64,000 nucleotides of DNA from Haloarchaeobius iranensis (GCF_900103505.1 NZ_FNIA01000009.1:62001-126000), one strand, 5' to 3'; shown: positions 1-64,000, counted from the stretch's first letter. Program-made: numbers and translations. Notes: a model not told the origin generated them from the letters alone.

Positions 1-305
1 TGCGCGTGCCCGGCGGCGACATCTCGGACGTCCCCGAAGGTGCGATCCTCGCGCTCGACCCCGGCTTCGAGGGCGAGTTCGAGGGCGACGTGACCCGCAT
101 CGGCGGCATCGTCGACGCACGGCCCGGCATGACGGGGTATCCCGCGATGGTCGCCCGGGAGGTGGACGTGCCCATGGTCAGCGGCGCGAACCTCGGGGAC
201 GCCGCCGACGGCACGACCGTCACGCTCGACGCCGACCGGGGCGTCGTCTACGACGGCGAGATAGGGCGGCGCGAGGACGCGGGCTCCCGACCCACCGGGG
301 TTTAG
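1..305 (+). CDS. pyk: Pyruvate kinase, C-terminal fragment (5' truncated by window)
   Basis: The reading frame is open from the first bases and stops with TAG at 303-305, so only about the last 100 residues are visible. They form a PEP-utilising-enzyme mobile (swivelling) domain: a GGDISDVPEGAI start, then GGIVDARPGMTGYPAMVARE, then an acidic strand ending VVYDGEI. Haloarchaeal pyruvate kinases carry such a domain after the catalytic barrel, and the position occupied by a phospho-histidine in PEP synthases is Tyr here (GYPAM), which argues against a PEP synthase. The enzyme would convert PEP and ADP to pyruvate and ATP in lower glycolysis. A different protein with the same terminal domain cannot be excluded because the catalytic part lies outside the window. 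Confidence 0.6.
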   Translation, partial: RVPGGDISDVPEGAILALDPGFEGEFEGDVTRIGGIVDARPGMTGYPAMVAREVDVPMVSGANLGDAADGTTVTLDADRGVVYDGEIGRREDAGSRPTGV

Positions 306-329
306 TAGCCGCATCACCTAGCGGGAGCC

Positions 330-650
330 ATGGAGGACGAATCGACACGGGCCGACCCCGAGGCCGACACCGGCACGTCGCGCACCGCTCAGTCGGCGGC
401 TGCGGACGACGAAGCCGACGGCCCCGCCACCGCGGACGACGAGTTCGAGTGGGTCGACGACGGCGACTGGGACCCGCCGAACGTCGAGCAGCGCGCGAGC
501 GACGACGCACAGGCCGTCTCGGTCGGCTACGTCGACATGGACGAGATTATCGAACCCGGCGACGTGGCCCTCGAGAACGCGGTGTTCGTCGCCATCGGCG
601 TGCTCGGGAGCATCGCCCTGCTGTTCTACATCGTGCAGCTCGCGGGCTGA
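330..650 (+). CDS. Small acidic single-span membrane protein, unknown function
   Basis: The 106-residue product has a very acidic, low-complexity first half and one C-terminal membrane span (about residues 83-105, ending FYIVQLAG). It fits a haloarchaeal family of unknown function (I believe DUF7312, from memory). A TTTAG element at 301-305 lies about 27 nt before the ATG, consistent with a leaderless transcript. It sits between pyruvate kinase and nfeD, both on the same strand. No catalytic motif is visible. The topology suggests a soluble acidic tail anchored in the membrane. Confidence 0.6.
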   Translation: MEDESTRADPEADTGTSRTAQSAAADDEADGPATADDEFEWVDDGDWDPPNVEQRASDDAQAVSVGYVDMDEIIEPGDVALENAVFVAIGVLGSIALLFYIVQLAG

Positions 651-704
651 CGCCAGCCACCGGGGCTGCGAAATGTTAATCGGTCGCGGCTCCTAACTCC
701 GACC

Positions 705-1277
705 ATGGCACCGCTACTCGACGTCGACTTGCTCCCGTTCCTGCTGTTTCTGGCCGGCACGGGGCTGATGATACTGGAGGCGCTCGCCCCGGGCGCGCAC
801 TTCATAGTCATCGGCGTCGCCCTGTTCGTCGCGGGGCTGGTCGGGATGCTGTTCTCGCCGCTCGGCACCGCGCCGGCGATGGCGATAATGGTCCTCGTCG
901 TCGGACTCGCGACCCTCTGGGTGTACCGGGAGTTCGACTTCTACGGCGGGAAGGGCAGCGGGCAGACCAGTAGCTCCGACGACCTGCGCGGGAACCGCGC
1001 GACGGTGACAGAGACGGTCACCGCGACCGACGGGCAGGTCCGTATCGTCGAGGGTGGCGGCTTCAACCCGAACTACAGCGCTCGGACGGAGTTCGGCGAG
1101 ATATCCGAGGGGACCGAGGTCATCGTGACGGACCCCGGCGGCGGCAACGTCCTCACCGTGGCACCGACCGACCGGGAGGACGAGATAGACCGGGAACTCC
1201 GCCGCGAGCGGGAACGCCGGGACCACGAGGCCGCGACGGACCCCGACGGCGAGAACGAGGACGTCGAACCGGCGTGA
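705..1277 (+). CDS. NfeD-like membrane protein
   Basis: The 190-residue protein has two to three N-terminal membrane spans (about residues 8-75, including a GTGLMILEALAPG segment typical of NfeD) and then a soluble beta-rich domain (about 95-165) like the OB-fold of NfeD proteins, ending in a charged tail. NfeD proteins are usually encoded beside a stomatin/SPFH protein and are thought to work with it in membrane microdomain organisation. Here the SPFH gene follows about 90 nt downstream on the same strand, which supports the call. A TGTTAATC element about 28 nt before the ATG suggests a leaderless start. It lacks the N-terminal ClpP-like protease domain of long NfeD proteins. Confidence 0.8.
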   Translation: MAPLLDVDLLPFLLFLAGTGLMILEALAPGAHFIVIGVALFVAGLVGMLFSPLGTAPAMAIMVLVVGLATLWVYREFDFYGGKGSGQTSSSDDLRGNRATVTETVTATDGQVRIVEGGGFNPNYSARTEFGEISEGTEVIVTDPGGGNVLTVAPTDREDEIDRELRRERERRDHEAATDPDGENEDVEPA

Positions 1278-1340
1278 CCGGGCAGTGGGGCTAACCGGGC
1301 TGATTCCCCACGACGTATCGGATGGATTACAAACGGGAAG

Positions 1341-1348
1341 GCTTTTGT
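1341..1348 (+). promoter_or_regulatory. TATA-like box for the SPFH gene
   Basis: GCTTTTGT lies about 27 nt before ATG 1371. It supports a leaderless transcript starting at or beside that ATG. Confidence 0.4.
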
Positions 1349-1370
1349 CAGTCTCGCCGTGACTTTAATT

Positions 1371-2540
1371 ATGGAACCGACTCCGCTCCAGACACTCCCG
1401 GCGCTTGGGTTCGTCTTCGCGATTATCGGGATTCTGATAATCGTCGCCCTGGCGTCGGCGGTCAAGATCGTCCAGCCGACTGAGAAGCGGACACTCACCG
1501 TCCTCGGGCAGTACCGCGGACTGCTCGAACCGGGCATCCACTTCGTCCCGCCCTTCGTCTCCAGTACGGTGAGCTTCGACATGCGGACACAGACGCTCGA
1601 CGTACCGCCGCAGGAGGCCATCACCCGCGACAACTCGCCGGTCGTCGCGGACGCCGTGGTCTACATCCGCGTCATGGACGCGGGCAAGGCGTTCCTCGAG
1701 GTCGAGGACTACAAGAACGCCGTCGAGAACCTCGCCCAGACCACCCTCCGCGCGGTCATCGGCGACATGGAGCTCGACGACACGCTGAACAAGCGGCAGG
1801 AGATCAACGCCCGCATCCGCGAGGAGCTCGACGAGCCGACCGACGAGTGGGGCGTCCGGGTCGAGAGCGTGGAGGTCCGCGAGGTCAACCCCTCGAAGGA
1901 CGTCCAGCAGGCGATGGAGCAGCAGACCTCCGCCGAGCGCCGTCGCCGTGCCATGATCCTCGAGGCACAGGGTGAACGGCGCAGTGCGGTCGAGAAGGCA
2001 GAGGGTGACAAGCAGTCCGAGATCATCCGCGCACAGGGGCAGAAGCAGAGCCAGATCCTCGAGGCGCAGGGTGACGCCATCTCGACGGTGCTGCGTGCGA
2101 AGTCCGCCGAGTCGATGGGCGAGCGTGCGGTCATCGACAAGGGCCTGGAGGCGCTGGAGCACATCGGGACCAGCGAGTCCACGACGTTCGTGCTGCCCCA
2201 GGAGCTGTCGTCGATGCTCGGCCGCTACGGCAAGCACCTCACGGGCAGCGACATCAAGCAGAGCGAGAGCGACCTCTCGAGCCAGGACTTCGACGCCGAG
2301 ACCCGCGAGATGCTCGGGCTCGACGACATCGAGGAGATCATCGGCCAGATCGACGAGGAGGCCGAGATGGACGTCGAGAAGATGGAACAGCAGGCAGAGG
2401 CCGTCAAGCAGGGACAGGACCCGCGCCAAATCAAGAGCTCCGACGAGGTCATCGACGAGGCCGACGACGAGTTCACCGGCGGCGACTACGACGTCGAACA
2501 GGACATGGGCGACGACGAGGAGCTGACCGAGACGGAGTAG
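1371..2540 (+). CDS. SPFH/stomatin-prohibitin family membrane protein
   Basis: The 389-residue protein has one N-terminal membrane span (about 10-35), an SPFH/band-7 domain (about 38-215, containing YRGLLEPGIHFVPPF and a DMRTQTLDVPPQEA strand), a charged coiled coil rich in A/E/Q/K (about 200-260), and an acidic C-terminal tail. Stomatin-like proteins oligomerise on the inner face of the membrane and are usually paired with NfeD, as here. I chose ATG 1371 rather than the in-frame GTG at 1359 because a GCTTTTGT box at 1341-1348 then lies at the normal distance for a leaderless transcript. The acidic tail of about 100 residues is long for the family, but acidic tails are common in haloarchaea. 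Confidence 0.85.
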   Translation: MEPTPLQTLPALGFVFAIIGILIIVALASAVKIVQPTEKRTLTVLGQYRGLLEPGIHFVPPFVSSTVSFDMRTQTLDVPPQEAITRDNSPVVADAVVYIRVMDAGKAFLEVEDYKNAVENLAQTTLRAVIGDMELDDTLNKRQEINARIREELDEPTDEWGVRVESVEVREVNPSKDVQQAMEQQTSAERRRRAMILEAQGERRSAVEKAEGDKQSEIIRAQGQKQSQILEAQGDAISTVLRAKSAESMGERAVIDKGLEALEHIGTSESTTFVLPQELSSMLGRYGKHLTGSDIKQSESDLSSQDFDAETREMLGLDDIEEIIGQIDEEAEMDVEKMEQQAEAVKQGQDPRQIKSSDEVIDEADDEFTGGDYDVEQDMGDDEELTETE

Positions 2541-2601
2541 CCGACCCACTCCTGACAAGCGAAGCGGTTTTATCGCTGGAGAAAGTATCGAATATTAGTA
2601 T

Positions 2602-3219
2602 ATGGGGGACTCCAGCGACGTCGACGAGCGCAAACGGGCCACGCTCAAGCGGTTCGCCGCGGTCGGGGCGGCCAGCCCGTTCGCCCGGTTCGCCGACGTC
2701 GACTCGCCTGACACCGGCGAGAACGAGGTGCGCGACGCCATCACCGGCTACCTCACCGCCACCCCCGGCGCACACTTCTCGAAGCTCCGCGACGACCTCA
2801 AGCTCGGCACCGGCGAGACCCAGCACCACCTCCGCCGCCTCGCCGACGACGGGAGCGTCGAGGTGTACCGCGACGGCGACTACAAGCGGCTCTACCCCGC
2901 GGGTCGGTTCACCGACTTCGAGAAGCGAGCGCTCGGCTACCTGCGCCGCGAGACGCCGCGCGGGATGCTGGTCGAACTGCTCCGGACGCCGGAGGCGACG
3001 GGCAGTCACCTCGCGGACGTCCTTGACGTCTCCCGGCCGACGGTCAGCAAGTACGCGGGCGAACTCGACGACGCGGGTCTCCTCTCGCGCGAGCAGGGGT
3101 ACCGGGTCGAACGCCCCGAGACGGTGCTGATGCTCGTCGTGAGGTACGCGGACTCGTTCGACGAAAACGCAGCGGGTCTGGCGGCGGAGGCGGACTCGCT
3201 GGTCCGCTTCGACGGCTGA
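2602..3219 (+). CDS. Winged-helix transcriptional regulator with two HTH domains
   Basis: The 205-residue protein has two wHTH units. The first (about residues 45-100) contains the motif GETQHHLRRLADDGSVEVYRD, typical of archaeal ArsR/MarR-like regulators; the second (about 110-175) contains DVLDVSRPTVSKYAGELDD followed by a wing. No ligand domain or metal site is obvious, and the N-terminal 40 residues are variable. A GGTTTTATC element at 2569-2577 is about 28 nt before the ATG. It is monocistronic by spacing, following the SPFH gene by about 60 nt. Targets cannot be read from the sequence. Confidence 0.75.
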   Translation: MGDSSDVDERKRATLKRFAAVGAASPFARFADVDSPDTGENEVRDAITGYLTATPGAHFSKLRDDLKLGTGETQHHLRRLADDGSVEVYRDGDYKRLYPAGRFTDFEKRALGYLRRETPRGMLVELLRTPEATGSHLADVLDVSRPTVSKYAGELDDAGLLSREQGYRVERPETVLMLVVRYADSFDENAAGLAAEADSLVRFDG

Positions 3220-3681
3220 CTACGCGACGGTCGGCGTCGGCAGCGTCTCGCCGACCGGATGGTCGGTGTCCTCGTCGAGTGCCGACAGGTACGAGCGCAC
3301 GCTGACGTGGTCCGACTCGCCGCGACAGCAGGGCAGCACGGCGACGATGTCGTCGCTTCGGCGGGCCACGGTACAGACGAGTGGCGTGACGAGCGTCTCC
3401 ACGTGGTCGCCGGTGATGGCGTTGTCCTCGATGCGGTGGGAGAACGCTGGCTCGAGCGTGACCCCCGCACGCTCTGCCCACTCCTCGAACTCCCGGTACT
3501 GGGTCGTCACTTCGTTGGGTACGGTCACGTCGACCGCGCTCGGCCAGGTGTGGAACTCGTAGCCCGCGACGATTCCGCGGTCGACGAGCTCTTCGACAGT
3601 CTCGATTGCGTGTTCTCTCGGCCCGGTGACCGACGTGTGCGCCCTGACGTACACGTCGATAGTGAGCGGTGCTGTTTCCAT
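3220..3681 (-). CDS. Haloarchaeal small HTH-associated protein of unknown function
   Basis: The 153-residue product starts METAPLTIDVYVRAHT. It matches, from memory, a haloarchaeal family (often named HTH domain-containing protein) that shares a VELYVRS-like first strand, an EFxxWAERxGVxLEPAF segment, a TG-xx-Y/HVETLVxPL strand and a VLPCC/YPC strand near the C-terminus. The family is common and its function is unknown. An upstream in-frame ATG at 3702 exists, but a minus-strand TATA element at 3711-3720 puts the transcript start near 3689, which favours ATG 3681. It is convergent with and directly abuts the winged-helix gene. Confidence 0.65.
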   Translation of the reverse strand: METAPLTIDVYVRAHTSVTGPREHAIETVEELVDRGIVAGYEFHTWPSAVDVTVPNEVTTQYREFEEWAERAGVTLEPAFSHRIEDNAITGDHVETLVTPLVCTVARRSDDIVAVLPCCRGESDHVSVRSYLSALDEDTDHPVGETLPTPTVA

Positions 3682-3710
3682 AACTCCCGAACTGTATAAC
3701 ATTATCTTTG

Positions 3711-3720
3711 GTTATAATTC
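3711..3720 (-). promoter_or_regulatory. TATA-like box for the 3220-3681 gene
   Basis: On the minus strand this reads GAATTATAAC. The expected transcript start is about 25 nt further on, near 3689, leaving a leader of under 10 nt before ATG 3681. This decides between the two in-frame ATGs. Confidence 0.5.
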
Positions 3721-3871
3721 TGTGTGCTCGCGGCACACTCAGCCGGAGCTACCGGTTCGCGGGGGAGTCACGGCGTGACTGGGGGACCACGCCGCTCTCG
3801 AACGTTATCTGCCGCGGACCCATCAGGGGGCCGCGACGAAAGATGACAGACGGTTGGGATTGCGAGCCGAG

Positions 3872-4111
3872 TCAGGCCGTGACCTTCCAGGTCGTCGAGG
3901 AGGAGTAGCCCCACTTCTCGACGTCCACGTCGAACTCGCCGCGCTGAATGGCGGTCATGTTCGTGCCGACCTCCTTCGCGGTCATCTCGAGGTCGTCACC
4001 GATGAGTCGGGACTTGAAGTAGGTCTTCGTCTGCGCCTTTTCGCGGAGGTACTCCAGGATCCGGTGCTGCTTGGTCGAGAGGTCGGTCGTCGCGGCCGTG
4101 CTCGTGCTCAT
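3872..4111 (-). CDS. Small winged-helix-like protein (DUF7123-type)
   Basis: The 79-residue protein contains a short HTH/winged-helix-like fold: STKQHRILEYLREKAQ helix, a SRLIGDDLEMTAKEVGTNM turn and recognition-helix region, and a WGYSSSTTWKV wing-like strand. I recognise it as a conserved haloarchaeal small protein, probably the family called DUF7123. It has no extra domains, so it may act as a small DNA-binding or adaptor protein. It is transcribed away from the aglD-like gene across an unusual 190-nt intergenic region with repeated motifs. Confidence 0.65.
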   Translation of the reverse strand: MSTSTAATTDLSTKQHRILEYLREKAQTKTYFKSRLIGDDLEMTAKEVGTNMTAIQRGEFDVDVEKWGYSSSTTWKVTA

Positions 4112-4145
4112 ACATCCTCGTATGCGAACGACCGTCTTAGGGGGT

Positions 4146-4242
4146 TTGGTACGCCCAGTTAATCGGCCGCCGTCGGGCGATTTTCGACCGTAAAGTCGCC
4201 GGAACGAACCGCACTCGACCCCCGGTTGGTACGGGTGGTTAA
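4146..4242. repeat. Duplicated motif TTGGTACG-N4-GTTAA, 80 bp apart
   Basis: TTGGTACGCCCAGTTAA (4146-4162) and TTGGTACGGGTGGTTAA (4226-4242) share 13 fixed positions and are offset by exactly 80 bp. They lie between the divergent DUF7123-like and aglD-like genes and may be paired protein-binding sites. Confidence 0.45.
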
Positions 4243-4260
4243 CGTCCCGGGAACGGGACG
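4243..4260 (+). promoter_or_regulatory. Hairpin with GGAA loop before aglD-like gene
   Basis: CGTCCCG (4243-4249), loop GGAA, CGGGACG (4254-4260): a perfect 7-bp inverted repeat about 40 nt before the ATG. It sits just upstream of the probable TATA element (GTTCTTA, about 4270), so it is more likely a DNA operator than an RNA element. Confidence 0.4.
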
Positions 4261-4301
4261 GTTCAGAAAGTTCTTACCGACGGCTCGCCGAGAAACGGCC
4301 A

Positions 4302-6140
4302 ATGAGCGAGGAGTCGGTCTCGGTGAGCGTCGTCCTCCCGGCCTACAACGAAGCCGCGACCATCAGGACGACCGTCGAGACCACGCTTGCGACCCTCTCG
4401 GCGTTCCTCTCTGACGACGAGTTCGAGGTCATCGTCGCGGAGGACGGCTGCGAGGACCGTACACCCGAGATCGCCGACGAGATGGCCGCCGAGGACGACC
4501 GGGTGCGACACTTCCACGCAGACGAGCGGCTCGGCCGCGGCGGCGCACTCGAACGCGCGTTCCGTGCGAGCCACGGTGACACACTCGTCTACTTCGACAC
4601 CGACCTCGCGACGGATATGCGTCACCTCGAGGAGCTAGTCGAGAGCGTCCGCACCGAAGGGTACGACGTCGTCACCGGCTCGCGCTGGATGGCCGGGAAC
4701 GTCGCCGACCGCCCCGCGAAACGCGGCGTCCCGAGCCGCGTCTACAACGGGCTGGCGCGGCTGTTCCTCCGGTCGGACCTGCGCGACCACCAGTGCGGGT
4801 TCAAGGCGTTCGACCGGGCGGCGCTCTTTGCCCTGCTGGACGACGTGCAGGACCGGCACTGGTTCTGGGACACCGAGGTGCTCGTCAAGGCACAGCGTCG
4901 CGGCTTCCGCGTGAAGGAGTTCGCGGTGGACTGGGAGCCGAAGGGCGACACGAAGGTCGACCTGGTGCGGGACGTGTTCGGGATGGGCAGCCAGATACTC
5001 CGGACGTGGTGGGAGCTGTCGGTCTCGCCACGGGTCAACCGGCGGGTCGGCATCGTCGCCGGCACGCTGCTGACGTTCGTCGCGGTCTTTCTCATGGTGT
5101 TCCACTACCTCGAGCCCGACAAGGTCTGGTCTAACCTCCAGGCGGCCGACCTCACACTCGTCGGCGTCGCTGCCGCCATCTACGTCGTCTCGTGGCCGCT
5201 GCGCGGGCTGCGGTACCGGGACATACTGGAGGAGATTGGGTTCGAGTCACGCGTCGGCTTCCTCACGGGTGCCATCTTCATCAGCCAGACGGGCAACCTC
5301 GTGTTCCCGGCCCGTCTGGGCGACGGCGTCCGGGCGTACGTGATGAAGGCCCGGCGCGACGTGCCGTACTCCTCCGGCTTCGCGTCGCTGGCGGTCGAAC
5401 GCGTCTTCGACCTGCTCACCATCACGGTGCTCGCAGGGTCGGTGATGATCGCACTCGTCGTCAGCGGTGACGCGAGCCAGGTCGCCAGCGCGCTCGCCGG
5501 CGAGACGGTCGGGCCGCGCTACGAGTCCGCCGCCCGGTACGCGAGCTACGTCGCCGCGTTCGTCGGGACCGCAGCGGTGGTCGCCGTCGTCGCCATCGTC
5601 GCCTCTGCGCGGTCGGACCGGAACCTCGTGCGGCCGGTCGTCGACCGCCTCAGCGACGACTCCTACGCGATGGAGGTCGTCGCGGTGGTCGAGGGCTTCG
5701 TCGGTGACGTCCAGACCGTCGCGGGCTCCCGGCGCTCGTTCGCGATCGTCGGCGGCTCGAGCCTGCTCGTCTGGACGCTCGACGTGGTGACCGGCATCGT
5801 CGTGATGCTCGCTGTCGGCATCCAACTGCCCGTGGCGACGCTCGTCGCCATCGGCTTCTTCGCGGTCAGCGTCGGCAACCTCGCGAAGGTGCTCCCGCTC
5901 TCGCCCGGCGGCGTCGGGCTGTACGAGGGCGCGTTCACGGCGCTCGTCGTCGGGCTCGCGCCGGGCATCACCGTCGAGCTCGCGCTGACGGCCGCCATCG
6001 TCGACCACGCGGTGAAGAACGTCGTCACCGTGGTCGGCGGACTCGGTTCGATGCTCGCGCTGAACGTCTCGCTCACCGAGGCCGTCGAGGAGAGCACGGA
6101 GGCCCGGGAGGGCGGCGAGGCCGTCCCGACCGAGTCCTAG
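4302..6140 (+). CDS. aglD: AglD-like dolichol-phosphate glycosyltransferase fused to flippase-like membrane domain
   Basis: The 612-residue protein has two parts. Residues 1-235 are a GT2 (GT-A fold) glycosyltransferase: VVLPAYNEAATI at the start, a VIVAEDGCEDRT nucleotide-binding strand, DTD metal-binding triad at 99-101, and an RDHQCGFKAFDR acceptor-site segment. Residues about 250-600 hold eight or more membrane spans of the lysylphosphatidylglycerol-synthase/flippase-like (UPF0104) type, including LPLSPGGVGLYEGAF. This architecture is that of Haloferax AglD, which charges dolichol phosphate with the last sugar for S-layer N-glycosylation. Orthology rather than mere family membership is likely but not certain, because haloarchaea often have several copies. 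It overlaps the next, convergent gene by 4 nt. Confidence 0.75.
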   Translation: MSEESVSVSVVLPAYNEAATIRTTVETTLATLSAFLSDDEFEVIVAEDGCEDRTPEIADEMAAEDDRVRHFHADERLGRGGALERAFRASHGDTLVYFDTDLATDMRHLEELVESVRTEGYDVVTGSRWMAGNVADRPAKRGVPSRVYNGLARLFLRSDLRDHQCGFKAFDRAALFALLDDVQDRHWFWDTEVLVKAQRRGFRVKEFAVDWEPKGDTKVDLVRDVFGMGSQILRTWWELSVSPRVNRRVGIVAGTLLTFVAVFLMVFHYLEPDKVWSNLQAADLTLVGVAAAIYVVSWPLRGLRYRDILEEIGFESRVGFLTGAIFISQTGNLVFPARLGDGVRAYVMKARRDVPYSSGFASLAVERVFDLLTITVLAGSVMIALVVSGDASQVASALAGETVGPRYESAARYASYVAAFVGTAAVVAVVAIVASARSDRNLVRPVVDRLSDDSYAMEVVAVVEGFVGDVQTVAGSRRSFAIVGGSSLLVWTLDVVTGIVVMLAVGIQLPVATLVAIGFFAVSVGNLAKVLPLSPGGVGLYEGAFTALVVGLAPGITVELALTAAIVDHAVKNVVTVVGGLGSMLALNVSLTEAVEESTEAREGGEAVPTES

Positions 6141-6655
6141 TCGTCGTAGCTCGCGGTGACGAACGGGCCGAGCGCGCCTGCAACCGCCGACCGGAGTGCG
6201 TCCTCTCTGTCCACGGTTCCGCCGGTGAAGATGCCGATGGCGCCCTCGCCGCGGGCGACGCCCTCGCGGTCGAACGCGTCGTCCATCACCGGGCCCAGCT
6301 CCTCGCCCGCCCGGACCCGTTCGGTCACGCTGTCGGGCAGGCGAACGCTCGGGCCGGCGGCGAGCTCGACGCGCTCGCCGTCGGTGACGGCGGCCCACAT
6401 CACGAGGTAGAGGTCGTCGGTTCCCAGCGTGGCCACCCCGCCCTCGATGCCGACGCCGAGAGTGTAGCCGCCGGCCTCGTAGGCGCGGCGCGCGCGGTTC
6501 GACGCACCGGTTCTGGTCTCCGCCAGCCCGGTCGGCTGCTCGGCGACGCCGGAGTCGATCATCACCGCGTCGACGGTCGCTCCGGGGAGGTCGCCGATTG
6601 CCGCCTCGGTCGCCGCGACTTTCACCGGGTTCTCGCTGCCGACTGCGACTCGCAT
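6137..6655 (-). CDS. Inosine/xanthosine triphosphatase (YjjX family)
   Basis: The 172-residue protein begins MRVAVGSENPVKVAATEAAI, the typical phosphate-binding start of YjjX/NTPase proteins (xxGSxNPxKxxA), and has GLAETRTGASNRARRA and LGVGIEGGV motifs in the expected places. These enzymes hydrolyse ITP, XTP and related noncanonical nucleotides and keep them out of nucleic acids. Length is normal. It is convergent with the aglD-like gene with a 4-nt overlap and is divergent from tfb. Confidence 0.85.
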   Translation of the reverse strand: MRVAVGSENPVKVAATEAAIGDLPGATVDAVMIDSGVAEQPTGLAETRTGASNRARRAYEAGGYTLGVGIEGGVATLGTDDLYLVMWAAVTDGERVELAAGPSVRLPDSVTERVRAGEELGPVMDDAFDREGVARGEGAIGIFTGGTVDREDALRSAVAGALGPFVTASYDD

Positions 6656-6887
6656 ATCAACGCGTCACACTGCGAGCGGGATGTGTGTTGTCCTCTGCGG
6701 GCCGGAACGACAATATATGAATGTTATGATTTTTATTCACGAACCGCCGCTTCGGCCCACGAATCGAGAGGATACGAAAAGAGTTCCAAAATGTTTATAC
6801 GTGGGCACTACGACTCGTGTCTACAGTACCAGCGCTTCCGGTTTCTCCAGGTTGAACCCCTGGCCGGTAGCCTCCGCCTTCGCACCT

Positions 6888-7850
6888 ATGACGAACGCAC
6901 GAACCCGAACACGACCAGGAGACGAGGAACAGAGCGACGAACAGACCAAAGACAGCAGCCTCAGCTGTCCCGAATGCGGCGGCCAGGTCCTCAGCGAGGG
7001 GTCCGAGACCGTCTGCGGTGACTGCGGCCTCGTCGTCGAGGAGGACCAGGTCGACCGCGGCCCCGAGTGGCGCGCGTTCGACGCCCAGGAGAAGAACGAG
7101 AAGTCCCGCGTCGGCGCGCCGACGACGAACACGATGCACGACAAGGGCCTCTCGACGAACATCGACTGGCGGAACAAGGACGCCTACGGTAACTCGCTGG
7201 GCTCGCGCCAGCGCGAGAAGATGCAGCGCCTGCGCAAGTGGAACGAGCGCTTCCGCACCCGCGACAGCAAGGAACGCAACCTGAAGCAGGCTCTCGGCGA
7301 GATCGACCGGATGGCCAGCGCGCTCGGCCTGCCGGACAACGTCCGCGAGACGGCGTCGGTCATCTACCGCCGCGCGCTGAACGAGGACCTGCTCCCCGGT
7401 CGCTCCATCGAGGGCGTCGCGACGAGCTCCGTCTACGCCGCCGCGCGACAGGCGGGCGTCCCGCGCAGCCTCGACGAGATCAGCGACGTCTCCCGCGTCG
7501 AGAAGAACGAGGTCGCACGGACGTACCGCTACGTCGTCCGCGAGCTGGGGCTCGAGGTCCGGCCGGCCGACCCCGAGAGCTACGTCCCGCGCTTCGCGTC
7601 CGGGCTCGAGCTCTCCGACGAGGCCGAGCACCGCGCCCGCGCGCTGCTCCAGAACGCCAAGGAGAAGGGCGTCCACTCCGGCAAGTCGCCGGTCGGCCTC
7701 GCGGCCGCCGCCGTCTACGCCGCCTCCCTGCTCACGAACGAGAAGACGACGCAGGCCGCGGTCAGCGACGTAGCCGACATCTCCGAGGTCACCATCCGGA
7801 ATCGCTACCACGAGCTGCTCGAAGCCGAGGACAACCTCGGCCTCGTCTGA
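6888..7850 (+). CDS. tfb: Transcription initiation factor TFB
   Basis: The 320-residue protein has an N-terminal zinc ribbon (Cys 27, 30, 43, 46), a B-finger/linker (RGPEWRAFD, then a NIDWRNKDAYG reader-like segment), and two cyclin folds (about 115-210 and 215-315) ending HELLEAEDNLGLV. It recruits RNA polymerase to TBP-bound promoters and contacts the BRE. ATG 6888 gives the usual family length; the frame is open upstream to 6681, but those residues (starting MCVVLCG) do not resemble TFB. A TTTATACG element near 6794-6801 predicts a leader of about 65 nt, longer than most here. Haloarchaea have several TFB paralogues; which one this is cannot be told. Confidence 0.93.
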   Translation: MTNARTRTRPGDEEQSDEQTKDSSLSCPECGGQVLSEGSETVCGDCGLVVEEDQVDRGPEWRAFDAQEKNEKSRVGAPTTNTMHDKGLSTNIDWRNKDAYGNSLGSRQREKMQRLRKWNERFRTRDSKERNLKQALGEIDRMASALGLPDNVRETASVIYRRALNEDLLPGRSIEGVATSSVYAAARQAGVPRSLDEISDVSRVEKNEVARTYRYVVRELGLEVRPADPESYVPRFASGLELSDEAEHRARALLQNAKEKGVHSGKSPVGLAAAAVYAASLLTNEKTTQAAVSDVADISEVTIRNRYHELLEAEDNLGLV

Positions 7851-7972
7851 GCGGTCGGCACCACCGAGACGACATCGCAACGCGAGCCGAGATTCGTTCT
7901 CCGACGCGGAACGCATCCCGGAGTTGTGCCGCCACCGCGTAGGCTTTTGACGGTCGGCACGACAGTCAGTCC

Positions 7973-8650
7973 ATGGACTTCGACTCGTTCGTCCTCTGTG
8001 CGAGCACGGCGGACCTCGGTGCGGAGCCGGCGGCTCGTGAACACGCCGACGCCGTCGAGTTCCGGATGGACCTCGCGAGCGACCCGCTCGAAGCGCTCGA
8101 CGATTACGACGGCGAGCTACCGGTGCTGGCGACGAACCGGGCCGGTTGGGAGGGTGGCGACGGTGGGGACGACGACGAGCGACTCGACGCCCTGGCGACG
8201 GCGGCGACCGTGGCGCCCGTCGAGGCCGTCGACCTCGAACTGGCGTCGGTGCAGGACGGCGACGGGAGGAGCGTGGTCGAGCAGGCCCGTGGGGCGGGCG
8301 TGAGTGTTGTCGTCTCCACGCACGACTTCGAGGGGACGAGCGACGGCGAGACGATGGCGACGGCGCTCGACGCCGGGCTGGAACACGGCGACGTGGCGAA
8401 GCTCGCCGTCACGGCGACCGACCGTCGGTCGGTGCTCTCCCTGCTCGCGCTCACGAACGAGTACGACCGCGCGGGCGACCCCGTTGCGACCATCGCGATG
8501 GGCGAGGCGGGACGGCACTCGCGGGTCGTCGCACCCCTGTACGGCTCGCGTATCGGCTACGCGCCGCTCGACCCGGCGGACGCGACCGCGCCGGGGCAGT
8601 TCGACCTCGCGACGACGGCGCGGCTCGTCGACGAGCTGTCGCCGCAGTGA
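7973..8650 (+). CDS. aroD: 3-dehydroquinate dehydratase, type I
   Basis: The 225-residue enzyme has the type I TIM-barrel signature residues: Glu29/Arg31 in AVEFRMD, catalytic His117 in VVSTHDFEGT, and Schiff-base Lys143 in DVAKLAVTA. It dehydrates 3-dehydroquinate in the shikimate route to aromatic amino acids. AroB' (10863-12047), which makes its substrate in archaea, is encoded 2 kb away, separated by two unrelated genes. The C-terminal segment with GQFDLATTARLVDEL is normal. A GGCTTTTGAC element about 28 nt before ATG indicates a leaderless transcript. Confidence 0.93.
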   Translation: MDFDSFVLCASTADLGAEPAAREHADAVEFRMDLASDPLEALDDYDGELPVLATNRAGWEGGDGGDDDERLDALATAATVAPVEAVDLELASVQDGDGRSVVEQARGAGVSVVVSTHDFEGTSDGETMATALDAGLEHGDVAKLAVTATDRRSVLSLLALTNEYDRAGDPVATIAMGEAGRHSRVVAPLYGSRIGYAPLDPADATAPGQFDLATTARLVDELSPQ

Positions 8651-8710
8651 GGCGGTCGCTGGGGCGACCCGACCCGAACCGTATTCAGGGACGACGACGG
8701 ACGTGCGTGT

Positions 8711-9085
8711 ATGGGACGGACTCGACGGCTCGTCGCGGTGCTGCTCTCGTTCCTGTTCCCGGGGCTCGGCCACGTGTACGTCCGCCGGTTCCGCCGCGGG
8801 CTCGGCTTCGCGGCGACGGCGGTCGGGGTCGTACTCCTGCTCGGGCCGGCGATCCCGACGAGTGGTCCGGTGGTCGAGCGGGCGCTCGCGGCCTGGGAGT
8901 CGGCGTCGTTCGGGGTCAACGTCGCGCTGAGCGCCGTCGAGTTCGCCGCGATGCTCGACGTCTACCTCCTCGAGCGGTCGACCGACGACCCCGATACGAC
9001 AGCGAGCTGTCCGAACTGCGGCCGTGAACTGGACGAGGCGCTCTCGTTCTGCCCCTGGTGCGCCCACGAACTCCCCACCGAGTAG
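8711..9085 (+). CDS. Two-span membrane protein with C-terminal zinc ribbon
   Basis: The 124-residue protein has a TM2-like hydrophobic hairpin (about residues 7-50, including LLSFLFPGLGHVYV and a GLGFAATAVGVVLLLGPAIP span), a further hydrophobic stretch around 75-95, and a zinc ribbon CPNCG...CPWC at the C-terminus. This arrangement is common in haloarchaea (zinc ribbon domain-containing protein) and has no known function. It lies between aroD and the pilin-like gene; spacing gives no strong operon evidence. Confidence 0.7.
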   Translation: MGRTRRLVAVLLSFLFPGLGHVYVRRFRRGLGFAATAVGVVLLLGPAIPTSGPVVERALAAWESASFGVNVALSAVEFAAMLDVYLLERSTDDPDTTASCPNCGRELDEALSFCPWCAHELPTE

Positions 9086-9280
9086 CCGGAATTTATGACG
9101 TTGGAGGTACATTATTTCGTCCAGCCAGTTCGACGAGCCGATGGCTGGCGATTGTCCCCGTCTGAACACCGATTTCTGCCCGCCTTTCCGGTAGTAGCGG
9201 GTGGTTATTGTCCCTAAGCCGCTCCTAAAAACGTCGTTTTCGTGTCGGAAAAGAAAGGGTAGCTTCATACCATCGTACGA

Positions 9281-9299
9281 GTATCTTGTGGCTAGATAC
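9281..9299. promoter_or_regulatory. Inverted repeat just before the pilin-like gene
   Basis: GTATCT (9281-9286), 7-nt spacer, AGATAC (9294-9299), ending 6 nt before ATG 9306. It may be an operator or an RNA hairpin that hides the start. The arms are short. Confidence 0.3.
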
Positions 9300-9305
9300 A
9301 GGCAC

Positions 9306-10790
9306 ATGGACAACGAAACCTCGGAGACCCACGATAGGGGGGTCTCGGAGCTGTTGGGGCTCGTCCTGCTGTTCGGGATGGTGGCGGTGGGCATCGCGGC
9401 GATACTGCTTGCCGGCTCGGTGGCCGTCGACAGCATCCAGGAGGAGGCATCGGTCAGTTCGGCGCAGATGGGCATGCACGAACTCGACGCACGGGTCGGC
9501 GACACGGCCAGTGGCCCCGTGGGCATCGACCTCGGGAGCCGTGACGGCGCGTACCGCGTCGTCAGGAACGGTTCGGTCAGCTTCACCGTCAACGAACAGG
9601 CGAACTGCTCGGCGACGACACCGCTCGGGAGCGTCCAGTACCACGACCGGCGGGGCAATCGGCTCGCGTACGAAGCGGGCGGTATCTGGCGGCTCGACAG
9701 CGACGGCGGCGTCTCGATGGTGTCACCGCCGGAGATCGAACACAGGGACGGCACGCTGTCGATGGACCTGACGAACATCTCCGGCCAGTTCGACGGCGGA
9801 CAGGCCGTGATGCGGTCGGCCGAGACGGACGACGAAGATATCGTCGAGCAGCTCTACCGCGGCGGTCCGGGGTGCTTCCCGCCCGAGAACATCACCGTCA
9901 CGGTGGAGAGCCGGTTCTACGAGGCGTGGGGCCGGTTCTTCGCGGACCGTCTGAACGAGTCGACGACGGTCGTCGACGACAGCACGGGGACGGCCTCGGT
10001 CCGGCTCCCCATCGACTCGGCCTTCGCGGCGGACGCGTCGAACGACTCCGTGACCTCGAGCACGCAGTTCAACGCGACGGTCGAGCTGCTGGGAACGGAG
10101 CTGTCCGGGCTCGATAACAGCAGTGAAATCGCCATCTACGGCCTCACGACGTTCCGCATCGTCGCCGATGGCGACGAGTACACGCCGTGGCCCGACGGCG
10201 ACCCGGACGATGGTATCGCTGCCGAGGCCGCAGAGGACGACGTGAACGACCCAACCGAAGGCGAGCACCAGTCGTATCAGCTGACGGACCGCGAGCAGGG
10301 GACGGCCATCACGGTCAGGGCCACCTCGTGGACGTGTAACGACTGGGAAGATTCGTACCAGGACATCACCGTCGACGGGACCAGCTACGACCAGCACCGC
10401 TGTGAGGAGGCCAACGACAAGCGCATCTCGCTCAATTCCTCCGGGGAGAGCTCGAACCTCGTCGTGCTGGAGGACGGCGAGGCGGTGCCCAACTTCGGCG
10501 CGGCGGGCGCGGAACAGCGCGGCCTCGACGAGATACTCGGTTCGCGCATCGACGGGACCGGGACGCTCCAGCTCGCGCCCAACGAGTTCGTGTTCCTCTA
10601 CGAGCTCTCCGAGGAGAACGCCGACCCGGCCAACGCCGGCGGCTCCGGGGACCCCGACTACAACGACGCGGTCGTGCTCGTGACCATCGAGCAGTCCTGG
10701 AACAACACCGGGGACCTCTCCATCCGCATCGAGAAGGACCAGATCATCGTCGAGGACGACGAGGAGGAGAACAGCCTCGCGGTGCCGTAA
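9306..10790 (+). CDS. Large pilin-like secreted protein with class III signal sequence (DUF7289-type)
   Basis: The 494-residue protein starts MDNETSETHDRG, then VSELLGLVLLFGMVAVGIAA, the hydrophobic helix of a class III (archaellin/type IV pilin-like) signal peptide. Cleavage would be expected at RG|VSEL. The rest is an extracellular, Asp/Glu/Ser/Thr-rich beta-type domain with many N-glycosylation sequons and four cysteines, including RGGPGCF, TSWTCND and HRCEEAN. It resembles the haloarchaeal family I know as DUF7289. I chose ATG 9306 because the upstream in-frame sequence would put a non-signal segment in front of the helix. A 6-bp inverted repeat (9281-9299) lies directly before the start. 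Confidence 0.7.
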   Translation: MDNETSETHDRGVSELLGLVLLFGMVAVGIAAILLAGSVAVDSIQEEASVSSAQMGMHELDARVGDTASGPVGIDLGSRDGAYRVVRNGSVSFTVNEQANCSATTPLGSVQYHDRRGNRLAYEAGGIWRLDSDGGVSMVSPPEIEHRDGTLSMDLTNISGQFDGGQAVMRSAETDDEDIVEQLYRGGPGCFPPENITVTVESRFYEAWGRFFADRLNESTTVVDDSTGTASVRLPIDSAFAADASNDSVTSSTQFNATVELLGTELSGLDNSSEIAIYGLTTFRIVADGDEYTPWPDGDPDDGIAAEAAEDDVNDPTEGEHQSYQLTDREQGTAITVRATSWTCNDWEDSYQDITVDGTSYDQHRCEEANDKRISLNSSGESSNLVVLEDGEAVPNFGAAGAEQRGLDEILGSRIDGTGTLQLAPNEFVFLYELSEENADPANAGGSGDPDYNDAVVLVTIEQSWNNTGDLSIRIEKDQIIVEDDEEENSLAVP

Positions 10791-10801
10791 CTGCCTCCGA
10801 C

Positions 10802-10859
10802 GGCCCGCGAGACACGGCGCTCCAGCTGAGCCCGCAGCGACGGAGACCGTCTCGTCGGC
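10802..10859. terminator. Possible bidirectional terminator between convergent genes
   Basis: The 72-nt gap between the pilin-like gene and aroB' holds an imperfect inverted repeat, roughly GGCCCGCGAGAC (from about 10802) against GTCTCGTCGGCC (to about 10859), with a shorter hairpin nested near 10840. There is no clear T tract on either side. Confidence 0.25.
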
Positions 10860-10862
10860 CGG

Positions 10863-12047
10863 TCACTTCTCGACGATGCTCTCCTCGATGGCCTCGCCGA
10901 AGTGCCGGGCCGTGTCCTCGTAGTAGACGAGCAGCTCGTCACCCTCCGCGAGGTCGGTGATGGCCGTCCGGCCGTCGCGCGTGTGGACCTTGATTGTCTC
11001 GGCGTTCTGCAGCAGCGTCTCGAAGCGGTCGCCGTCGCGCTCCAGTTCGACCCGGAACATCGGACGCTGTTCGATCTTCGCGCGACCGACGATGGCCTCG
11101 CGCGTGTGGCCCTCGGTGTCGACGACCTGCACCTCGTCGCCGGAGCCGACCTCGCTCAGGTACTTGGTCCCACCGCCGGGCGTGCGAACGTACGCGTGGA
11201 CCGCGCCGGCGTTCACGCGGAACGGGCGCGAGGCGACGTACGGCGACTCCGCGGTCTCCGCGTGGACGAACACCAGCCCGCGGCTCATCGAGCCGACGAG
11301 CATCCCCTCGTCGTGGTCGAGCAGCGAGCCCGTGTCGACACAGACCCGGTCCGCGCTGCCGGTCTGCTCGACGGTGCGGACCGTCGCCCACGAGAGGTCG
11401 AGCTGTTCGCGTTCGGACTCGTCGCGCACCTCGACCGTGCGCCGAATCTCGTCCGGGTCGTCGCTGTCGAGCAGGACGGCGTCGGCACCCAGCTCCAGCG
11501 TCTCGAACGCCGTGCGGGCGTCCTCGGAATCCGAGACGCCCGCAACCAGGGCGGTCTCCTCGCCGATGCGTGCGATGAGGTTCTCCAGGGGGATGATGGT
11601 CCAGTCCTCCCCGACGACGATGGTGTAGTCGGCCGTCTCCGCCGCCGCCTCGGCGAACCGCTCGTACTCCTGTCCGAGAATGCGGACGTAGGCCCCGTCG
11701 GCGTTCCCCCGGCGCAGCGTCGAGAGATCGGCAGAGCCGGAGAGGTCCGCCGGGAACTCGACCGTGCCGTCGCCCTCGCCCTCCTTCCCGACGACGTACG
11801 CGTCGGGTTCGACCGGCTCTTCCGCCGCTGCCTCCGACTCGCCCTCCGCGTCGTCGATGACGTCCACGTCGCCGCCGCTCCGGAACGCCGCGACGTTCAC
11901 CGCACCGAGCTCGCGGACGCGCTCGACGTCCCAGTCGTCGACGAGGACCCAGTCGACGCCGGCCTCCAGGCCGGCGGTGATGCGGCGCTTTCGCGCCTCC
12001 CAGTCGCCGACGGCGTCGTCGGCCTTCAGCCAGACTTCGCGTGTCAT
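10863..12047 (-). CDS. aroB': 3-dehydroquinate synthase II (archaeal AroB')
   Basis: The 394-residue protein begins MTREVWLKADDAVGDWE, the standard start of archaeal DHQS II, and keeps the long C-terminal conserved block (SMSRGLVFVHAET, RVNAGAVHAYV, LSEVGSGDEV, TVGRAKIE-like). It converts 2-amino-3,7-dideoxy-threo-hept-6-ulosonate to 3-dehydroquinate, the archaeal entry to the shikimate pathway, and feeds AroD at 7973. I chose ATG 12047 over the in-frame ATG 12107 because the family starts there. An acidic insertion (about residues 55-75, EGESEAAAEEPVEPD) is a haloarchaeal feature. Confidence 0.93.
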   Translation of the reverse strand: MTREVWLKADDAVGDWEARKRRITAGLEAGVDWVLVDDWDVERVRELGAVNVAAFRSGGDVDVIDDAEGESEAAAEEPVEPDAYVVGKEGEGDGTVEFPADLSGSADLSTLRRGNADGAYVRILGQEYERFAEAAAETADYTIVVGEDWTIIPLENLIARIGEETALVAGVSDSEDARTAFETLELGADAVLLDSDDPDEIRRTVEVRDESEREQLDLSWATVRTVEQTGSADRVCVDTGSLLDHDEGMLVGSMSRGLVFVHAETAESPYVASRPFRVNAGAVHAYVRTPGGGTKYLSEVGSGDEVQVVDTEGHTREAIVGRAKIEQRPMFRVELERDGDRFETLLQNAETIKVHTRDGRTAITDLAEGDELLVYYEDTARHFGEAIEESIVEK

Positions 12048-12107
12048 GCTCGCACCGTCGACCGGTGGTGGCTTGAACGTGGCGTTCGCGACGAGAACGG
12101 CTGTCAT

Positions 12108-12509
12108 CGGTGTCACTGTCTCTCGACGGGGGAAACCGAAGAGCGTGGACCGCGAACATCCAGAGAGTACCGAGCGTAGTGGGACTCTCTTTCCCCGATA
12201 ACAGCCAGAAAGCCCCGGCCGTCTCGACTCGGGAGGCTCGCTGCGCTCCTCGTTCCTGCGGTGCTTGCGTCGCCTGCCTTCGACGAGACTGCCGCCCCTT
12301 TCAATCCCACCCGACCGCACAGCACCGCGCCTCACACCTCCCCAACCGATTGCGGTGCTCGCTGCGCTTCGCTCCTCATCCCTCGCACGAGCGTCGGCGA
12401 GACGCGCTCCCTTCAGTCGCGCAGTCTCGCCAGGCCGCGCGCCAGCCGGCTGATTGGTCACCATCGCCCGCAGCGAGTTTACAAATATTATAAACCTGTC
12501 GAGTGTGCG
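12108..12509. other. Intergenic region with haloarchaeal-type GC-rich repeats
   Basis: No gene is supported in these 400 bases. Two related tracts occur: GGCTCGCTGCGCTCCTCG... (12235-12277) and GGTGCTCGCTGCGCTTCGC... (12354-12386), sharing a CTCGCTGCGCT core and a CCTC end. An inverted repeat AGAGAGT (12162-12168)/ACTCTCT (12184-12190) lies nearby. The minus-strand 70-codon reading frame here translates to a GDASTAGTRSAAS-type peptide that, from memory, turns up repeatedly as a spurious ORF in haloarchaeal genomes, so I treat this as a dispersed noncoding repeat. Confidence 0.5.
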
Positions 12510-13816
12510 CTACGACTTTGGCCCCAGGTACCCCCACGCCTGCAGGCGGTCGCCCTCGCCGTCGATCCAGCGCTCGCCGATGTCGTCGCGGTAGTACATG
12601 TTGGGCATGACGATGTCGCCGATGCGGCCGTAGCACTGCTCGCGGGCCTCCTGCATCGTCTCGCCCGTCCCGGTGACGACGATGGGCATCCCGGACTCGC
12701 CGGCGGCACGCCACTGGCCGTCGATGCGCTTCGCGTCCTCGATGTGGATGCCCTCGCGGCTCTCCGTCTCGAAGACGACGGCGGCGTTGCGGGAGTTCTC
12801 GTCGTACGTCTGCTCGTCGTCGAACGGGAACGGCGGGAGCACGATGCGGACACCGATCTGGTAGCCACGGTGGACGTCGAGGTCCGGGTCGTTGCCGTGG
12901 GCGAGGTCGAAGAAGAAACGGCCGGTGCTGGACTCGAAGGACTCCTCCTGCAGCGCGATGGTCGGGTAGCCGAAGCGCGGCGTGAACTCGAGCGGGTAGA
13001 TGCCGTTCTCGTTCACGATGCAGTTGATGTCGATGCTACCGACGTAGCCCTCGTCGGCGAGCCAGCTCTCCAGCTTGCCCAGGGTCTCCTCGAACAGCCG
13101 GTTGCGGCCGGCCCAGAACATCGCGGTGCCCATCTCGCCCGTGGAGGGGCCGATGTTGCCCGGGAAGAGTTTCTTGTGCTCGAAGTTGAAGTTCACCCGG
13201 TCGACGAACGAGCTGCCGTCGAAGAAGCCACAGACGGCGATCTCCACGCCCTCGACCTTGCGCTGGAGCTGGAACCCCTTCATCCGGTGGCCCCACGCCT
13301 TCTCGTACGCCCGCAGCACGTCAACGACGTCGCTGCCGTCGTCCTCGTCGCCGACGTACAGGAGCCGTTTGACGTTCTGCACCTCGCCCAGGGGCTTGAT
13401 GACGTACGGGGCAGGGTGCTCCTGGACGTGCCCGATGGCTGCGTCGAAGTCGTGGAACACGTGGTGCTCGATGGTGGTGACGCCGTGTTCCTCGAGCACG
13501 TCCATCGCGTAGCCGCGGTCCTCCTCCAGCCGGTCAGTGTTCGGTGTCCCACCCACGACGGCGGTGCCCTGCTCCCGGAGGTCCCGGGCGAGTTCGCCTG
13601 TGCCGACGTCGTCGCCGACCCAGATGTCGTCGAAGACGACGACGTCGGCCCAGTCGACCTCGGCCCGCCAGTCGTCGGTCTTCGGGACGAAGCCGTCGCC
13701 GATCTCCTGGTCGCTCTCGGCCTCGATGTAGTACTTGACGCCGTGGCCCTCGCGGTGGACCTGCCGGTGACCAGTGCGGCGTCGGCGGAGACGAACAGGA
13801 AGTGCTTGGAGTCCAT
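12510..13816 (-). pseudogene. purD: Phosphoribosylamine-glycine ligase (GARS), frameshifted near N-terminus
   Basis: From about codon 25 to the stop the frame encodes a full ATP-grasp GARS-like protein (DDWRAEVDWADVVVFDD, YVIKPLGEVQNVKRLLYVG, PGNIGPSTGEMGTAMFW, PLEFTPRFGYPTIALQEES, ending RLQAWGYLGPKS). The conserved start MDSKHFLFVSADAALVT lies at ATG 13816, but in another frame. The distance from ATG to stop is 1307 nt, one short of a multiple of three. From the usual family sequence (SADAALxTDLAWQVHREGH) I infer that about 10 nt coding for part of DLAWQ are missing near 13766. The enzyme joins glycine to phosphoribosylamine in purine synthesis. Either the gene is broken, or the sequence has an error, or translation starts elsewhere. 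Confidence 0.85.
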
Positions 13817-13962
13817 GGCTGTGGTCGTGTCGGGCCGCACGTCGCGGCGTCCAACTGGGACCCACGAGTGCCACGGTGAAAAAACGGGAGCGTGAGGGAC
13901 GCAGGCGCCCCTGACCGAAAGCGGTGGGTTCGACGGGGATTCCAGGGGCACGTACCGGAGAA

Positions 13963-13969
13963 ATTTAAG
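13963..13969 (+). promoter_or_regulatory. TATA box for the PGF-CTERM gene
   Basis: AAATTTAAG around 13962-13970 lies about 30 nt before ATG 13997, which fits a near-leaderless transcript. Confidence 0.5.
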
Positions 13970-13996
13970 TGAATACGGGTTCCACTCTGCAACAGT

Positions 13997-15277
13997 ATGC
14001 GACTCACAGTGGTACTCGTCGGCCTGTCGTTGCTCGTCTCCCCCATGGCAGTAGCTGCCGGCCCCGCGGTGGCATCGGCGAGCACGACTGACACCGACGT
14101 GACGCTCCGTGTGACGGTGGTGAACGCGCAGGGTGACCCCCTGGGCAACGCCGAGGTGACGGTCTCGTACGACGGTGAGGAACAGACGAGCGGGACTGTC
14201 GCGACCGGTGAGGTGCTGTTCGACGTGCCGGAGGGCGCGACCGTCGAGATAACACCGAGCCACCCGATGCTCGTGAAGAACAACCCGGTGACGGTCGAGA
14301 ACGTCGAGGGCACCACCGACGTGACGGTGACGATGTACCCGTCGGCGACAGGGGAGATATCCGTCGTCGACGCGAGCGGGAACGCTGTGAGCGATGCGGA
14401 CGTCCAGCTTCGGAAGGACGGGCGCACGGTGCTCGCCGACACCGGGACGACCGGCAACGACGGGACGTACACGACTCCGACGCTCGAACGCGGCAACTAC
14501 ACCGTCGAGATCACGAAGCCGGGGTACTACGAGGAGCGTCGGACGGTCAGGCTCTCCGGCGATACGGACGTGCCCGTCGAGGTCGAGCAGGGCAGTGTCA
14601 CGGTCGACTTCAGCGTCGTCGACGCCCACTTCGACCCCGCCGAGCCGCTCCGGGCCAACATCGAGATCGAGGACGCGAGCGGGACCATCGGTACGTTCCG
14701 GACCGACGGCAGCGGGAACCGGAGCGTCAGCCTCGACGTGAACACGCGCTACACGGTCACCGTCGACAAGGAGGGCTACGAGACCGTCAGCACGACCTTC
14801 CGCATCGGCGAGCGCGACCGGACCCGGACGTTCGCGATCGTGCGGACGCCGCGGTTGACGGTCGAGCCGATGAACACCCAGGTCGTGGTGGGCCAGAGTG
14901 TCCGGGTCGACGTCACCAACGAGTACGACGAGCCCGCGGCCGGCGCCGAGGTGCGCATCGACGGCGAAACGGTCGCGACGACCGACGAGAGCGGCACCGC
15001 CACGCTCACCGTCGAACAGGCCGGCGAGGTCGAGCTCACCGCGGTCAACGGCTCGGCCGAGTCGCCGGGTGTCATCATCGAGGCCTTCGAGCCGCGGACC
15101 GACACCCCGACGGGGACCGCAACGGCGAACGGGACCGCGACGCCGTCGGCGAACGAGACCACGCAGGCACCGGGGACGACCGAGGGGGCGGACGACGGTG
15201 GGACGCCGGGCTTCGGCGTGGCCGTCGCACTCGTGGCGCTGGTCATCGCTGCACTGCTCGCACGCATCCGGGACTAA
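13997..15277 (+). CDS. Secreted surface protein with PGF-CTERM anchor and carboxypeptidase-regulatory-like repeats
   Basis: The 426-residue protein has a Sec signal peptide (about 1-27, cleaved after SPMAVAAGPAVASA), three to four beta-sandwich repeats of the carboxypeptidase-regulatory/PEGA type (each with G-x-V/I-x-V-x-D-x-x-G-N/D-x-V-x-x-A-x-V and a closing G.Y/YTVTV strand, about residues 33-110, 112-180, 190-275, 285-355), a Thr-rich stalk (about 360-395) and a terminal PGF-CTERM segment (TPGFGVAVALVAL, then ARIRD). Archaeosortase A would cleave at PGF and attach a lipid. It is probably a cell-envelope adhesin or stalk protein. It is divergent from purD. Confidence 0.85.
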   Translation: MRLTVVLVGLSLLVSPMAVAAGPAVASASTTDTDVTLRVTVVNAQGDPLGNAEVTVSYDGEEQTSGTVATGEVLFDVPEGATVEITPSHPMLVKNNPVTVENVEGTTDVTVTMYPSATGEISVVDASGNAVSDADVQLRKDGRTVLADTGTTGNDGTYTTPTLERGNYTVEITKPGYYEERRTVRLSGDTDVPVEVEQGSVTVDFSVVDAHFDPAEPLRANIEIEDASGTIGTFRTDGSGNRSVSLDVNTRYTVTVDKEGYETVSTTFRIGERDRTRTFAIVRTPRLTVEPMNTQVVVGQSVRVDVTNEYDEPAAGAEVRIDGETVATTDESGTATLTVEQAGEVELTAVNGSAESPGVIIEAFEPRTDTPTGTATANGTATPSANETTQAPGTTEGADDGGTPGFGVAVALVALVIAALLARIRD

Positions 15278-15297
15278 CGCGGGTCCCCGGGCGTGGA

Positions 15298-15816
15298 CTA
15301 CTCGAACAGTCCTTCGTGGCGCGACGCGAGGTCGGTGTAGGCCCCCGACGAGTAGGCGGACGCTATCTCCTCCGGTTCGACGGTCGTCTCCGACAGCGGC
15401 ACGACCGTCGCGGGGACGCCGCGGGCGAACGACTCCGGCGGGACCGCGAACCCGTCCGGGAGGACGGTTCCGGCCGCGATGACGCTCCGTTCGCCGACGG
15501 TCGCTCCCGAGTTCAGGGTCGCGTTGATGCCCACCAGCGAACCGGCCTCGACGGTGGCATCGTTCAGCACTGCGCCGTGGCCGACCATGACACGGTCGCC
15601 GACCTCGCTGGCGTGGAACACGGCCGTATCCCCCACGTGTGACTCCGCACCGACGCGGACGGTTCCCACGTCGCCCCGGAGGACGACGCCCGGCCAGACG
15701 CTCGCATCGGGCTCGATACGGACGTCACCGACCAGGGTGGCGTCGCGGGCGACGAACGCGTCTTCGTGGACGGTCGGCGTGGTCGACTCGAACGCGTAGT
15801 TCCGACGGTCTACCAT
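15298..15816 (-). CDS. Gamma-carbonic-anhydrase-like left-handed beta-helix protein lacking one zinc ligand
   Basis: The 172-residue protein consists of hexapeptide repeats (left-handed beta helix, about residues 15-135) plus a C-terminal helix. Two of the three histidines that bind metal in gamma carbonic anhydrase are present: His68 (AVFHAS) and His80 (VGHGAVL). The third position, five residues after His80, is Asn85 (LNDA). Known active enzymes use His there, so activity is doubtful; a CaiE/PaaY-like acyl-transfer or structural role is possible. Start ATG 15816 gives the family N-terminus (RNYAFE...PTVHEDAFVA); longer in-frame starts are not conserved-looking. Confidence 0.8.
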   Translation of the reverse strand: MVDRRNYAFESTTPTVHEDAFVARDATLVGDVRIEPDASVWPGVVLRGDVGTVRVGAESHVGDTAVFHASEVGDRVMVGHGAVLNDATVEAGSLVGINATLNSGATVGERSVIAAGTVLPDGFAVPPESFARGVPATVVPLSETTVEPEEIASAYSSGAYTDLASRHEGLFE

Positions 15817-15936
15817 GTCGTTTGGTATCGTGACACAGTACCAAAACCGTTCGTGTCGACGTCGCTCACGTTCGTCGACGGGGGTGTGCTTCGTCCCCTC
15901 GGACACGTGAGCCGGGCCCACTGAACGGGCTCTCAC

Positions 15937-16163
15937 TCCGCGTTCGACTCGAACCCTGATTCGACCCTCGATTCTCTCGTGACGGTTAATGACGCCGCGA
16001 GCGATGCTGTGGACGTGCTTGGGCGGCGGTCGACGACGCAGTCGGTGCCATCCGCGGGTGGGGCCGCGATGGCCGAGGCGAGAGCGCCAGCACGACTCCT
16101 GTCATAGCTCGGTGGGCGCGACACGCGACCCGCCGCTATTCCTCTCGGTGACGAGCGATGCCG
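15937..16163. other. Intergenic region without recognised features
   Basis: Between the gamma-CA-like gene's open frame and the flavoprotein gene I see no gene, RNA or strong repeat. The frames here have the wrong codon pattern. Confidence 0.4.
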
Positions 16164-17201
16164 TTACTCCTGCCCAGTGATGCGCTGGCCGACGGTCCGG
16201 CCGTTCTCGAAGGCGAGGTGGACACGGCCCTCGCCGGCGACCCAGTCGCCCGCGACGTAGAGCCCGGCGTCCTCGGCACAGCGGGCGTCGTCGGCGTCGA
16301 TGCTCGAGTCCGGGAGCGCGTAGCGCCAGCCCTGGTCGTCGACCCAGTCCGGCTCCGTCAGTCGGTCGTCGTCGAGGAGCGCCGCGACGAGCGAGGCGAC
16401 GGCGTCGGCAGCGGAGTCCAGCGGCTCGTCGTAGTGCTCGACCGACCAGTCCGGAGCCATCTGGGCGACGAGCAGGCCCTCGCCGTCGGGCACGTGGTCG
16501 GGTTTGCACGCCTCGCGGGAGAGCCAGCCGACGGGGTGGTCGCGGTCCGGGTTCACGAGCGCGTACCACGGCCGGTCGAGTTCGAACGGATAGTGCAGCA
16601 GCACCGTCCGGATGGTCCGGAACTCGACGGCGTCGACGGCGGCGTGGAGTCGGGCCAGCCGGTCGTCGTCCCAGTCCGTCGCGGCGAGCAGGTCGGCGGT
16701 CTGCGGTGCCGGTGGCGTCAGTACCAGCTCGTCGAACGGGCCGTATGTCTCGCCGTCGGTGTCGGTCAGCGTCCACCCGCCGTCGCTCCCGCGGGCGATG
16801 GACTCGATGCGGGTCTCGGTGTGGACGGACGCACCGCCGCGCTTCCTGACCCGCTTCGCGAACTGGGTGATACCTCGCGCGTAGGTCCACTTCGGCCCGT
16901 CACCGGCGCGACCTTCGGCGATCACGCCGTCGGCGTCGTGGGTCCACACCGGCAGCTCGATGTCGGCGAGGCCGTCGCTCCCGAGTTCGGCGAGGACTCC
17001 CTCGACCCAGTCGTCGCCGCCGGGTTTGATGTAGTTCGCGCCGTGGTCGTAGCGACAGCCGTTCCTGCGTCGGGTCGCGGCACGCCCGGAGATGCCTCTG
17101 GCCTTGTCGAACAGCGTCACCTCGGCCGCCTCGTCCCGGCAGGCGTCAGCCACGCCGACACCGGCGACGCCGGCCCCGACGACGGCGATAGTTCTGGTCA
17201 T
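16164..17201 (-). CDS. Renalase-like FAD-dependent amine oxidase family protein
   Basis: The 345-residue protein has an N-terminal Rossmann FAD site (IAVVGAGVAGVGVADAC, then acid at LFDKARGISGR), the RAATRR..GCRYDHGANYI segment characteristic of renalase-like proteins, a middle substrate domain, and a C-terminal FAD signature (GLYVAGDWVAGEGRVHLAFENG). Renalase-type enzymes oxidise aberrant dihydro-NAD(P)H isomers in those cases that have been studied; the haloarchaeal substrate is not known. Length is normal. It stands alone on the minus strand. Confidence 0.8.
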   Translation of the reverse strand: MTRTIAVVGAGVAGVGVADACRDEAAEVTLFDKARGISGRAATRRRNGCRYDHGANYIKPGGDDWVEGVLAELGSDGLADIELPVWTHDADGVIAEGRAGDGPKWTYARGITQFAKRVRKRGGASVHTETRIESIARGSDGGWTLTDTDGETYGPFDELVLTPPAPQTADLLAATDWDDDRLARLHAAVDAVEFRTIRTVLLHYPFELDRPWYALVNPDRDHPVGWLSREACKPDHVPDGEGLLVAQMAPDWSVEHYDEPLDSAADAVASLVAALLDDDRLTEPDWVDDQGWRYALPDSSIDADDARCAEDAGLYVAGDWVAGEGRVHLAFENGRTVGQRITGQE

Positions 17202-17444
17202 CGGCCGACACTGGGGACCGCGCCCCCATAGTCCCCGCGCCGGACTCGTTGGGAGAGGGTGGTGGGATGCGGCCGGTCCACAGTCGGCCGCACCGCGTGT
17301 GCCGTCCCCGAGGATGGCGAACAGACGACGCGCCGGCGGCTTCCGGGGTCACGCGACGGTGCGTCGCACACCGGCCTCGGCCGTCGCGTGGCGAGTGGTC
17401 AGAGCACGCCACGCCTGGCCGCGGCTTCGTACAAAAACGACGGG
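17202..17444. other. Intergenic region without recognised features
   Basis: Between the flavoprotein and ychF genes I find no coding frame with haloarchaeal codon use, no tRNA-like fold and no clear terminator. Confidence 0.4.
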
Positions 17445-18641
17445 TCAGTTCGTCGTGACGAGCTCGACGACCTCGCGGTGGTCGAGTTCGGTGTCGCCGC
17501 CCATCTGTCGCTTTGTCCGGCAGTTGAGCCCGTGGAGGAGGCCGTCGCCGATGTCGGAGTGGAGGTGGTACGCGAAGTCGCTGGTCGTCGAGCCGCCGGG
17601 GAGGAGGAAGCAGTCGCGCATCACGCGGCCCTGCTCGTCACCCATCGCTTCGGCACCGCCGGGGAAGACGGCGATGACGCCGAGCTCGTCGAACAGCGCG
17701 GCCTCGATGGCCTGCTGGACGCCCGTGCCGCCGAAGGTGGTGACGAACTCGCGGATCTGCTCGAGGCCCTGTTCCTGTTCGTCGGAGATATCCGCGACGA
17801 TATCGAAGTCGTCGTCGCCGGCGTGGTAGTCGACGACGCCCTGCTCGGCGGCGTTCTTCAGTGCCTTCTCGGCGTGGGCGCTGACGGGGACGAACTGGAG
17901 GTGGTCGTAGTCGGGGTCGTCGGTGATCGCGTCCCAGTTCTCCTGGGCGGCGGGCGTGTCCATCTTGTTCGCGGCGACGACCATCGGCTTCGTCCGCTTC
18001 CTGATCTCCCGGGCGAGCGCGTGGCGGTCGTCGTCGTCCCAGGTCTCGGGGTCGAGTTCGAGGTCGAGCGCGAGGATGATCTGCTTGATCTCGTCCTTGT
18101 TCGTGCCGAAGGCGGACATCTGGTCGGCGAGCTCGATCTCGATGGAGTGGTCGTCCGTCGCCTGGTAGCGGTTCTGGAACTTCTCGATGCCCGTCTCGAG
18201 GATGCCGACGTACCACTGGTCGAGCTCGTTCTCGAGGAAGTCGATGTCCTCGCGGGGGTCGTGGTCCTCGGTGGGCTCGCCTTCGAGGTCCGTCTCGCCG
18301 GAGAAGTCGACGACGTGGACGAGCACGTCCGTCTCGTTCAGGTCGGTGAGGAACTGGTTGCCGAGGCCGCGCCCCTCGTGGGCACCGGGGACGAGGCCGG
18401 CCACGTCGACGAGTTTGGTGGGGACGTAGCGTGTGCCCTCGCGGCAGTAGCCCGTGTCTGGGGTGCAGGACTCGTCGAACTCCGGTGCGGCGCAGTCCAC
18501 CCGGACGTACGCCTCGCCGATTGAGGGGTCGATGGTCGTGAAGGGGTACGAGCCCTCGGGGACGTCGTTCATCGTCGCGGCGTTGAAGAGCGTCGACTTG
18601 CCCACCGAGGGCTTGCCGACGAGACCGATGTTGTAGCTCAT
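17445..18641 (-). CDS. ychF: YchF/OLA1-like GTP/ATP-binding protein
   Basis: The 398-residue protein has a G domain with G1 loop GKPSVGKST (residues 9-17), G2/G3 region (PFTTIDPSIG and DVAGLVPGAHEGRGLGN) and AANKMD in place of NKxD, followed by a helical insertion and a C-terminal TGS-like domain (about 310-398) ending LDHREVVELVTTN. YchF proteins bind ATP more readily than GTP and associate with ribosomes. ATG 18641 matches the family start (MSYNIGLVGKPSVGKST); the frame is open further upstream without similarity. It is divergent from msrB. Confidence 0.92.
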   Translation of the reverse strand: MSYNIGLVGKPSVGKSTLFNAATMNDVPEGSYPFTTIDPSIGEAYVRVDCAAPEFDESCTPDTGYCREGTRYVPTKLVDVAGLVPGAHEGRGLGNQFLTDLNETDVLVHVVDFSGETDLEGEPTEDHDPREDIDFLENELDQWYVGILETGIEKFQNRYQATDDHSIEIELADQMSAFGTNKDEIKQIILALDLELDPETWDDDDRHALAREIRKRTKPMVVAANKMDTPAAQENWDAITDDPDYDHLQFVPVSAHAEKALKNAAEQGVVDYHAGDDDFDIVADISDEQEQGLEQIREFVTTFGGTGVQQAIEAALFDELGVIAVFPGGAEAMGDEQGRVMRDCFLLPGGSTTSDFAYHLHSDIGDGLLHGLNCRTKRQMGGDTELDHREVVELVTTN

Positions 18642-18850
18642 TGCACCATCGGACGCAACCGGGCGGCATAAGGCTTGAAATACGCGTTCGCGGTGAATGA
18701 GTCTGTCTCGCACGGCTCCCGGTGGTCCCGTTTCCAGCCAGTTCCACCGCGAGAGTGGTCAGTACACGTCGGAACGTCACGGAGGGTTTACAATTTTTGT
18801 GACCCTCTCCGACCACGGCACCTTTGCCGTTCCCGCGCCTACCACGTGCT

Positions 18851-19267
18851 ATGAGCGACAGTCCCCAGGAGTCGACGGCCGACGTTCCCGGTTCCGACGC
18901 GGAGTGGCGCGAGCAGCTCGACGACGAGGAGTACGAGATACTCCGAAACCAGGGTACAGAGGCGCGATTCTCCGGCGAGTACGTCGACCACTTCGAGGAC
19001 GGCAAGTACCGCTGCAAGGGCTGTGGCGAGGTGCTGTTCGACTCGGAGACGAAGTTCGACCACGGCTGCGGCTGGCCGTCGTTCTACGCCGCGGACGACG
19101 CCAAGGTCGAGAAGCGAGAGGACCTGAGCCACGGGATGCGCCGCATCGAGGTCGTCTGTGCGAACTGCGAGAGCCACCTCGGGCACGTGTTCGACGACGG
19201 GCCGGAACCGACGGGCAAGCGCTTCTGTATCAACAGCGTGGCGCTGGAGTTCGAGGACGAGGAGTAG
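18851..19267 (+). CDS. msrB: Peptide-methionine (R)-S-oxide reductase
   Basis: The 138-residue protein has the MsrB fold: structural zinc cysteines 55, 58, 103 and 106 (CKGCG, CANCE), the GCGWPSF substrate loop, [11 protein letters not shown], and catalytic Cys126 in RFCINS. It repairs the R form of methionine sulfoxide in proteins. No resolving Cys is evident near position 70-75, so recycling may differ. ATG 18851 is preferred because the family has only about 20 residues before the core. TTTACAATTTTT at 18785-18797 may be its promoter, implying a leader of about 30 nt. Confidence 0.92.
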
Positions 19268-19285
19268 GCGAACACGTCGGACTTC

Positions 19286-20224
19286 TCAGTCGCGGATCTC
19301 GTCGAGCACCCGCGTCCGCGCCGGGACTGCCGTCTGGACGCCCTCCGCCGTGGTCGAGAGCGCGGCGGCGACCGCTGCCCGTTCGACTGCGGCCCGCAGC
19401 GCCGCGCCGTCACCGAGCGCGGCCGCGAGGTAGCCCGCGAACACGTCGCCCGCGCCGGTCGTATCGACGGCGTCGACGGTCGGCGAGTCGACGTGGAACG
19501 AGTCGTCGACGGTCTCGACCGCGACGCCACGCGCACCGAGCGTCCGGACGACCGTCCCGTCGAAGTCGGCGAGTAGCTCGGCGAGCGCGGCTGCCTCGCT
19601 CTCGTTGGGGGTCACTACGTCGACGGCATCGTGGGCGAGCACGCGTTCGGCCCCGTCGGCGGGCGCGGGGTCGTAGACGACCGTCGGCCGCCGCCCGGCA
19701 GCCGACAGCTCGTCCAGCGCAGCGAGCGACGCCGCGGCCGGCAGTTCGTTCTGGAGGAGCAGGCAGTCCGCGTCGCGGAGCCGGTCGGCGTGTCGACGGG
19801 CGTACGCCGGCGTCACCCGGCCGTTCGCGCCCGCGACGATGGCGATGCGGTTCTCGGCGGTCTCGTCGACGACGATGGCCGCGTAGCCCGTCGGCGCGTC
19901 CACGCGCTCGAGGCCGTCGACCGTCACGCCGCGCTCTGCGAGCGTCTCCACGACCGCGTGTTCGGCCTCGTCCTCCCCGACACACCCGAGCAGGCTCGCG
20001 TCTGCCCCGGCCGCTGCCGCGGCGACGGCCTGGTTCGCGCCCTTCCCGCCGAGGAACGTCTCCGTGAGGTCGTCGCGGACGGCGGCGGGGACGGCGTCGA
20101 CGCGCACCGTCTCGCCCGCGTCGGGGAACCAGCCGTGGGCGTCGGCGAGGACTGCGATGCGGTCCTGCGAGAGGTAGCCGACGTGGTCGACGTTGACGCT
20201 GCCGAAGCTGACGACCCTGGACAT
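19286..20224 (-). CDS. PfkB-family sugar kinase (ribokinase or ribose-1-phosphate kinase)
   Basis: The 312-residue protein shows the PfkB signatures: SFGSVNVDHV start, LGGKGANQAVAAA (about residues 58-70), NESEAAALAELL and the C-terminal DTTGAGDVFAGYLA with catalytic Asp and anion-hole GAGD. This set, particularly GGKGANQA, points to ribokinase. Haloarchaea also use PfkB enzymes as ribose-1-phosphate kinase, which cannot be separated by sequence alone here. It is divergent from a nucleoside hydrolase (99-nt gap), which would release free ribose and favours ribokinase. Confidence 0.8.
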   Translation of the reverse strand: MSRVVSFGSVNVDHVGYLSQDRIAVLADAHGWFPDAGETVRVDAVPAAVRDDLTETFLGGKGANQAVAAAAAGADASLLGCVGEDEAEHAVVETLAERGVTVDGLERVDAPTGYAAIVVDETAENRIAIVAGANGRVTPAYARRHADRLRDADCLLLQNELPAAASLAALDELSAAGRRPTVVYDPAPADGAERVLAHDAVDVVTPNESEAAALAELLADFDGTVVRTLGARGVAVETVDDSFHVDSPTVDAVDTTGAGDVFAGYLAAALGDGAALRAAVERAAVAAALSTTAEGVQTAVPARTRVLDEIRD

Positions 20225-20322
20225 GGTCGCATCGACGCACGGGTGGGCAAAGACGGTTCGGCTGCGTCGGCCACGTTGCCACCTCCGGGCGAACTAAGCC
20301 CCGGCGCGGCAGACACCTGCGC

Positions 20323-21279
20323 ATGACCCGTCGCGTCATCGTCGACACGGACACTGCGGGAGACGACACGCAGGCCATCCTGCTCGGGGCGCTCTCCGAC
20401 GCTATCGAGCTGGAGCTGCTGACCGTCGTCGCGGGCAACGTGGAGTTCGACTACCAGGTCGAGAACGCCAAGTACACGCTCGAGCTGGCCGGCGTCGCCG
20501 ACGAGGTGCCGGTGTACGAGGGGGCGCGGCGGCCGCTCGTCAAGGAGTTCGAGCACGTCGACCACGTCCACGGCGCCGGCGGGCTCGGCGGCGAGCTGTT
20601 CCCGGACACCGGCATCGAATCTGCCGAGGGCTACGGGCCGGACGCCATCGTCGAGGCGGTCCGGGAGTCGCCGGGGGAGCTGACGCTGGTCTGCATCGGC
20701 CCGCTGACGAACGTCGCGCTGGCGCTCCGCCGCGAGCCCCGCCTCGGCGACCTCGTCGAGGAGGTCGTCGTGATGGGCGGTGCGGTGAACACGCTCGGGA
20801 ACGACACGCCGTCGGCGGAGTTCAACTTCTGGGTGGACCCCGACGCCGCGAAGGTCGTCATGCGCGAGCTGGACGTGACGCTGCTCGACTGGGGGCTGAC
20901 GATGCGACAGGCGACGCTCGAGTCCGACGAGCTCGCACCCATCGAGGACGCGGACACGCCCTACGCCGACTTCTTCACCGAGATCACGGCGCACCTGCGC
21001 GAGTTCAGCGAGGAGCGCTTCGGCTCGGACGCGACCACGCAGCCGGACTCGCTCGCGATGGCGACGGTCGTCGAGCCGGACCTCGTGACCGAGGCACCGG
21101 TGTACCACGTCGACGTGGACGAGCGCGAGGGGCTCACTCGGGGCTACAGCCTGGTCGACGAGCTCGACATCACCGAGGGCGAGGCCCGCACCCGCGTCGT
21201 CGAGTCAATCGACGAGGACCGCTTCAAGACCATCTTCACCGACATGCTGCTGCACGGCGACCCGGACCGGTCGCGGTGA
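20323..21279 (+). CDS. Nucleoside hydrolase (inosine/uridine-preferring type)
   Basis: The 318-residue protein has the calcium-binding Asp cluster at the N-terminus (VDTDTAGDD; Asp8, 10, 14, 15), the strand LLTVVAGNVEFDYQVENAKY, LTLVCIGPLTNVALALR, EFNFWVDPDAAKVV, and the final PDSLAMA Asp. These are the Ca2+ and ribose contacts of N-ribohydrolases, which split nucleosides to base and ribose. Length is typical. The divergent PfkB kinase next to it could phosphorylate the ribose, making a two-gene salvage unit. Base specificity is not readable. Confidence 0.87.
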   Translation: MTRRVIVDTDTAGDDTQAILLGALSDAIELELLTVVAGNVEFDYQVENAKYTLELAGVADEVPVYEGARRPLVKEFEHVDHVHGAGGLGGELFPDTGIESAEGYGPDAIVEAVRESPGELTLVCIGPLTNVALALRREPRLGDLVEEVVVMGGAVNTLGNDTPSAEFNFWVDPDAAKVVMRELDVTLLDWGLTMRQATLESDELAPIEDADTPYADFFTEITAHLREFSEERFGSDATTQPDSLAMATVVEPDLVTEAPVYHVDVDEREGLTRGYSLVDELDITEGEARTRVVESIDEDRFKTIFTDMLLHGDPDRSR

Positions 21280-21309
21280 GCGGCCGGGGACGGACGGGGC
21301 GACCCACCC

Positions 21310-22185
21310 TCAGCGGCCGCGCAGCCGGAGCCCGATGCCGTCGGGGTCCGTGAGCGCGACGCCAGCGCCCTCCTCGAGCTGGCGGACGGCGACGTCGGCG
21401 TCACGGAGGCTGTCTTCGACGGCGTCGAGCGCCGAACCGTCCGGCACGAGCAGTTCGTACCAGTCGAGCCCGCGTCCGGTCGGCGGGTCCTGCCGGTTCT
21501 GCCACGTGTTCAGGCCGACGTGGTGGTGGTAGTCGCCGGCCGCGAGGAACACTGCGGCATCCGTGTACCGTTGCCTGACGTTCAGCCCGAGCGTGTCGAC
21601 GTAGAACCGTTCTGCTGCGGGCAGGTCGCTCACAGACAGGTGGACGTGGCCGACCGTCGCCTCGTCGGGGACGCCCGCGCTCCCACAGGCCAGGTCGGCG
21701 AGGGCGTCGACGTCGAGCGGGTCCACGCCCATCCGGACGCGCCCGTCGTCGGTCACCGGCCACTCCGCTCGGGGGCGGTCGCGGTACAGTTCGACGCCGT
21801 TGCCCTCGGGGTCGGTGAGGTACAGCGCCTCGCTCACGCCGTGGTCGGAGGCGCCGTCGAGTCGCCACCGGTCACGGACGCGACGGAGCACCTCGGCGAG
21901 TGTCGACCGTGCGGGGAGCAGGAACGCGACGTGGTAGAGCCCCGTCTCGGTGCCGGTCCGTTCGGGTGCGTCGGGGGCCGCGCGGAACTCCAGCAACGGT
22001 TCGTCCGGGGTGCCGAGCGTCGCACCCTCGCCGTCTCGCGCTCTGACGACGAGTCCGAGCACGTCCCGGTAGAAGGAGACCTGTCGGTCGAGGTCCGTCA
22101 CGGCGAGCGCGACCCGACCGGGGCGCGTACCGTCCGGCAACCCTGGCGCGGTCCCTGTCGATGGGGCCCTGTCGCCGTCGTTCAT
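21310..22185 (-). CDS. VOC family protein, catechol 2,3-dioxygenase-like (CatE type)
   Basis: The 291-residue protein holds two to three glyoxalase/VOC modules: residues 22-130 (RVALAVTDLDRQVSFYRDVLGL, then YHVAFLLP and ALYLTDPEGNGVELYRDRP) and 165-290 (GHVHLSVSDLPAAERFYVDTLGL, then YHHHVGLNTW and VALTDPDGIGLRLR). Metal ligands of the His-His-Glu type are available in both halves. It matches the CatE-like proteins common in haloarchaea and Bacillus; the true substrate is unknown. ATG 22185 is favoured over the long upstream frame, whose residues lack similarity. Confidence 0.85.
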   Translation of the reverse strand: MNDGDRAPSTGTAPGLPDGTRPGRVALAVTDLDRQVSFYRDVLGLVVRARDGEGATLGTPDEPLLEFRAAPDAPERTGTETGLYHVAFLLPARSTLAEVLRRVRDRWRLDGASDHGVSEALYLTDPEGNGVELYRDRPRAEWPVTDDGRVRMGVDPLDVDALADLACGSAGVPDEATVGHVHLSVSDLPAAERFYVDTLGLNVRQRYTDAAVFLAAGDYHHHVGLNTWQNRQDPPTGRGLDWYELLVPDGSALDAVEDSLRDADVAVRQLEEGAGVALTDPDGIGLRLRGR

Positions 22186-22300
22186 CGTCCGTACGAGGCG
22201 GCCGACGGACAAAAACGCTCCTGCCGGTGGGCCGATAGGAGCCACCCATCGGGGTCGGGCTGCCACAAACCTCTCCCGTGAGGCGTGGCAAGCGGCCGGC

Positions 22301-23407
22301 GTGCTCTCAACTCGTCGCATCGGTACCGAGCGACGCCAGCGTGCGGTCTCCCCGGTCGTCGGGAGCATTCTCCTCGTGGCCATCGCTGTCATGCTTGCCG
22401 CGCTCACGTTCTTCATCGCGGGTGGGTTCGCCGACGACACCCCGCCGGCCCCCCAGGCCTCCCTCGACCTCCAGCCCAGCGAGGGAGCCGCCGGCTCCGA
22501 GCTCGTCCTCAGGGGCGGCGAGACGCTCGGAGACGGCGAGGGTCGGGTCGTCGTCGAGGGGATCGCCGACCCCGACGTGTTGCAGAACGAGACGCTGACG
22601 CTCGGCGACCCGGTGTCGGTCTACCCGGTCGACGAGGCCGTGACGGTGTACTGGCACAGCCCGGAGAGCGACGAGAGCTACGAGCTCGCGTCGTTCGACG
22701 CCGACCCCGTCCCGTCGCGGCTCCAGCCGGAGGTCGGCTGTCCGTGGGTGCAGAACGAGACCGCCGGTGGCACGGGCGACGTCACCGTCGACGTCGTCGT
22801 CGACTGTGACGTGACCACGGCCGGCGACGTGGACATCGTCTCGGGTGGTGCGGTCCTCGGCGACGTCGACGCAGCGCAGCTCGACGCGACGAACGGGACC
22901 ATCACCGGGGACGTGGACAGCGGGGGTGACGCGGACCTCACGAACACGACCGTCGGCGGCGACCTGACCGCCACCACCCAGGTGACCGGCGACACGGGCT
23001 CGGTCGTCGAGGGCTCGGTCGTCGGCAACAGCGTGGACTTCACCGACTCCGAGGTCGGCGGCGGCATCGACAGCAACACCTACGTGGACCTTACCGACAC
23101 CAGCGTCGGGGGTCCCATCGACGCCGACGGCGACGTGACCATCGACACCGGCACCACCGTCACTGCGGACGTCGTCGGGGACAACGTCGTCGTGAGCGAC
23201 TCGACCGTCGAGGGAGCGGTCGTCAGCCCCGGCGACGTGAGCCTGACGAGCGCGACGGTCACGGTCGAGGTGTACCTCGACGGGTCGTTCTCGTGCAGCG
23301 GAAGCACGGTCGACGGCGTCGGGTGTGGACCGTACTCCCCGGAGGACGAGAGCGACTACTCGCTGGCTCCGGTCGACGGTCCGCTGGCCTCAGTCGTCCG
23401 CCGATGA
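22301..23407 (+). CDS. Type IV pilin-like protein with beta-helix-like (bactofilin-like) repeats
   Basis: The 368-residue protein starts at GTG 22301, followed by RRQRAVSPVVGSILLVAIAV, a classic haloarchaeal pilin signal (PibD cleavage at R|AVSPV). After a beta domain (about 50-150), residues about 160-330 are built of short repeats of about 18-22 residues (GDVDxxx, DLTNTTVGGDL, VDFTDSEVGGGI, VDLTDTSVGGPI, VVVSDSTVEGAVV), suggesting a right-handed beta helix like bactofilin/polymer-forming domains. Four cysteines (near 147, 170, 330 and 338) could form disulfides. It would be a minor pilin or surface fibre with a large head. It overlaps halorhodopsin tail to tail by 18 nt. Confidence 0.75.
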   Translation: MLSTRRIGTERRQRAVSPVVGSILLVAIAVMLAALTFFIAGGFADDTPPAPQASLDLQPSEGAAGSELVLRGGETLGDGEGRVVVEGIADPDVLQNETLTLGDPVSVYPVDEAVTVYWHSPESDESYELASFDADPVPSRLQPEVGCPWVQNETAGGTGDVTVDVVVDCDVTTAGDVDIVSGGAVLGDVDAAQLDATNGTITGDVDSGGDADLTNTTVGGDLTATTQVTGDTGSVVEGSVVGNSVDFTDSEVGGGIDSNTYVDLTDTSVGGPIDADGDVTIDTGTTVTADVVGDNVVVSDSTVEGAVVSPGDVSLTSATVTVEVYLDGSFSCSGSTVDGVGCGPYSPEDESDYSLAPVDGPLASVVRR

Positions 23408-24247
23408 CCCACCGCCGATGACGGCCTGGTTGCTCGCGACGACGGACTCGTTGTTCGCGACCCACCGGAGCAGGAGGAACGCGAACACGTACTTCGCGAG
23501 GATGTCGAGCCCCGAGTAGCCCCACGAGGTGGCACCCACGCTCAGGATTGCCAGCCCCTCCGAGCCGAGCGCCCAGAGGACCGGGTAGCCGAACCAGAGC
23601 ACGACGGTGAGATTCTTCAGGGTGCCGAATATCTCGTCGGTGCCCGCGGCGCGCGCGTCGTCCGGCCACTCGAACAGCAGGACGTAGACGACCGCGAGGA
23701 AGAACGCACAGCTGACGCCGTAGAACAGCCAGCGGTACAGCACAGAGGAGTTCGTCAGCGCGGCCGCCAGCCCGGTGATGCACATCGCGATGTCCATCGT
23801 GATGGCCGTGAACAGCTTCGTGAAGTCGGTGCCGGCGAGGAGCCCCAGCGCCGCCAGGATGGCGGGTGTCGAGAACGTCCAGGTGAGGTAGCGGCCCCAG
23901 GGCGAGAGTATCTGTCCCTCGCCCGCCAGAGCGTGCCCCGACGGCATCTCGAGGAAGCCGACGGTCAGGCCCGACGCCAGCCCGATGTACGACGAGATCG
24001 AGACGAGCGGCACGAGTAGCGTCGCGACCCAGATGAGCTTCGCGCGCGAGTCCTCGACGTCACGGCCCATGTAGACGAACAGTAGTATCGCCACGCCGGC
24101 CAGGGCGATGTTCGCCCAGAACGACGAGTAGAGCAGGTCGTTGTTCTGTATCTCGGTCAGTGCGTCCCCCTGCGTCTGGAGTTCGAGTACAGTCTGTGCG
24201 GCGGTCGGTATCTCCGCGGTTGCTGGTTCGATCATTGTCGTGTCCAT
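23390..24247 (-). CDS. hop: Halorhodopsin (light-driven chloride pump)
   Basis: The 285-residue protein has seven membrane helices and close likeness to NpHR/HsHR. Helix C reads GRYLTWTFSTP; the positions equal to BR Asp85, Thr89 and Asp96 are Thr122, Ser126 and Ala133 (TSA), the chloride-pump signature. The Schiff-base lysine is Lys252 (LDILAKYVFAF), and the B-C loop keeps the halorhodopsin motif EMPSGHALAGEG. The N-terminus is uncertain: ATG 24247 and 24235 agree with family length, while ATG 24295 would suit a leaderless start from the TATA box at 24320-24328. No bacteriorhodopsin gene or retinal-forming brp/blh gene is in the window. Confidence 0.95.
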   Translation of the reverse strand: MDTTMIEPATAEIPTAAQTVLELQTQGDALTEIQNNDLLYSSFWANIALAGVAILLFVYMGRDVEDSRAKLIWVATLLVPLVSISSYIGLASGLTVGFLEMPSGHALAGEGQILSPWGRYLTWTFSTPAILAALGLLAGTDFTKLFTAITMDIAMCITGLAAALTNSSVLYRWLFYGVSCAFFLAVVYVLLFEWPDDARAAGTDEIFGTLKNLTVVLWFGYPVLWALGSEGLAILSVGATSWGYSGLDILAKYVFAFLLLRWVANNESVVASNQAVIGGGSSADD

Positions 24248-24319
24248 GTGGTGTGCTGTGGCCGGACGTGTCGTCGTCGACACCGCCGCAGCCATACCCC
24301 ATGGTACCATGCACCGACC

Positions 24320-24328
24320 TAAAAATAG
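24320..24328 (-). promoter_or_regulatory. TATA box for halorhodopsin
   Basis: Minus-strand CTATTTTTA, in a 207-nt divergent region shared with the glycosyltransferase gene. The predicted transcript start is near 24297. Confidence 0.5.
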
Positions 24329-24454
24329 GGAACCTGACCAGTTGTGTCCGCGAGGTGTTGCCCCGGTCCACCCGCTCCGGAGACACTCGCGCGACAGGAA
24401 CGGTGAGATATTTGACGCTGCCGGTCGACCTGCCGGCCAACGGAGCCCTCGACT

Positions 24455-25162
24455 ATGCGGCGAGCCGATGACCCGACCGTCAGCGTCGTCGTCCCGGCAC
24501 GGAACGAGGCCGACTACATCGGCGACTGCCTCGACAGCATCATCGCCGTCGACACCGACCACACCTACGAGATACTCGTCGTCGACGGCGACAGTCGGGA
24601 CGGGACCGCCACCATCGCCCGAGACCACGGCGTACAGGTCGTACCGGGGCGGGGGACCGGCATCGGCGCCGGCCGGCACCGGGGAGCACGGGTCGCCAGC
24701 GGCGACTGGCTGGCGTTCGTCGACGCCGACACGACGGTCGACCCCGACTGGCTCGACGAACTGCTCGGCTTCGCCCGCGAGCACGACCTCGTCGCGGCCT
24801 CGTCGCGCTGTCGGATGCCGGGCGTCCGCGCGAGTTTCGTCCGGGGCACCATCAACCGGGTGTTCCCGCACCTCTCGCGACCCGTCCTCCCAGGCTTCAA
24901 CTTCTTCGTCGACACGGAGACGTACGCCGAGGCCGGTGGCTTCCCGAACGTCCCCAACGAGGACACCGCGTTCAGCCGCCGCCTCTCCGCCCACGGCGAT
25001 GTCGCGTACCACCCCGACGCCCTCGTCGAGACCTCCCCCCGTCGCGTCGCGGAGTCGGGACTCACGGGCACGCTGTACCACTACGTCAAGCTCGACGTCG
25101 GGCGGCTCCGGAGCTGGTACGGCTCCGGCGAGAACGAAGATGTGAGTGCGACCCGATCGTGA
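24455..25162 (+). CDS. GT2-family glycosyltransferase, soluble
   Basis: The 235-residue protein is a single GT-A domain: VSVVVPARNEADYIGDCLDSI start, VVDGDSRDGTATIA nucleotide site, DADTTV metal motif (about residues 88-93), and an NEDTAFSRRL acceptor-side motif where GT2 enzymes have an ED catalytic pair. There are no membrane spans apart from a weak hydrophobic patch. Acceptor and sugar are unknown; surface glycan or lipid glycosylation is plausible. It starts 207 nt from halorhodopsin in the opposite direction and ends 15 nt before the convergent protease gene. Confidence 0.8.
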   Translation: MRRADDPTVSVVVPARNEADYIGDCLDSIIAVDTDHTYEILVVDGDSRDGTATIARDHGVQVVPGRGTGIGAGRHRGARVASGDWLAFVDADTTVDPDWLDELLGFAREHDLVAASSRCRMPGVRASFVRGTINRVFPHLSRPVLPGFNFFVDTETYAEAGGFPNVPNEDTAFSRRLSAHGDVAYHPDALVETSPRRVAESGLTGTLYHYVKLDVGRLRSWYGSGENEDVSATRS

Positions 25163-25177
25163 GTTACCGCCTCCTGC

Positions 25178-26506
25178 TTACAGCGCGTCGACGATGTTCA
25201 GGTAGCCGCTGCCGTAGTACGTCTTGTCGTAGCCCGACGGGACGTCGGCGGCCCGCTTGAGCGCCGACTCGACCTGGTTGGCGTTGTAGTCTGGGTTCGC
25301 GCTCTTGACCAGCGCGGCCGCGCCGGCGACGTTCGGTGCGGCCATCGAGGTGCCGGCCTTCCAGCCGTAGCCGGGCACCTGGGTGTCCGGCTCACCGTCA
25401 CCGTCGGTGTCCTCGTACGAGAACACCGTGTTGAACACGAGGTCGTTGGACCAGGGGACGCCGGTCCCGATGGCGTCGAGATCTGCGTCGCCGCCCGGCG
25501 CGCCGAGCGTGATGGCGTTCGTCCCGTAGTTCGTGTAGAACGCCGGGCTCTCGGGCGGCGACTCGTCCTCGGCGTTCCACCCGTAGCCGATTGGTCCGGT
25601 GGCCGCCACGGAGAGCGCCTGTGCCCCCTCGTTGGGCAGGCTGATGAGGTTCCCGTCGTGCTGGAGGTCGGCGCTGTCGTTGCCGGCCGCGATGACGAGC
25701 AGCGTGCCCTCCTTGTTCGCGTAGGTCATGGTGCTGTTGAGCACCTTCCCGTAGAACGAGCCGAGCGACTGGCGCGGAACCGGGTACGCGCCGAGTGAGA
25801 GGTTCGCGACGTCGGCGTCGACGTTCGCACTGTAGACAACCGCCGCGAGGATGTCCGCGAACGAAGCACCGCCCTCGGCGGAGAACACCCGGCAGTCCAC
25901 CAGGTCGGTCTTCGGCGCGGTGCCGTTCACGCCGATGCCGCCGCCGTTGTCGGCCGCGACGATGCCCGCCACGTGTGTGCCGTGGTCGCCCCCGCCGACG
26001 GGGTTGTGGTCGCCGCCGTCGTCCGTGAAGTTCCGCGAGAGCTCGACGTTCAACGGCCCCGCGAGGTCCGGGTGGGTCTCCAGTACCCCGGAGTCGATGA
26101 CGGCGACGCGCGTGCCCTCACCCTCCGTCGTCTCGTGCGCCTCGGACACGTTCAGGTCGGCCTTGTCCCACTGCAGGAAGTCACCCGGCTGTCCCTGGTA
26201 GTCCGAGGCGTCGAACGTGGGTACCTCCGCGTTCGTCTCCGGCTCGTTCAGTTCGAGTTCGATGTCGGGCGCGAAGGCCTTGACGCCGCTTGACGACGCC
26301 AGAACATCCTCGTCGCCGGTGACGACGGCCAGGTCCGTCCCCGGCATCTCGTGGACCACGTCGACACCCCCCGGTAGTCCTCGTCCCTTGGTCTGGACGA
26401 TGAACCGATCCGCCGATGTCGCCGCCGTGACCGTGGTTCCGACCGCGATTCCGCCGAGCAGTGCCCCACTGACCTTGATAACGTCTCTCCTGGTACTATG
26501 TACCAT
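25178..26506 (-). CDS. Tat-exported subtilisin-like serine protease (S8)
   Basis: The 442-residue protein begins with a Tat signal (TRRDVIKVSGALLGGIAVG, residues 5-23), then an I9-like propeptide (about 32-85), then the S8 catalytic domain with Asp138 (VIDSGV), His175 (DHGTHVAG), oxyanion Asn275 (AAGND) and Ser387 (GTSMAAP). It lacks the C-terminal extension found in halolysins R4/8-type enzymes. It is expected to fold before export and act outside the cell. ATG 26506 is supported by a TATA-like element at 26532-26538 that gives a leaderless start; an upstream ATG (26533) overlaps that box. A single Cys lies at 205. Confidence 0.9.
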   Translation of the reverse strand: MVHSTRRDVIKVSGALLGGIAVGTTVTAATSADRFIVQTKGRGLPGGVDVVHEMPGTDLAVVTGDEDVLASSSGVKAFAPDIELELNEPETNAEVPTFDASDYQGQPGDFLQWDKADLNVSEAHETTEGEGTRVAVIDSGVLETHPDLAGPLNVELSRNFTDDGGDHNPVGGGDHGTHVAGIVAADNGGGIGVNGTAPKTDLVDCRVFSAEGGASFADILAAVVYSANVDADVANLSLGAYPVPRQSLGSFYGKVLNSTMTYANKEGTLLVIAAGNDSADLQHDGNLISLPNEGAQALSVAATGPIGYGWNAEDESPPESPAFYTNYGTNAITLGAPGGDADLDAIGTGVPWSNDLVFNTVFSYEDTDGDGEPDTQVPGYGWKAGTSMAAPNVAGAAALVKSANPDYNANQVESALKRAADVPSGYDKTYYGSGYLNIVDAL

Positions 26507-26531
26507 GATGCTATCTGGCGAGCGGTCGGCC

Positions 26532-26538
26532 ATAAAAC
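26532..26538 (-). promoter_or_regulatory. TATA box for the S8 protease gene
   Basis: Minus-strand GTTTTAT lies about 28 nt before ATG 26506, so the start codon is at or next to the transcript start. Confidence 0.5.
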
Positions 26539-26780
26539 TTATCTAATTAAACTGGTCCTGCCGGTAGTTCGATTCGTCGCCGCGGTAACCGCCAGCAGCC
26601 TCACTTTTCGAACCGGCAGCCGTGCGGTTCTCGGCCGGATTTTGACCGCACCCCGGCGGTGGACATCGACCTCTATCGTCGGACACGGAGCCACGCGACG
26701 TTCGCCTCGTGGGCGTCGAGGTGCTCCCAGTTCGCCTGACCGCCAAGGAGTGACTGAGCGCCACGGGCACCGTGGGCGCG

Positions 26781-27026
26781 CTACTCGTCGAGACGGTCGC
26801 AGGACGGGTCCGGCTCACCGGCCGCGGCGGGGCCGAACGTCTCCTCGGCGTCGTCCAACAGCACCTCGCGACCGGCGAACGGCTCGGCGACGACCGCGAC
26901 GTTGGTCCCGTGGTCGTCCAGGTGGGCCTCGACGGCGGTCGCCGGGTCCTCGAACAGATGACCCAGGCCGGCGGTCGACGGGTCGTCTACGGAGATGCTC
27001 ACGACGGCCCCATCATCGCCGTACAC
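26781..27026 (-). CDS. Small acidic protein of unknown function
   Basis: The 81-residue frame has strong haloarchaeal codon use (G or C in nearly every third position) and an acidic product with the strand-like segment VVSISVDDPSTAGLGHLFEDPATAVEAHLDDHGTN broken here into recognisable helix and strand pieces, followed by VAVVAEPF. The start is GTG 27026. No family is recognised. It lies between the protease gene and another small minus-strand gene, and could be co-transcribed with the latter. Confidence 0.5.
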   Translation of the reverse strand: MYGDDGAVVSISVDDPSTAGLGHLFEDPATAVEAHLDDHGTNVAVVAEPFAGREVLLDDAEETFGPAAAGEPDPSCDRLDE

Positions 27027-27085
27027 GGGCCCATTACATCAGGTCGCTCAACCGTGGCGACCCGACGGGGATGGGTTCGACGGGT

Positions 27086-27313
27086 TCAGATGCCGCCGTG
27101 CATCGCCTCGTTCTCGTCGTCGGCGAGGTTCCGGCAGCGGCTGGTGTCGGTGCTGCTGAACTGCCGCTGACACTGGGCGGTCCAGGAGACGTCGGTGGAG
27201 GGCGAGTCACGTTCGGACTCGCTCGTCGGTTCTGGTCGGGAGAAGTCGGTCGACTCGTCGATGTGCGGGCTCGTGCTGGTCGCGTCGGGCGTGGCGTCGG
27301 TGCGTGTGCTCAT
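27086..27313 (-). CDS. Small hydrophilic Ser/Thr/Asp-rich protein, unknown
   Basis: The 75-residue frame uses G/C third positions throughout and encodes an N-terminal disordered region (about 1-40, S/T/D/E-rich) and a short C-terminal part with two cysteines (AQCQRQF, SRCRNLADDENEAMHGG). No family recognised. Its ATG overlaps by ATGA the stop of a 29-codon mini-ORF that starts just after a TATA-like box, suggesting translational coupling. Confidence 0.5.
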   Translation of the reverse strand: MSTRTDATPDATSTSPHIDESTDFSRPEPTSESERDSPSTDVSWTAQCQRQFSSTDTSRCRNLADDENEAMHGGI

Positions 27314-27399
27314 GTGGTGCGTCGTCTGGGTGGTGTGGTGGTCGTCTGCTGGCGATTCCGTGTCGGTCGGGCCGGGCGTGCCGCGAGTACGTGACTCAT
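27310..27399 (-). CDS. Leaderless 29-codon mini-ORF overlapping the next start (ATGA)
   Basis: Minus-strand ATG 27399 opens a 29-residue, Arg/Thr-rich frame (start MSHVLAARPARP) that ends at TGA 27312-27310, overlapping ATG 27313 of the downstream 75-residue gene. A TATA-like element (minus-strand CATTTATGAT, 27425-27434) places the transcript start about 27403, almost on the mini-ORF ATG. It is basic, unlike the acidic proteome, so its role would be regulatory rather than as a protein. Confidence 0.35.
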   Translation of the reverse strand: MSHVLAARPARPTRNRQQTTTTPPRRRTT

Positions 27400-27424
27400 C
27401 GTGTCCCTACCTCCGCACCAGTCT

Positions 27425-27434
27425 ATCATAAATG
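27425..27434 (-). promoter_or_regulatory. TATA-like box upstream of the mini-ORF
   Basis: Minus-strand CATTTATGAT, about 27 nt before ATG 27399. It is the best promoter candidate for the small minus-strand genes at 27086 and 26781. Confidence 0.4.
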
Positions 27435-27546
27435 TTCATGTTGGTGTCGGGCTTGCCGGGCCCCTCCGCTTCGGCGTCCCCGGAGTCGCAACCGGATACG
27501 AGAACGCAACCGAACACCCTTGCCGTAGCGGCCCGTACGTCCAGTA

Positions 27547-28431
27547 ATGCGTGTTCTCGTCGTTGGCGCGACCGGGTTCGTGGGCGGTCGACTCGTCGAA
27601 TCGTTGTGCTCGGCCGGTCACGAAGTCGTCGCCTTCTCCCGGAGTGCGAGTCGGTCGGAGTTCCCCGACGAGGTCGAGATATTCGAGGGCGACCTCGGCG
27701 ACCCGGCGTCGCTGGACGGGCTCTGTGAGGGCATCGACGCGGCCTACTACCTGGTTCACTCGCTGACGGCCGAGAACTTCGCGGAGCTGGACCGGACCTA
27801 CGCCCGCCGGTTCCGGGAGGTGGCGTCGGCGGCCGGTGTCGACAGGGTGGTCTACCTGAGCGGTATCAGCGGCGACGAGCGGAACCTCTCACCGCACCTC
27901 GCCTCCCGCCGAGAGGTCGAGTCCGTGCTCGAGTCCGGGCGCTTCGACCTGACCGTCCTCCGTGCGGCGATCATCATCGGCGCCGGCAGCGCGAGCTTCC
28001 GCATCGTCGACGACCTCACCGACCGGCTGCCAGTGATGACGGTGCCGAAGTGGGTGCGGACGCCGTGTCAGCCCATCGGCATCGACGACGCCGTCGCCTA
28101 CCTTGTCGGCGTTCTCGACGTCGACGAGACCAGAGGCGGTATCTACGATATCGGCGCGCCGACGGTGTGGTCCTACGAGTCCCTGCTGAAGTTGACCGCG
28201 AGGGAGAAGGGCAAGCGCGTCCTGATCGTGCCGGTGCCGGTGATGTCACCGGCGCTCTCCTCGCACTGGCTCCGGCTGACGACCGACGTCCAGTACGCCA
28301 TCGCCCGGCCGCTGGTCGAGAGCATGCGGAACCCCGTGACGGTCGACCCAGAGCGGGACCTGCAGTCGGTCGTTCCCATCGAGCAGACGTCGGTCGAGGC
28401 GGCGGTCCGGCAGGCGCTCGCCGAGGGCTGA
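27547..28431 (+). CDS. NAD(P)-binding protein, atypical SDR (NmrA/NDUFA9-like)
   Basis: The 294-residue protein starts MRVLVVGATGFVGGRLVESL, the GxxGxxG nucleotide site of atypical/extended SDRs, with AAYYLVHSLTAENF and VYLSGISGDERNLSPHLASRREVE following. The usual catalytic YxxxK is replaced by a HLASRREVE segment, as in the NmrA/NDUFA9-like group that binds NAD(P) without clear dehydrogenase activity. The C-terminal part (about 180-290) is a substrate-type domain. Function unknown. It is convergent with the gene at 28432, with no gap. Confidence 0.8.
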   Translation: MRVLVVGATGFVGGRLVESLCSAGHEVVAFSRSASRSEFPDEVEIFEGDLGDPASLDGLCEGIDAAYYLVHSLTAENFAELDRTYARRFREVASAAGVDRVVYLSGISGDERNLSPHLASRREVESVLESGRFDLTVLRAAIIIGAGSASFRIVDDLTDRLPVMTVPKWVRTPCQPIGIDDAVAYLVGVLDVDETRGGIYDIGAPTVWSYESLLKLTAREKGKRVLIVPVPVMSPALSSHWLRLTTDVQYAIARPLVESMRNPVTVDPERDLQSVVPIEQTSVEAAVRQALAEG

Positions 28432-28860
28432 TCAGGGCTCCCCGGCGCCGGCCTCCCGGACGGGTATCTCCTGGACCTGCCGGAGTGCCGCGAGGTGGGC
28501 CGCGGCCCCCGCCGACAGCGGGAAGGTACCGTCGAGGTCTGCCACCGTCCGCCCGTGGACCAGCCGGCCGAGCGGAGCGCCCCCGACCGCGTAGGTGCGT
28601 TTCAGCCTGTCGACGAGCGGGCCGGCGACCCCAGCCCGGCGCAGGATTCGCCCGACGGTCTCCTGGCCGACGTGGACGAAGTCTCCCTCGACCAGGATGA
28701 ACGCGAAGGGTCGGGCATCGAACTGCGCCTCCAGGAACGCCTGCACCGGCTCGGCGTCCCAGCGAACGGCCACGAGGTCGTCCGTCCGACGGGTCACCGC
28801 CTCGGCGGCAGCCCGGAACAGGGCGTTGCTACCGTCGTAGACGAGGAGCGACTTTCTCAC
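28432..28860 (-). CDS. DCC (DUF393)-like thioredoxin-fold protein lacking the cysteine motif
   Basis: The 142-residue product from GTG 28860 starts with LLVYDGSNALFRAAAEA, which lines up with the DCC family's VYDGDCxxCxxxA but has Ser-Asn-Ala-Leu-Phe in place of the D-C-x-x-C. Later parts (PFAFILVEGDFVHVG, ETVGRILRRAGV, ...VDRLKRTYAVG) agree with the family pattern as I remember it. Redox chemistry is therefore unlikely. The in-frame extension to 28986 has an un-haloarchaeal basic composition and is rejected. It lies 109 nt downstream of oleate hydratase on the same strand. Confidence 0.5.
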   Translation of the reverse strand: MRKSLLVYDGSNALFRAAAEAVTRRTDDLVAVRWDAEPVQAFLEAQFDARPFAFILVEGDFVHVGQETVGRILRRAGVAGPLVDRLKRTYAVGGAPLGRLVHGRTVADLDGTFPLSAGAAAHLAALRQVQEIPVREAGAGEP

Positions 28861-28969
28861 GACCCCGCTAGGTTCGTCGCCACTTTGAGTGTTTGCAAGG
28901 CGGGTCGTCACGCGGCCGCTCCGTGGCCGCCCGCACCGCGTCCGTCGCCTCCGTGGGTCGGTCGAGGAG

Positions 28970-30559
28970 TCACCGGTGCGCGGCACGGACGGCGTCCGCG
29001 AGGACGTCGGGGTCCCGGTAGTGTTTGGTCACCGGCGGGACCGTCTCGTCGAGGTCGAGCATCTCGTAGACCGCGGTCATCGCCGACCGAACCGAGTACT
29101 CGACGGTGAACACGACGTCCCGTGGCTGTTCGGCGTACTGGCCGAGGAACGCCAGATTGTTCGACCCGTCCGGAACGACATCTGGCCGGTCACCGGGCTC
29201 CCGTGGCTGGAAGTGCGCCGTGATGAACGGCATCATCGCCGGAATGCAGGTCACGTCGTCGAGTATCTCCGGGAGCCGGTCTTCGCACTGCAGGTGGTAA
29301 CACAGCTCCTGAAGGATCTCCCGGCCGGTACACTCGGACATCGGTTTCTCCACGTAGTTCCCCTCGCGGTCCGGGAACAGGGCGTAGCCCCAGAAGACCT
29401 TCACGTCGTCCGGCTGGTTCTCGAAGTGTGGCTGCGCGGCGACGACCGTCGACAACAGCCAGTTCGATCCGAGGTAGGTGACGAGCCCGTTGCCCGGCTC
29501 CTCCTCGGTGAAGTCGACGATGTGGTCGAACAGCTCGGTGTTGTGCAGGGTAACGGTGAACGACTCCCACTTCGTCTCGGTGACGTTATCCGCGAACACC
29601 GACGGGTTCCCGAACTGCGGGTTGTCCTCGGCGATGGACTGCCACAGCTCCCACGACGCGCCGGTCTCGTGCAGCTCGGGAACCTCGTCCATCCCGCCGA
29701 TGGACGACCCGTCGGTCATCGACCCGTTCGTCACGAACACGAGGTCCGACGAGTCGACGTCGACGGACTCGGTTCCGCTGTCGGTCTCACAGTGGATTCG
29801 TTCGACGGTCCGCCCGCTCCGCGACGGAACGATGTCCACGTCCGTCACCTCGTGTCCGTACTCGAAGTCGACACCGCGGTCTTCGAGCCAGCGCCTGAGC
29901 GGGAGAATCATCGAGTCGTACTGGTTGTACTTCGTCCGGTCGACACCCTCCATCGTGTGTAGCTGCGGGAACTCGTGGAGGAACCGGTACATGTATCGCC
30001 GAACTTCCGCGACGCTGTGCCAGGGCTGGAACGCGAAGATCGTCGCCCAGACGTACCAGAAGTTCGTCTCCAGGAACGACTCGTCGAACCACTCCTCGAT
30101 GCGAGTGTCCCCGAGCTGTGCCTCGGGCGTGAGCAGCAGTCTGGCGAGCGACTGCCGGTGCTGGTGCGTCAGTCCGTAGTTCGACGCGTCGAGTCGCTCG
30201 CCCTCGTACATCAACCGCGTCTTCGCGTGCGAGGGGTTCGCGTCGTTGAACTCGTCCATCACGTCCTTGACCGACCGCGAGTCGTCTTCGAGGGACGGAA
30301 TCGTCTCGAAGAGGTCCCACGTACACTCGTAGGTCGGGTAGTTGAACATCCTGCCGCCCCGAATGAGGTAGCCCTCATCCGGGTCGCCTGCGCCGTCCAT
30401 CGCGCCGCCAGTGACGTCCAGTTTCTCGTAGACGTGGATGTTCTCGCCGGGCATGTTCCCATCTCGCACGAGGAACGCTGCGCCGGCGAGCGAAGCGATG
30501 CCGCCCCCGACGAAGTGTGCCTCGCGGGCAGTCACGTGTGGGTCCTGTTGGAGCGTCAT
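28970..30559 (-). CDS. ohyA: Oleate hydratase (MCRA-type FAD flavoprotein)
   Basis: The 529-residue protein has an N-terminal FAD site (FVGGGIASLAGAAFLV, about 16-31), IHVYEKLDVTGGAMDGAG, the RGGRMF...YECTWDLF region, TNFWYVWATIFAFQPWHSVAE and the C-terminal PDGSNNLAFLGQYAEQP and VFTVEYSVRSAM blocks, all characteristic of myosin-cross-reactive-antigen oleate hydratases. Such enzymes add water to the cis-9 double bond of unsaturated fatty acids. This is surprising because archaeal lipids are isoprenoid ethers, so the substrate is probably environmental. A minus-strand TATA element at 30626-30634 implies a leader of about 45 nt. A Bat-type HTH regulator lies immediately upstream on the same strand. 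Confidence 0.9.
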   Translation of the reverse strand: MTLQQDPHVTAREAHFVGGGIASLAGAAFLVRDGNMPGENIHVYEKLDVTGGAMDGAGDPDEGYLIRGGRMFNYPTYECTWDLFETIPSLEDDSRSVKDVMDEFNDANPSHAKTRLMYEGERLDASNYGLTHQHRQSLARLLLTPEAQLGDTRIEEWFDESFLETNFWYVWATIFAFQPWHSVAEVRRYMYRFLHEFPQLHTMEGVDRTKYNQYDSMILPLRRWLEDRGVDFEYGHEVTDVDIVPSRSGRTVERIHCETDSGTESVDVDSSDLVFVTNGSMTDGSSIGGMDEVPELHETGASWELWQSIAEDNPQFGNPSVFADNVTETKWESFTVTLHNTELFDHIVDFTEEEPGNGLVTYLGSNWLLSTVVAAQPHFENQPDDVKVFWGYALFPDREGNYVEKPMSECTGREILQELCYHLQCEDRLPEILDDVTCIPAMMPFITAHFQPREPGDRPDVVPDGSNNLAFLGQYAEQPRDVVFTVEYSVRSAMTAVYEMLDLDETVPPVTKHYRDPDVLADAVRAAHR

Positions 30560-30599
30560 TCTGGGTCACCCTCGTGTAGTGGTAGGTGGACCACAGGCC

Positions 30600-30634
30600 T
30601 AACCGTTAGCAACATCCGTCCAGCAGTTTATAAG
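30600..30634 (-). promoter_or_regulatory. Promoter region of oleate hydratase with TAAC-C-GTTA element
   Basis: TATA box (minus-strand CTTATAAAC, 30626-30634). A short TAACCGTTA element at 30600-30608 overlaps the predicted start site and might bind a regulator, but the arms are only 4 bp. Confidence 0.35.
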
Positions 30635-30676
30635 AGCGGTATCCGATCGAAACAGTCGCCTTCGGGCCGCCCGGTG

Positions 30677-31321
30677 TTACCGTTCCGTGCTAGCAATCGT
30701 GTGTCCGATCAACTGCTCTGTCCCACGACGGAGGCGCTCCGAAACCGCCGACGTAGTCACATCCAATTCCGCTGCGAGCTCCTCCAGGTCCGCCGCGCGC
30801 GGGACGGCGAAGTACCCCAGCCGGTGGGCTGTCAGCAGCGCTTCCCGCTGTGGAACGGTGAGTCCGTAGTCGTCACCGCCGTGTTCCGTCTCACAGAGCC
30901 GGTGCGGGCGGAACGTGACGCTGCTGGACTGACAGGCGTCCCGGAACGCTTCGAGGTCTGTTCTGTCGGCGAACTGCGTGCTCACCTTCCACCCGTGCTC
31001 GGTCACGAGCGCACCCATCGGATACGTCTGCCCGTCGACGAGCTGTGTGTACATCTCGACGTAGTCCGTCTCCAACGTGGCCCGATACCGGGACTTGACG
31101 ATGGCCGAGTCGATGGCGACGAACTCCACGACCGAGTCGTCGCCGAGTAGCGCTGACTCGAGCGCGTCCGTGTCGACGTCGGTCGCAGAGAACACGAGCG
31201 CCGGCTCCCCGGTCGTTCCGGAGACGACGGTGTCGACGATCAGTCTGGAGTCCAGTTCCCTCGCGACTCCACACAGCGGCAGATCCGCTGACTGCAACTC
31301 GAACTCGCAGATGATGCCCAT
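30677..31321 (-). CDS. Bat-type HTH_10 transcriptional regulator
   Basis: The 214-residue protein has an N-terminal sensor-like domain (about 1-150: MGIICEFELQSADLPL, then alternating strands) typical of the bacterio-opsin-activator-like HTH regulators of haloarchaea, and a C-terminal HTH_10 domain (about 157-212: LTVPQREALLTAHRLGYF, then LEELAAELDVTTSAVSERLRRG). ATG 31321 is the start because a minus-strand TATA element (CATTTATC, 31343-31350) predicts a leaderless transcript. It precedes ohyA by 117 nt on the same strand and is the obvious candidate regulator of it. Confidence 0.85.
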   Translation of the reverse strand: MGIICEFELQSADLPLCGVARELDSRLIVDTVVSGTTGEPALVFSATDVDTDALESALLGDDSVVEFVAIDSAIVKSRYRATLETDYVEMYTQLVDGQTYPMGALVTEHGWKVSTQFADRTDLEAFRDACQSSSVTFRPHRLCETEHGGDDYGLTVPQREALLTAHRLGYFAVPRAADLEELAAELDVTTSAVSERLRRGTEQLIGHTIASTER

Positions 31322-31342
31322 GTGTGTCGTTCCGACGAAAAT

Positions 31343-31350
31343 GATAAATG
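31343..31350 (-). promoter_or_regulatory. TATA box for the HTH_10 regulator
   Basis: Minus-strand CATTTATC, about 25 nt before ATG 31321. Confidence 0.5.
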
Positions 31351-31735
31351 CGTACTGGAGATTCCCACTCGGCGATGCCGACCGGAACCGCCGTATCCGT
31401 TCGACGAACCCCCGCAGGAACCCACCCGAAATATCTCCGAACTGCGACCGAGGACGCGACAGCCGACCGAGCCGTTCCCCGAGACGGTCGAACCGGACGC
31501 CGGGAGTGACATTGCCTCGGGAGCGGGCCGTCGCTTGGGACTCTCTCCACCGCCGAGCTTGGTCGATTACCAACAGGCGCCGCTCTATGGGGCTGTGGTC
31601 GACTCACTCCGAGAGTCGGTAATAGTTCGGCCTCGGCACTCATAGGGCTCGTCACGGCCGGGAGCCACCCCGGCTCGGAGCGGGTGCGTCGTCATCGGCC
31701 ACCCGGCGCTACACCGCCCGGAGAGAAGAGCGTTC
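31351..31735. other. Intergenic region, no gene supported
   Basis: About 385 bases between the HTH_10 promoter and the universal stress protein gene. Open frames here (both strands) have basic, Pro/Arg-rich translations and irregular third positions. I see no RNA gene or strong inverted repeat. Confidence 0.45.
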
Positions 31736-32185
31736 TCACTCGTCGCGTCGGCGGGCGATGTACACGTCGTACTGCGGAGTATCGGCGACGGGAGAGCCGA
31801 CGCTGGAGAGCGGGTTCGTCACGCGCCCCGCATTCTCGCTGCCGACGAAGACGACGCTGGCGTCGACCTCGCCGGCGACCTCGCGGATGCGGCGGGCAAC
31901 GTCGGTCGCCTCGCTTGCGACCGGCTCCACGTTCTCGATGAGCTCGCAGCGGAAGTCGGCGTCGGGGGCGAGGTCGCGGACGCGCTGGCGGAGCTTTCGC
32001 TCGATGACGCCGACGTCGAAGGTGTCCTCGGGGTCGAGCCAGTCGCGCTCGCGTGCGTACTCGGGGTCGTCCGGGACGACAGTGAGGACGACCAGCTGTT
32101 CGCCGCGGAACGTCGCGAACTCGGTGGCGCGTCGGAGTGCGGTGGTCGACAGTGCGGCGCCGTCGAAGGGGACGAGGAGGGTCAT
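31736..32185 (-). CDS. Universal stress protein family
   Basis: The 149-residue protein starts MTLLVPFDGAALSTTALRRATEFA, the UspA strand-1/helix-1 pattern, has VVLTVVPDDPEYAR, and a C-terminal VVFVGSENAGRVTNPLSSVGSPVAD that corresponds to the G-2x-G-9x-G-S/T ATP-binding loop, here with changes (GSENAGRVT-x6-GSP). Nucleotide binding is therefore uncertain. ATG 32185 fits the family start. It follows a membrane protein gene (32228-32740) by 42 nt on the same strand and may share its transcript. Confidence 0.8.
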   Translation of the reverse strand: MTLLVPFDGAALSTTALRRATEFATFRGEQLVVLTVVPDDPEYARERDWLDPEDTFDVGVIERKLRQRVRDLAPDADFRCELIENVEPVASEATDVARRIREVAGEVDASVVFVGSENAGRVTNPLSSVGSPVADTPQYDVYIARRRDE

Positions 32186-32227
32186 GGGCGATGCTACCGC
32201 CGCCGGTGACAATACCCTTTCCCCGGC

Positions 32228-32740
32228 TCAGGCGAACCGGGCACCGACGTAGCCGCCGAGGCCGCCGAAGACGAGCGGGAACGCGAGGCCGGCGTACAGG
32301 ACAGTCTCGACGAGCGCTGGCGCCGCCGGGAACGGTCTGGTGAGGGCCGTCACGAGGACGAGTCGACAGGCGACCGCACCGAACAGGTAGCCGGTCGTGA
32401 CGGCCGCGCCGGTGACCGCGGCGTCGCCCGCCTCGGCGTCGACTCGGTCGCGGCGGTCGACCAGCACCCACCCGGCGAGGACGAGCACCGCCGCGGGAAC
32501 GACGACCGGGACGAGACCGTCGGTGCCGACACGTGCGCCGCCGGCGACGATGGGGACGCCGTGGCTCGCGTAGAACCGCCAGCCGGTCCGGACGAACGTG
32601 TCGGTGACCATGGCTTCTCCTGCGGCCACCGTACGGGCGACGAACAGGACACCGGTCAACAGGTAGCCCGCGAGGAAGGCGACGAGGCCGATGCCGCCCC
32701 CGGCGTAGAGCGTCGCCTCGTCCAGCGTGGTGTCGCTCAT
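32228..32740 (-). CDS. Four-span integral membrane protein, unknown
   Basis: The 170-residue protein has about four hydrophobic spans (near residues 16-38, 76-95, 107-128 and 140-168) and no charged catalytic motif. It resembles haloarchaeal membrane proteins of unknown function that carry a short soluble loop (FVRTGWRFYASHGVPI) after the first span. It probably forms a transcription unit with the universal stress protein gene downstream. Confidence 0.6.
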   Translation of the reverse strand: MSDTTLDEATLYAGGGIGLVAFLAGYLLTGVLFVARTVAAGEAMVTDTFVRTGWRFYASHGVPIVAGGARVGTDGLVPVVVPAAVLVLAGWVLVDRRDRVDAEAGDAAVTGAAVTTGYLFGAVACRLVLVTALTRPFPAAPALVETVLYAGLAFPLVFGGLGGYVGARFA

Positions 32741-32803
32741 GCGGTGGTGTCACCGGGCCGTCGAGTTAGTCGTTCCGTTCGCCGTCGGACTGAATGAAAC
32801 CGC

Positions 32804-33577
32804 TCAGAGCCCGGTCGGAACGTCGAAGAACGTCGTCTCTATCTCCGCGTCCCAGCGGTCGACCCAGTCCTGCAGGTTCCGGACGCCGAAGGTCTCCGTG
32901 GCGTAGTGCCCGGCGAGGAACACGTTCAGGCCGGCCTCGCGTGCCTCGTGGTAGGTCTTCTGCTTGCCCTCGCCCATGACGAGTGCGTCGACGTCCTTCG
33001 CGCCGGCCTCGGGGACGTAGTCCGAGCCGTCGCCGGTGGCGATCGCGATGTCGCGGATCTCGTCGGGGCCGAAGTCGATAGTACGGACGGGCTGGCCGCC
33101 GGTCGAGAGCTCGCTGGCCAGTGTGTCGCACAGCCCGTCGACGGTGAACGCGTCGCTGGCACGGCCGCGCTGGCCGACGTGCTCCGGGCCGACCGCCCCG
33201 AACGGCTCACGTGCTTCGAGGCCGAGCAGGTCCGCGAGCCCGGCGGCGTTCCCGAACTCGGGATGGGAGTCGAGCGGGAGATGGGAGACGTACAGCGCCA
33301 CGTCGTGGTCGACCAGCGGCGCGACCCGGCCGTACGTCCGCCCGGTGATGCGCTCGATGCCGCCCCATGAGATGCCGTGGTGGACGACGACGGCGTCCGC
33401 GCCCCAGTCGGCCGCGCGCTCGAACGTCTGTTTCACGCCGTCCGTGCAGAAGGCGACACGCTCGACGTTCCCTCGCTCCGGGCCGACCTGGAGCCCGTTC
33501 GCGCTGGCGTCGAGGTCGGCGAAGTCGCCCGTCCGGAGCTCGTCGTCGAGTCGCTCGCAGAACTCGGTGAGTCGCAT
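32804..33577 (-). CDS. Nif3/DUF34-like dinuclear metal protein
   Basis: The 257-residue protein has the Nif3 motifs: SANGLQVGPE, ADAVVVHHGISWGG (metal His pair), YVSHLPLDSHPEFGNAAGLA, TGDGSDYV, and the C-terminal GHYATETFGVRNLQ with further ligands. Nif3-like proteins form toroidal hexamers with two metals per subunit; some have been linked to GTP cyclohydrolase-like chemistry, but the general function is unsettled. Length fits the short form without the PII-like insertion. ATG 33577 gives the conserved start MRLTEFCERLDDEL. Confidence 0.85.
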   Translation of the reverse strand: MRLTEFCERLDDELRTGDFADLDASANGLQVGPERGNVERVAFCTDGVKQTFERAADWGADAVVVHHGISWGGIERITGRTYGRVAPLVDHDVALYVSHLPLDSHPEFGNAAGLADLLGLEAREPFGAVGPEHVGQRGRASDAFTVDGLCDTLASELSTGGQPVRTIDFGPDEIRDIAIATGDGSDYVPEAGAKDVDALVMGEGKQKTYHEAREAGLNVFLAGHYATETFGVRNLQDWVDRWDAEIETTFFDVPTGL

Positions 33578-33888
33578 GCCCGGAGCGAGGACCGCCGCGG
33601 AGAAAGACCCTGCGCTCCCACCACAGCTGCTGCTCCCGCGCTGGCGAACAGGCACCACTGGCCTCCCGACGGCGACGTGGCGCACACCCGCTGTCCGCCG
33701 TCGGCCGCTCTCAGGTCACGCGGGCACTGGCCGCGGGATGTGGGTTAAACGATTGCACAACAGCCGAGGCTTGCTGGCTGTGCCCGGTTCCAGGGATGCC
33801 ACCGTCTGCTGTACACGACCTGTCTCTCGGAGCACATCCGACCGGGAGCCGCCGTAACGGTTACCTGCGCACCGACCGACCGTCGGGT
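33578..33888. other. Divergent intergenic region
   Basis: About 310 bases between the Nif3-like and RecA-like genes. No coding frame with proper codon use. A short inverted repeat ACAGCC/GGCTGT occurs near 33763-33780. No other signal. Confidence 0.4.
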
Positions 33889-34722
33889 ATGGAACGGTTG
33901 CCGACGGGTATCTCCCGGCTGGATTCGATGATCGGCGGCGGGGCACCACCCGGGAGCGTCGTGTTGCTCGCGGGCGAGGTCGGCGCCGGTGCCCGGGAGT
34001 TCGTCTACACGAGCGTCGCGATGAACGGGCTGAAAGAGTCGGACCAGGAGCTGTTCGACCTGTACTACGGGAACGCGCACGACGCGGCGCGCTTCCCGGA
34101 GGAGGTACACTACATCTCCTTCACCGCCGACAGCGACGCGCTGCTGGAGGAGATGCGGTACGTGATGGACGACGAGCTGGTGGATGCAGGGACGGAGCAC
34201 GTCGAGTTCGCGGACCTGTCGAGCCAGTACTTCCAGCTGTCCCAGGTGCCACGCGAGTGGTACGCCGACGCGACGCCGAACATCAGCTCGCTCGGCGACC
34301 GTGACCGTCGGGGGACGCTCAACGCCGTCGGGGAGTACCTGAACGAGAACGGGACGGGCAACCTCGTCGTCGTCGACTCGGTGACAGACCTGCTGAGCGC
34401 GGCCGAGGAGCAGATGGACTGGAACCAGATCACACTGCTGATGAAGGGGCTCAAGAAGGCCTCGTACCGGTGGGGCGGGCTGGTGCTCCTGCTCGTGAAC
34501 ACGGAGGCGCTGCCGGAGGAGCACCTGGGCCGGCTGATGGACGCGACGGACGGCACACTCCTGTTCGAGTGGGAGTCAGGTGGCTCGGAGCGAGCGCGGA
34601 CCCTCGTCGTCAAGCAGTTCCGGGGGGTGCTCTCCCGGCTGGAGGACGAGAACATCATCCAGTTCGAGACGGAGATCCACGACGGGGGCTTCGATATCAG
34701 CGACGTGCGGAAAATCCGTTGA
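33889..34722 (+). CDS. RecA/KaiC-superfamily protein with degenerate Walker A (HTR-like)
   Basis: The 277-residue protein starts MERLPTGISRLDSMIGGGAPPGS, as KaiC/RadA-like ATPases do, but the P-loop reads GEVGAGAREF (residues 29-38): Lys and Thr of GKT are Ala35 and Arg36. Walker B (NLVVVDSVTDLL) is intact, and the C-terminal part (GTLLFEWESGG, TLVVKQFRG, FETEIHDGGFDISDVRKIR) matches KaiC-domain strands. Similar haloarchaeal proteins are annotated HTR-like, possibly linked to signalling. ATP hydrolysis looks impaired. Three same-strand genes ending in tfs follow, the first 57 nt away. Confidence 0.75.
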   Translation: MERLPTGISRLDSMIGGGAPPGSVVLLAGEVGAGAREFVYTSVAMNGLKESDQELFDLYYGNAHDAARFPEEVHYISFTADSDALLEEMRYVMDDELVDAGTEHVEFADLSSQYFQLSQVPREWYADATPNISSLGDRDRRGTLNAVGEYLNENGTGNLVVVDSVTDLLSAAEEQMDWNQITLLMKGLKKASYRWGGLVLLLVNTEALPEEHLGRLMDATDGTLLFEWESGGSERARTLVVKQFRGVLSRLEDENIIQFETEIHDGGFDISDVRKIR

Positions 34723-34779
34723 GGGCCGTGGCGTGACCTGCAACAAGCCTTAAGCGTTTCCCAGCCGAACTGCGCACGA

Positions 34780-35664
34780 ATGGCGAGCGAGGAGCACGTC
34801 GACCTATCCGTGCAGCTACCACCGGAACTGGGGGAGTGGCTGCACGACGAGGCGAGCGAGCAGGGCGTCCCTCCGGAGGCGTTGCTGGAGCAGCTCCTGT
34901 CCGCCTACCGGACGGTCTCGGCGGCGAACGAGGGAGAGTCGTACGACCTCGACACGCTGCTGGAGGACCGAGAGGAGGAGTTGGACGAACGGCTCGAGAC
35001 ACAGCGCGAGGAGTACACCGAGCTGATTCAGGATGTTCGCGAGCGCGTCGTCCAGGTCAAACGCGAGACAGACCGGAAAGCGGCCGCGGACCACACCCAC
35101 GACGAGCTGCGCGCTCGACTGGACGAGCTCGCGACGACGGTCGAGGGGCTCGAGGGTGTTCGAGGGGACCTCGACGACCTCGACGACTCGGTCGAGGAGC
35201 TCTCGTCGGAGCTCGACGCGGGCTTCGACAACTACGAGACCATCCTCCGGTACCTGAGCGACACGACCGACGACCTCGAGACGAAGCTGACGAAGCTGGC
35301 GCGCCTGACCGTCGACCTGCGCGAGGAGGTGGTGCGGCTCTCGGCGGCGGAGGCACGCCGGTCGTCGGTCGACACGCTCCGGCTCGCGGCCAACCGCGAG
35401 GGCATCGAGCGCGCGAAGTGCGAGGAGTGCTCCTCGACGGTCCGTATCGGGCTACTGACCGAGGCGGCCTGCCCGCACTGTGCGAGCACCTTCACCGACA
35501 TCCAGGCCAGCGACTCGTTCGGGCCGTTCGGGTCGAACCGGCTGCTCACGGGTGATGCGCCGGCGCTGCCCGAGGGCGCCGAGCCCGACCTCGACGAGGA
35601 CCTCGACGAGGCGTTCTTCGAGGAGGACGACCGCTCCGCACCCGACATCGAGGGGAGAGAATGA
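34780..35664 (+). CDS. CopG-like N-terminus, long coiled coil and zinc ribbon; unknown function
   Basis: The 294-residue protein combines a ribbon-helix-helix-like start (residues 5-42: VDLSVQLPPELGEWLHDEASEQG), a long acidic coiled coil (about 55-205, heptads with D/E/L/R), a zinc ribbon (KCEECS...ACPHCAST, about 212-238) and an acidic disordered tail. It could be a DNA-binding or scaffold protein; I do not recognise a family. CCTTAAGC about 30 nt before the ATG suggests its own leaderless promoter. It overlaps the next gene by 4 nt (ATGA). Confidence 0.65.
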   Translation: MASEEHVDLSVQLPPELGEWLHDEASEQGVPPEALLEQLLSAYRTVSAANEGESYDLDTLLEDREEELDERLETQREEYTELIQDVRERVVQVKRETDRKAAADHTHDELRARLDELATTVEGLEGVRGDLDDLDDSVEELSSELDAGFDNYETILRYLSDTTDDLETKLTKLARLTVDLREEVVRLSAAEARRSSVDTLRLAANREGIERAKCEECSSTVRIGLLTEAACPHCASTFTDIQASDSFGPFGSNRLLTGDAPALPEGAEPDLDEDLDEAFFEEDDRSAPDIEGRE

Positions 35665-36263
35665 CAGACGACGACCCGCTCGACGACCTCGTCGACGAGA
35701 TGGGGGACACGCAGTCGGTGCCGCCGGACGAGGCGGCGTCCGACGACGGCGAGGCCGCCGAGACTGCGGACGAAACGACCCAGGGCGAGGCGGACACCGC
35801 CCCGAGCGAGAGCGGTGGCCCCGACGGGGACGCGCCGAACCTCCGGGACGTGTCCCACGAGGTCACCGGGCCGGACGGTGAATCGCCCCCGGAGCTGGAG
35901 GGTGAAACTGCCGGCCCGCTCGGCGAGATGGCCGACGAGTTCGAGCGCCGCCGCGAGGACCGCGACGCCGAGCCGGACGACGACCTGTTCGAGTCCGTCG
36001 ACGTCGGCGACGTGGACAGCGAGGCGCTCTGGGAGCAGGTGTCGACGGACGAGTCGACTGCCGAGCCAGAGCCCGACGTGCCGGAGGTCCGGGTCATCTC
36101 CAAGAGCAAGTACTGCCAGCGCTGCGAGTACTTCACCGACCCGCCGGCGGTCGGCTGCACGAACGAGGGGACGACCATCAAGAGCGAGGCGAGCATGGAC
36201 GAGTTCGAGGTCGTCGACTGTCCGAAGATACTTGAGGACGAGCGCCTCGAACGCACACGATAA
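35661..36263 (+). CDS. Acidic disordered protein with C-terminal cysteine site, unknown
   Basis: The 200-residue protein is mostly acidic and disordered (about 1-145) and ends in a compact domain with KYCQRCEYFTDPPAVGCTNEGT and VVDCPKIL, four cysteines in a C-x2-C-x10-C-x20-C array fit for zinc or iron binding. Such a tail is found in conserved haloarchaeal proteins of unknown function. The 4-nt overlap with the preceding coiled-coil gene and the 2-nt gap to tfs imply one operon, suggesting a link to transcription. Confidence 0.65.
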   Translation: MTDDDPLDDLVDEMGDTQSVPPDEAASDDGEAAETADETTQGEADTAPSESGGPDGDAPNLRDVSHEVTGPDGESPPELEGETAGPLGEMADEFERRREDRDAEPDDDLFESVDVGDVDSEALWEQVSTDESTAEPEPDVPEVRVISKSKYCQRCEYFTDPPAVGCTNEGTTIKSEASMDEFEVVDCPKILEDERLERTR

Positions 36264-36265
36264 CG

Positions 36266-36586
36266 ATGCAGTTCTGCGACGACTGCGGTTCGATGATGAA
36301 GGCACAGGGCGAGGAGTGGGTCTGTTCGAGCTGCGGCGCGAGCGAGGCCCGCGGCGGCGACGAGAGCGAGTTCGTCAGCACGGAGTCACAGACAGACAGC
36401 GAGGTCATCGAGACCGAGGAGAACGCGGAGTTCGAGGGGAAACCCACCGCGACAGACGTTCGCTGTGACGACTGTGGTACCGAGGAGGCCTGGTACTACA
36501 TCCAGCAGACGGCCTCCGCCGACGAGCCGCCCACGCGCTTCTTCAAGTGCACGGAGTGCGGGAAGAAGTGGCGGGGCTACAACTGA
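36266..36586 (+). CDS. tfs: Transcription factor S (TFS, RNA cleavage factor)
   Basis: The 106-residue protein has two zinc ribbons: N-terminal Cys4, 7, 20, 23 (like RPB9/RPA12) and C-terminal Cys67, 70, 95, 98, with the acidic hairpin Asp86-Glu87 (SADEPPT) that reaches the polymerase active site and stimulates RNA cleavage in backtracked complexes. C-terminus KKWRGYN is typical. It is the last gene of an operon with the two cysteine-motif proteins upstream. Confidence 0.93.
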   Translation: MQFCDDCGSMMKAQGEEWVCSSCGASEARGGDESEFVSTESQTDSEVIETEENAEFEGKPTATDVRCDDCGTEEAWYYIQQTASADEPPTRFFKCTECGKKWRGYN

Positions 36587-36638
36587 GTCGTCGCCAGTGA
36601 TTCGACTGAACACGGATTTGACGGAGTGAATAGGAGTA

Positions 36639-36647
36639 AAATTAAAA
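36639..36647 (+). promoter_or_regulatory. TATA box for the Tat-signal protein gene
   Basis: AAATTAAAA about 28 nt before ATG 36673; indicates a leaderless, separate transcript from tfs. Confidence 0.5.
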
Positions 36648-36672
36648 CGATTCGGACAGAACTATTGCTCCG

Positions 36673-37956
36673 ATGGGAGTAAACGAAACGGGGGCCGCCG
36701 TCTCGACGAGTCTCTCGCGGCGGCGCGTCCTCCAGCTACTCGGTATGACCGGGGCGACTGGTCTGACCGCGAGCGAGCTCGCGGGGGCCGAACGTGGTCG
36801 GTCGACGACGACCGACGGAAGCCTCGTCTGGTCGACGGCGGCGACCTCGGTCGCGGACGCCCGGCTCATCGGGAACTGTCCGGTCGACACGTACCAGCGA
36901 TACAATACCGCGACCCCGGGGTTCCCGGGGACGAGCCAGCGGTCGCCGGGCGACGTCGGTGCACGGTCGAACTGGACGGCTCACGTGGGCGACGTACACA
37001 CACAGCCCGGGCACAAGATCGATCTCTTCACGAACGTCTCCATCCTGTCCGTGATGTGGATTCCATGGCTCGGACGGTGGCGGTACACGTTCCAGGTCAA
37101 CGGGATTGCGGACAGCTACGGGTACGGTCAGGACAGCTATCCGCAGGTGACGAGCAGGGATGAGGCGTCCGGCCCAGCACCGATTGCGGCCCACGGAGTC
37201 ACCGTCGGCCAGCCCAACATTCAGGGGCGGCGGGCCAACGAGACGACCATCGTCGCGAGCGCGTCCGACGAGGACGCACCGTACGCGGTCGCCCACCCAC
37301 GACAGGGACAGGACCACATCGACGAGTGGGCGACGAGGATTGCTGGTATCCGCATCGACGAGGACGACGTGATGTTTGGGTTCGACGTGCTGAAGGCGGT
37401 TATTATGGAACTCGCTGGAAAGCTGGCGACACCGATCACGGTCCTCGAACTCACCGCGAAGGGGCTGAACGCACTGTTCGACGAGCAGTGGGGGCCCCAG
37501 GAGGTTCCGAAGTGGGCCGAACGCGATCACACGGCCTGGTTCTACGCCGACGACCCCGTGGACCGGGCCGCCCACTCGCGTGTCTTCAGTGTCGATGTCG
37601 CCCCGCGCGACCGGGCAACGTACAACGCCGGCATCGTCGACGTCAGGAGCGAGGCGGTGAGCGACGATATCGTGAACATCTACGAGGCTGAAAAGGGTAT
37701 CAGAAGGGCCCGAAACGGGCAGAACGACAGCGACCTCTCGCTGTACCATCGGTACACGGATCTCGTCGACAATACGGTCCGGATCTACCTGCCGACGCTG
37801 CCGAACCCGGCGAATGCCAGCGACAGCGAGCTCGACGAGATGCGCGACGAGTTCGGGCTCGAGCCGTACTGTCTCGTCGAGGACGATGGCGACGTGAACG
37901 AGAACCGCTGTCTCTACCTCGCCTCGAACGTCGAGCCGGGATTCAACTGGTACTGA
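36673..37956 (+). CDS. Tat-exported protein of unknown function
   Basis: The 427-residue protein has a twin-arginine signal (SRRRVLQLLGMTGATGLTASELAGA, split here: SRRRVLQLL at 15-23, then a hydrophobic stretch to about 40). The mature part begins with Trp/Tyr/Thr-rich beta segments (SVMWIPWLGRWRYTFQVNG about 121-139), then helical segments (VLKAVIMELAGKLATPI, LTAKGLNALFDEQWG). Only three cysteines are seen, one at 75 and two at the C-terminal end. I do not recognise a family. Base and codon use are slightly more AT-rich than neighbours. It is convergent with a PKD/Ig-like protein gene (18-nt gap). Confidence 0.7.
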   Translation: MGVNETGAAVSTSLSRRRVLQLLGMTGATGLTASELAGAERGRSTTTDGSLVWSTAATSVADARLIGNCPVDTYQRYNTATPGFPGTSQRSPGDVGARSNWTAHVGDVHTQPGHKIDLFTNVSILSVMWIPWLGRWRYTFQVNGIADSYGYGQDSYPQVTSRDEASGPAPIAAHGVTVGQPNIQGRRANETTIVASASDEDAPYAVAHPRQGQDHIDEWATRIAGIRIDEDDVMFGFDVLKAVIMELAGKLATPITVLELTAKGLNALFDEQWGPQEVPKWAERDHTAWFYADDPVDRAAHSRVFSVDVAPRDRATYNAGIVDVRSEAVSDDIVNIYEAEKGIRRARNGQNDSDLSLYHRYTDLVDNTVRIYLPTLPNPANASDSELDEMRDEFGLEPYCLVEDDGDVNENRCLYLASNVEPGFNWY

Positions 37957-37974
37957 GCACCCCGCCCGCCCGGT

Positions 37975-40407
37975 CTACACCTCGTCGAGCGGGACGGCGA
38001 GCGTCGACCGTCCCGCGTGTGCATCGTCGTGGAGCCGGTAGGTCGCCCAGACCGAGGCGTCGACCGCCGCCCCTGCCCGGTCGACCAGCCGGCCGTCGTC
38101 GGGTCGGAGTACGACGTCGGCGTTCGGGCTGTCGGCCACGGTCACCAGGTCGTACGTCCCGACGTGCGGCGGTGCCTGGACGGACGCGTTCTCGACACCG
38201 TCCTGGCCCGGGTCGTGCGAGAGGATGCCGGTCACGACGTCCCCGTTCCCCCGGGTGGTCCGCACGCGGAGGAACAGCAGGTACGACCCGGCCGTCGTGA
38301 AGTCGGCGTTCCGCGTCTGGTACGTGCGGTACTCATCGGAGACGCTGACGTCGGTGTTCGGCGGCAGGAACTCGTAGGTGAACTCGGGCCCTGTCTGGTG
38401 GTCGACAACCTCCGTGTTGCCGACGCTGGGCCCCTTCGGGTTGAGCGCGCGGAGCAGGTACCACTCGTAGCCGCTCACCTCACCGTTGCCCATGACCCAG
38501 GAGCGTTCGGCGGTGAACGTCACCTCCTCGTTCGGGGGAACGTACTGGGCACCGCCTGGATACGCCATCCCTGTCCCGGTGGCGGCGATGGTGGCACCGT
38601 CGTCGGTGTTCACCGACGAGCCGAGCCCGCTTTCGAGCTCCTGGGCGTCGAGCTGCCGTTCTATCTTGGCGACGACCTCGCCGGAGCCGGCCTCCTCGTC
38701 CGCCCCGATCGTGATTGTGGCCGAGGCCGTCTGTCCCTCGTGGGCGATCTCGGCGGTCACCTCGCGGTCGGAGCGACCGTCCTGGGAGACGCAGTAGTGA
38801 TGGACGTCGGTCGTCTCGACGTTCCCCGCGACCGTCCAGGTGACCGACCCGGTGTACGTCTCCGCCCCTTCGCCGGTGTAGATGTAGCCCGTCGCGGAGA
38901 CCATGACGGAGTCCCCGCCGGGGCAGGTACGGTACCGCGATGGGGTGGACGATTCGTCGACCACCGCGAGCTGCAGGTCGAGCTCGCCCGGCTCGCCGCC
39001 GAGCGAAAGCGTGTCCGATGCGGAGTGCTCGTCGTTCCCGATCTGGACCGAGACCGTCTTCTGGACGCCGTCCGGTGGCACGATACAGAGGTCCCCAGAC
39101 GTGTTGGTCTCGCGGTCGACGCCGTTGACCGACCACTGGTACGGTCCGTCGTACAAAACGGGGCCGTCAGGGGTGTATCGCTCGGCGTCGGTGGCGGTGA
39201 CGTAGATGTCCTCGCCGGGGCACTCGTGGTACTGCACGGGCTGGCGTTCGACGAAGTGCTCGACCTCGACGTGCAGCTGGGCCAGCCCGGTGTCCTCGAC
39301 CGTGATCTGCCGCGTGTCGACGCTGGTGTACGTCTCGCCGACGGCCTCGAGCGTCACGGTGTAGTCGCCCTCGACCTCGTACATGTACGGGTACGGGCCG
39401 ACGCTCTCGGCCACGAGCTGGGAGTCCTGTGCGCTCCCGTGGCGTTTGCCGCTGGCGTCGGCGTCCGGTGCGAAGTCCCAGCGGAACTCGGTGACGCTAT
39501 CGGCGTGTTCCGTCTCCGCAGCGGAGAACCAGTGGAGCCCTGCCTGGGTGTAGCTGTCGGGCAGCAGCTCGCTGTCCGGGACGTTCTCGAGGTACTCCAG
39601 AAGCTCCTCGATTTCGGACTGGGACGGGATGCTGATGTTCGCGACTGGTGTGTCCTCGGGGAGCACCTCGAAGGTGAACGTGCCGACCGCGGTCTCACCG
39701 GTCGTGGTCGTGACGCGGACGTTGACGGTGTGCTCGCCAGCTTCGGTGAAGCCCCCGCTGTCGTGTGGGACCTCGACGGTCGCGCCCCTGAGGGCCCCGC
39801 CGGGGTCGGGTGCGTACTCGAACGTCCCGTCGTCGTCGAGGTCCCACTCGTACTGGTAGATGGCGAGCGTGGGGTCGTCCCCGTACGCCGCGGAGTTCTC
39901 GGCGGTCAGGGTGACGGTCCCGCCGACACGCGGCCGGGTGTCGTCGTCCATCTCGACGACGACATCGACCTCGGGGCTGTCGGCGGCCGCGACCTGGTGG
40001 GTCTGGAGGTCAGGCCCGGCCGCGTCGAGCGTTCCCGCGTCGGCGCGGTACACCGTCTTTCCGTCACCGTCCTCGTCGACGACTGCGACGGAGACGACGG
40101 GTTCGCGACCACCGTCGAACGTGGCGACGAGCGGCCCGGCACGGACCGGGGTCGTCCCGACGTGGAGCCGGTGGCCCAGACGCTCGCCGCGCCGACTGCG
40201 GAGCCGGGACACGCTGGCGGACTCGTCGACGGTCATACCGTCGTCTTCGAGGCCGTCGACGACAGTCTGGAAGGTTCGCGAGCCGCGGAGCCGGTCCACG
40301 AGCTGGTCGGCGCGAGGCCCGTTGATCCGCTCCGGCGTAACGTCGTCCACGGTTATCGGTCCCCGGTTATCGGGCGGGCGCTCGGGGTACATCGTTCCGT
40401 TCTTCAT
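37975..40407 (-). CDS. 810-residue PKD/Ig-like multidomain protein without a signal peptide; unknown
   Basis: From ATG 40407: residues 1-145 are an N-terminal domain not recognised; 160-248 a PKD domain (YEWDLDDDGTFEY, then AGEHTVNVRVT); 255-370 a second PKD-like domain (FRWDFAPD..., EGDYTVTLEAVG); 375-470 and 478-567 two homologous Ig-like repeats, each starting Y-x2-CPG-x-D and holding one Cys pair (Cys396-Cys441; Cys495-Cys539); 575-735 a further PKD-like domain; and a C-terminal ADSPNADVVL-type strand that echoes residues 142-151. These folds and disulfide-like pairs are normally extracellular, yet no Sec, Tat, lipobox or PGF signal is present. Its promoter lies within an inverted repeat. 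Confidence 0.75.
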   Translation of the reverse strand: MKNGTMYPERPPDNRGPITVDDVTPERINGPRADQLVDRLRGSRTFQTVVDGLEDDGMTVDESASVSRLRSRRGERLGHRLHVGTTPVRAGPLVATFDGGREPVVSVAVVDEDGDGKTVYRADAGTLDAAGPDLQTHQVAAADSPEVDVVVEMDDDTRPRVGGTVTLTAENSAAYGDDPTLAIYQYEWDLDDDGTFEYAPDPGGALRGATVEVPHDSGGFTEAGEHTVNVRVTTTTGETAVGTFTFEVLPEDTPVANISIPSQSEIEELLEYLENVPDSELLPDSYTQAGLHWFSAAETEHADSVTEFRWDFAPDADASGKRHGSAQDSQLVAESVGPYPYMYEVEGDYTVTLEAVGETYTSVDTRQITVEDTGLAQLHVEVEHFVERQPVQYHECPGEDIYVTATDAERYTPDGPVLYDGPYQWSVNGVDRETNTSGDLCIVPPDGVQKTVSVQIGNDEHSASDTLSLGGEPGELDLQLAVVDESSTPSRYRTCPGGDSVMVSATGYIYTGEGAETYTGSVTWTVAGNVETTDVHHYCVSQDGRSDREVTAEIAHEGQTASATITIGADEEAGSGEVVAKIERQLDAQELESGLGSSVNTDDGATIAATGTGMAYPGGAQYVPPNEEVTFTAERSWVMGNGEVSGYEWYLLRALNPKGPSVGNTEVVDHQTGPEFTYEFLPPNTDVSVSDEYRTYQTRNADFTTAGSYLLFLRVRTTRGNGDVVTGILSHDPGQDGVENASVQAPPHVGTYDLVTVADSPNADVVLRPDDGRLVDRAGAAVDASVWATYRLHDDAHAGRSTLAVPLDEV

Positions 40408-40413
40408 ACTACT

Positions 40414-40449
40414 GTGGAAAATTAGCCGATGTTGGTTAAAATTTTCCAC
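40414..40449. promoter_or_regulatory. Inverted repeat across the promoter of the PKD/Ig gene
   Basis: GTGGAAAATT (40414-40423) and AATTTTCCAC (40440-40449): perfect 10-bp arms, 16-bp spacer. The minus-strand TATA element lies at about 40437-40445 and the predicted transcript start at about 40413, so both arms flank the core promoter. It is a strong operator candidate. Confidence 0.6.
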
Positions 40450-40590
40450 CAAGGAACTCGGTATTACTGGGGAACCTGGTGAGTGGCGTCGGATTCGCAA
40501 CTGTGATCGCAGCAGCGGCGACGAGATAGCACCGATATCCGCAACCCTTTACTCGCAACCGAGTGGCAAATTTGTCCACGGTCGCGGGCC

Positions 40591-40598
40591 GTTATACC
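40591..40598 (+). promoter_or_regulatory. TATA box for ppc
   Basis: GTTATACC, 23-30 nt before ATG 40621; leaderless transcript expected. Confidence 0.5.
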
Positions 40599-40620
40599 GC
40601 TCGCTACCGTACACCGTGCC

Positions 40621-43356
40621 ATGAGCTTGCACGACAGGGACGTTCGGCAGGACGTCCGGGAGCTCGGCGCGCTCCTGGGTGACGTGCTCGAAGCCCAGTC
40701 CTCCACGGGGGCGTTCGAGACGGTCGAGTCCGTCAGGACCGCAGCCATCGACTACCGACGCGGAACCGAGGACGACCGGGAGGGACTCGCGGCCGAACTC
40801 GAAGGACTGACGCCGGAGCTGTCGAGCGTGGTCGCACGGGCGTTCACGACGTACTTCGAACTCATCAACCTCGCCGAGGAGCGCGAGCGCGTCCGGTCGG
40901 TCCGGCGCGGCGAGCAGGACGGCACGCTCGCCGACGGCGTCCGCGAGGCCGTCGCGGACCTCGCCGCGGACGACCCGGAGACGGTCCAGCAGGTGCTCGA
41001 CGACGTGCTCGTCGAGCCGACGTTCACCGCCCACCCGACCGAGGCGCGCCGGAAGACGGTGAAGGCGAAGCTGCGCTCGGTCGCGAACCACATCGAGAGC
41101 CTCGACGAGCAGCGACTCACCGACGGCGAGCGGGAGCGGATCGAGGGCGCCCTCGAGGCCGAGGTGACGAGCCTCTGGCAGACGCCGCAGGTCCGGGACC
41201 GCCAGCCACACCCGACCGACGAGGCGCGGAACGTCCAGTGGTACCTCGAGAACACGCTGTTCGACGTGACCGCCGACGTGTACGCGGACCTGGAGGAGGC
41301 CCTCGGCGAGTCGTTCGAGGACCTCGACGTCGGCAAGCTGTTCGAGTTCCGGTCGTGGGCGGGTAGCGACCGCGACGGCAACCCGTTCGTGACACCGGAG
41401 GTGACGACCGAGACGCTCTCGCGCCAGCGACGGGTCGTCCTCGAGCGCTACCGCGACCGGCTGAAGGCGCTGTCCGGTGTCCTGAGCCAGGACGCCGCCC
41501 GTCTCGACGTCGGCGAGCAGTTCGAGGCGTCGCTGGCCGCGGACCGCGACCGGCTCCCCGGCGTGGTCGACGAGGCCGAGGCGCGCTACCCGAGCGAGCC
41601 GTACCGCCAGAAGCTGAAGCTGATGCGCGAACGCCTCGACCGCGTGGACGACGTCCGGCCGGGCGGCTACGGCGACGCGGCGGAGCTGGCGGATGACCTG
41701 TCCGTGCTCGCGGAGAGCCTGCGCAAGAACGGCGGCGAGTCGATCGTCGACGCCCACGTCGAGCCCGCGCGGCGGCAGGTCACGACGTTCGGGTTCTCGC
41801 TGGCCAGCCTCGACCTGCGCGACCACCAGGAGAACCACACCGAGGCTGTCGGCGAAGCTCTCGCCCGCGAGGGTATCGACTACGAGGCCTTCGACGAGGA
41901 CGAGCGCGTCGAGACGCTAACAGCGGCCATCCTGCAGGACGAGCCCATCGTGGACGTGGCCGACACCGAGGGGCTCTCGGAGACGGCGGGCCGCGTTCTC
42001 CGGCGGTTCGACCACCTCGCGGACTGGCACGACGAGTTCGGCGTGCAGGCCATCGACACCTACGCCATCTCGATGACCGAGGAGCCGAGCCACGTGCTCG
42101 AGGTGCTGTTCCTCGCGGACCAGGCCGGCGTCGTCGAGCTTCCTGGCTACTGCGGGCTCGACGTCGTCCCCCTGCTAGAGACCGAGAGCGCGCTCTCGGG
42201 GGCGCGGCGCATCATGGGCACGCTGTTCGAGAACGAGGCCTACGCGAGCGCACTCGAGGCCCGGGGAGGGAGTCCGCCGAGCGAAGCGAGTGGGACGTCG
42301 AGTGACTCGTCACTCGGAACGCAGGAGATCATGCTGGGCTACTCCGACTCGAACAAGGAGAACGGCTTCCTCGCGGCGAACTGGTCGCTGTACGAGAACC
42401 AGCGGCACCTCGCCGACGTCTGCGACGAGTTCGACGTGACGCTGCGGCTGTTCCACGGGCGCGGCGGCTCTATCTCGCGCGGTGGCGGGCCGATGCACGA
42501 GGCGCTGCTCGCGCTCCCGAACCGCACGGTGACGGGCCAGGTGAAGTTCACAGAGCAGGGCGAGGCGATCGCCGAGAAGTACGCCAACCCGCGGGTCGCC
42601 GAACGCGAGATCTCCCAGATGCTCAACGCGCAGCTCAGGGCCCGCCGGAACGCCATCGAGATGCCCGAGGAGTCGGTATCCGACGAGTGGCTCGACGCGA
42701 TGACGACGATGGCCGACGCCGCACGCGACGAGTACCGGGACCTGCTCGAGACGGAGGGGTTCGTCGCGTACTTCGAGCAGGCGACGCCCATCACCGTCAT
42801 CGAGGACCTGAACCTCGGCTCGCGGCCGGCCTCGCGCTCGGGCGACCGCAGCGTCGAGGACCTCCGGGCCATCCCCTGGGTGTTCTCGTGGACGCAGTCC
42901 CGTTGCATCCTCCCGGGCTGGTACGCGCTGGCGACCGGCATCGACGCCTACCTCGACGACGGTGGCGACGTGGAGACGCTCCAGGAGATGTACGACTCGT
43001 GGCCGTTCTTCCGGTCGACGCTCGACAACGCCGCGCTCTCGCTCGCCCGGACGGACCTCGAGATCACGACCTACTACGCCGAGCTCGCAGAGCCGGCGCT
43101 CCGCAAGCGGTTCTTCCCGCGCGTCACCGACGAGTACGAGCGCGCCACCGACCTCGTGACTACCATCACCGACCGGGAGACGCTGTACGCCCGTGACTGG
43201 TACGGCGAGAGCCTCCGGCGGCGCAACCCGTACGTGGACCCGTTGAACCTGCTCCAGACGCGACTGCTCGAGCAGAGCCACCGGACCGAGGCCGAGGAAC
43301 GGACGCTCCGGCTGACGGTCAAGGGCATCGCGGCGGGGATGCAGAACACCGGCTGA
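40621..43356 (+). CDS. ppc: Phosphoenolpyruvate carboxylase
   Basis: The 911-residue enzyme has the bacterial-type PEPC motifs: FTAHPTEARRKTV with the catalytic His, FRSWAGSDRDGNP, GYSDSNKENGF, the mobile-loop/active-site FHGRGGSISRGGGP, and the C-terminal GIAAGMQNTG. It carboxylates PEP to oxaloacetate to refill the citrate cycle. Pyruvate kinase lies at the left window edge. Just before QEIMLGYSDSNKENG there is an extra low-complexity stretch of about 20 residues (GSPPSEASGTSS and on), encoded by a small palindromic insert at 42268-42326. Confidence 0.95.
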   Translation: MSLHDRDVRQDVRELGALLGDVLEAQSSTGAFETVESVRTAAIDYRRGTEDDREGLAAELEGLTPELSSVVARAFTTYFELINLAEERERVRSVRRGEQDGTLADGVREAVADLAADDPETVQQVLDDVLVEPTFTAHPTEARRKTVKAKLRSVANHIESLDEQRLTDGERERIEGALEAEVTSLWQTPQVRDRQPHPTDEARNVQWYLENTLFDVTADVYADLEEALGESFEDLDVGKLFEFRSWAGSDRDGNPFVTPEVTTETLSRQRRVVLERYRDRLKALSGVLSQDAARLDVGEQFEASLAADRDRLPGVVDEAEARYPSEPYRQKLKLMRERLDRVDDVRPGGYGDAAELADDLSVLAESLRKNGGESIVDAHVEPARRQVTTFGFSLASLDLRDHQENHTEAVGEALAREGIDYEAFDEDERVETLTAAILQDEPIVDVADTEGLSETAGRVLRRFDHLADWHDEFGVQAIDTYAISMTEEPSHVLEVLFLADQAGVVELPGYCGLDVVPLLETESALSGARRIMGTLFENEAYASALEARGGSPPSEASGTSSDSSLGTQEIMLGYSDSNKENGFLAANWSLYENQRHLADVCDEFDVTLRLFHGRGGSISRGGGPMHEALLALPNRTVTGQVKFTEQGEAIAEKYANPRVAEREISQMLNAQLRARRNAIEMPEESVSDEWLDAMTTMADAARDEYRDLLETEGFVAYFEQATPITVIEDLNLGSRPASRSGDRSVEDLRAIPWVFSWTQSRCILPGWYALATGIDAYLDDGGDVETLQEMYDSWPFFRSTLDNAALSLARTDLEITTYYAELAEPALRKRFFPRVTDEYERATDLVTTITDRETLYARDWYGESLRRRNPYVDPLNLLQTRLLEQSHRTEAEERTLRLTVKGIAAGMQNTG
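42268..42326 (+). repeat. Small palindromic in-frame insertion in ppc
   Basis: The stretch holds GCGAAGCGAG (42281-42290) and a hairpin CGAGTGA (42299-42305), loop CTCG, TCACTCG (42310-42316). It encodes Ser/Gly/Thr-rich residues in a place where PEPC usually runs directly into QEIMLGYSDSNKENG. The CTCGCTTCGCTC-type core (reverse complement) recalls the repeat tracts at 12235-12386. Confidence 0.45.
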
Positions 43357-43450
43357 GACAGCCTATCCTTGTAGGACTCCCGGCGGGAACCAGAGTGCGT
43401 TGGGCGCATCCTTAGGTTGGTTCGTGTTCTAGCCGGCACCCGAAGGGAGA

Positions 43451-43642
43451 ATGACTGCAGTCGAGCCAGACCCAGACACGTCGACCGAGAGCGCCGAGGC
43501 GACGTGCGCCACGTGCGGTGTCCCCGTCGAGACGGACGAGTGGCATCCAGCCGCGACCACCACGACAGACGATGGGACCGTCGAGATACGCTCGTTCTGC
43601 GGCCGGAGCTGTCGCGACCGCTGGCGGGAGCGACGGGAGTAG
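43451..43642 (+). CDS. Small zinc-finger protein (DUF7576-type)
   Basis: The 63-residue protein has two CxxC-like pairs, CATCG (about 20-24) and FCGRSCRDRW (about 50-59), around a short TDEWHPA segment. This is the zinc-finger microprotein pattern common in haloarchaea (I believe DUF7576). Function unknown; these proteins may bind nucleic acid or partner proteins. It lies between ppc and the large PAS regulator, convergent with the latter. Confidence 0.7.
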   Translation: MTAVEPDPDTSTESAEATCATCGVPVETDEWHPAATTTTDDGTVEIRSFCGRSCRDRWRERRE

Positions 43643-43712
43643 CCCGCCGACTCGGGCCGTGCGCTGCGGCCTCCGCACTGCACCACCTCGCCACGTTCGG
43701 AAGCGGCCGCGG

Positions 43713-46031
43713 TCAGGAGCGGTCGCTCGCCGGGCGGTCAGGCTCGCGGTCGGACGGCGCCACGTCGAGCAGGTCGGTGAACAGCTTCTGCTGAGCGGCC
43801 CGGAGGTGCTCGTGGAACGTCGGCGAGGAGATACCGAGCGTCGCCGCGATCTCCTCGGCGTCGTTCTCGCGCGGCCACTCGAAGTAGCCGCCCCGGAGCG
43901 CGGCCGACAGGGCCTCGTGCTGGCGGTCGGTGAGCTGCTCCTCGAGCGTCGACCGGAACTCCGAGACGCGCCGTTCGGGGCGCTTTCGTTCGCGCTTCGC
44001 CCGGAGGTCCACGGACTCGAACATCGCCTCGAAGGAGTCGACCAGCGACCGTATCGACGCGGACTTCGGGAGCTCCGCGACGAGCTCCGCAGAGCCGTCG
44101 TCGACGACGATCTCGCGGACGGTGCCCCCGTGCTCGGCGAGGAGCGTCGAGATCGGCGGGTCGACGACGGTCATCGTCACGAGCGCCTCCTCGCCGCCGC
44201 TGTCGAGCACCGAGAGCCCCTCGACGAGGTCGAACGACCGGATGGTGTCGAACAGCGTCTCGCCGGGGCTGCCGGTGATGGTGAAGTACTCGACGAAGGT
44301 GTGGTCGTCGAGCGCGGTCGCTCCCTCGAGCTCCGCGGTGACGCCGTGTTCCGCGACGGCCTGGAACATCGGGTTGGACGGGTCACGGATGATCAGTTCG
44401 AGCTGGACCGTGCCGTCGGCGATGAGCGCGGCGCGGCGCTCGGTCGCGTTGATGGCGAGGCCGACGACGCTCCGGAGCTGCGAGAGTGCCTCCACGACGC
44501 CGTCGGTGAACGCGTCGGGCTTCGTCGCGAACACGGTGACGACGCCGTACTGTGACCCCTTGTAGGTGACCGGAACCGCGGCGACCGACGCGAAGCCACA
44601 GTCCAGCGCTGCCCGGACCCAGGGCGAACTCGCGTCGAGCGCCGAGAGGTCACGGACGCGTTCGACGGACTGGGACGCGGCCGCCTCGCCCGCCGGGTGG
44701 GCGACCGCCTCGCTCACCGGCACCGTCGCCGCCGGTTCGAACTCGTTCGGCCCCGCGCTCGTCGCCAGCTCGACCGTGTCGCGCCGGGAGTCGACCCGGC
44801 CGAGCCAGGCCGCCGCGAACAGCGACGAATCGACGAGCTGGTCACAGACGGTTCGCTCGACCATCGTCCGGTTCGCGGCGTTGACGAGCGTCTCGTTCAC
44901 GCTCTGGAGGACGCGGTTGAGCTGGGCCAGGCCCTCCAGTTCGTCCCGTTGGCGTTCGAGCGCCCGTTCGCGTTCCTTGCGCTCGGTCACGTCCCGGAAG
45001 TACACCGACAGTCCCGTCTCGGAGGGGTACGCCTGGACCGAGAACCACGTCGAGAGGGGCGGGAAGTACTCCTCGAAGGAGACCGGTCGCTGCGTCTCCA
45101 TGGCGTGCTCGTACCGGTCCTGGAAGCGGCTGTCGACGGCGGCGGGGAAGCGGTCCCAGACCAGGTCGCCGATGACGCTGTCGGCGTCGACGCCGATGAG
45201 TTCGGCGGCGCGCTCGTTGACGTAGCGGAACCGGAACTCGCTGTCGAGCGCGAAGAAGGCGTCCGTCACCCGCTCGAGGTGGGACTCGAGCTCCGACTCC
45301 AGCCGCTCGCGCTGTGACACGTCGCGGATGACGCCCGTGTAGTGCGTCCCGGCGGCCGTCTCGAACCGGCCGAAGGTCACGAGCACCGGCACCTCGTTGC
45401 CGTCGGCGTCGGCGGCGGTGTAGCGGACCGGCTGCCACTGGCGGCTCGCGTCGTCGTCGGAACCGAACGGCGGCAGGAGACCCCGGTCGCCGCCGTCTTC
45501 GGGGAGGAGCGTCGAGAGGTGTTTCCCGACCAGTTCGCCGTCCTCGAAGCCGAAGATGTTCCTCGTCGCCGGGTTGGTCTCGGTGACGTGGCCGTCCGTG
45601 TCGACGGTCACGACGCCGTCCTGTGCGTGGTGGGCGAACACCGCGAAGCGGTTCGCGGTGTCGGTAACGTCGCCACTCGTGGAGACGTAGGCGGCGAGCT
45701 CGCGGAACGGAACTGGCTGGTCTTCGGAGAGGGTGTGGAGGACGCCGTCGCCGACGACATCGCTCGCGTCGCGATCGCTGTCGGTCGTGACGTGGACGAA
45801 CGGGACCCGGTCGACGTGGGTGTCGTGGACGGCGGCGAGGCCCTCCCAGCTCGCGCGGTCGCCGTCCTCGCCGACGACCACGCAGTCGGCGGCGCCGTCC
45901 CGGAGCCGCTCGTCGAGGGCGTCGACGGACCCGAGCGTCTCGACGGCGAGTCCCGAGCCCGGACCGTCCGGGAGCTCCGGTTCCGGAGTCGGGTCCGCGG
46001 TGAGATAGAGCACCCTGAACTCCTCGGTCAT
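43713..46031 (-). CDS. PAS-PAS-GAF-BAT-HTH_10 regulator (bacterio-opsin-activator type)
   Basis: The 772-residue protein has a degenerate receiver-like start (about 1-125), two PAS domains (about 128-250: FAVFAHHAQDGVVTVDTDGHV...; and 255-370: VTDAFFALDSEFRFRYVN...), a GAF domain (about 385-540), a bacterio-opsin-activator domain (about 545-700) and a C-terminal HTH_10 (about 715-760: LTDRQHEALSAALRGGYFEWPR, ...EEIAATLGISSPTFHEHLRAA). Bat-type proteins sense light or oxygen and switch on opsin and carotenoid genes in Halobacterium. Halorhodopsin and the bacterioruberin operon lie in this window, so a link is plausible. ATG 46031 is chosen over GTG 46034 because GGGAGG sits 6-12 nt upstream as a Shine-Dalgarno. 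Confidence 0.85.
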   Translation of the reverse strand: MTEEFRVLYLTADPTPEPELPDGPGSGLAVETLGSVDALDERLRDGAADCVVVGEDGDRASWEGLAAVHDTHVDRVPFVHVTTDSDRDASDVVGDGVLHTLSEDQPVPFRELAAYVSTSGDVTDTANRFAVFAHHAQDGVVTVDTDGHVTETNPATRNIFGFEDGELVGKHLSTLLPEDGGDRGLLPPFGSDDDASRQWQPVRYTAADADGNEVPVLVTFGRFETAAGTHYTGVIRDVSQRERLESELESHLERVTDAFFALDSEFRFRYVNERAAELIGVDADSVIGDLVWDRFPAAVDSRFQDRYEHAMETQRPVSFEEYFPPLSTWFSVQAYPSETGLSVYFRDVTERKERERALERQRDELEGLAQLNRVLQSVNETLVNAANRTMVERTVCDQLVDSSLFAAAWLGRVDSRRDTVELATSAGPNEFEPAATVPVSEAVAHPAGEAAASQSVERVRDLSALDASSPWVRAALDCGFASVAAVPVTYKGSQYGVVTVFATKPDAFTDGVVEALSQLRSVVGLAINATERRAALIADGTVQLELIIRDPSNPMFQAVAEHGVTAELEGATALDDHTFVEYFTITGSPGETLFDTIRSFDLVEGLSVLDSGGEEALVTMTVVDPPISTLLAEHGGTVREIVVDDGSAELVAELPKSASIRSLVDSFEAMFESVDLRAKRERKRPERRVSEFRSTLEEQLTDRQHEALSAALRGGYFEWPRENDAEEIAATLGISSPTFHEHLRAAQQKLFTDLLDVAPSDREPDRPASDRS

Positions 46032-46035
46032 CACA

Positions 46036-46116
46036 TCCTCCCGTTCGAGGTCTCGACCGGTAAATGCGTTGTGTCCCGCTGCATGGCAGCCACTCGGTTC
46101 CGAATCCGTATAATTG
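46036..46116 (-). promoter_or_regulatory. Promoter and Shine-Dalgarno of the Bat-type regulator
   Basis: Minus-strand TATA element CAATTATACG (46107-46116) gives a start near 46085 and a leader of about 50 nt, ending in GGGAGG (about 46037-46042) just before the ATG. A leadered message with a ribosome site is unlike most genes here. Confidence 0.5.
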
Positions 46117-46224
46117 ACCTCCTCCCGCGCCTAAAGACGGGGGTATGCGCTCGTAACTCTATCACTCCGCCACCGTCGGCCTCGGAGACAACCCATTTGA
46201 GCCTCGGCCCCCGACGTTGCGGTG

Positions 46225-46731
46225 ATGGCCGACTCCAGACGCGTCGAAGTCCACGCCGGACGCGAGGTGGTCGTCGACTTCGACCCGTCGCTCACCTTCG
46301 AGTGCGTCGACGACTGCACCTGGTGCTGTCAGCACGGCGTGTTGCTGTACGAGCAGGACTTCTTCGCGCTGGCCGAGCACGCCGACCTCGCCGACGCGAC
46401 CACGGACTTCCGGGGAGAGGACTTCGTCCGCAAGGAGGAGAAGGACCGCGAGGACCACGTCGGCGAGGACGGACAGGCCTGCTACTTCCTGCGGGACGAC
46501 GGGCTCTGTTCGCTCCACCTCGAGCACGACTGGAAGCCGGCGCGCTGTTCGGTGTTCCCGCTCGCGGTCACCGTCGAGGACGGCGACATCCACGTCGACA
46601 TCCGCGACAGCGCCCACGAACACTGCGAGGGCCTGGACGTCTCCGAGCGCAAGGTGATCGACAACCTCGACGCGTTCCTCCCCGAGGTGCTGTGGGAACT
46701 TGACGACCCGGCGAGCGACCGAGAACTGTAG
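46225..46731 (+). CDS. YkgJ-family cysteine cluster protein
   Basis: The 168-residue protein has the YkgJ/CxxCxxCC pattern: FECVDDCTWCCQHG (about 27-40), CYFLRDDGLCSLH (about 87-99) and PARCSVFP (about 106-113), plus a His/Cys near the C-terminus (HEHC). The cysteines are expected to bind zinc or an Fe-S cluster. Family function is unclear. ATG 46225 is preferred to GTG 46222. It lies downstream of the divergent promoter region of the Bat-type regulator. Confidence 0.85.
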   Translation: MADSRRVEVHAGREVVVDFDPSLTFECVDDCTWCCQHGVLLYEQDFFALAEHADLADATTDFRGEDFVRKEEKDREDHVGEDGQACYFLRDDGLCSLHLEHDWKPARCSVFPLAVTVEDGDIHVDIRDSAHEHCEGLDVSERKVIDNLDAFLPEVLWELDDPASDREL

Positions 46732-46787
46732 GCTCGCGGCCGCCGTCGGTGACTGAAAGCCGCGTTTCACCCAGACGAGGACATTAG

Positions 46788-47390
46788 GTGGACAGTGCCG
46801 TCGGCTCACACGTGCAACGGCGTGGCCTCCTCACCGCGTTCGCAACCGCCGTCGCCGGCGTCGCCGGCTGCGTCCAGGGACCGCTGGACGCCACGGGCGG
46901 CCGGTCGCCCGACCCGCAGAGCGGTAGCTGGGAGGCTCCGCCGCCGTGCCCGACGTTCGACGCTCGGGCGGACCGGACGGTCTGTACTGGAGCTGGCCAG
47001 TCGGCGCCGCCGGCCGCGCCGGTCACGCTGAAGCTCCCCGCGAAGACCCCTATCGCCCCCGATACGCAACTCGGCGTGTCGCTCCATCCCCGCGGCGACG
47101 AGCCGGTGACGTTCGACCCCGCTGCCTGGGGCCTGCATCGGTACGCGGACGGCGAGTGGCGTGCCGTCGCGTCCGGGCGGTCGTCCGGCCGGTACGCGAC
47201 CGTCTACCCCGACGAACGACACGACTGGGTGTTCGACGGGAGCGGCACGACGGCCGGGAACAGGACTGCGGTCCGTCACTCGCTCGCACCGGGCCGGTAC
47301 GCCTTCGCCGTCACGGTAAGCGCCGGCCGCGGCTGGACGTTCGGCGACCGGTTCGAGTGCGTCGCGCTGTTTGCTATGCGTGAGCCGTAG
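46788..47390 (+). CDS. Tat-type lipoprotein, unknown
   Basis: The product (200 residues from GTG 46788; GTG 46812 region is an alternative start) has RR followed by GLLTAFATAVAGVAGCVQG: a twin-arginine-like signal ending in a lipobox (VAGC), the usual form of haloarchaeal lipoproteins. The mature part is a single beta-rich domain of about 150 residues with a Cys pair (PPCPTF, RTVCTGAG) near its start and RYAFAVTVSAGRGWTFG at its end, possibly an immunoglobulin-like fold. Function unknown. It is convergent with the ZIP gene (6-nt gap). Confidence 0.65.
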   Translation: MDSAVGSHVQRRGLLTAFATAVAGVAGCVQGPLDATGGRSPDPQSGSWEAPPPCPTFDARADRTVCTGAGQSAPPAAPVTLKLPAKTPIAPDTQLGVSLHPRGDEPVTFDPAAWGLHRYADGEWRAVASGRSSGRYATVYPDERHDWVFDGSGTTAGNRTAVRHSLAPGRYAFAVTVSAGRGWTFGDRFECVALFAMREP

Positions 47391-47396
47391 CCGGCC

Positions 47397-48290
47397 TCAC
47401 CCGACGAGCAGCCACGCGACGAAGACGAGGGCACCGCCGAGGAAGGTGCTCCCGACGGCGTGGACGCGGAGCCGGTCGAGCAGGTGGTGTGCGTCGTCGG
47501 AGACCTGCGCGACCTCGTACACCTCGCCGCCGATCTCACAGCGCGGGAGGAAGTCCATCGCGACGTGGAGGAAGACGCCTGCAGCGAAGCCGAAGACGGC
47601 GGCGGTGACCACCGGCTCGCCGGAGAGGTCGAGGAAGCTCGCCGGGATGGCGGTGAGCCCGACACCCGTCGCGGGCAGCAGGATGACTGTCGGCGACTGC
47701 CCGTTGCTGGCGAGGCGGCGTGCGGCGGCGTAGCCGGCGGGCCCCTTGTGCGAGACGATGGCGAGTCCGAGACCGACGCCGAGTTCGGGCATCGTGCCGT
47801 AGACGATGCCGATGATGACGCCGGCGGCGAGCGCGTGCGCGGAGAGCTCGACCGCCGTGTGGTCGAAGCCGATGTCGACGTGGGCGAAGCGATGGCCGAG
47901 CGTGTGCGAGCCGAAGCCGGCGAGCAGGCCGGCGGCGACGCCCGCGCCGGCGTACTTCATCGCCGTCGCGGGACTGGCCGCCCCCTGTGCGAGGCCGAAC
48001 GCCTGCGGGAGGAGAAAGAGCGCGGCGCTGACTATCATGGCTCCCGAGGCGAGCCCGTAGCCCCAGACGAGCGCCTTTGCGTGCTGGTCGCGGGCCTTGA
48101 CCCCGAGCGGGATGGCGACTGCCATGGCGAAGAACGCGACCCACGCGATGCCGACAGGCTTCATCGCGTCGGTGCTCGGCGCGGAGAGGAGGGCGGCAGC
48201 ACTCAGTGCGAGGAGCAGCGCGACGGCGAGGAGCCCGACCCGCGAGAGGTCGTCGACGCCCCGCCAGCTGAACGATTCCGTGGAACCCAT
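47397..48290 (-). CDS. ZIP-family metal transporter
   Basis: The 297-residue protein has about eight membrane spans. Helix IV/V carry the metal-site residues: a DHTAVELSAHALAAGVIIG segment (HSxxEG-like in ZIP) and AVFGFAAGVFLHVAMDFLP with further His/Asp. A GSHTLGHRFAHVDIGFDH loop with four His may sense or bind metal. ZIP proteins import Zn2+, Fe2+ or Mn2+ (or act in the other direction in some cases). ATG 48290 is leaderless given the TATA element at 48314-48321, and lies within a perfect 15-bp palindrome. Confidence 0.85.
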   Translation of the reverse strand: MGSTESFSWRGVDDLSRVGLLAVALLLALSAAALLSAPSTDAMKPVGIAWVAFFAMAVAIPLGVKARDQHAKALVWGYGLASGAMIVSAALFLLPQAFGLAQGAASPATAMKYAGAGVAAGLLAGFGSHTLGHRFAHVDIGFDHTAVELSAHALAAGVIIGIVYGTMPELGVGLGLAIVSHKGPAGYAAARRLASNGQSPTVILLPATGVGLTAIPASFLDLSGEPVVTAAVFGFAAGVFLHVAMDFLPRCEIGGEVYEVAQVSDDAHHLLDRLRVHAVGSTFLGGALVFVAWLLVG

Positions 48291-48303
48291 TGTTACTAAC
48301 AAT
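48289..48303. promoter_or_regulatory. Perfect palindrome over the ZIP transporter start (putative metal-regulator operator)
   Basis: ATTGTTA-C-TAACAAT, 7-bp arms around one base, covering the predicted transcript start and the first base pairs of the start codon. The minus-strand TATA element is at 48314-48321. A repressor bound here would block transcription of the ZIP gene directly. Confidence 0.6.
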
Positions 48304-48364
48304 CAAATTCGAGTTAATAAGGGGTTCGGTTGTCGCGGTCGCTCCCGGCGGACACCCCCCTCGG

Positions 48365-49054
48365 TCACCGTGTCGCGGACTTCCACTCGCGCAGGCCGAC
48401 CACCGCGCCGTCGACATCCTCGCCCGGGCAGTCCGTGGCCGCCCAGACGAACATCGGAGCGACCTCGCTCGGGTCGCGCCCCGCCGGACCCGAGAGGTCG
48501 GTCGCGACCTGGCCGGGGTCGACACAGCCCGCGACGAACCCGGTGTCGGCGGCGAACGCGCGGGTCACCGCCTCGGCGGCCGCCTTCGAGACCGCGTAGG
48601 AGCCGATACCCGGCTTGGCGTCCCGCGCGATGGACCCGGTCGGGACGAGCAGGCGCGCCCCGTCGTTCAGATGCGGGACCGCCTCGCGCAACGTGGCGAA
48701 CACGCCACGCGCGTTCGTCCGCATGTGGTCGTCGAACGCCGAGTACGCCTCCTCGTGCACGGGCGTGTCGCCGGGGTCGCCGTGGTAGACCCCCGCGTTG
48801 GCGACGACGAGGTCGATGCCGCGACCGTCGCTGGCACGGGAGGCCGTCTCCAGGAGCCGCTCCACGTCGAACTCGTCGCGCACGTCCGCCCTGACGGCGG
48901 TGACGGCGTCGCCGTGCCGCTCGACCAGCTCGTCGAGGTCGTCGGGGTCTCGGGCGCAGGCGACGACGTGAGCCCCCGCCGCGACCAGTTCGTCCACGAC
49001 CGCTTCGCCGATTCCACGACTCGCACCGGTGACGACCGCCGTCTCGTGGTTCAT
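48365..49054 (-). CDS. Short-chain dehydrogenase/reductase
   Basis: The 229-residue protein is a classical SDR: TGASRGIG cofactor loop (residues 9-16), NAG (ANAGVYHGDP), catalytic Ser (PTGSIA) and YAVSK. The D at DPDDLDE after the second strand does not clearly tell NAD from NADP. Substrate unknown; the last residues are shorter than in many SDRs but complete. It is upstream of and divergent from the bacterioruberin operon, sharing the 212-nt region before crtD. Confidence 0.87.
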   Translation of the reverse strand: MNHETAVVTGASRGIGEAVVDELVAAGAHVVACARDPDDLDELVERHGDAVTAVRADVRDEFDVERLLETASRASDGRGIDLVVANAGVYHGDPGDTPVHEEAYSAFDDHMRTNARGVFATLREAVPHLNDGARLLVPTGSIARDAKPGIGSYAVSKAAAEAVTRAFAADTGFVAGCVDPGQVATDLSGPAGRDPSEVAPMFVWAATDCPGEDVDGAVVGLREWKSATR

Positions 49055-49266
49055 ACGGCTCCTTCGGACTCCGCCCGCAGGAAAGCATCGGTTCCGGCGG
49101 TCACCTCTCGCTTCCGCCCGTTTCGGTCCGCCAGCCGATCGTTCCGCCGACGTTCCCGGCCGCGACTGTCGCCCGTGAGAGCACCGACCGGCGCTCGGGT
49201 CCGTCGTCCGACCACCCCAACCTGGTTTGCGGCGACTTTATGCGGGTCTCGTTACAACAGTGAGTT
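49055..49266. promoter_or_regulatory. Divergent promoter region SDR / bacterioruberin operon
   Basis: CTTTATG at 49234-49240 is the TATA element for crtD, about 27 nt before a start at the ATG (49267), so the operon mRNA is nearly leaderless. I see no clear palindrome here. Confidence 0.45.
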
Positions 49267-50751
49267 ATGAATTCCCTCGCAGGAGAGTCGGTCGTCGTCG
49301 TCGGGAGTGGGTTCGGCGGGCTCTCGACAGCCTGCTACCTCGCCGACGCCGGTGCGGACGTGACGGTCATCGAGAAGAACGAACAGCTCGGGGGCCGTGC
49401 CTCCGTCCTCGAACGCGACGGGTTCCGGTTCGACATGGGTCCCTCCTGGTATCTGATGCCCGACGTGTTCGAGCGCTTCTTCGGCCACTTCGACCGCGAG
49501 CCGACGGAGTACTACGGGCTGGAGCACCTCGACCCGCACTACCGCATCTTCTTCAAGGACGGCGACCAGGTCGACGTCACCCGGGACCTCGAACGCACGA
49601 AGCAGGTGTTCGAGTCGTACGAGACCGGCGCCGGCGAGGCGCTCGAACGCTACCTCGACAAGTCCGAGGAGAACTACGAGGTCGGCATGGAGCACTTCGT
49701 CTACGAGGACCGCGCCTCGTTCCGGGAGTTCGTGGACATCGACGTGGCCCGCCAGGCCCGTGGGCTCTCGCTGCTCGGTTCGATGCAGGACCACGTCGAG
49801 AACTACTTCGACCACCCGAAGCTCCAGCAGATCATGCAGTACACGCTGGTGTTCCTCGGGGGCTCGCCGAAGAACACGCCGGCGCTCTACAACCTGATGA
49901 GCCACGTCGACTTCAACCTCGGCGTCTGGTACCCCGAGGGGGGAATGGGTGGCGTCGTCGACGGCATCGTCGAGATGGGCGAGGAGCTGGGCGCGGAGTT
50001 CCTCGTGGACGAGCCGGTGACGGAGATAAAGGGCCGCTACGGCGGCTTCCTCGTCGAGACCGAGCGGGACAAGCACCTCGCCGACATCGTCGTCAGCGAC
50101 GCCGACTACGCCCACACCGAGCAGGAGCTGCTCCCGCCCGAGAAACGACAGTACAGCGCGGACTACTGGGACTCCCGAACCTACGCGCCCTCCGCGTTCC
50201 TCATGTACATGGGCGTCGAGGGGGACGTGCCAGAGCTCGAGCACCACACGCTGGTGCTGCCGACCGACTGGGAACAGCACTTCGACCAGATATTCGAGGA
50301 GCCAGCGTGGCCGGAGAACCCGGCGTACTACCTCTGTGTCCCCTCGAAGACCGACGACACGGTCGCACCCGACGGCTACAGCAACCTGTTCGTCCTCGTC
50401 CCCGTCGCTCCCGGACTGGACGACGACGAGGAGACCCGCGACTGGTACCGCGAGCTCATCCTCGACGATATCGCGGCGTTCACCGACACCGACCTGCGCG
50501 ACCGCATGGTCGTCGAGGAGACGTTCTCCGTCTCGGAGTTCACGGACCGCTACAACTCGATGCAGGGCACCGCCCTGGGGATGGCCCACACGCTGCGCCA
50601 GACCGCGATGTTCCGCCCGCCACACCGCTCCGAGGCCGTCGAGGGGCTCTACTTCACGGGCTCGTACACGACGCCCGGCATCGGCGTCCCGATGTGCCTC
50701 ATCAGCGGGGACATCACCGCCGACGCCGTGCTGGAGGACTACGGCGCGTAA
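49267..50751 (+). CDS. crtD: Carotenoid 3,4-desaturase (CrtD), phytoene desaturase family
   Basis: The 494-residue protein is a CrtI-type flavoprotein: FAD loop VVVVGSGFGGLSTACYLADAG (about 9-29, quoted in part), EKNEQLGGRA, FDMGPSWYLMPDVF, and the C-terminal YFTGSYTTPGIGVPMCLISG. In haloarchaea the order crtD-lyeJ-cruF is the bacterioruberin set, with CrtD introducing the 3,4 double bond. The two following genes fit exactly, so CrtD is preferred to the lycopene-forming CrtI. The stop is 7 nt before the next ATG. Confidence 0.88.
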   Translation: MNSLAGESVVVVGSGFGGLSTACYLADAGADVTVIEKNEQLGGRASVLERDGFRFDMGPSWYLMPDVFERFFGHFDREPTEYYGLEHLDPHYRIFFKDGDQVDVTRDLERTKQVFESYETGAGEALERYLDKSEENYEVGMEHFVYEDRASFREFVDIDVARQARGLSLLGSMQDHVENYFDHPKLQQIMQYTLVFLGGSPKNTPALYNLMSHVDFNLGVWYPEGGMGGVVDGIVEMGEELGAEFLVDEPVTEIKGRYGGFLVETERDKHLADIVVSDADYAHTEQELLPPEKRQYSADYWDSRTYAPSAFLMYMGVEGDVPELEHHTLVLPTDWEQHFDQIFEEPAWPENPAYYLCVPSKTDDTVAPDGYSNLFVLVPVAPGLDDDEETRDWYRELILDDIAAFTDTDLRDRMVVEETFSVSEFTDRYNSMQGTALGMAHTLRQTAMFRPPHRSEAVEGLYFTGSYTTPGIGVPMCLISGDITADAVLEDYGA

Positions 50752-50758
50752 CCCGACG

Positions 50759-51649
50759 ATGAGCGGAGTCGTCACCAGTCTCGCATCGCGCCTCGCCCGG
50801 GTGGTGCCCTCCGAGGACCGGCTCTCGGGCTACCTCCTCCGGCTCTCCCGCCCCCGGTTCTGGTTCTACCTCGCCGGGCCGGTCGTCGTCGGCGTCACCT
50901 ACGCCGCGAGCGGCACCGCCGACCTGTTCACGCCGGCGACGCTCGCGCTGTTCGCGTACTTCCTGCTCCCGGCCAACGTGTTCCTCTACGGCGTCAACGA
51001 CGCGTTCGACCGCGACATCGACGAGCACAACCCGAAGAAGGCGGAGAAGGAGGTCCGCTTCCGCCGGGACGCGGTCGTCGGCGTCGTCGTCACGTTCGCC
51101 GGTGCGCTCGGGGCGCTGTTCCTGTTCGTCCTGCCCACCGTCGGCGTCCAGGTGCTCCTGCTGTACTTCCTCCTCGCGGTCGAGTACAGTGCACCGCCGC
51201 TGCGGTTCAAAACGACGCCGTTCCTCGACTCGCTGTCGAACGGGCTGTACGCCCTCCCCGGCGTCATCGCGTTCGTCGCCGTCGCCGGCGTGCTCCCGCC
51301 GACGGCGGCCATCGCGGGGGCGTGGCTCTGGACGATGGCGATGCACACGTTCTCCGCGATTCCGGACATCGAGCCCGACCGCGAGGCCGGTATCAGCACG
51401 ACCGCGACGTTCCTTGGCGAGCGGACCACCTACGCCTACTGCGGGCTGGTCTGGCTCGCCGCCGCCGCCGCGTTCGCGCTGCTGGACTACCGCCTCGGGC
51501 TGCTGCTCGGCGTCTACCCCCTGTTCGTCACCGGCGTCGCGCTCTCGGACGTGGCCGTCGACCGCGCGTACTGGTGGTTCCCGTTCCTCAACACCGTCGT
51601 CGGGGCCGTCATGACGATGGGGAAGCTCTGGGTGATGGTGAATGGCTGA
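50759..51649 (+). CDS. lyeJ: Lycopene elongase/1,2-hydratase (UbiA family)
   Basis: The 296-residue integral membrane protein has about eight spans and the two Asp-rich motifs of UbiA prenyltransferases: NDAFDRDIDEHNPKK (first, about 74-88) and DIEPDREAG (second, about 198-206). In bacterioruberin synthesis LyeJ adds C5 units from DMAPP to both ends of lycopene and hydrates them. ATG 50759 is used; the frame is open upstream inside crtD. It overlaps cruF by 8 nt, so the operon is translationally linked. Confidence 0.9.
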   Translation: MSGVVTSLASRLARVVPSEDRLSGYLLRLSRPRFWFYLAGPVVVGVTYAASGTADLFTPATLALFAYFLLPANVFLYGVNDAFDRDIDEHNPKKAEKEVRFRRDAVVGVVVTFAGALGALFLFVLPTVGVQVLLLYFLLAVEYSAPPLRFKTTPFLDSLSNGLYALPGVIAFVAVAGVLPPTAAIAGAWLWTMAMHTFSAIPDIEPDREAGISTTATFLGERTTYAYCGLVWLAAAAAFALLDYRLGLLLGVYPLFVTGVALSDVAVDRAYWWFPFLNTVVGAVMTMGKLWVMVNG

Positions 51650-52514
51650 AACGAGCGACGGCTTCGACCGTCGCCGGTTCGAGGCCCGACTCGACGCGCT
51701 CGTCCGCGAGCACCGCTTCACCATCGCCGTCGTGTTCCCACTGGTCGGCGCGGTCACGCTCGTCGCCAGCGCGGAGGGCTGGCTCCCCGACCTGCTCTCG
51801 TACAACCCGCTGTTCGTGCTGTTCGGGGTGCTCGTCATGCGGCTCCCGCTCGTCGCCGGCGTGCTGCCCCTCGTCGGGCGGCGGGCCGCGGCGAGCCTCG
51901 GCCTGCTGACGCTGTACGCCTACGGCATCGAGCTCGTCGGCATCCGCACCGGCTGGCCGTACGGCTACTTCGAGTACGAGGTCCCCCTGGGACCGATGCT
52001 GTTCGGGGAGGTGCCGGTCGCGCTGCCGGTGTTCTTCTTCCCGCTGGTGCTCAACGCCTACCTGCTGATGCTGCTGTTGCTCGGGGGTCGAGCCCGCTCG
52101 CGGGCGGTCCGGCTGCTCGTCACCATCGCGGCCGTCGTCGCGATCGACCTCGTGCTCGATCCCGGGGCGGTCGCGGTGGACTTCTGGGAGTACGCCGCAC
52201 ACCCCGACGGCGTCGGCGGCTACTACGGCGTACCGGGGTCGAACTACCTCGGCTGGGTGCTCTCCGCGACGGTCGCCGTCGTCGCCTTCGACGTGGCGTT
52301 CGCCCGCGAGGGGCTGCTCGACCGGCTGGAGGCCTGCGAGTTCATGCTCGACGACATGGTGAGCTTCGTGCTGCTCTGGGGGAGCATCAACGCCCTCTAC
52401 GGCAACTGGATTCCGGTCGTCCTCGCGGCCGGCTTCGGCGTCGGCCTGCTCGCCACGGACCGGTTCGACTTCTCGGTCGGCGACAGCGCGCTCGTCAGGG
52501 CCGTCCAGCGGTAG
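51642..52514 (+). CDS. cruF: Bisanhydrobacterioruberin hydratase (CruF)
   Basis: The 290-residue membrane protein has about seven spans with the CruF features: LYAYGIELVGIRTGWPYGYFEY, LVLDPGAVAVDFWEYA (acid-rich patch likely in catalysis), and GGYYGVPGSNYLGW (the family's conserved PxxNxxGW). CruF adds water at the C2''/C3'' double bonds to finish bacterioruberin, the C50 pigment that stiffens and protects the membrane. It overlaps lyeJ by 8 nt. The gene just downstream (52518-53174, minus) is unrelated and convergent. Confidence 0.88.
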   Translation: MAETSDGFDRRRFEARLDALVREHRFTIAVVFPLVGAVTLVASAEGWLPDLLSYNPLFVLFGVLVMRLPLVAGVLPLVGRRAAASLGLLTLYAYGIELVGIRTGWPYGYFEYEVPLGPMLFGEVPVALPVFFFPLVLNAYLLMLLLLGGRARSRAVRLLVTIAAVVAIDLVLDPGAVAVDFWEYAAHPDGVGGYYGVPGSNYLGWVLSATVAVVAFDVAFAREGLLDRLEACEFMLDDMVSFVLLWGSINALYGNWIPVVLAAGFGVGLLATDRFDFSVGDSALVRAVQR

Positions 52515-52517
52515 GGG

Positions 52518-53174
52518 TCACTCGACCCGACGCATCGCCTCGAACGCGCGCTCTCTATCGTGTGCCGGGTCTGGACACACCGCGGCGTCGACGGCCAGCC
52601 GCGCGCCCGCGGCCTGCCGGTGGATGGCGTCGTCGAACTCCTCGGTTGGGTACATCCCGCCGGCCATGGCGTACGCGCCCCGCGTCGGCCAGATGCACGC
52701 CCACAGCGTCGACGCCAGCGTGAACCGGCCGTCGACCACGTCCTGCTCGATGACGTCGTCCGAGAGGGGGTAGGCGACGTCGTAGCGGAACGCTCGCGCC
52801 GGTCGGCCGTCGCCGCGGTCGAAGTCGCGCTCTTCGACGGCCTCGACCGCGGTCAGGCCGTCTTCCTCGATGCTCTCCTTGAACTCGCGTTCGGCGTAGC
52901 TGGTGGCGATGCCGAACACGGAGGCCGGGTCGACGCCGAAGGAGTCGAGTGACGGGTCGAACACCAGGTCCGTGGTGAAGAAGGCGCGCCCGGCGAGGTC
53001 GACCCTGGGGTCCGCGATGGCGTCGTAGGCGTCGACGCTCGCCGAGTCGACGTAGATGGCGTTGAACGCCTCGATGGAGAAGAAGGGGAGTTCGAGCGCG
53101 AGTTCCGACTCGGTCCGGGCAAGCTCCCAGCCGAACTCGGCGAGCAGCGCGTCGGGGAGGCGCGGGGCACTCAT
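52518..53174 (-). CDS. Conserved haloarchaeal protein, unknown
   Basis: The 218-residue soluble protein has a mixed alpha/beta pattern (ELALELPFFSIEAFNAIYVDSA, RAFFTTDLVFDPSLDSFG, FRYDVAYPLSDDVIEQDVV, WACIWPTRGAYAMAGGMYP). It resembles proteins of the DUF6517 type in haloarchaea, but that assignment is from memory and weak. No signal peptide. Convergent with cruF (3-nt gap). Confidence 0.55.
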   Translation of the reverse strand: MSAPRLPDALLAEFGWELARTESELALELPFFSIEAFNAIYVDSASVDAYDAIADPRVDLAGRAFFTTDLVFDPSLDSFGVDPASVFGIATSYAEREFKESIEEDGLTAVEAVEERDFDRGDGRPARAFRYDVAYPLSDDVIEQDVVDGRFTLASTLWACIWPTRGAYAMAGGMYPTEEFDDAIHRQAAGARLAVDAAVCPDPAHDRERAFEAMRRVE

Positions 53175-53331
53175 CGGGGGCTGCTACGCCCCGGAGTGCC
53201 TTCGGCGTGCCGGTCGCGGACCCACCTTCCCCACCTGCAATCGCCGTTTCACCTTCGAAACTACCTGAGGGTTGTCATTCTGGCCCAGGGCGGGGTGCCG
53301 AACAGAAACGCAAGACAGAGGACGCCCGATT

Positions 53332-53353
53332 AGCTCAAAACGAGTTTTCAGCT
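53332..53353. promoter_or_regulatory. 22-bp imperfect palindrome before the membrane HTH regulator
   Basis: AGCT-c-AAAAC-ga-GTTTT-c-AGCT: every arm position matches except one C/C pair. It lies about 43 nt before ATG 53396, upstream of a weak TTTACC TATA region (about 53366), where an activator or autoregulator would sit. Confidence 0.5.
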
Positions 53354-53395
53354 TGCACAATTGGTTTACCTGTACCTGTTGTAGACGGGAGTAGC

Positions 53396-54256
53396 ATGTC
53401 GCGGCTCCTCCCGTTCCGCTCGGACGAGACGACCCCCACCCCAGAACAGCCGCCGCGGGTGGTCGACCTCGATAGCGACGACGCCGACCAGGTGTTCGGG
53501 GCGCTGTCCTCGGACACCGCGAGACGCATCTACACCTGTCTGCACGAGGAGCCGCGGACCCCGAGCGACATCGCCGACGAGATCGACTCCTCCATCCAGA
53601 ACGTCCGGTACCACCTCGAGAAGCTGGAGGACGCCGGCCTCATCGACGTGGTCGACGTGTGGTACTCCTCGCGCGGCAACGAGATGAACGTCTACGCGCC
53701 CCAGTCCGGCCCGCTCATCGTCTCCGGCGACGAACAGCGCTCCTCCCGGCTCCGGTCGGCGCTCGGCCGGTTCGTCGGCGGCGTCGGCGTGCTCGCCGCC
53801 GCGAGCCTGTTCGTGCAGTACGGCCTGCCGCGCCTGCTCGGCCGCACCGGCTGGGGGGCGACGGGCGGTGCGGGCGGTGCGGGCGAGCCGACCACCGGCG
53901 GTGACGACAGCGGGGCCGTCACGCAGGACGCGACCGAGACGGCCGCGTCGACGACTGCCGAGGGCGACGTGAGCATCGCGGCCGAGGGGACGAGCACCCC
54001 GCAGCCGACCGCGACCGACGGCGGCGAGGTCACGTTCAACCAGCAGGGCGGGAACGCGACGGGCGTGCGCTACGAGACGGCCGACACCACGGGCACCGAG
54101 ACGGTGACGACCACCGCCGACGGCGCGGACACCGCCGCTCAGGGCGCCGACGCCCTCCTCTCGACAATCGAGCCGGGGCTGCTCTTCTTCGCCGGCGGCC
54201 TGCTCGTGCTGACCCTCGTGCTCGGCTACTGGTACTGGTCCGGCGACCGGTACTGA
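53396..54256 (+). CDS. ArsR-type HTH regulator anchored in the membrane
   Basis: The 286-residue protein has an N-terminal winged helix (about 28-100: FGALSSDTARRIYTCLHEEPRTPSDIADEID..., broken here for length, then SIQNVRYHLEKLEDAGLI), a wing with VYAPQSGPL, a membrane span (about 125-145), a Thr/Gly-rich extracytoplasmic stretch (about 155-250) and a second C-terminal span (about 255-280, ending YWYWSGDRY). This layout is common in haloarchaea and suggests a one-component sensor at the membrane. A 22-bp palindrome lies upstream. ATG 53396 is used because the open frame upstream lacks HTH-family sequence. Confidence 0.78.
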   Translation: MSRLLPFRSDETTPTPEQPPRVVDLDSDDADQVFGALSSDTARRIYTCLHEEPRTPSDIADEIDSSIQNVRYHLEKLEDAGLIDVVDVWYSSRGNEMNVYAPQSGPLIVSGDEQRSSRLRSALGRFVGGVGVLAAASLFVQYGLPRLLGRTGWGATGGAGGAGEPTTGGDDSGAVTQDATETAASTTAEGDVSIAAEGTSTPQPTATDGGEVTFNQQGGNATGVRYETADTTGTETVTTTADGADTAAQGADALLSTIEPGLLFFAGGLLVLTLVLGYWYWSGDRY

Positions 54257-54320
54257 CCCGCACCGTCTCGGTCAGCGATACGTTCACCCCACTTCTCCCG
54301 ATAACAACAGGTATGAACGG

Positions 54321-54393
54321 GGAGCACGTAGCTCCTGTCCGTCCATGAACCAGTTCATGGCACCATCACCATCACCCGCCCCGTACACGGGGC
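54321..54393 (+). promoter_or_regulatory. Structured leader before dnaG: three perfect hairpins
   Basis: Hairpins: GGAGC-acgta-GCTCC (54321-54335); CCATGAAC-ca-GTTCATGG (54343-54360); GCCCCGT-ac-ACGGGGC (54378-54393). The last ends 9 nt before ATG 54403. This may be an RNA regulatory element of dnaG, or paired protein sites. Arms are 5, 8 and 7 bp. Confidence 0.5.
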
Positions 54394-54402
54394 AGATCAT
54401 CA

Positions 54403-55788
54403 ATGGACGATACATCGAAATATCTCATTCACGCGACGGTAACGGCCGACGGGGTGGTCGAGCGGAGTGACGTCGTCGGAGCCATCTTCGGCCAGACCGA
54501 GGGGCTCCTCGGCGACGAACTCGACCTCCGCGAGCTACAGCAGTCCTCGAAGGTCGGACGCATCGACGTCGAGATCGACAGCGAAGCGGGTCGCTCCCAC
54601 GGGAGCGTCACCATCGCCACGAGCCTGGACAAGGTAGCGACGGCGACCCTGGCGGCCGCACTGGAGTCGTTGACCCGCGTCGGCCCCTGCAAGGCGACGC
54701 TCGAGGTCGAGGACATCGAGGACGTGCGGGCGGCGAAGCGGCGCCGCGTCGTCGAGCGCGCGAAGGAGCTGCTCGCGACCGCCTTCGACGACTCGATGAT
54801 GAGTTCGGAGGAGATCCTCCGCGAGGTCCGCGAGCACGCCCGCGTCGCAGATATCTCCGAGTACGACGGGCTGCCCGCGGGGCCTCGGGTCGGAGAGAGC
54901 GACGCCATCGTCGTCGTCGAGGGGCGTGCCGACGTGCTCCAGCTCCTGAAGTACGGCATCAAGAACGCTATCGCCGTCGAGGGGACCGACGTGCCGGACG
55001 CGGTCGCGACGCTCACGCAGGACCGGACCGTCACCGCGTTCCTCGACGGCGACCGGGGCGGCGACCTCATCCTGAAGGAGCTCTCGCAGGTCGGCGAGGT
55101 CGACTACGTCGCGTTCGCGCCCGAGGGCAAGTCCGTCGAGGACCTGCTCCACCACGAGGTGTTCGAGGCGCTCCGCGAGAAGGTGCCGTTCTCCGTCGTC
55201 GCGGAGACCAGCGCGCCACACGAGGCGGTCGGCACGCGCGAGGCGGTCTCGATGTCGACGACGGAGAGCGACGGCGGCGCAACCGACTCGTGCGAGCCGT
55301 CGACGGCCGGTTCCGCCGGTGTGGCCACGGAGGTCGTCGAGGCGCCGCCCGAGGCCGTGGAGACGGCGGCCGACGGAGTCACCGCCGAGACGGCCGCGCC
55401 CCAGTCGACCCCCGCCGAGTCGACCGACCCGGAGACGACCGCCGAGGAGTCGACGGCGACTGAACCGGCCGACGAGCAGGCTCCGGTGGACACACTTCGG
55501 GGCCACGTCGAGGCGGTCGTCGCCGCCGGCACCGGACAGGTCAGGCTGCTCGACGAGGAGTTCGCCGCCATCGTGGAGGGCCCGGCCAGCGAGGCGTTCG
55601 ACCGCGTCCGCGAGGCCGAGACGGTGCCCCACGCCGTCGTTCTCGATGGCGAGCTGAGCCAGCGCGTGCTCGACGTGTCTGCCCAGCGTGGCGTCGACCA
55701 CGTCGTCGCCGCGTCGCTCGGCGAGTTCGTGAAGCGACCGACCGGAACCAGAATCCGCACCGCCGAACGCCTCCTCGGAGGCAGCTAG
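54403..55788 (+). CDS. dnaG: Archaeal DnaG-like primase / exosome-associated protein
   Basis: The 461-residue protein has the archaeal DnaG start (KYLIHATVTADGVVERSDVVGAIFGQ in full; quoted KYLIHATVTADGVVE), a TOPRIM domain (about 165-245) with Glu173 (VVVEGRADV) and Asp215/Asp217 (LDGDRGGD), a low-complexity Thr/Glu/Ala linker (about 265-365) and a C-terminal domain (about 370-461). Archaeal DnaG can prime DNA but is best known as a subunit of the RNA exosome with Csl4 and Rrp41/42. It overlaps the convergent acetyltransferase gene by 4 nt. The leader has three hairpins. Confidence 0.92.
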   Translation: MDDTSKYLIHATVTADGVVERSDVVGAIFGQTEGLLGDELDLRELQQSSKVGRIDVEIDSEAGRSHGSVTIATSLDKVATATLAAALESLTRVGPCKATLEVEDIEDVRAAKRRRVVERAKELLATAFDDSMMSSEEILREVREHARVADISEYDGLPAGPRVGESDAIVVVEGRADVLQLLKYGIKNAIAVEGTDVPDAVATLTQDRTVTAFLDGDRGGDLILKELSQVGEVDYVAFAPEGKSVEDLLHHEVFEALREKVPFSVVAETSAPHEAVGTREAVSMSTTESDGGATDSCEPSTAGSAGVATEVVEAPPEAVETAADGVTAETAAPQSTPAESTDPETTAEESTATEPADEQAPVDTLRGHVEAVVAAGTGQVRLLDEEFAAIVEGPASEAFDRVREAETVPHAVVLDGELSQRVLDVSAQRGVDHVVAASLGEFVKRPTGTRIRTAERLLGGS

Positions 55789-56213
55789 AGCTGCAGCCGG
55801 TATCGGACGGCGTCGCCGACTTCCGCGCCGTCTGCACTCCCGTAGTAGTCCTCCAGCCGTTCGTCGGCTGCGAAGCCGAGCTCCTCGTACAGCGCCTGTG
55901 CCGACGTGTTCTCCGCCGCGACGACCAGCTCCGCCGCCCGACAGCCCTCGCGTCGGAGTCGTGCGAGCACCGCGAGGAACAGCCGGCGGCCGCGGCCCTC
56001 ACGGCGGTGGGCGGGCGCGACGACCAGCTCGGCGACGTGGGCGACCTCGCCGGTGAACGAGTGGATGTAGCCGACGGGGACGCCGTCGGCCGTCGAGACG
56101 AGGGTCACCCCGGGCGGGAGGTCGTCGAACAGGTCCGGGACGGGGGCGTCGAGGAGCCCGTGGAGCGCCCGGAGCGCGGGAAGGTCGGCCCGTGTCGCCG
56201 CTCGGACCGTCAT
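55785..56213 (-). CDS. GNAT-family acetyltransferase
   Basis: The 142-residue protein from ATG 56213 (MTVRAATRADLPALRALH) has a GNAT core: VAELVVAPAHRREGRGRRLFLAVL, with Q/RxxGxG/A acetyl-CoA loop (RREGRGRR), and ELVVAAENTSAQALYEELGF. The acceptor is unknown. A GTG at 56219 could also start it and would overlap the upstream gene's stop. It follows the DUF92 gene by 2 nt and is probably co-transcribed. Confidence 0.82.
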   Translation of the reverse strand: MTVRAATRADLPALRALHGLLDAPVPDLFDDLPPGVTLVSTADGVPVGYIHSFTGEVAHVAELVVAPAHRREGRGRRLFLAVLARLRREGCRAAELVVAAENTSAQALYEELGFAADERLEDYYGSADGAEVGDAVRYRLQL

Positions 56214-56215
56214 CG

Positions 56216-57595
56216 TCACGGGAGCGTCGCCCCGCCGACCACGAACGCGACGAGCACCGCGACGACGGCCCCGGCGAGGGTGGCGAAGAAGTTCACGCCC
56301 TGGTTGCCGAGGAAGTCGCCCTCGAGCGTCGCCCCGAGCAGGCTGTCGACGGTCATCCCGCCGATGCCGGCGACGAGCACCACCCCTGCGCCGGTGGTCG
56401 AGACCGTCACCGAGCCGTCGAGCGCCGGGAAGACGAGGAACGAGATGGTGGCGACGACCGTCGCGCCGACGATGCCGGCGAGCTCGCCCTGCCAGGTCAC
56501 CGCCCCGTCCGTGCCGGGCTCGACGGGCTGGAGCGTCGTGATGAGCCGCGGCGAGTCGAACACCGCGCCGATCTCGCTGGAGAGGGTGTCGCTGAGTGCC
56601 GTGGCGATGGAGCCCGCGAACGCGAACAGGAAGATGGTGCCGTCGACGCGAAGCAGCGCCACACCGGGGTCAGCGGCGGCGAACCCCAGCACGGCGACGA
56701 TGGCGACCGCGGCGTTCCCGAGGACGTTCCCGGTTCCCCGTGCCCCCTCGTTGTCCTCCGCGATGCCCCGGGCAGCCTTCGTGTCGTAGCGGTACTTCGT
56801 GGAGAGCGCGCCGATCGCGAAAAAGGAGATGAGGACCGTGAACCAGCCGATGCCGCCGAGGACGATAGTGAGGATGGAGAGCAGGACGCCCGTCAGCATC
56901 CCCTCGACGGAGGCGGTCTGCAGGGCGAAGGAGAGGTAGCCGAGGACGAGTGTGACCCCGAGTGCGGCCGCGATCTCCTGGTTGTGGACCGCGGGTGCGA
57001 GCTCGAACAGCAGCCAGAGCAGGAGACCGACCGAGAACAGCACCAGCGGGTCGTCCCGCTCGAACAGCGCGGCACGCAGCAGCGCCCCGAGGAACGCGCC
57101 GCTGACGGCCAGGAACACGACCTTCGGGAGCGTCCCCGCGAGTGGCTGGTCGAGCAGCACGCGAGCCACCAGCTGCCCGGCGATGCCCGCGGTGATGCCG
57201 CCGGCGACGAAGCCGGCGCTGACGTGGAACGGGTTCGGGTACCGCGTCTTGACCAGCTCCGACGCCAGGTTGCCGTAGACGAGGAGGAGGACGGTGCCGA
57301 CGAACACGTCCACCTGGAGCGGTGGCACCCGACCGGTGCCGACCAGGTCGGTCACGGTCAACAGGCCGAGGCCGACGACCGCGAGCCCGAAGCCGATGAG
57401 GCCGAACAGGCGCTGCTCCTTCCGGTCGCCGGGACGAGCGAACAGTTCGAAGAGCGGGCCGTCGGTGACGACGGCGGCACCGACGAGCACGGCTGCGGCG
57501 ACGGTCATCGCCGCCTCCGGCCCGACCGCTGGCAGGAGCAGTACCAGCGAGCCGACCGCCGCGAACGCACCCGCACGTCGAACTGGTGAAGTCAC
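56216..57595 (-). CDS. DUF92-family integral membrane protein (phytyl-phosphate-kinase-like)
   Basis: The 459-residue protein has about twelve membrane spans and the DUF92 core in the second half (LTIVLGGIGWFTVLISFFAIGALSTKYRY..., broken; ARGTGNVLGNAAVAI; SIATALSDTLSSEIGA; GGMTVDSLLGATLEGDFLGNQG). Plant VTE6, the phytyl-phosphate kinase, belongs to this family, so a role in phosphorylating an isoprenoid alcohol or its monophosphate is a fair inference. The N-terminal ~220 residues resemble a dolichol-kinase-like membrane module and make it longer than bacterial DUF92 proteins. The neighbouring cis-prenyltransferase genes support a lipid-carrier role. Confidence 0.75.
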   Translation of the reverse strand: MTSPVRRAGAFAAVGSLVLLLPAVGPEAAMTVAAAVLVGAAVVTDGPLFELFARPGDRKEQRLFGLIGFGLAVVGLGLLTVTDLVGTGRVPPLQVDVFVGTVLLLVYGNLASELVKTRYPNPFHVSAGFVAGGITAGIAGQLVARVLLDQPLAGTLPKVVFLAVSGAFLGALLRAALFERDDPLVLFSVGLLLWLLFELAPAVHNQEIAAALGVTLVLGYLSFALQTASVEGMLTGVLLSILTIVLGGIGWFTVLISFFAIGALSTKYRYDTKAARGIAEDNEGARGTGNVLGNAAVAIVAVLGFAAADPGVALLRVDGTIFLFAFAGSIATALSDTLSSEIGAVFDSPRLITTLQPVEPGTDGAVTWQGELAGIVGATVVATISFLVFPALDGSVTVSTTGAGVVLVAGIGGMTVDSLLGATLEGDFLGNQGVNFFATLAGAVVAVLVAFVVGGATLP

Positions 57596-57692
57596 GCGGG
57601 CGCTTCTTTTCCCGGGGGTTACTTACCGTTTCCGAACCCCTGGCTCGGAGACCACGCTCCGAACCTGCCGTAGGGTCTATGACACTCGAACG

Positions 57693-57706
57693 TCTCTTCG
57701 AAGAGA
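57693..57706. promoter_or_regulatory. 14-bp perfect palindrome directly before the histidine kinase start
   Basis: TCTCTTC|GAAGAGA, ending 1 nt before ATG 57708. It may be an operator at the transcript start or an RNA hairpin; the GAAGAGAG part is not a strong ribosome site. Confidence 0.45.
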
Positions 57707-57707
57707 G

Positions 57708-59105
57708 ATGGTGTCTCCGCCGGACCCGTCCGCGCTCCTCGACTACACACAGGCGAAGCTCACGCTCGTCGACGAGGAGGGCACGATTACGTACGTCAAC
57801 GCCGCCGCCGGCCGGATTCTGGGGTACGAACCGGAGACACTCGTCGGCACCGACGCCTTCGAACACGTCCACCCGGAGGACCGCGAGCGCGTGGTGGCTG
57901 CCTTCGAAGAGGTCGTCGCCGACGAGCCCGATGCGACCTCGTTCATCGAGTACCGCTACGGGACGGTGGACGACGACTGGGTCTGGCTGCAGAGTCGCCT
58001 CACCGAACTCGAAGAGGCCGACGTGGACGGCTACGTCGTCAGCTCTCACGACGTGACCGAGCGTATCGAGGCGGAGCGCGAGCGCCAGAACACCGAGACG
58101 CGACTGCAGGAGATCGCCGCGAAGACCGGCGACGTGCTGTGGATGTTCAGCGGTGACTGGTCGGAGTGCCTCTTCGTCAACCCGGCCTACGAGTCGGTCT
58201 ACGGACTGCCGGTCGAGACGCTGCACGACGACCCCTGGAGCTTCCTCGACGCTGTCCACCCGGACGACGTGCGCGCCGTCGAGGCGGAGATGCGACGGCT
58301 GTCGGGCGGCGAGGCCGTGGACCTGGAGTACCGGGTGAACCCCGACCGCGAGTACCGACGCTGGGCGTGGGTGCAGGCCGAGCCGGTCGTCGTCGACGGC
58401 GAGGTCGAGCGCATCGTCGGGTTCAGCCGAGACGTGACCGAGCGACGCCGCCGCGAACAACAGCTCGCGGTGATGGACAAGCTCCTCCGACACAACATCC
58501 GGAACGATATGAACGTCGTCATCGGCGAGGCCGAGCACATCGACGCCGAAGACGGCTCCACCCTCTCCGAGCGGACGCGAGTCATCCGCGACACCGCTGC
58601 CCAGCTCATCATGACCGCGGAGAAGCAGCGGGAGATAATCGAACTCCTGACAGACCCCGGCACGCTGGGCGAGGTCGACATCACCGCGGCCGTCACCCGG
58701 GTGGGCGGGCGGATGCGCGAGCGGTACCCGGACGCCGAGGTCGAGATCGACGTGCCCGAGCGGGCCACGGCGTTCGCGCTCCCCGGCATCGAGACCGCGA
58801 TCGCCGAACTCGCCGAGAACGCCATCGTCCACGCGACCGGGGGGCCGCCGACGCTCCGGCTCGTCTGCCGGACGACGGAGGAGTCGGTGGCTGTCGAGGT
58901 CCTCGACGACTGCGAGCCGATTCCGGAGTACGAGTACCGGGTCATCACCGGCGAGCACGAGATGGACGACCTGTACCACAGCAGCGGCGTCGGCCTCTGG
59001 CTCGTCTACTGGCTCGTCGAGCTCTCCGACGGGGACATCGAGTTCGAGACGCTGGAGAGCTCGGGCAACCGCGTCCAGCTCACCTTCACCAGGGTGACCG
59101 ACTGA
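57708..59105 (+). CDS. PAS-PAS sensor histidine kinase, soluble
   Basis: The 465-residue protein has two PAS domains (about 10-120: LTLVDEEGTITYVNAAAGRILGY; and 130-245: LWMFSGDWSECLFVNPAYESVYG), a HisKA-type dimer helix with His262 (LLRHNIRNDM, the haloarchaeal H-box) and a HATPase domain (about 355-465) with N-box AELAENAIVHA, G1-like LDDCEPI and SGVGLWLVYWLV. No membrane spans, so it senses a cytoplasmic signal. No response regulator is adjacent. A 14-bp palindrome abuts its start. Confidence 0.88.
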   Translation: MVSPPDPSALLDYTQAKLTLVDEEGTITYVNAAAGRILGYEPETLVGTDAFEHVHPEDRERVVAAFEEVVADEPDATSFIEYRYGTVDDDWVWLQSRLTELEEADVDGYVVSSHDVTERIEAERERQNTETRLQEIAAKTGDVLWMFSGDWSECLFVNPAYESVYGLPVETLHDDPWSFLDAVHPDDVRAVEAEMRRLSGGEAVDLEYRVNPDREYRRWAWVQAEPVVVDGEVERIVGFSRDVTERRRREQQLAVMDKLLRHNIRNDMNVVIGEAEHIDAEDGSTLSERTRVIRDTAAQLIMTAEKQREIIELLTDPGTLGEVDITAAVTRVGGRMRERYPDAEVEIDVPERATAFALPGIETAIAELAENAIVHATGGPPTLRLVCRTTEESVAVEVLDDCEPIPEYEYRVITGEHEMDDLYHSSGVGLWLVYWLVELSDGDIEFETLESSGNRVQLTFTRVTD

Positions 59106-59157
59106 GCCGCCACGACGAGTCGACAGGTACAGGCACGCCGATGCGCAATGGGGTGGC

Positions 59158-59766
59158 GTGGGACTGTACGACCGCTACCTCGCCTATCGCATCCGTCGCG
59201 ACGAGGCCGCACCGCCGGCACACGTCGCGCTCGTCATCACGGAGCGTGACCTGCTGGAACAGGGTGCCTACGAGACGCTCTCGCGGTTCTTCGAGCTCAC
59301 CTTCGAGGTGGGAGCCGACCGCATCACGGTGTACGTCAGCGTCCTCGACGAGGCGGCGGCACCGACGCTCGCCCGCCAGTTCGACGACCTTGACGCACCG
59401 CGGCCGGTCGCGGTACGGGGGCCGGACGACGACGAGCGCGCGGACGCACCGATACAGGTGAGCATCGGTCTCGGCGGGAAACACGAGTTCACCGCGGCCG
59501 TCCAGGGCGTCGCGAAGGAGGTCTCGCGCGGCGAACTCGAGCCGGACGCGGTCGACGAGAGCGAGATCGACCGCCGGCTCGTGTTCCCCTCGGAGCCGGA
59601 CCTGGTCATCAAGACGGGCGCCGAGCGGCTCTCCGATTTCATGATCTGGCAGTCCGTCTACTCGGAGCTCTACTTCACCGACCTCAACTGGCGGGACTTC
59701 CGCGACAGGGACTTCTACCGGGCCATCCGGGAGTACCAGAACCGACAGCGCAGGTTCGGCCGGTAG
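59158..59766 (+). CDS. Degenerate cis-prenyltransferase homologue (NgBR-like, lacking catalytic Asp)
   Basis: The 202-residue protein starts at GTG 59158 and is homologous to polyprenyl diphosphate synthase, but its N-terminal motif reads HVALVITERDLL where active enzymes have HVAVIxDGNRRYA; the catalytic Asp corresponds to Thr28. It is shorter (about 250 is usual). The C-terminus, in contrast, is well kept: VIKTGAERLSDF, WQSVYSELYFTDLNWRDF, FYRAIREYQNRQRRFG. This combination is like the regulatory Nus1/NgBR subunits of eukaryotic dehydrodolichyl diphosphate synthase. A canonical paralogue lies at 63035-63958. Confidence 0.75.
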   Translation: MGLYDRYLAYRIRRDEAAPPAHVALVITERDLLEQGAYETLSRFFELTFEVGADRITVYVSVLDEAAAPTLARQFDDLDAPRPVAVRGPDDDERADAPIQVSIGLGGKHEFTAAVQGVAKEVSRGELEPDAVDESEIDRRLVFPSEPDLVIKTGAERLSDFMIWQSVYSELYFTDLNWRDFRDRDFYRAIREYQNRQRRFGR

Positions 59767-59842
59767 GCAGGGAGGAGCCGTCGTGGACGGACGACGGGAG
59801 CCCTGGACCCCCTGGATGTTCTGGCCGGGAAAACGAGGGGGT

Positions 59843-59849
59843 GTTTTAG
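59843..59849 (+). promoter_or_regulatory. TATA box of the DUF4129-DUF58 operon
   Basis: GTTTTAG, about 29 nt before ATG 59878, giving a leaderless operon mRNA. Confidence 0.45.
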
Positions 59850-59877
59850 GGCGGTCCGGCTCCTCGGGTCGACCGTG

Positions 59878-60699
59878 ATGCGACGCGCCCTCCAGACGGT
59901 CGCGATAGCGCTGCTGGTCACCGCCGCGCTCGGGGTGGCCGCCGGCTCGCTGGGCGGGCTCTCGGCGGACCTCGGCCCGGACGAGGGCGGGGTCAGGTCG
60001 CCCGACGACCCCGGCGACGGGTCGGCACCGTCGAGCGCGGCGACGGGCGGCGACAGCATCGGACAGGCGACGTACCTCCGGCTGCTCGCCGCGCTCCTCG
60101 CGACCGCGCTGGTCTGTTGCTACGTGCTGTTCCCCAGCTACCGCCGGGTGGTCGTCCTCACGGGCGGTGCCGGAACCGTCGGTGCGGCCGGCTACCTGCT
60201 GTACCGGCCGAGTGCGACGGTCTCGGTACCCACGTTCGGAACGAGCGACGCGCTCGGGCTGGTGGGCGCCGGCGTGCTGGTCGGGCTGGTCCTCGCCGGC
60301 GCAGGCCTGCTCTGGCGGTTCGACGGACTGGCGTCCCGCGGCGGACGGTCCGGTGACGACGAGCGGCCGACCCCCGGCGGGGAACGCCACCGGGAGGCGG
60401 GCGAGCATCCGGCCAGCGCCCCGGCCGACGATCCGGTCCGGCAGGCCTGGCAGCGGATGGTCGCCGACCTCCGGCCGCCTTCGCCGGGGGCCCGGACGCC
60501 GGGCGAGTTCGCGGACACGGCGAAGGACGCCGGTCGCGACCCCGACGCGGTGGACCGGTTGACCAGCCTGTTCCGGGCGGTGCGCTACGGGCGCCGCGAG
60601 CCCGACGAGTGCAGGGACGAGGCGCGGCGGCTCGCCGACCGGGCGGCGGGCGACGAGACCGCGGTCCCGACGGACGGAGCCGCCGGGGGAGAGCGATGA
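59878..60699 (+). CDS. DUF4129-domain membrane protein
   Basis: The 273-residue protein has an N-terminal signal/anchor span, two to three further spans (about 65-155), and a cytoplasmic C-terminal DUF4129 domain (about 180-265: QAWQRMVADL, RTPGEFADTA, LTSLFRAVRYG). In bacteria and haloarchaea DUF4129 is encoded with MoxR ATPase and DUF58 proteins in a stress or cell-surface protein-maturation system. Start GTG 59875 or ATG 59878; the ATG is used. Its stop overlaps the next ATG (ATGA). Confidence 0.8.
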   Translation: MRRALQTVAIALLVTAALGVAAGSLGGLSADLGPDEGGVRSPDDPGDGSAPSSAATGGDSIGQATYLRLLAALLATALVCCYVLFPSYRRVVVLTGGAGTVGAAGYLLYRPSATVSVPTFGTSDALGLVGAGVLVGLVLAGAGLLWRFDGLASRGGRSGDDERPTPGGERHREAGEHPASAPADDPVRQAWQRMVADLRPPSPGARTPGEFADTAKDAGRDPDAVDRLTSLFRAVRYGRREPDECRDEARRLADRAAGDETAVPTDGAAGGER

Positions 60700-61268
60700 G
60701 CCGGCTCCCGACCCCCCGCGGACTGCTGCTCGCGGTCGGTCTCTCGTTGCTCGCGGCGGGACTGCTCGGGACCGTCGCGCCCGGACTCGTCGTCGGGGAC
60801 GGCGCTGCGCTGGTCGTCCTCGTCGGAGGGAGCGTCTCGGCGGTCGCGCTGGCGCTCGTCTACGCGCGGACGGACACCCGAGCGCGAGTCGCACGCGTCA
60901 CCCGTCCGGAGCGGACCGGGCCGCGCGTGCCCGGACGGGACGCCGAGGACCTGCTCGCCGACGTGACCGCGGCGGGGCGCGTCCGGGGCGGCGATGCCCG
61001 CGAGGACGTGTACGAACGACTCACCGCGGTCGCGGTCGAGACGCTCGTCGCTCGCTACGACTGCACACCGGCCGAGGCGCGCCGGCGACTCGAGGCGGGG
61101 TCGTGGACCGACGACCCGCTCGCGGCGGCGCTGTTCATCGACGGCGTCGACCCCGGGTGGACGACGCGGGACCGGCTCCGGACGCTCGTGACCGGCGAGC
61201 CACCGCTCCGCCGACGCGCCCGACACGCGCTCTCGGAGCTCGCGGCCATCGCGGGAGGGGAGCGATGA
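60696..61268 (+). CDS. Two-span membrane protein of the DUF58 operon (DUF7269-type)
   Basis: The 190-residue protein has two N-terminal spans (about 8-28 and 33-55) and a soluble helical C-terminal domain (about 70-185, ERLTAVAVETLVARYDCTPAEARRRLEAG). It matches the small membrane protein regularly found between DUF4129 and DUF58 genes in haloarchaea, probably DUF7269. ATGA overlaps at both ends show strict translational coupling. Confidence 0.75.
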   Translation: MSRLPTPRGLLLAVGLSLLAAGLLGTVAPGLVVGDGAALVVLVGGSVSAVALALVYARTDTRARVARVTRPERTGPRVPGRDAEDLLADVTAAGRVRGGDAREDVYERLTAVAVETLVARYDCTPAEARRRLEAGSWTDDPLAAALFIDGVDPGWTTRDRLRTLVTGEPPLRRRARHALSELAAIAGGER

Positions 61269-62518
61269 GCTGGCACCGGACGGCGACGGACCGCTGGCGC
61301 TGGCTCGTCCCGGTCGCCCTCGTGCTCGCGCCGGTCGGCGTCGTCTCGGCGACGCCGGCGGTCGTGCTCTGTGCGGTCGTCTGCGTCGGCGTCGCGGCGT
61401 TCGCCCGTGCGTCGCCCGCCCCGGAACCGGCCGTCGACTGCGAGCGCCGATTCAGAGAGCGCGACGACGGCACCGTCGCCGTGTCGCTCCGGGTCGAGAA
61501 CGAGGGCAGCGCCGCCCTGCCGGACGTTCGGGTCGTCGACGGCGTCCCGGCGGACTGTACGGTGCTGGACGGCACGCCCGAACTCGCCTGCTCGCTGCCG
61601 GCGGGGGCGTCGCGAACGCTGTGCTACCGCGTCGAGTCACCCGAATCGACACGCCGGTTCGACGACCCGTTCGTCGTGGTCGCGGACCGGGCCGGGCGGG
61701 TCGAGCTCGACGCACGGGTCGACGCCGGCGCGGACCGACTCGGGAGTTCCCGTCCCCTGCCGGACGCCGAACCAGTCGCGCTGCGCCCGCCGACGGGTGG
61801 CCCGCCCGGGCCACTGACCGGCACCGAAGCCGGTCAGGGGCTCGCGTTCCACTCGGTCCGCGAGTACCGCCGCGGCGACCCCCTCGGCCGGGTGGACTGG
61901 TCGCGGTTCGCCCGCACCGGCGACCTCTCGACGGTGACGTTCCGCGCCGAGCGCGCCCCGACGGTGGTGCTGGTCGTCGACGCACGGCCCGCCGCCTACG
62001 TGGCACGGGCGCCAGACGCGACGGGGGCACGCGACCACGCCGTCGACGCCGCACGGGCGCTCGTCACCGGACTGGCGGACGCGCAGGTCGGCCTCGCGGT
62101 GCTCGGGTCGGGTGTGTCGTGGACGCCGCCGGGGACCGGACGGGCACACCGGGCCCGGCTCCGACGCGAGCTCGACACCGACCCCGCGCTGGTCGCGCCA
62201 CCCGAGGGAGACGACCCCGCGGTCGACCCCCTGGCGACGACGCTCCGGGCGCGGACGCCGGCCGACGCACAGCTCTGCCTGCTGACGCCGCTCTGTGACG
62301 ACGCCGTGGCGACGCTGGCTCGACGGCTCGACACCGGCGGGACACCCGTCTCCGTGGTGAGTCCGGACCCGACGACGACCGACGGGCCGGGGGCCCAGCT
62401 CGCGCATCTGGAGCGCGGTGCGCGGGTCCGTGACCTCCGACGGGCCGGGATTCCGGTGCTCGACTGGACCGAGGGCGACGCTCGCGAGGCGTTCGCCCGC
62501 GCGGGGTGGGCCAGATGA
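61265..62518 (+). CDS. DUF58 (vWA-like) protein
   Basis: The 417-residue protein has two N-terminal spans (about 15-55), a beta domain (about 60-170) and a DUF58/vWA-like region with the signature GQGLAFHSVREYRRGDPLGRVDW (about 195-215, partly quoted) and APTVVLVVDARPAAY. DUF58 proteins partner with MoxR-type AAA ATPases. A MoxR gene is not present in the window. The start overlaps the previous stop (ATGA). Confidence 0.85.
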   Translation: MSWHRTATDRWRWLVPVALVLAPVGVVSATPAVVLCAVVCVGVAAFARASPAPEPAVDCERRFRERDDGTVAVSLRVENEGSAALPDVRVVDGVPADCTVLDGTPELACSLPAGASRTLCYRVESPESTRRFDDPFVVVADRAGRVELDARVDAGADRLGSSRPLPDAEPVALRPPTGGPPGPLTGTEAGQGLAFHSVREYRRGDPLGRVDWSRFARTGDLSTVTFRAERAPTVVLVVDARPAAYVARAPDATGARDHAVDAARALVTGLADAQVGLAVLGSGVSWTPPGTGRAHRARLRRELDTDPALVAPPEGDDPAVDPLATTLRARTPADAQLCLLTPLCDDAVATLARRLDTGGTPVSVVSPDPTTTDGPGAQLAHLERGARVRDLRRAGIPVLDWTEGDAREAFARAGWAR

Positions 62519-63033
62519 GCCTGCCGTCGCCCGACCGTGGGGAGCGAAACGGCTCCAGCCCGACCGGCGGCACGCCCGCGGTGCTCCTCGCGCTCGTCGC
62601 CGCGCTCGCCGCGACGTTCGTCGCCGCGGTGACCGTCCCCGGCACCGCGATCGCCGTCGCGGGGACCGCCGCGCTCGGGGCCGGCACCGTCCACGACGGT
62701 CGCCGGACGCGCCTCGCCGGGGGCGCGCTGCTGCTCGGGGCCGTCGCCTACGGCGCGTACGGGGGGCTCCCGATACCGGTCGTCCTCGGTGGCACTGTCG
62801 CCGCACTGGTCGCCATCGACGGCGCGGAGCGGGCGGTCGCTCTCGACGCGCAGGTGCCCGACGCCGCGACGGCCCGCCTCGTCCTCCGGCGGACGGGCAC
62901 CACGCTGGTCGTCGCGACGGTCGTGGCCGGACTCGGCTACGGTGCCTACCGGGTCGGCTCCGGCGAGGCACCGGCCGCCGCGGCCGCGCTGCTGCTCGTC
63001 GGTGCGTTGCTGTCGGCGGCCGCGCTCAGGTAG
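62515..63033 (+). CDS. Polytopic membrane protein at end of DUF58 operon (DUF7519-type)
   Basis: The 172-residue protein has five to six hydrophobic spans rich in Ala/Gly/Val and no catalytic motif. It is the last gene in the haloarchaeal DUF4129-DUF7269-DUF58 set and fits the small DUF7519-type protein known from that context. ATGA overlap with DUF58; 1-nt gap to the convergent uppS gene. Confidence 0.7.
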   Translation: MSLPSPDRGERNGSSPTGGTPAVLLALVAALAATFVAAVTVPGTAIAVAGTAALGAGTVHDGRRTRLAGGALLLGAVAYGAYGGLPIPVVLGGTVAALVAIDGAERAVALDAQVPDAATARLVLRRTGTTLVVATVVAGLGYGAYRVGSGEAPAAAAALLLVGALLSAAALR

Positions 63034-63034
63034 C

Positions 63035-63958
63035 TCAGTCCGCCGTCGCCGACTCCTCGGCGACGCGGGAGGCCTCGTCGTGCTCACTACCCGAGAGCGA
63101 GTCGCGGAACTTCCGCACGACGGTGGTCGCCTCGGCGAGCTCTGTCGTCCCGAACGCCTTCACCAGCGCGAGCGCCCGCCGGGCGCGGGTGCGCCGCCAG
63201 GACTGCTCGCGGTTCTCGTAGGTCCGGATCGCCCGGAGGAAGTCCACTTTCGAGAACTCCGGCCAGTACGGCGCACAGAAGAAGACGGCGGCCTCGTTGC
63301 CGTTGGCGTGCCACGGCAGGAAGTTCGAGGTGCGCTCCGCGCCGCCGGTTCGGATGATGAGGTCCACGTCCCGGACCGGCTGCCCGTAGAGGCGGTCCTC
63401 GACGGTCTCGACGGTCACCTCCTCGGGCTCGAGTTCGCCGTCGTCCACGGCGCGGGCGATCTGCTGTGCGGCGGTCAGCAGCTCGTTCCGGCCGCCGTAG
63501 GCCAGCGCGATGTTGAGGACGAACTCGTCGTAGCCGCGGGTCCGCTCCTCGGCGTGGCGGACGGCGGAGCGGACCCGCTCGGGGAGCATCCCGGCGTCGC
63601 CGATGACCCGGATGGCGACCTCGTTCTCGTGGATCTGTTCGTGGTCCGCGAAGTCCCGCAGCTTCTCGGCCATCAGGTCGAACAGCGGGTCGAGCTCCTC
63701 CTGTGGCCGCTCGAAGTTCTCGGTGGAGAAGGTGTACAGGGTCAGTTCCTCGACACCGATGTCGCGGCACCACTCGAGTATCTCCTCGCTGGTCTTGGCA
63801 CCCGCTTTGTGCCCGTCCGGCGCGTCGTCCCCGCGCTGTCGGGCGTATCTGCGGTTCCCGTCCTGGATGACCGCGACGTGGGCCGGCGAGCCGGATATCT
63901 CGCGCTTGAGCAGTTGCTCGTACGCCGACTGCCATCGCTCCCGCACCCACGCTCGCAT
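63035..63958 (-). CDS. uppS: cis-Polyprenyl diphosphate synthase, canonical
   Basis: The 307-residue protein has the catalytic motif HVAVIQDGNRRYARQRG with Asp33, then HKAGAKTSEEILEWC, LTLYTFSTENFERP, LNIALAYGGRNEL and LIIRTGGAERTSNF. It condenses isopentenyl diphosphate onto an allylic primer to make the polyprenyl carrier for N-glycosylation (dolichol in haloarchaea). It has a C-terminal tail of about 50 residues (TELAEATTVVRKFRDS...). The gene is convergent with the DUF58 operon. A non-catalytic paralogue lies at 59158. Confidence 0.9.
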   Translation of the reverse strand: MRAWVRERWQSAYEQLLKREISGSPAHVAVIQDGNRRYARQRGDDAPDGHKAGAKTSEEILEWCRDIGVEELTLYTFSTENFERPQEELDPLFDLMAEKLRDFADHEQIHENEVAIRVIGDAGMLPERVRSAVRHAEERTRGYDEFVLNIALAYGGRNELLTAAQQIARAVDDGELEPEEVTVETVEDRLYGQPVRDVDLIIRTGGAERTSNFLPWHANGNEAAVFFCAPYWPEFSKVDFLRAIRTYENREQSWRRTRARRALALVKAFGTTELAEATTVVRKFRDSLSGSEHDEASRVAEESATAD

Positions 63959-64000
63959 TGGCGGCCTTTCGACGGAACGGCTAATGGGTCTTGTGTTGTC

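Follow-up and report, generated by a model that had tools for sequence, protein, structure and literature searches.

Two complementary genes of Haloarchaeobius iranensis very probably encode the halves of a heteromeric cis-prenyltransferase

Two genes in a 64,000-nucleotide stretch of the genome of Haloarchaeobius iranensis, the whole of which is called the window here, very probably each encode one half of a heteromeric cis-prenyltransferase (cPT) built on the plan of DHDDS/NgBR. One protein, termed the live subunit, has the catalytic motif and lacks the C-terminal RXG motif, while the other, termed the dead subunit, ends in RXG and lacks the catalytic motif. The two proteins are expected to form a physical complex whose activity needs both, and the length and use of the product given below are likewise predictions. 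Family models treat the live protein as an ordinary UppS that acts alone, and they assign the dead one to the same family as an incomplete member. Should activity require the two together, work on the haloarchaeal N-glycosylation carrier must delete or express the genes as a pair.

Complementary motif loss in the two proteins

The features of the two genes, in window coordinates, are as follows.

59158..59766, plus strand: putative non-catalytic cPT subunit (NgBR/MM_1083-like), 202 aa, GTG start; C-terminal half of PF01255, phylum-wide orthologues, AlphaFold fold
59239..59253, plus strand: TERDL, residues 28-32, at the position of catalytic DGNRR in the E. coli UppS alignment
59749..59760, plus strand: C-terminal RRFG, the RXG motif, residues 198-201; RRxG-type tail in 34/34 dead subunits
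63035..63958, minus strand: putative catalytic cPT subunit (DHDDS/MM_0618-like), 307 aa; PF01255 1-216, profile and model matches to DHDDS
63848..63862, minus strand: catalytic DGNRR, residues 33-37; invariant in 34/34 live subunits
63326..63352, minus strand: IPP-binding segment RTGGAERTS, residues 203-211; R203/R209/S211 invariant, equivalent to UppS R194/R200/S202
63038..63202, minus strand: C-terminal extension of the live subunit without RXG, residues 253-307; from alignment and model

The 59158 protein matched the Pfam profile PF01255 only at positions 115-219 (E 6e-27), and it therefore has no recognisable catalytic N-terminal half. The match of the 63035 protein covered positions 1-216 of 219 (E 4e-71), so that it stops just short of the last three positions, those of RXG. 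The source genome, which is 99.9% complete, holds these two PF01255 genes and no third. In the alignment with E. coli UppS, DGNGR at 26-30 corresponds to T28-E-R-D-L32 in the 59158 protein and to D33-G-N-R-R37 in the 63035 protein. The earlier note had described the first protein as a C-terminal cPT half with RRFG and without DGNRR, and its partner as having DGNRR, and both descriptions were borne out by the alignment and the profile matches. In addition, UppS RRFG at 241-244 aligns with R198-R-F-G201 in the 59158 protein and with Q252-S-W-R in the 63035 protein. The absence of RXG from the live partner, which the earlier note did not state, is the key point. The 63035 protein keeps D33, N35, R37, H50, S78, N81, R84, R203, R209 and S211, and in the 59158 protein the IPP-phosphate site is partly retained (K152, R157 and S159). 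The homodimeric UppS/cPT enzymes of bacteria and most other archaea sampled share with the live subunit its fold and catalytic residues but carry DGNRR and RXG within one chain, which neither window protein does.

The two motifs were counted in a phylum-wide sample of 34 live and 34 dead proteins. DGNRR was present in 34/34 live and 0/34 dead subunits, and RXG, as an RRxG tail, in 0/34 live and 34/34 dead subunits. Both motifs were found in all 13 single-copy cPTs of other archaea (13/13 for each motif; Thermoplasmatota, Bathyarchaeota, Methanobacteriota and one nanoarchaeon) and in all of the bacterial cPTs (14/14 for each). Conservation of the C-terminal interface of the 59158 protein, the lack of which would have spoken against pairing according to the earlier note, was evident in 41-46 haloarchaeal orthologues (63-74% identity to the dead subunit of the window), in which the start, the length of 201-202 aa and residues R198, R199 and G201 are invariant. 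A pseudogene or decaying copy, which was also considered for 59158, is ruled out by this invariant length and C-terminus.

Structure models and proposed mechanism

The AlphaFold model of the dead subunit (pLDDT 83.6) has the cPT fold, with PDB matches that include DHDDS and NUS1, and the profile of the dead subunits matches NUS1 over its full length (E 2e-10). For the live subunit, DHDDS was the best PDB match both of the profile (human DHDDS first, E 2e-68) and of the model (pLDDT 78.2; DHDDS chains). The model of the live subunit also has helices at 237-270, 275-287 and 291-301, predicted with modest confidence; in the human catalytic subunit, a C-terminal helix-turn-helix joins two heterodimers. 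Several methanogen live subunits have no such C-terminal extension. The archaeal pair is like human DHDDS/NgBR (Rer2/Nus1 in yeast), in which a catalytic subunit without RXG is combined with an inactive relative ending in RXG. There are also differences: NgBR has a membrane-spanning N-terminus, whereas the model of the archaeal dead subunit has only a short N-terminal helix, and the archaeal live subunits carry a two-residue insertion in the ANGNE region that is absent from DHDDS in the alignment.

NgBR in the human enzyme reaches across the interface with its RxG tail, which enters the active site of DHDDS; there, the backbone nitrogens of the tail coordinate the phosphate in the IPP site, and the linker bearing an FPP-binding arginine is held by the carbonyls of the tail (PMC7573591). 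By analogy, the conserved archaeal RRFG tail would fit this role. In the proposed mechanism, the 63035 protein would bind the allylic starter and IPP and do the chemistry through DGNRR, S78/N81 and R203/R209/S211; it has lost the RXG tail, with which single-chain cPTs seal off their active site. For its part, the 59158 protein, with a cPT fold, a conserved dimer-side C-terminal half and no catalytic residues, would pair with the live subunit and insert its RRFG into the active site of this partner, in the manner of NgBR with DHDDS. The predicted product is a polyprenyl diphosphate of about C45-C60, which may then give rise to the dolichyl phosphate carrier for N-glycosylation.

Orthology with a heteromeric enzyme of Methanosarcina mazei

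The genome G266 encodes a protein that shares 199/200 residues with MM_0014, the crystallised protein of M. mazei, and it must therefore come from M. mazei or its nearest kin. This genome has exactly two further PF01255 genes, one of the live type and one of the dead type ending in RRYGK, which are 48% and 40% identical to the live and dead proteins of the window, respectively. According to a later text by an overlapping group of authors, the remaining two cPT paralogues of M. mazei, MM_0618 and MM_1083, assemble into a heteromeric cPT with products of C45-50 (Emi et al. 2019, cited in PMC8131916). From the spacing of the genes in G266, assuming even numbering along a chromosome of 4.1 Mb, we infer that MM_0618 is the live and MM_1083 the dead subunit. 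Identity and shared clades indicate orthology between the window pair and the M. mazei pair for which a heteromer is reported, with the motifs split in the same way. Because such an enzyme was reported in 2019, a heteromeric archaeal cPT is not new in principle. The two systems nevertheless differ in that the cPT pair and DUF92 are unlinked in the family of Methanosarcina, whereas the haloarchaeal pair is usually tail-to-tail and beside DUF92, and the C-terminal ends of the M. mazei and haloarchaeal live subunits are also different.

The M. mazei proteins bear on another explanation, in which the live protein alone forms a homodimer whose altered C-terminus closes the site, the 59158 protein being a non-essential regulator or membrane tether. 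MM_0014 of M. mazei lacks RXG and is an active homodimer (PMC8131916), and a live protein that has lost RXG need thus not depend on a partner; the live window protein also passes the score cut-off of TIGR00055 (uppS), so that automated families class it as an ordinary uppS. However, the C-terminus of the live subunits varies in length and sequence past the last common helix, and there was no TLGG-like tail shared among the live subunits, while the RRxG ending was kept in 34/34 dead subunits. Considering in addition that PMC8131916 describes the M. mazei orthologues of the two proteins as a heteromer, we regard the homodimer as quite improbable. The proposal of the earlier note, a heteromer on the plan of Nus1/NgBR-DHDDS, is instead supported by the complementary motif loss, the absence of any other cPT from the genome and the M. 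mazei orthology, and the complex itself is predicted from these lines of evidence.

Distribution of the split across archaea

Exactly two PF01255 matches were found in 93 of 97 genomes (45 genera) of Halobacteria, the class of the window's genome, and among the matches listed, these pairs consisted of one full match (1-216) and one C-terminal half (about 115-219). The exceptions were one genome with a single match, of the dead type only, and three genomes with three matches. Two live-type genes were observed in the haloarchaeal genomes G061 and G068 (L019, L021), with three PF01255 matches each. In one haloarchaeon, the usual pair is joined by a divergent third cPT (L220, G002:C1:478925-479599; E 2e-29), which sits inside a 622-codon open frame.

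Two haloarchaeal profiles, one built from 41 dead and the other from 40 live proteins, were then used to search 197 genomes of the phylum. By profile score, with the exceptions inspected individually, both subunit types were present in about 189 of the 197 genomes. Three fragmented genomes had the live type only and one genome the dead type only, while no PF01255 gene was found in four genomes of one family (G103, G112, G121 and G129; 84-91% complete), in which the usual synthase of the carrier lipid may be absent or replaced. In two genomes of one family, the dead type is strongly diverged (PF01255 43-47 bits; L222 in G114 and L223 in G105) and the live type is normal.

In the Methanobacteriota, a complete 1-219 match was present in 100/100 genomes, with a second, partial match in only one. 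In the Thermoplasmatota, 94 of 98 genomes had a PF01255 match, mostly one each, and in the phylum of a Bathyarchaeota genome a match was found in 151/151 genomes, with a second one in only four. These single, complete cPTs indicate that the complementary loss is specific to the phylum of the window among those sampled. The distribution of the split is much wider and cleaner than we found described in the open literature searched. Four Thermoplasmatota genomes (G475, G476, G489 and G492) were observed to carry two full-length cPTs, one complete and the other with a match that stops at 215-218; this second protein possibly lacks RXG and would then be a possible independent step towards a heteromer.

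Phylogeny and the eukaryotic enzyme

A phylogenetic tree was built from 81 proteins, from which NUS1 was left out as very divergent. The dead subunits formed one clade (100/99) and the live subunits another (100/97), and both fell within a well-supported archaeal group. The single dead and the single live clade are accounted for by one split that preceded the radiation of the phylum. DHDDS was also placed inside the archaeal group, in a position without firm support. In AU tests, a sister relationship of the dead and live clades (p 0.20) was neither rejected nor shown, and the same holds for human DHDDS joining the live clade (p 0.34), so that the comparison of DHDDS/NgBR with the archaeal pair gave no evidence for a common origin of the split. 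The scenario that the split arose once in an archaeal ancestor, that eukaryotic DHDDS/NgBR descends from it and that DUF92 is an ancient companion is thus rather unlikely on present data. If the shared origin were true, the two-part dolichol synthase would be an archaeal inheritance rather than a eukaryotic invention, and with Asgard genomes a common or an independent origin of the split becomes testable. The phylum-wide split of one origin, set against the single-chain enzymes elsewhere in the sampled archaea, provides a natural parallel to DHDDS/NgBR.

Gene neighbourhood and DUF92

The following genes lie around and between the pair in the window, whose gene content reads as haloarchaeal.

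54403-55788, plus strand: archaeal DnaG-type primase gene
56216..57595, minus strand: DUF92 integral membrane protein (VTE6 family) and candidate for a third cassette member; PF01940 E 3e-56, gene context
57711-59105, plus strand: PAS-PAS histidine kinase gene, between DUF92 and the dead subunit
59875..63033, plus strand: operon of DUF4129, DUF7269, DUF58 and DUF7519, judged not part of the enzyme; Pfam, locus comparison

When linked, the cPT genes were always convergent, both in the haloarchaeal loci and in 36/36 linked cases outside Halobacteria, which come from 105 genomes with both genes listed; in 25 of these 36 cases, the gap between the matches was below 100 bases. Many methanogens, and a minority of the haloarchaea, have the two genes apart from each other, and thus close linkage is not required. 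We also considered that the 59158 protein has a separate job, such as binding isoprenoid phosphates or a glycosyltransferase, and that its cPT fold is a relic, with which the partly kept K152, R157 and S159 of the IPP-phosphate site would agree. However, the joint presence of the dead and live genes in nearly all genomes of the phylum (about 189/197), the recurrence of their tail-to-tail linkage and the retention of both the RXG tail and the dimer-side segment SELYFTDxNW make this scenario hardly credible.

The earlier note had included the membrane-protein operon with DUF58 in the same unit. This operon was absent between the pair in all 36 of the other haloarchaeal loci with the pair and was found there, among the genomes examined, in this one only, which argues for an unrelated insertion; other genomes carry different genes in the gap. 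The wider suggestion that the whole 55.8-64 kb stretch is one lipid-carrier locus was not upheld either, as none of DnaG, GNAT, the PAS kinase and the DUF58 operon is known to be connected with lipid carriers.

For DUF92, the outcome was mixed. The gene adjoins the dead gene divergently in 39/40 haloarchaeal loci and in 26/98 other genomes from nine families, always in divergent orientation; usually the two are direct neighbours, whereas in the window the PAS kinase gene separates them. This context supports a place for DUF92 in a lipid-carrier locus, as the earlier note had proposed. Counts of co-occurrence, which it had also suggested, gave DUF92 in 195 of the 197 phylum genomes, including the four without any cPT, while both genomes of one family with the cPT pair have no DUF92. 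DUF92 is therefore a recurrent neighbour that is not strictly tied to the cPT. The 56216 protein matches PF01940 as listed above and falls below the cut-off of TIGR00297. VTE6 belongs to DUF92. In plants, VTE6 is a phytyl-phosphate kinase (PMC10849223), and our literature search found no archaeal assay of isoprenyl-phosphate kinase activity for DUF92. From the gene context, the DUF92 protein might conceivably act on a polyprenyl or prenyl phosphate. As a recurrent neighbour, it offers a concrete candidate for a step in the archaeal metabolism of isoprenoid phosphates that still lacks an assigned protein. A DnaG-type primase gene was also observed near DUF92 in most of the haloarchaeal loci examined.
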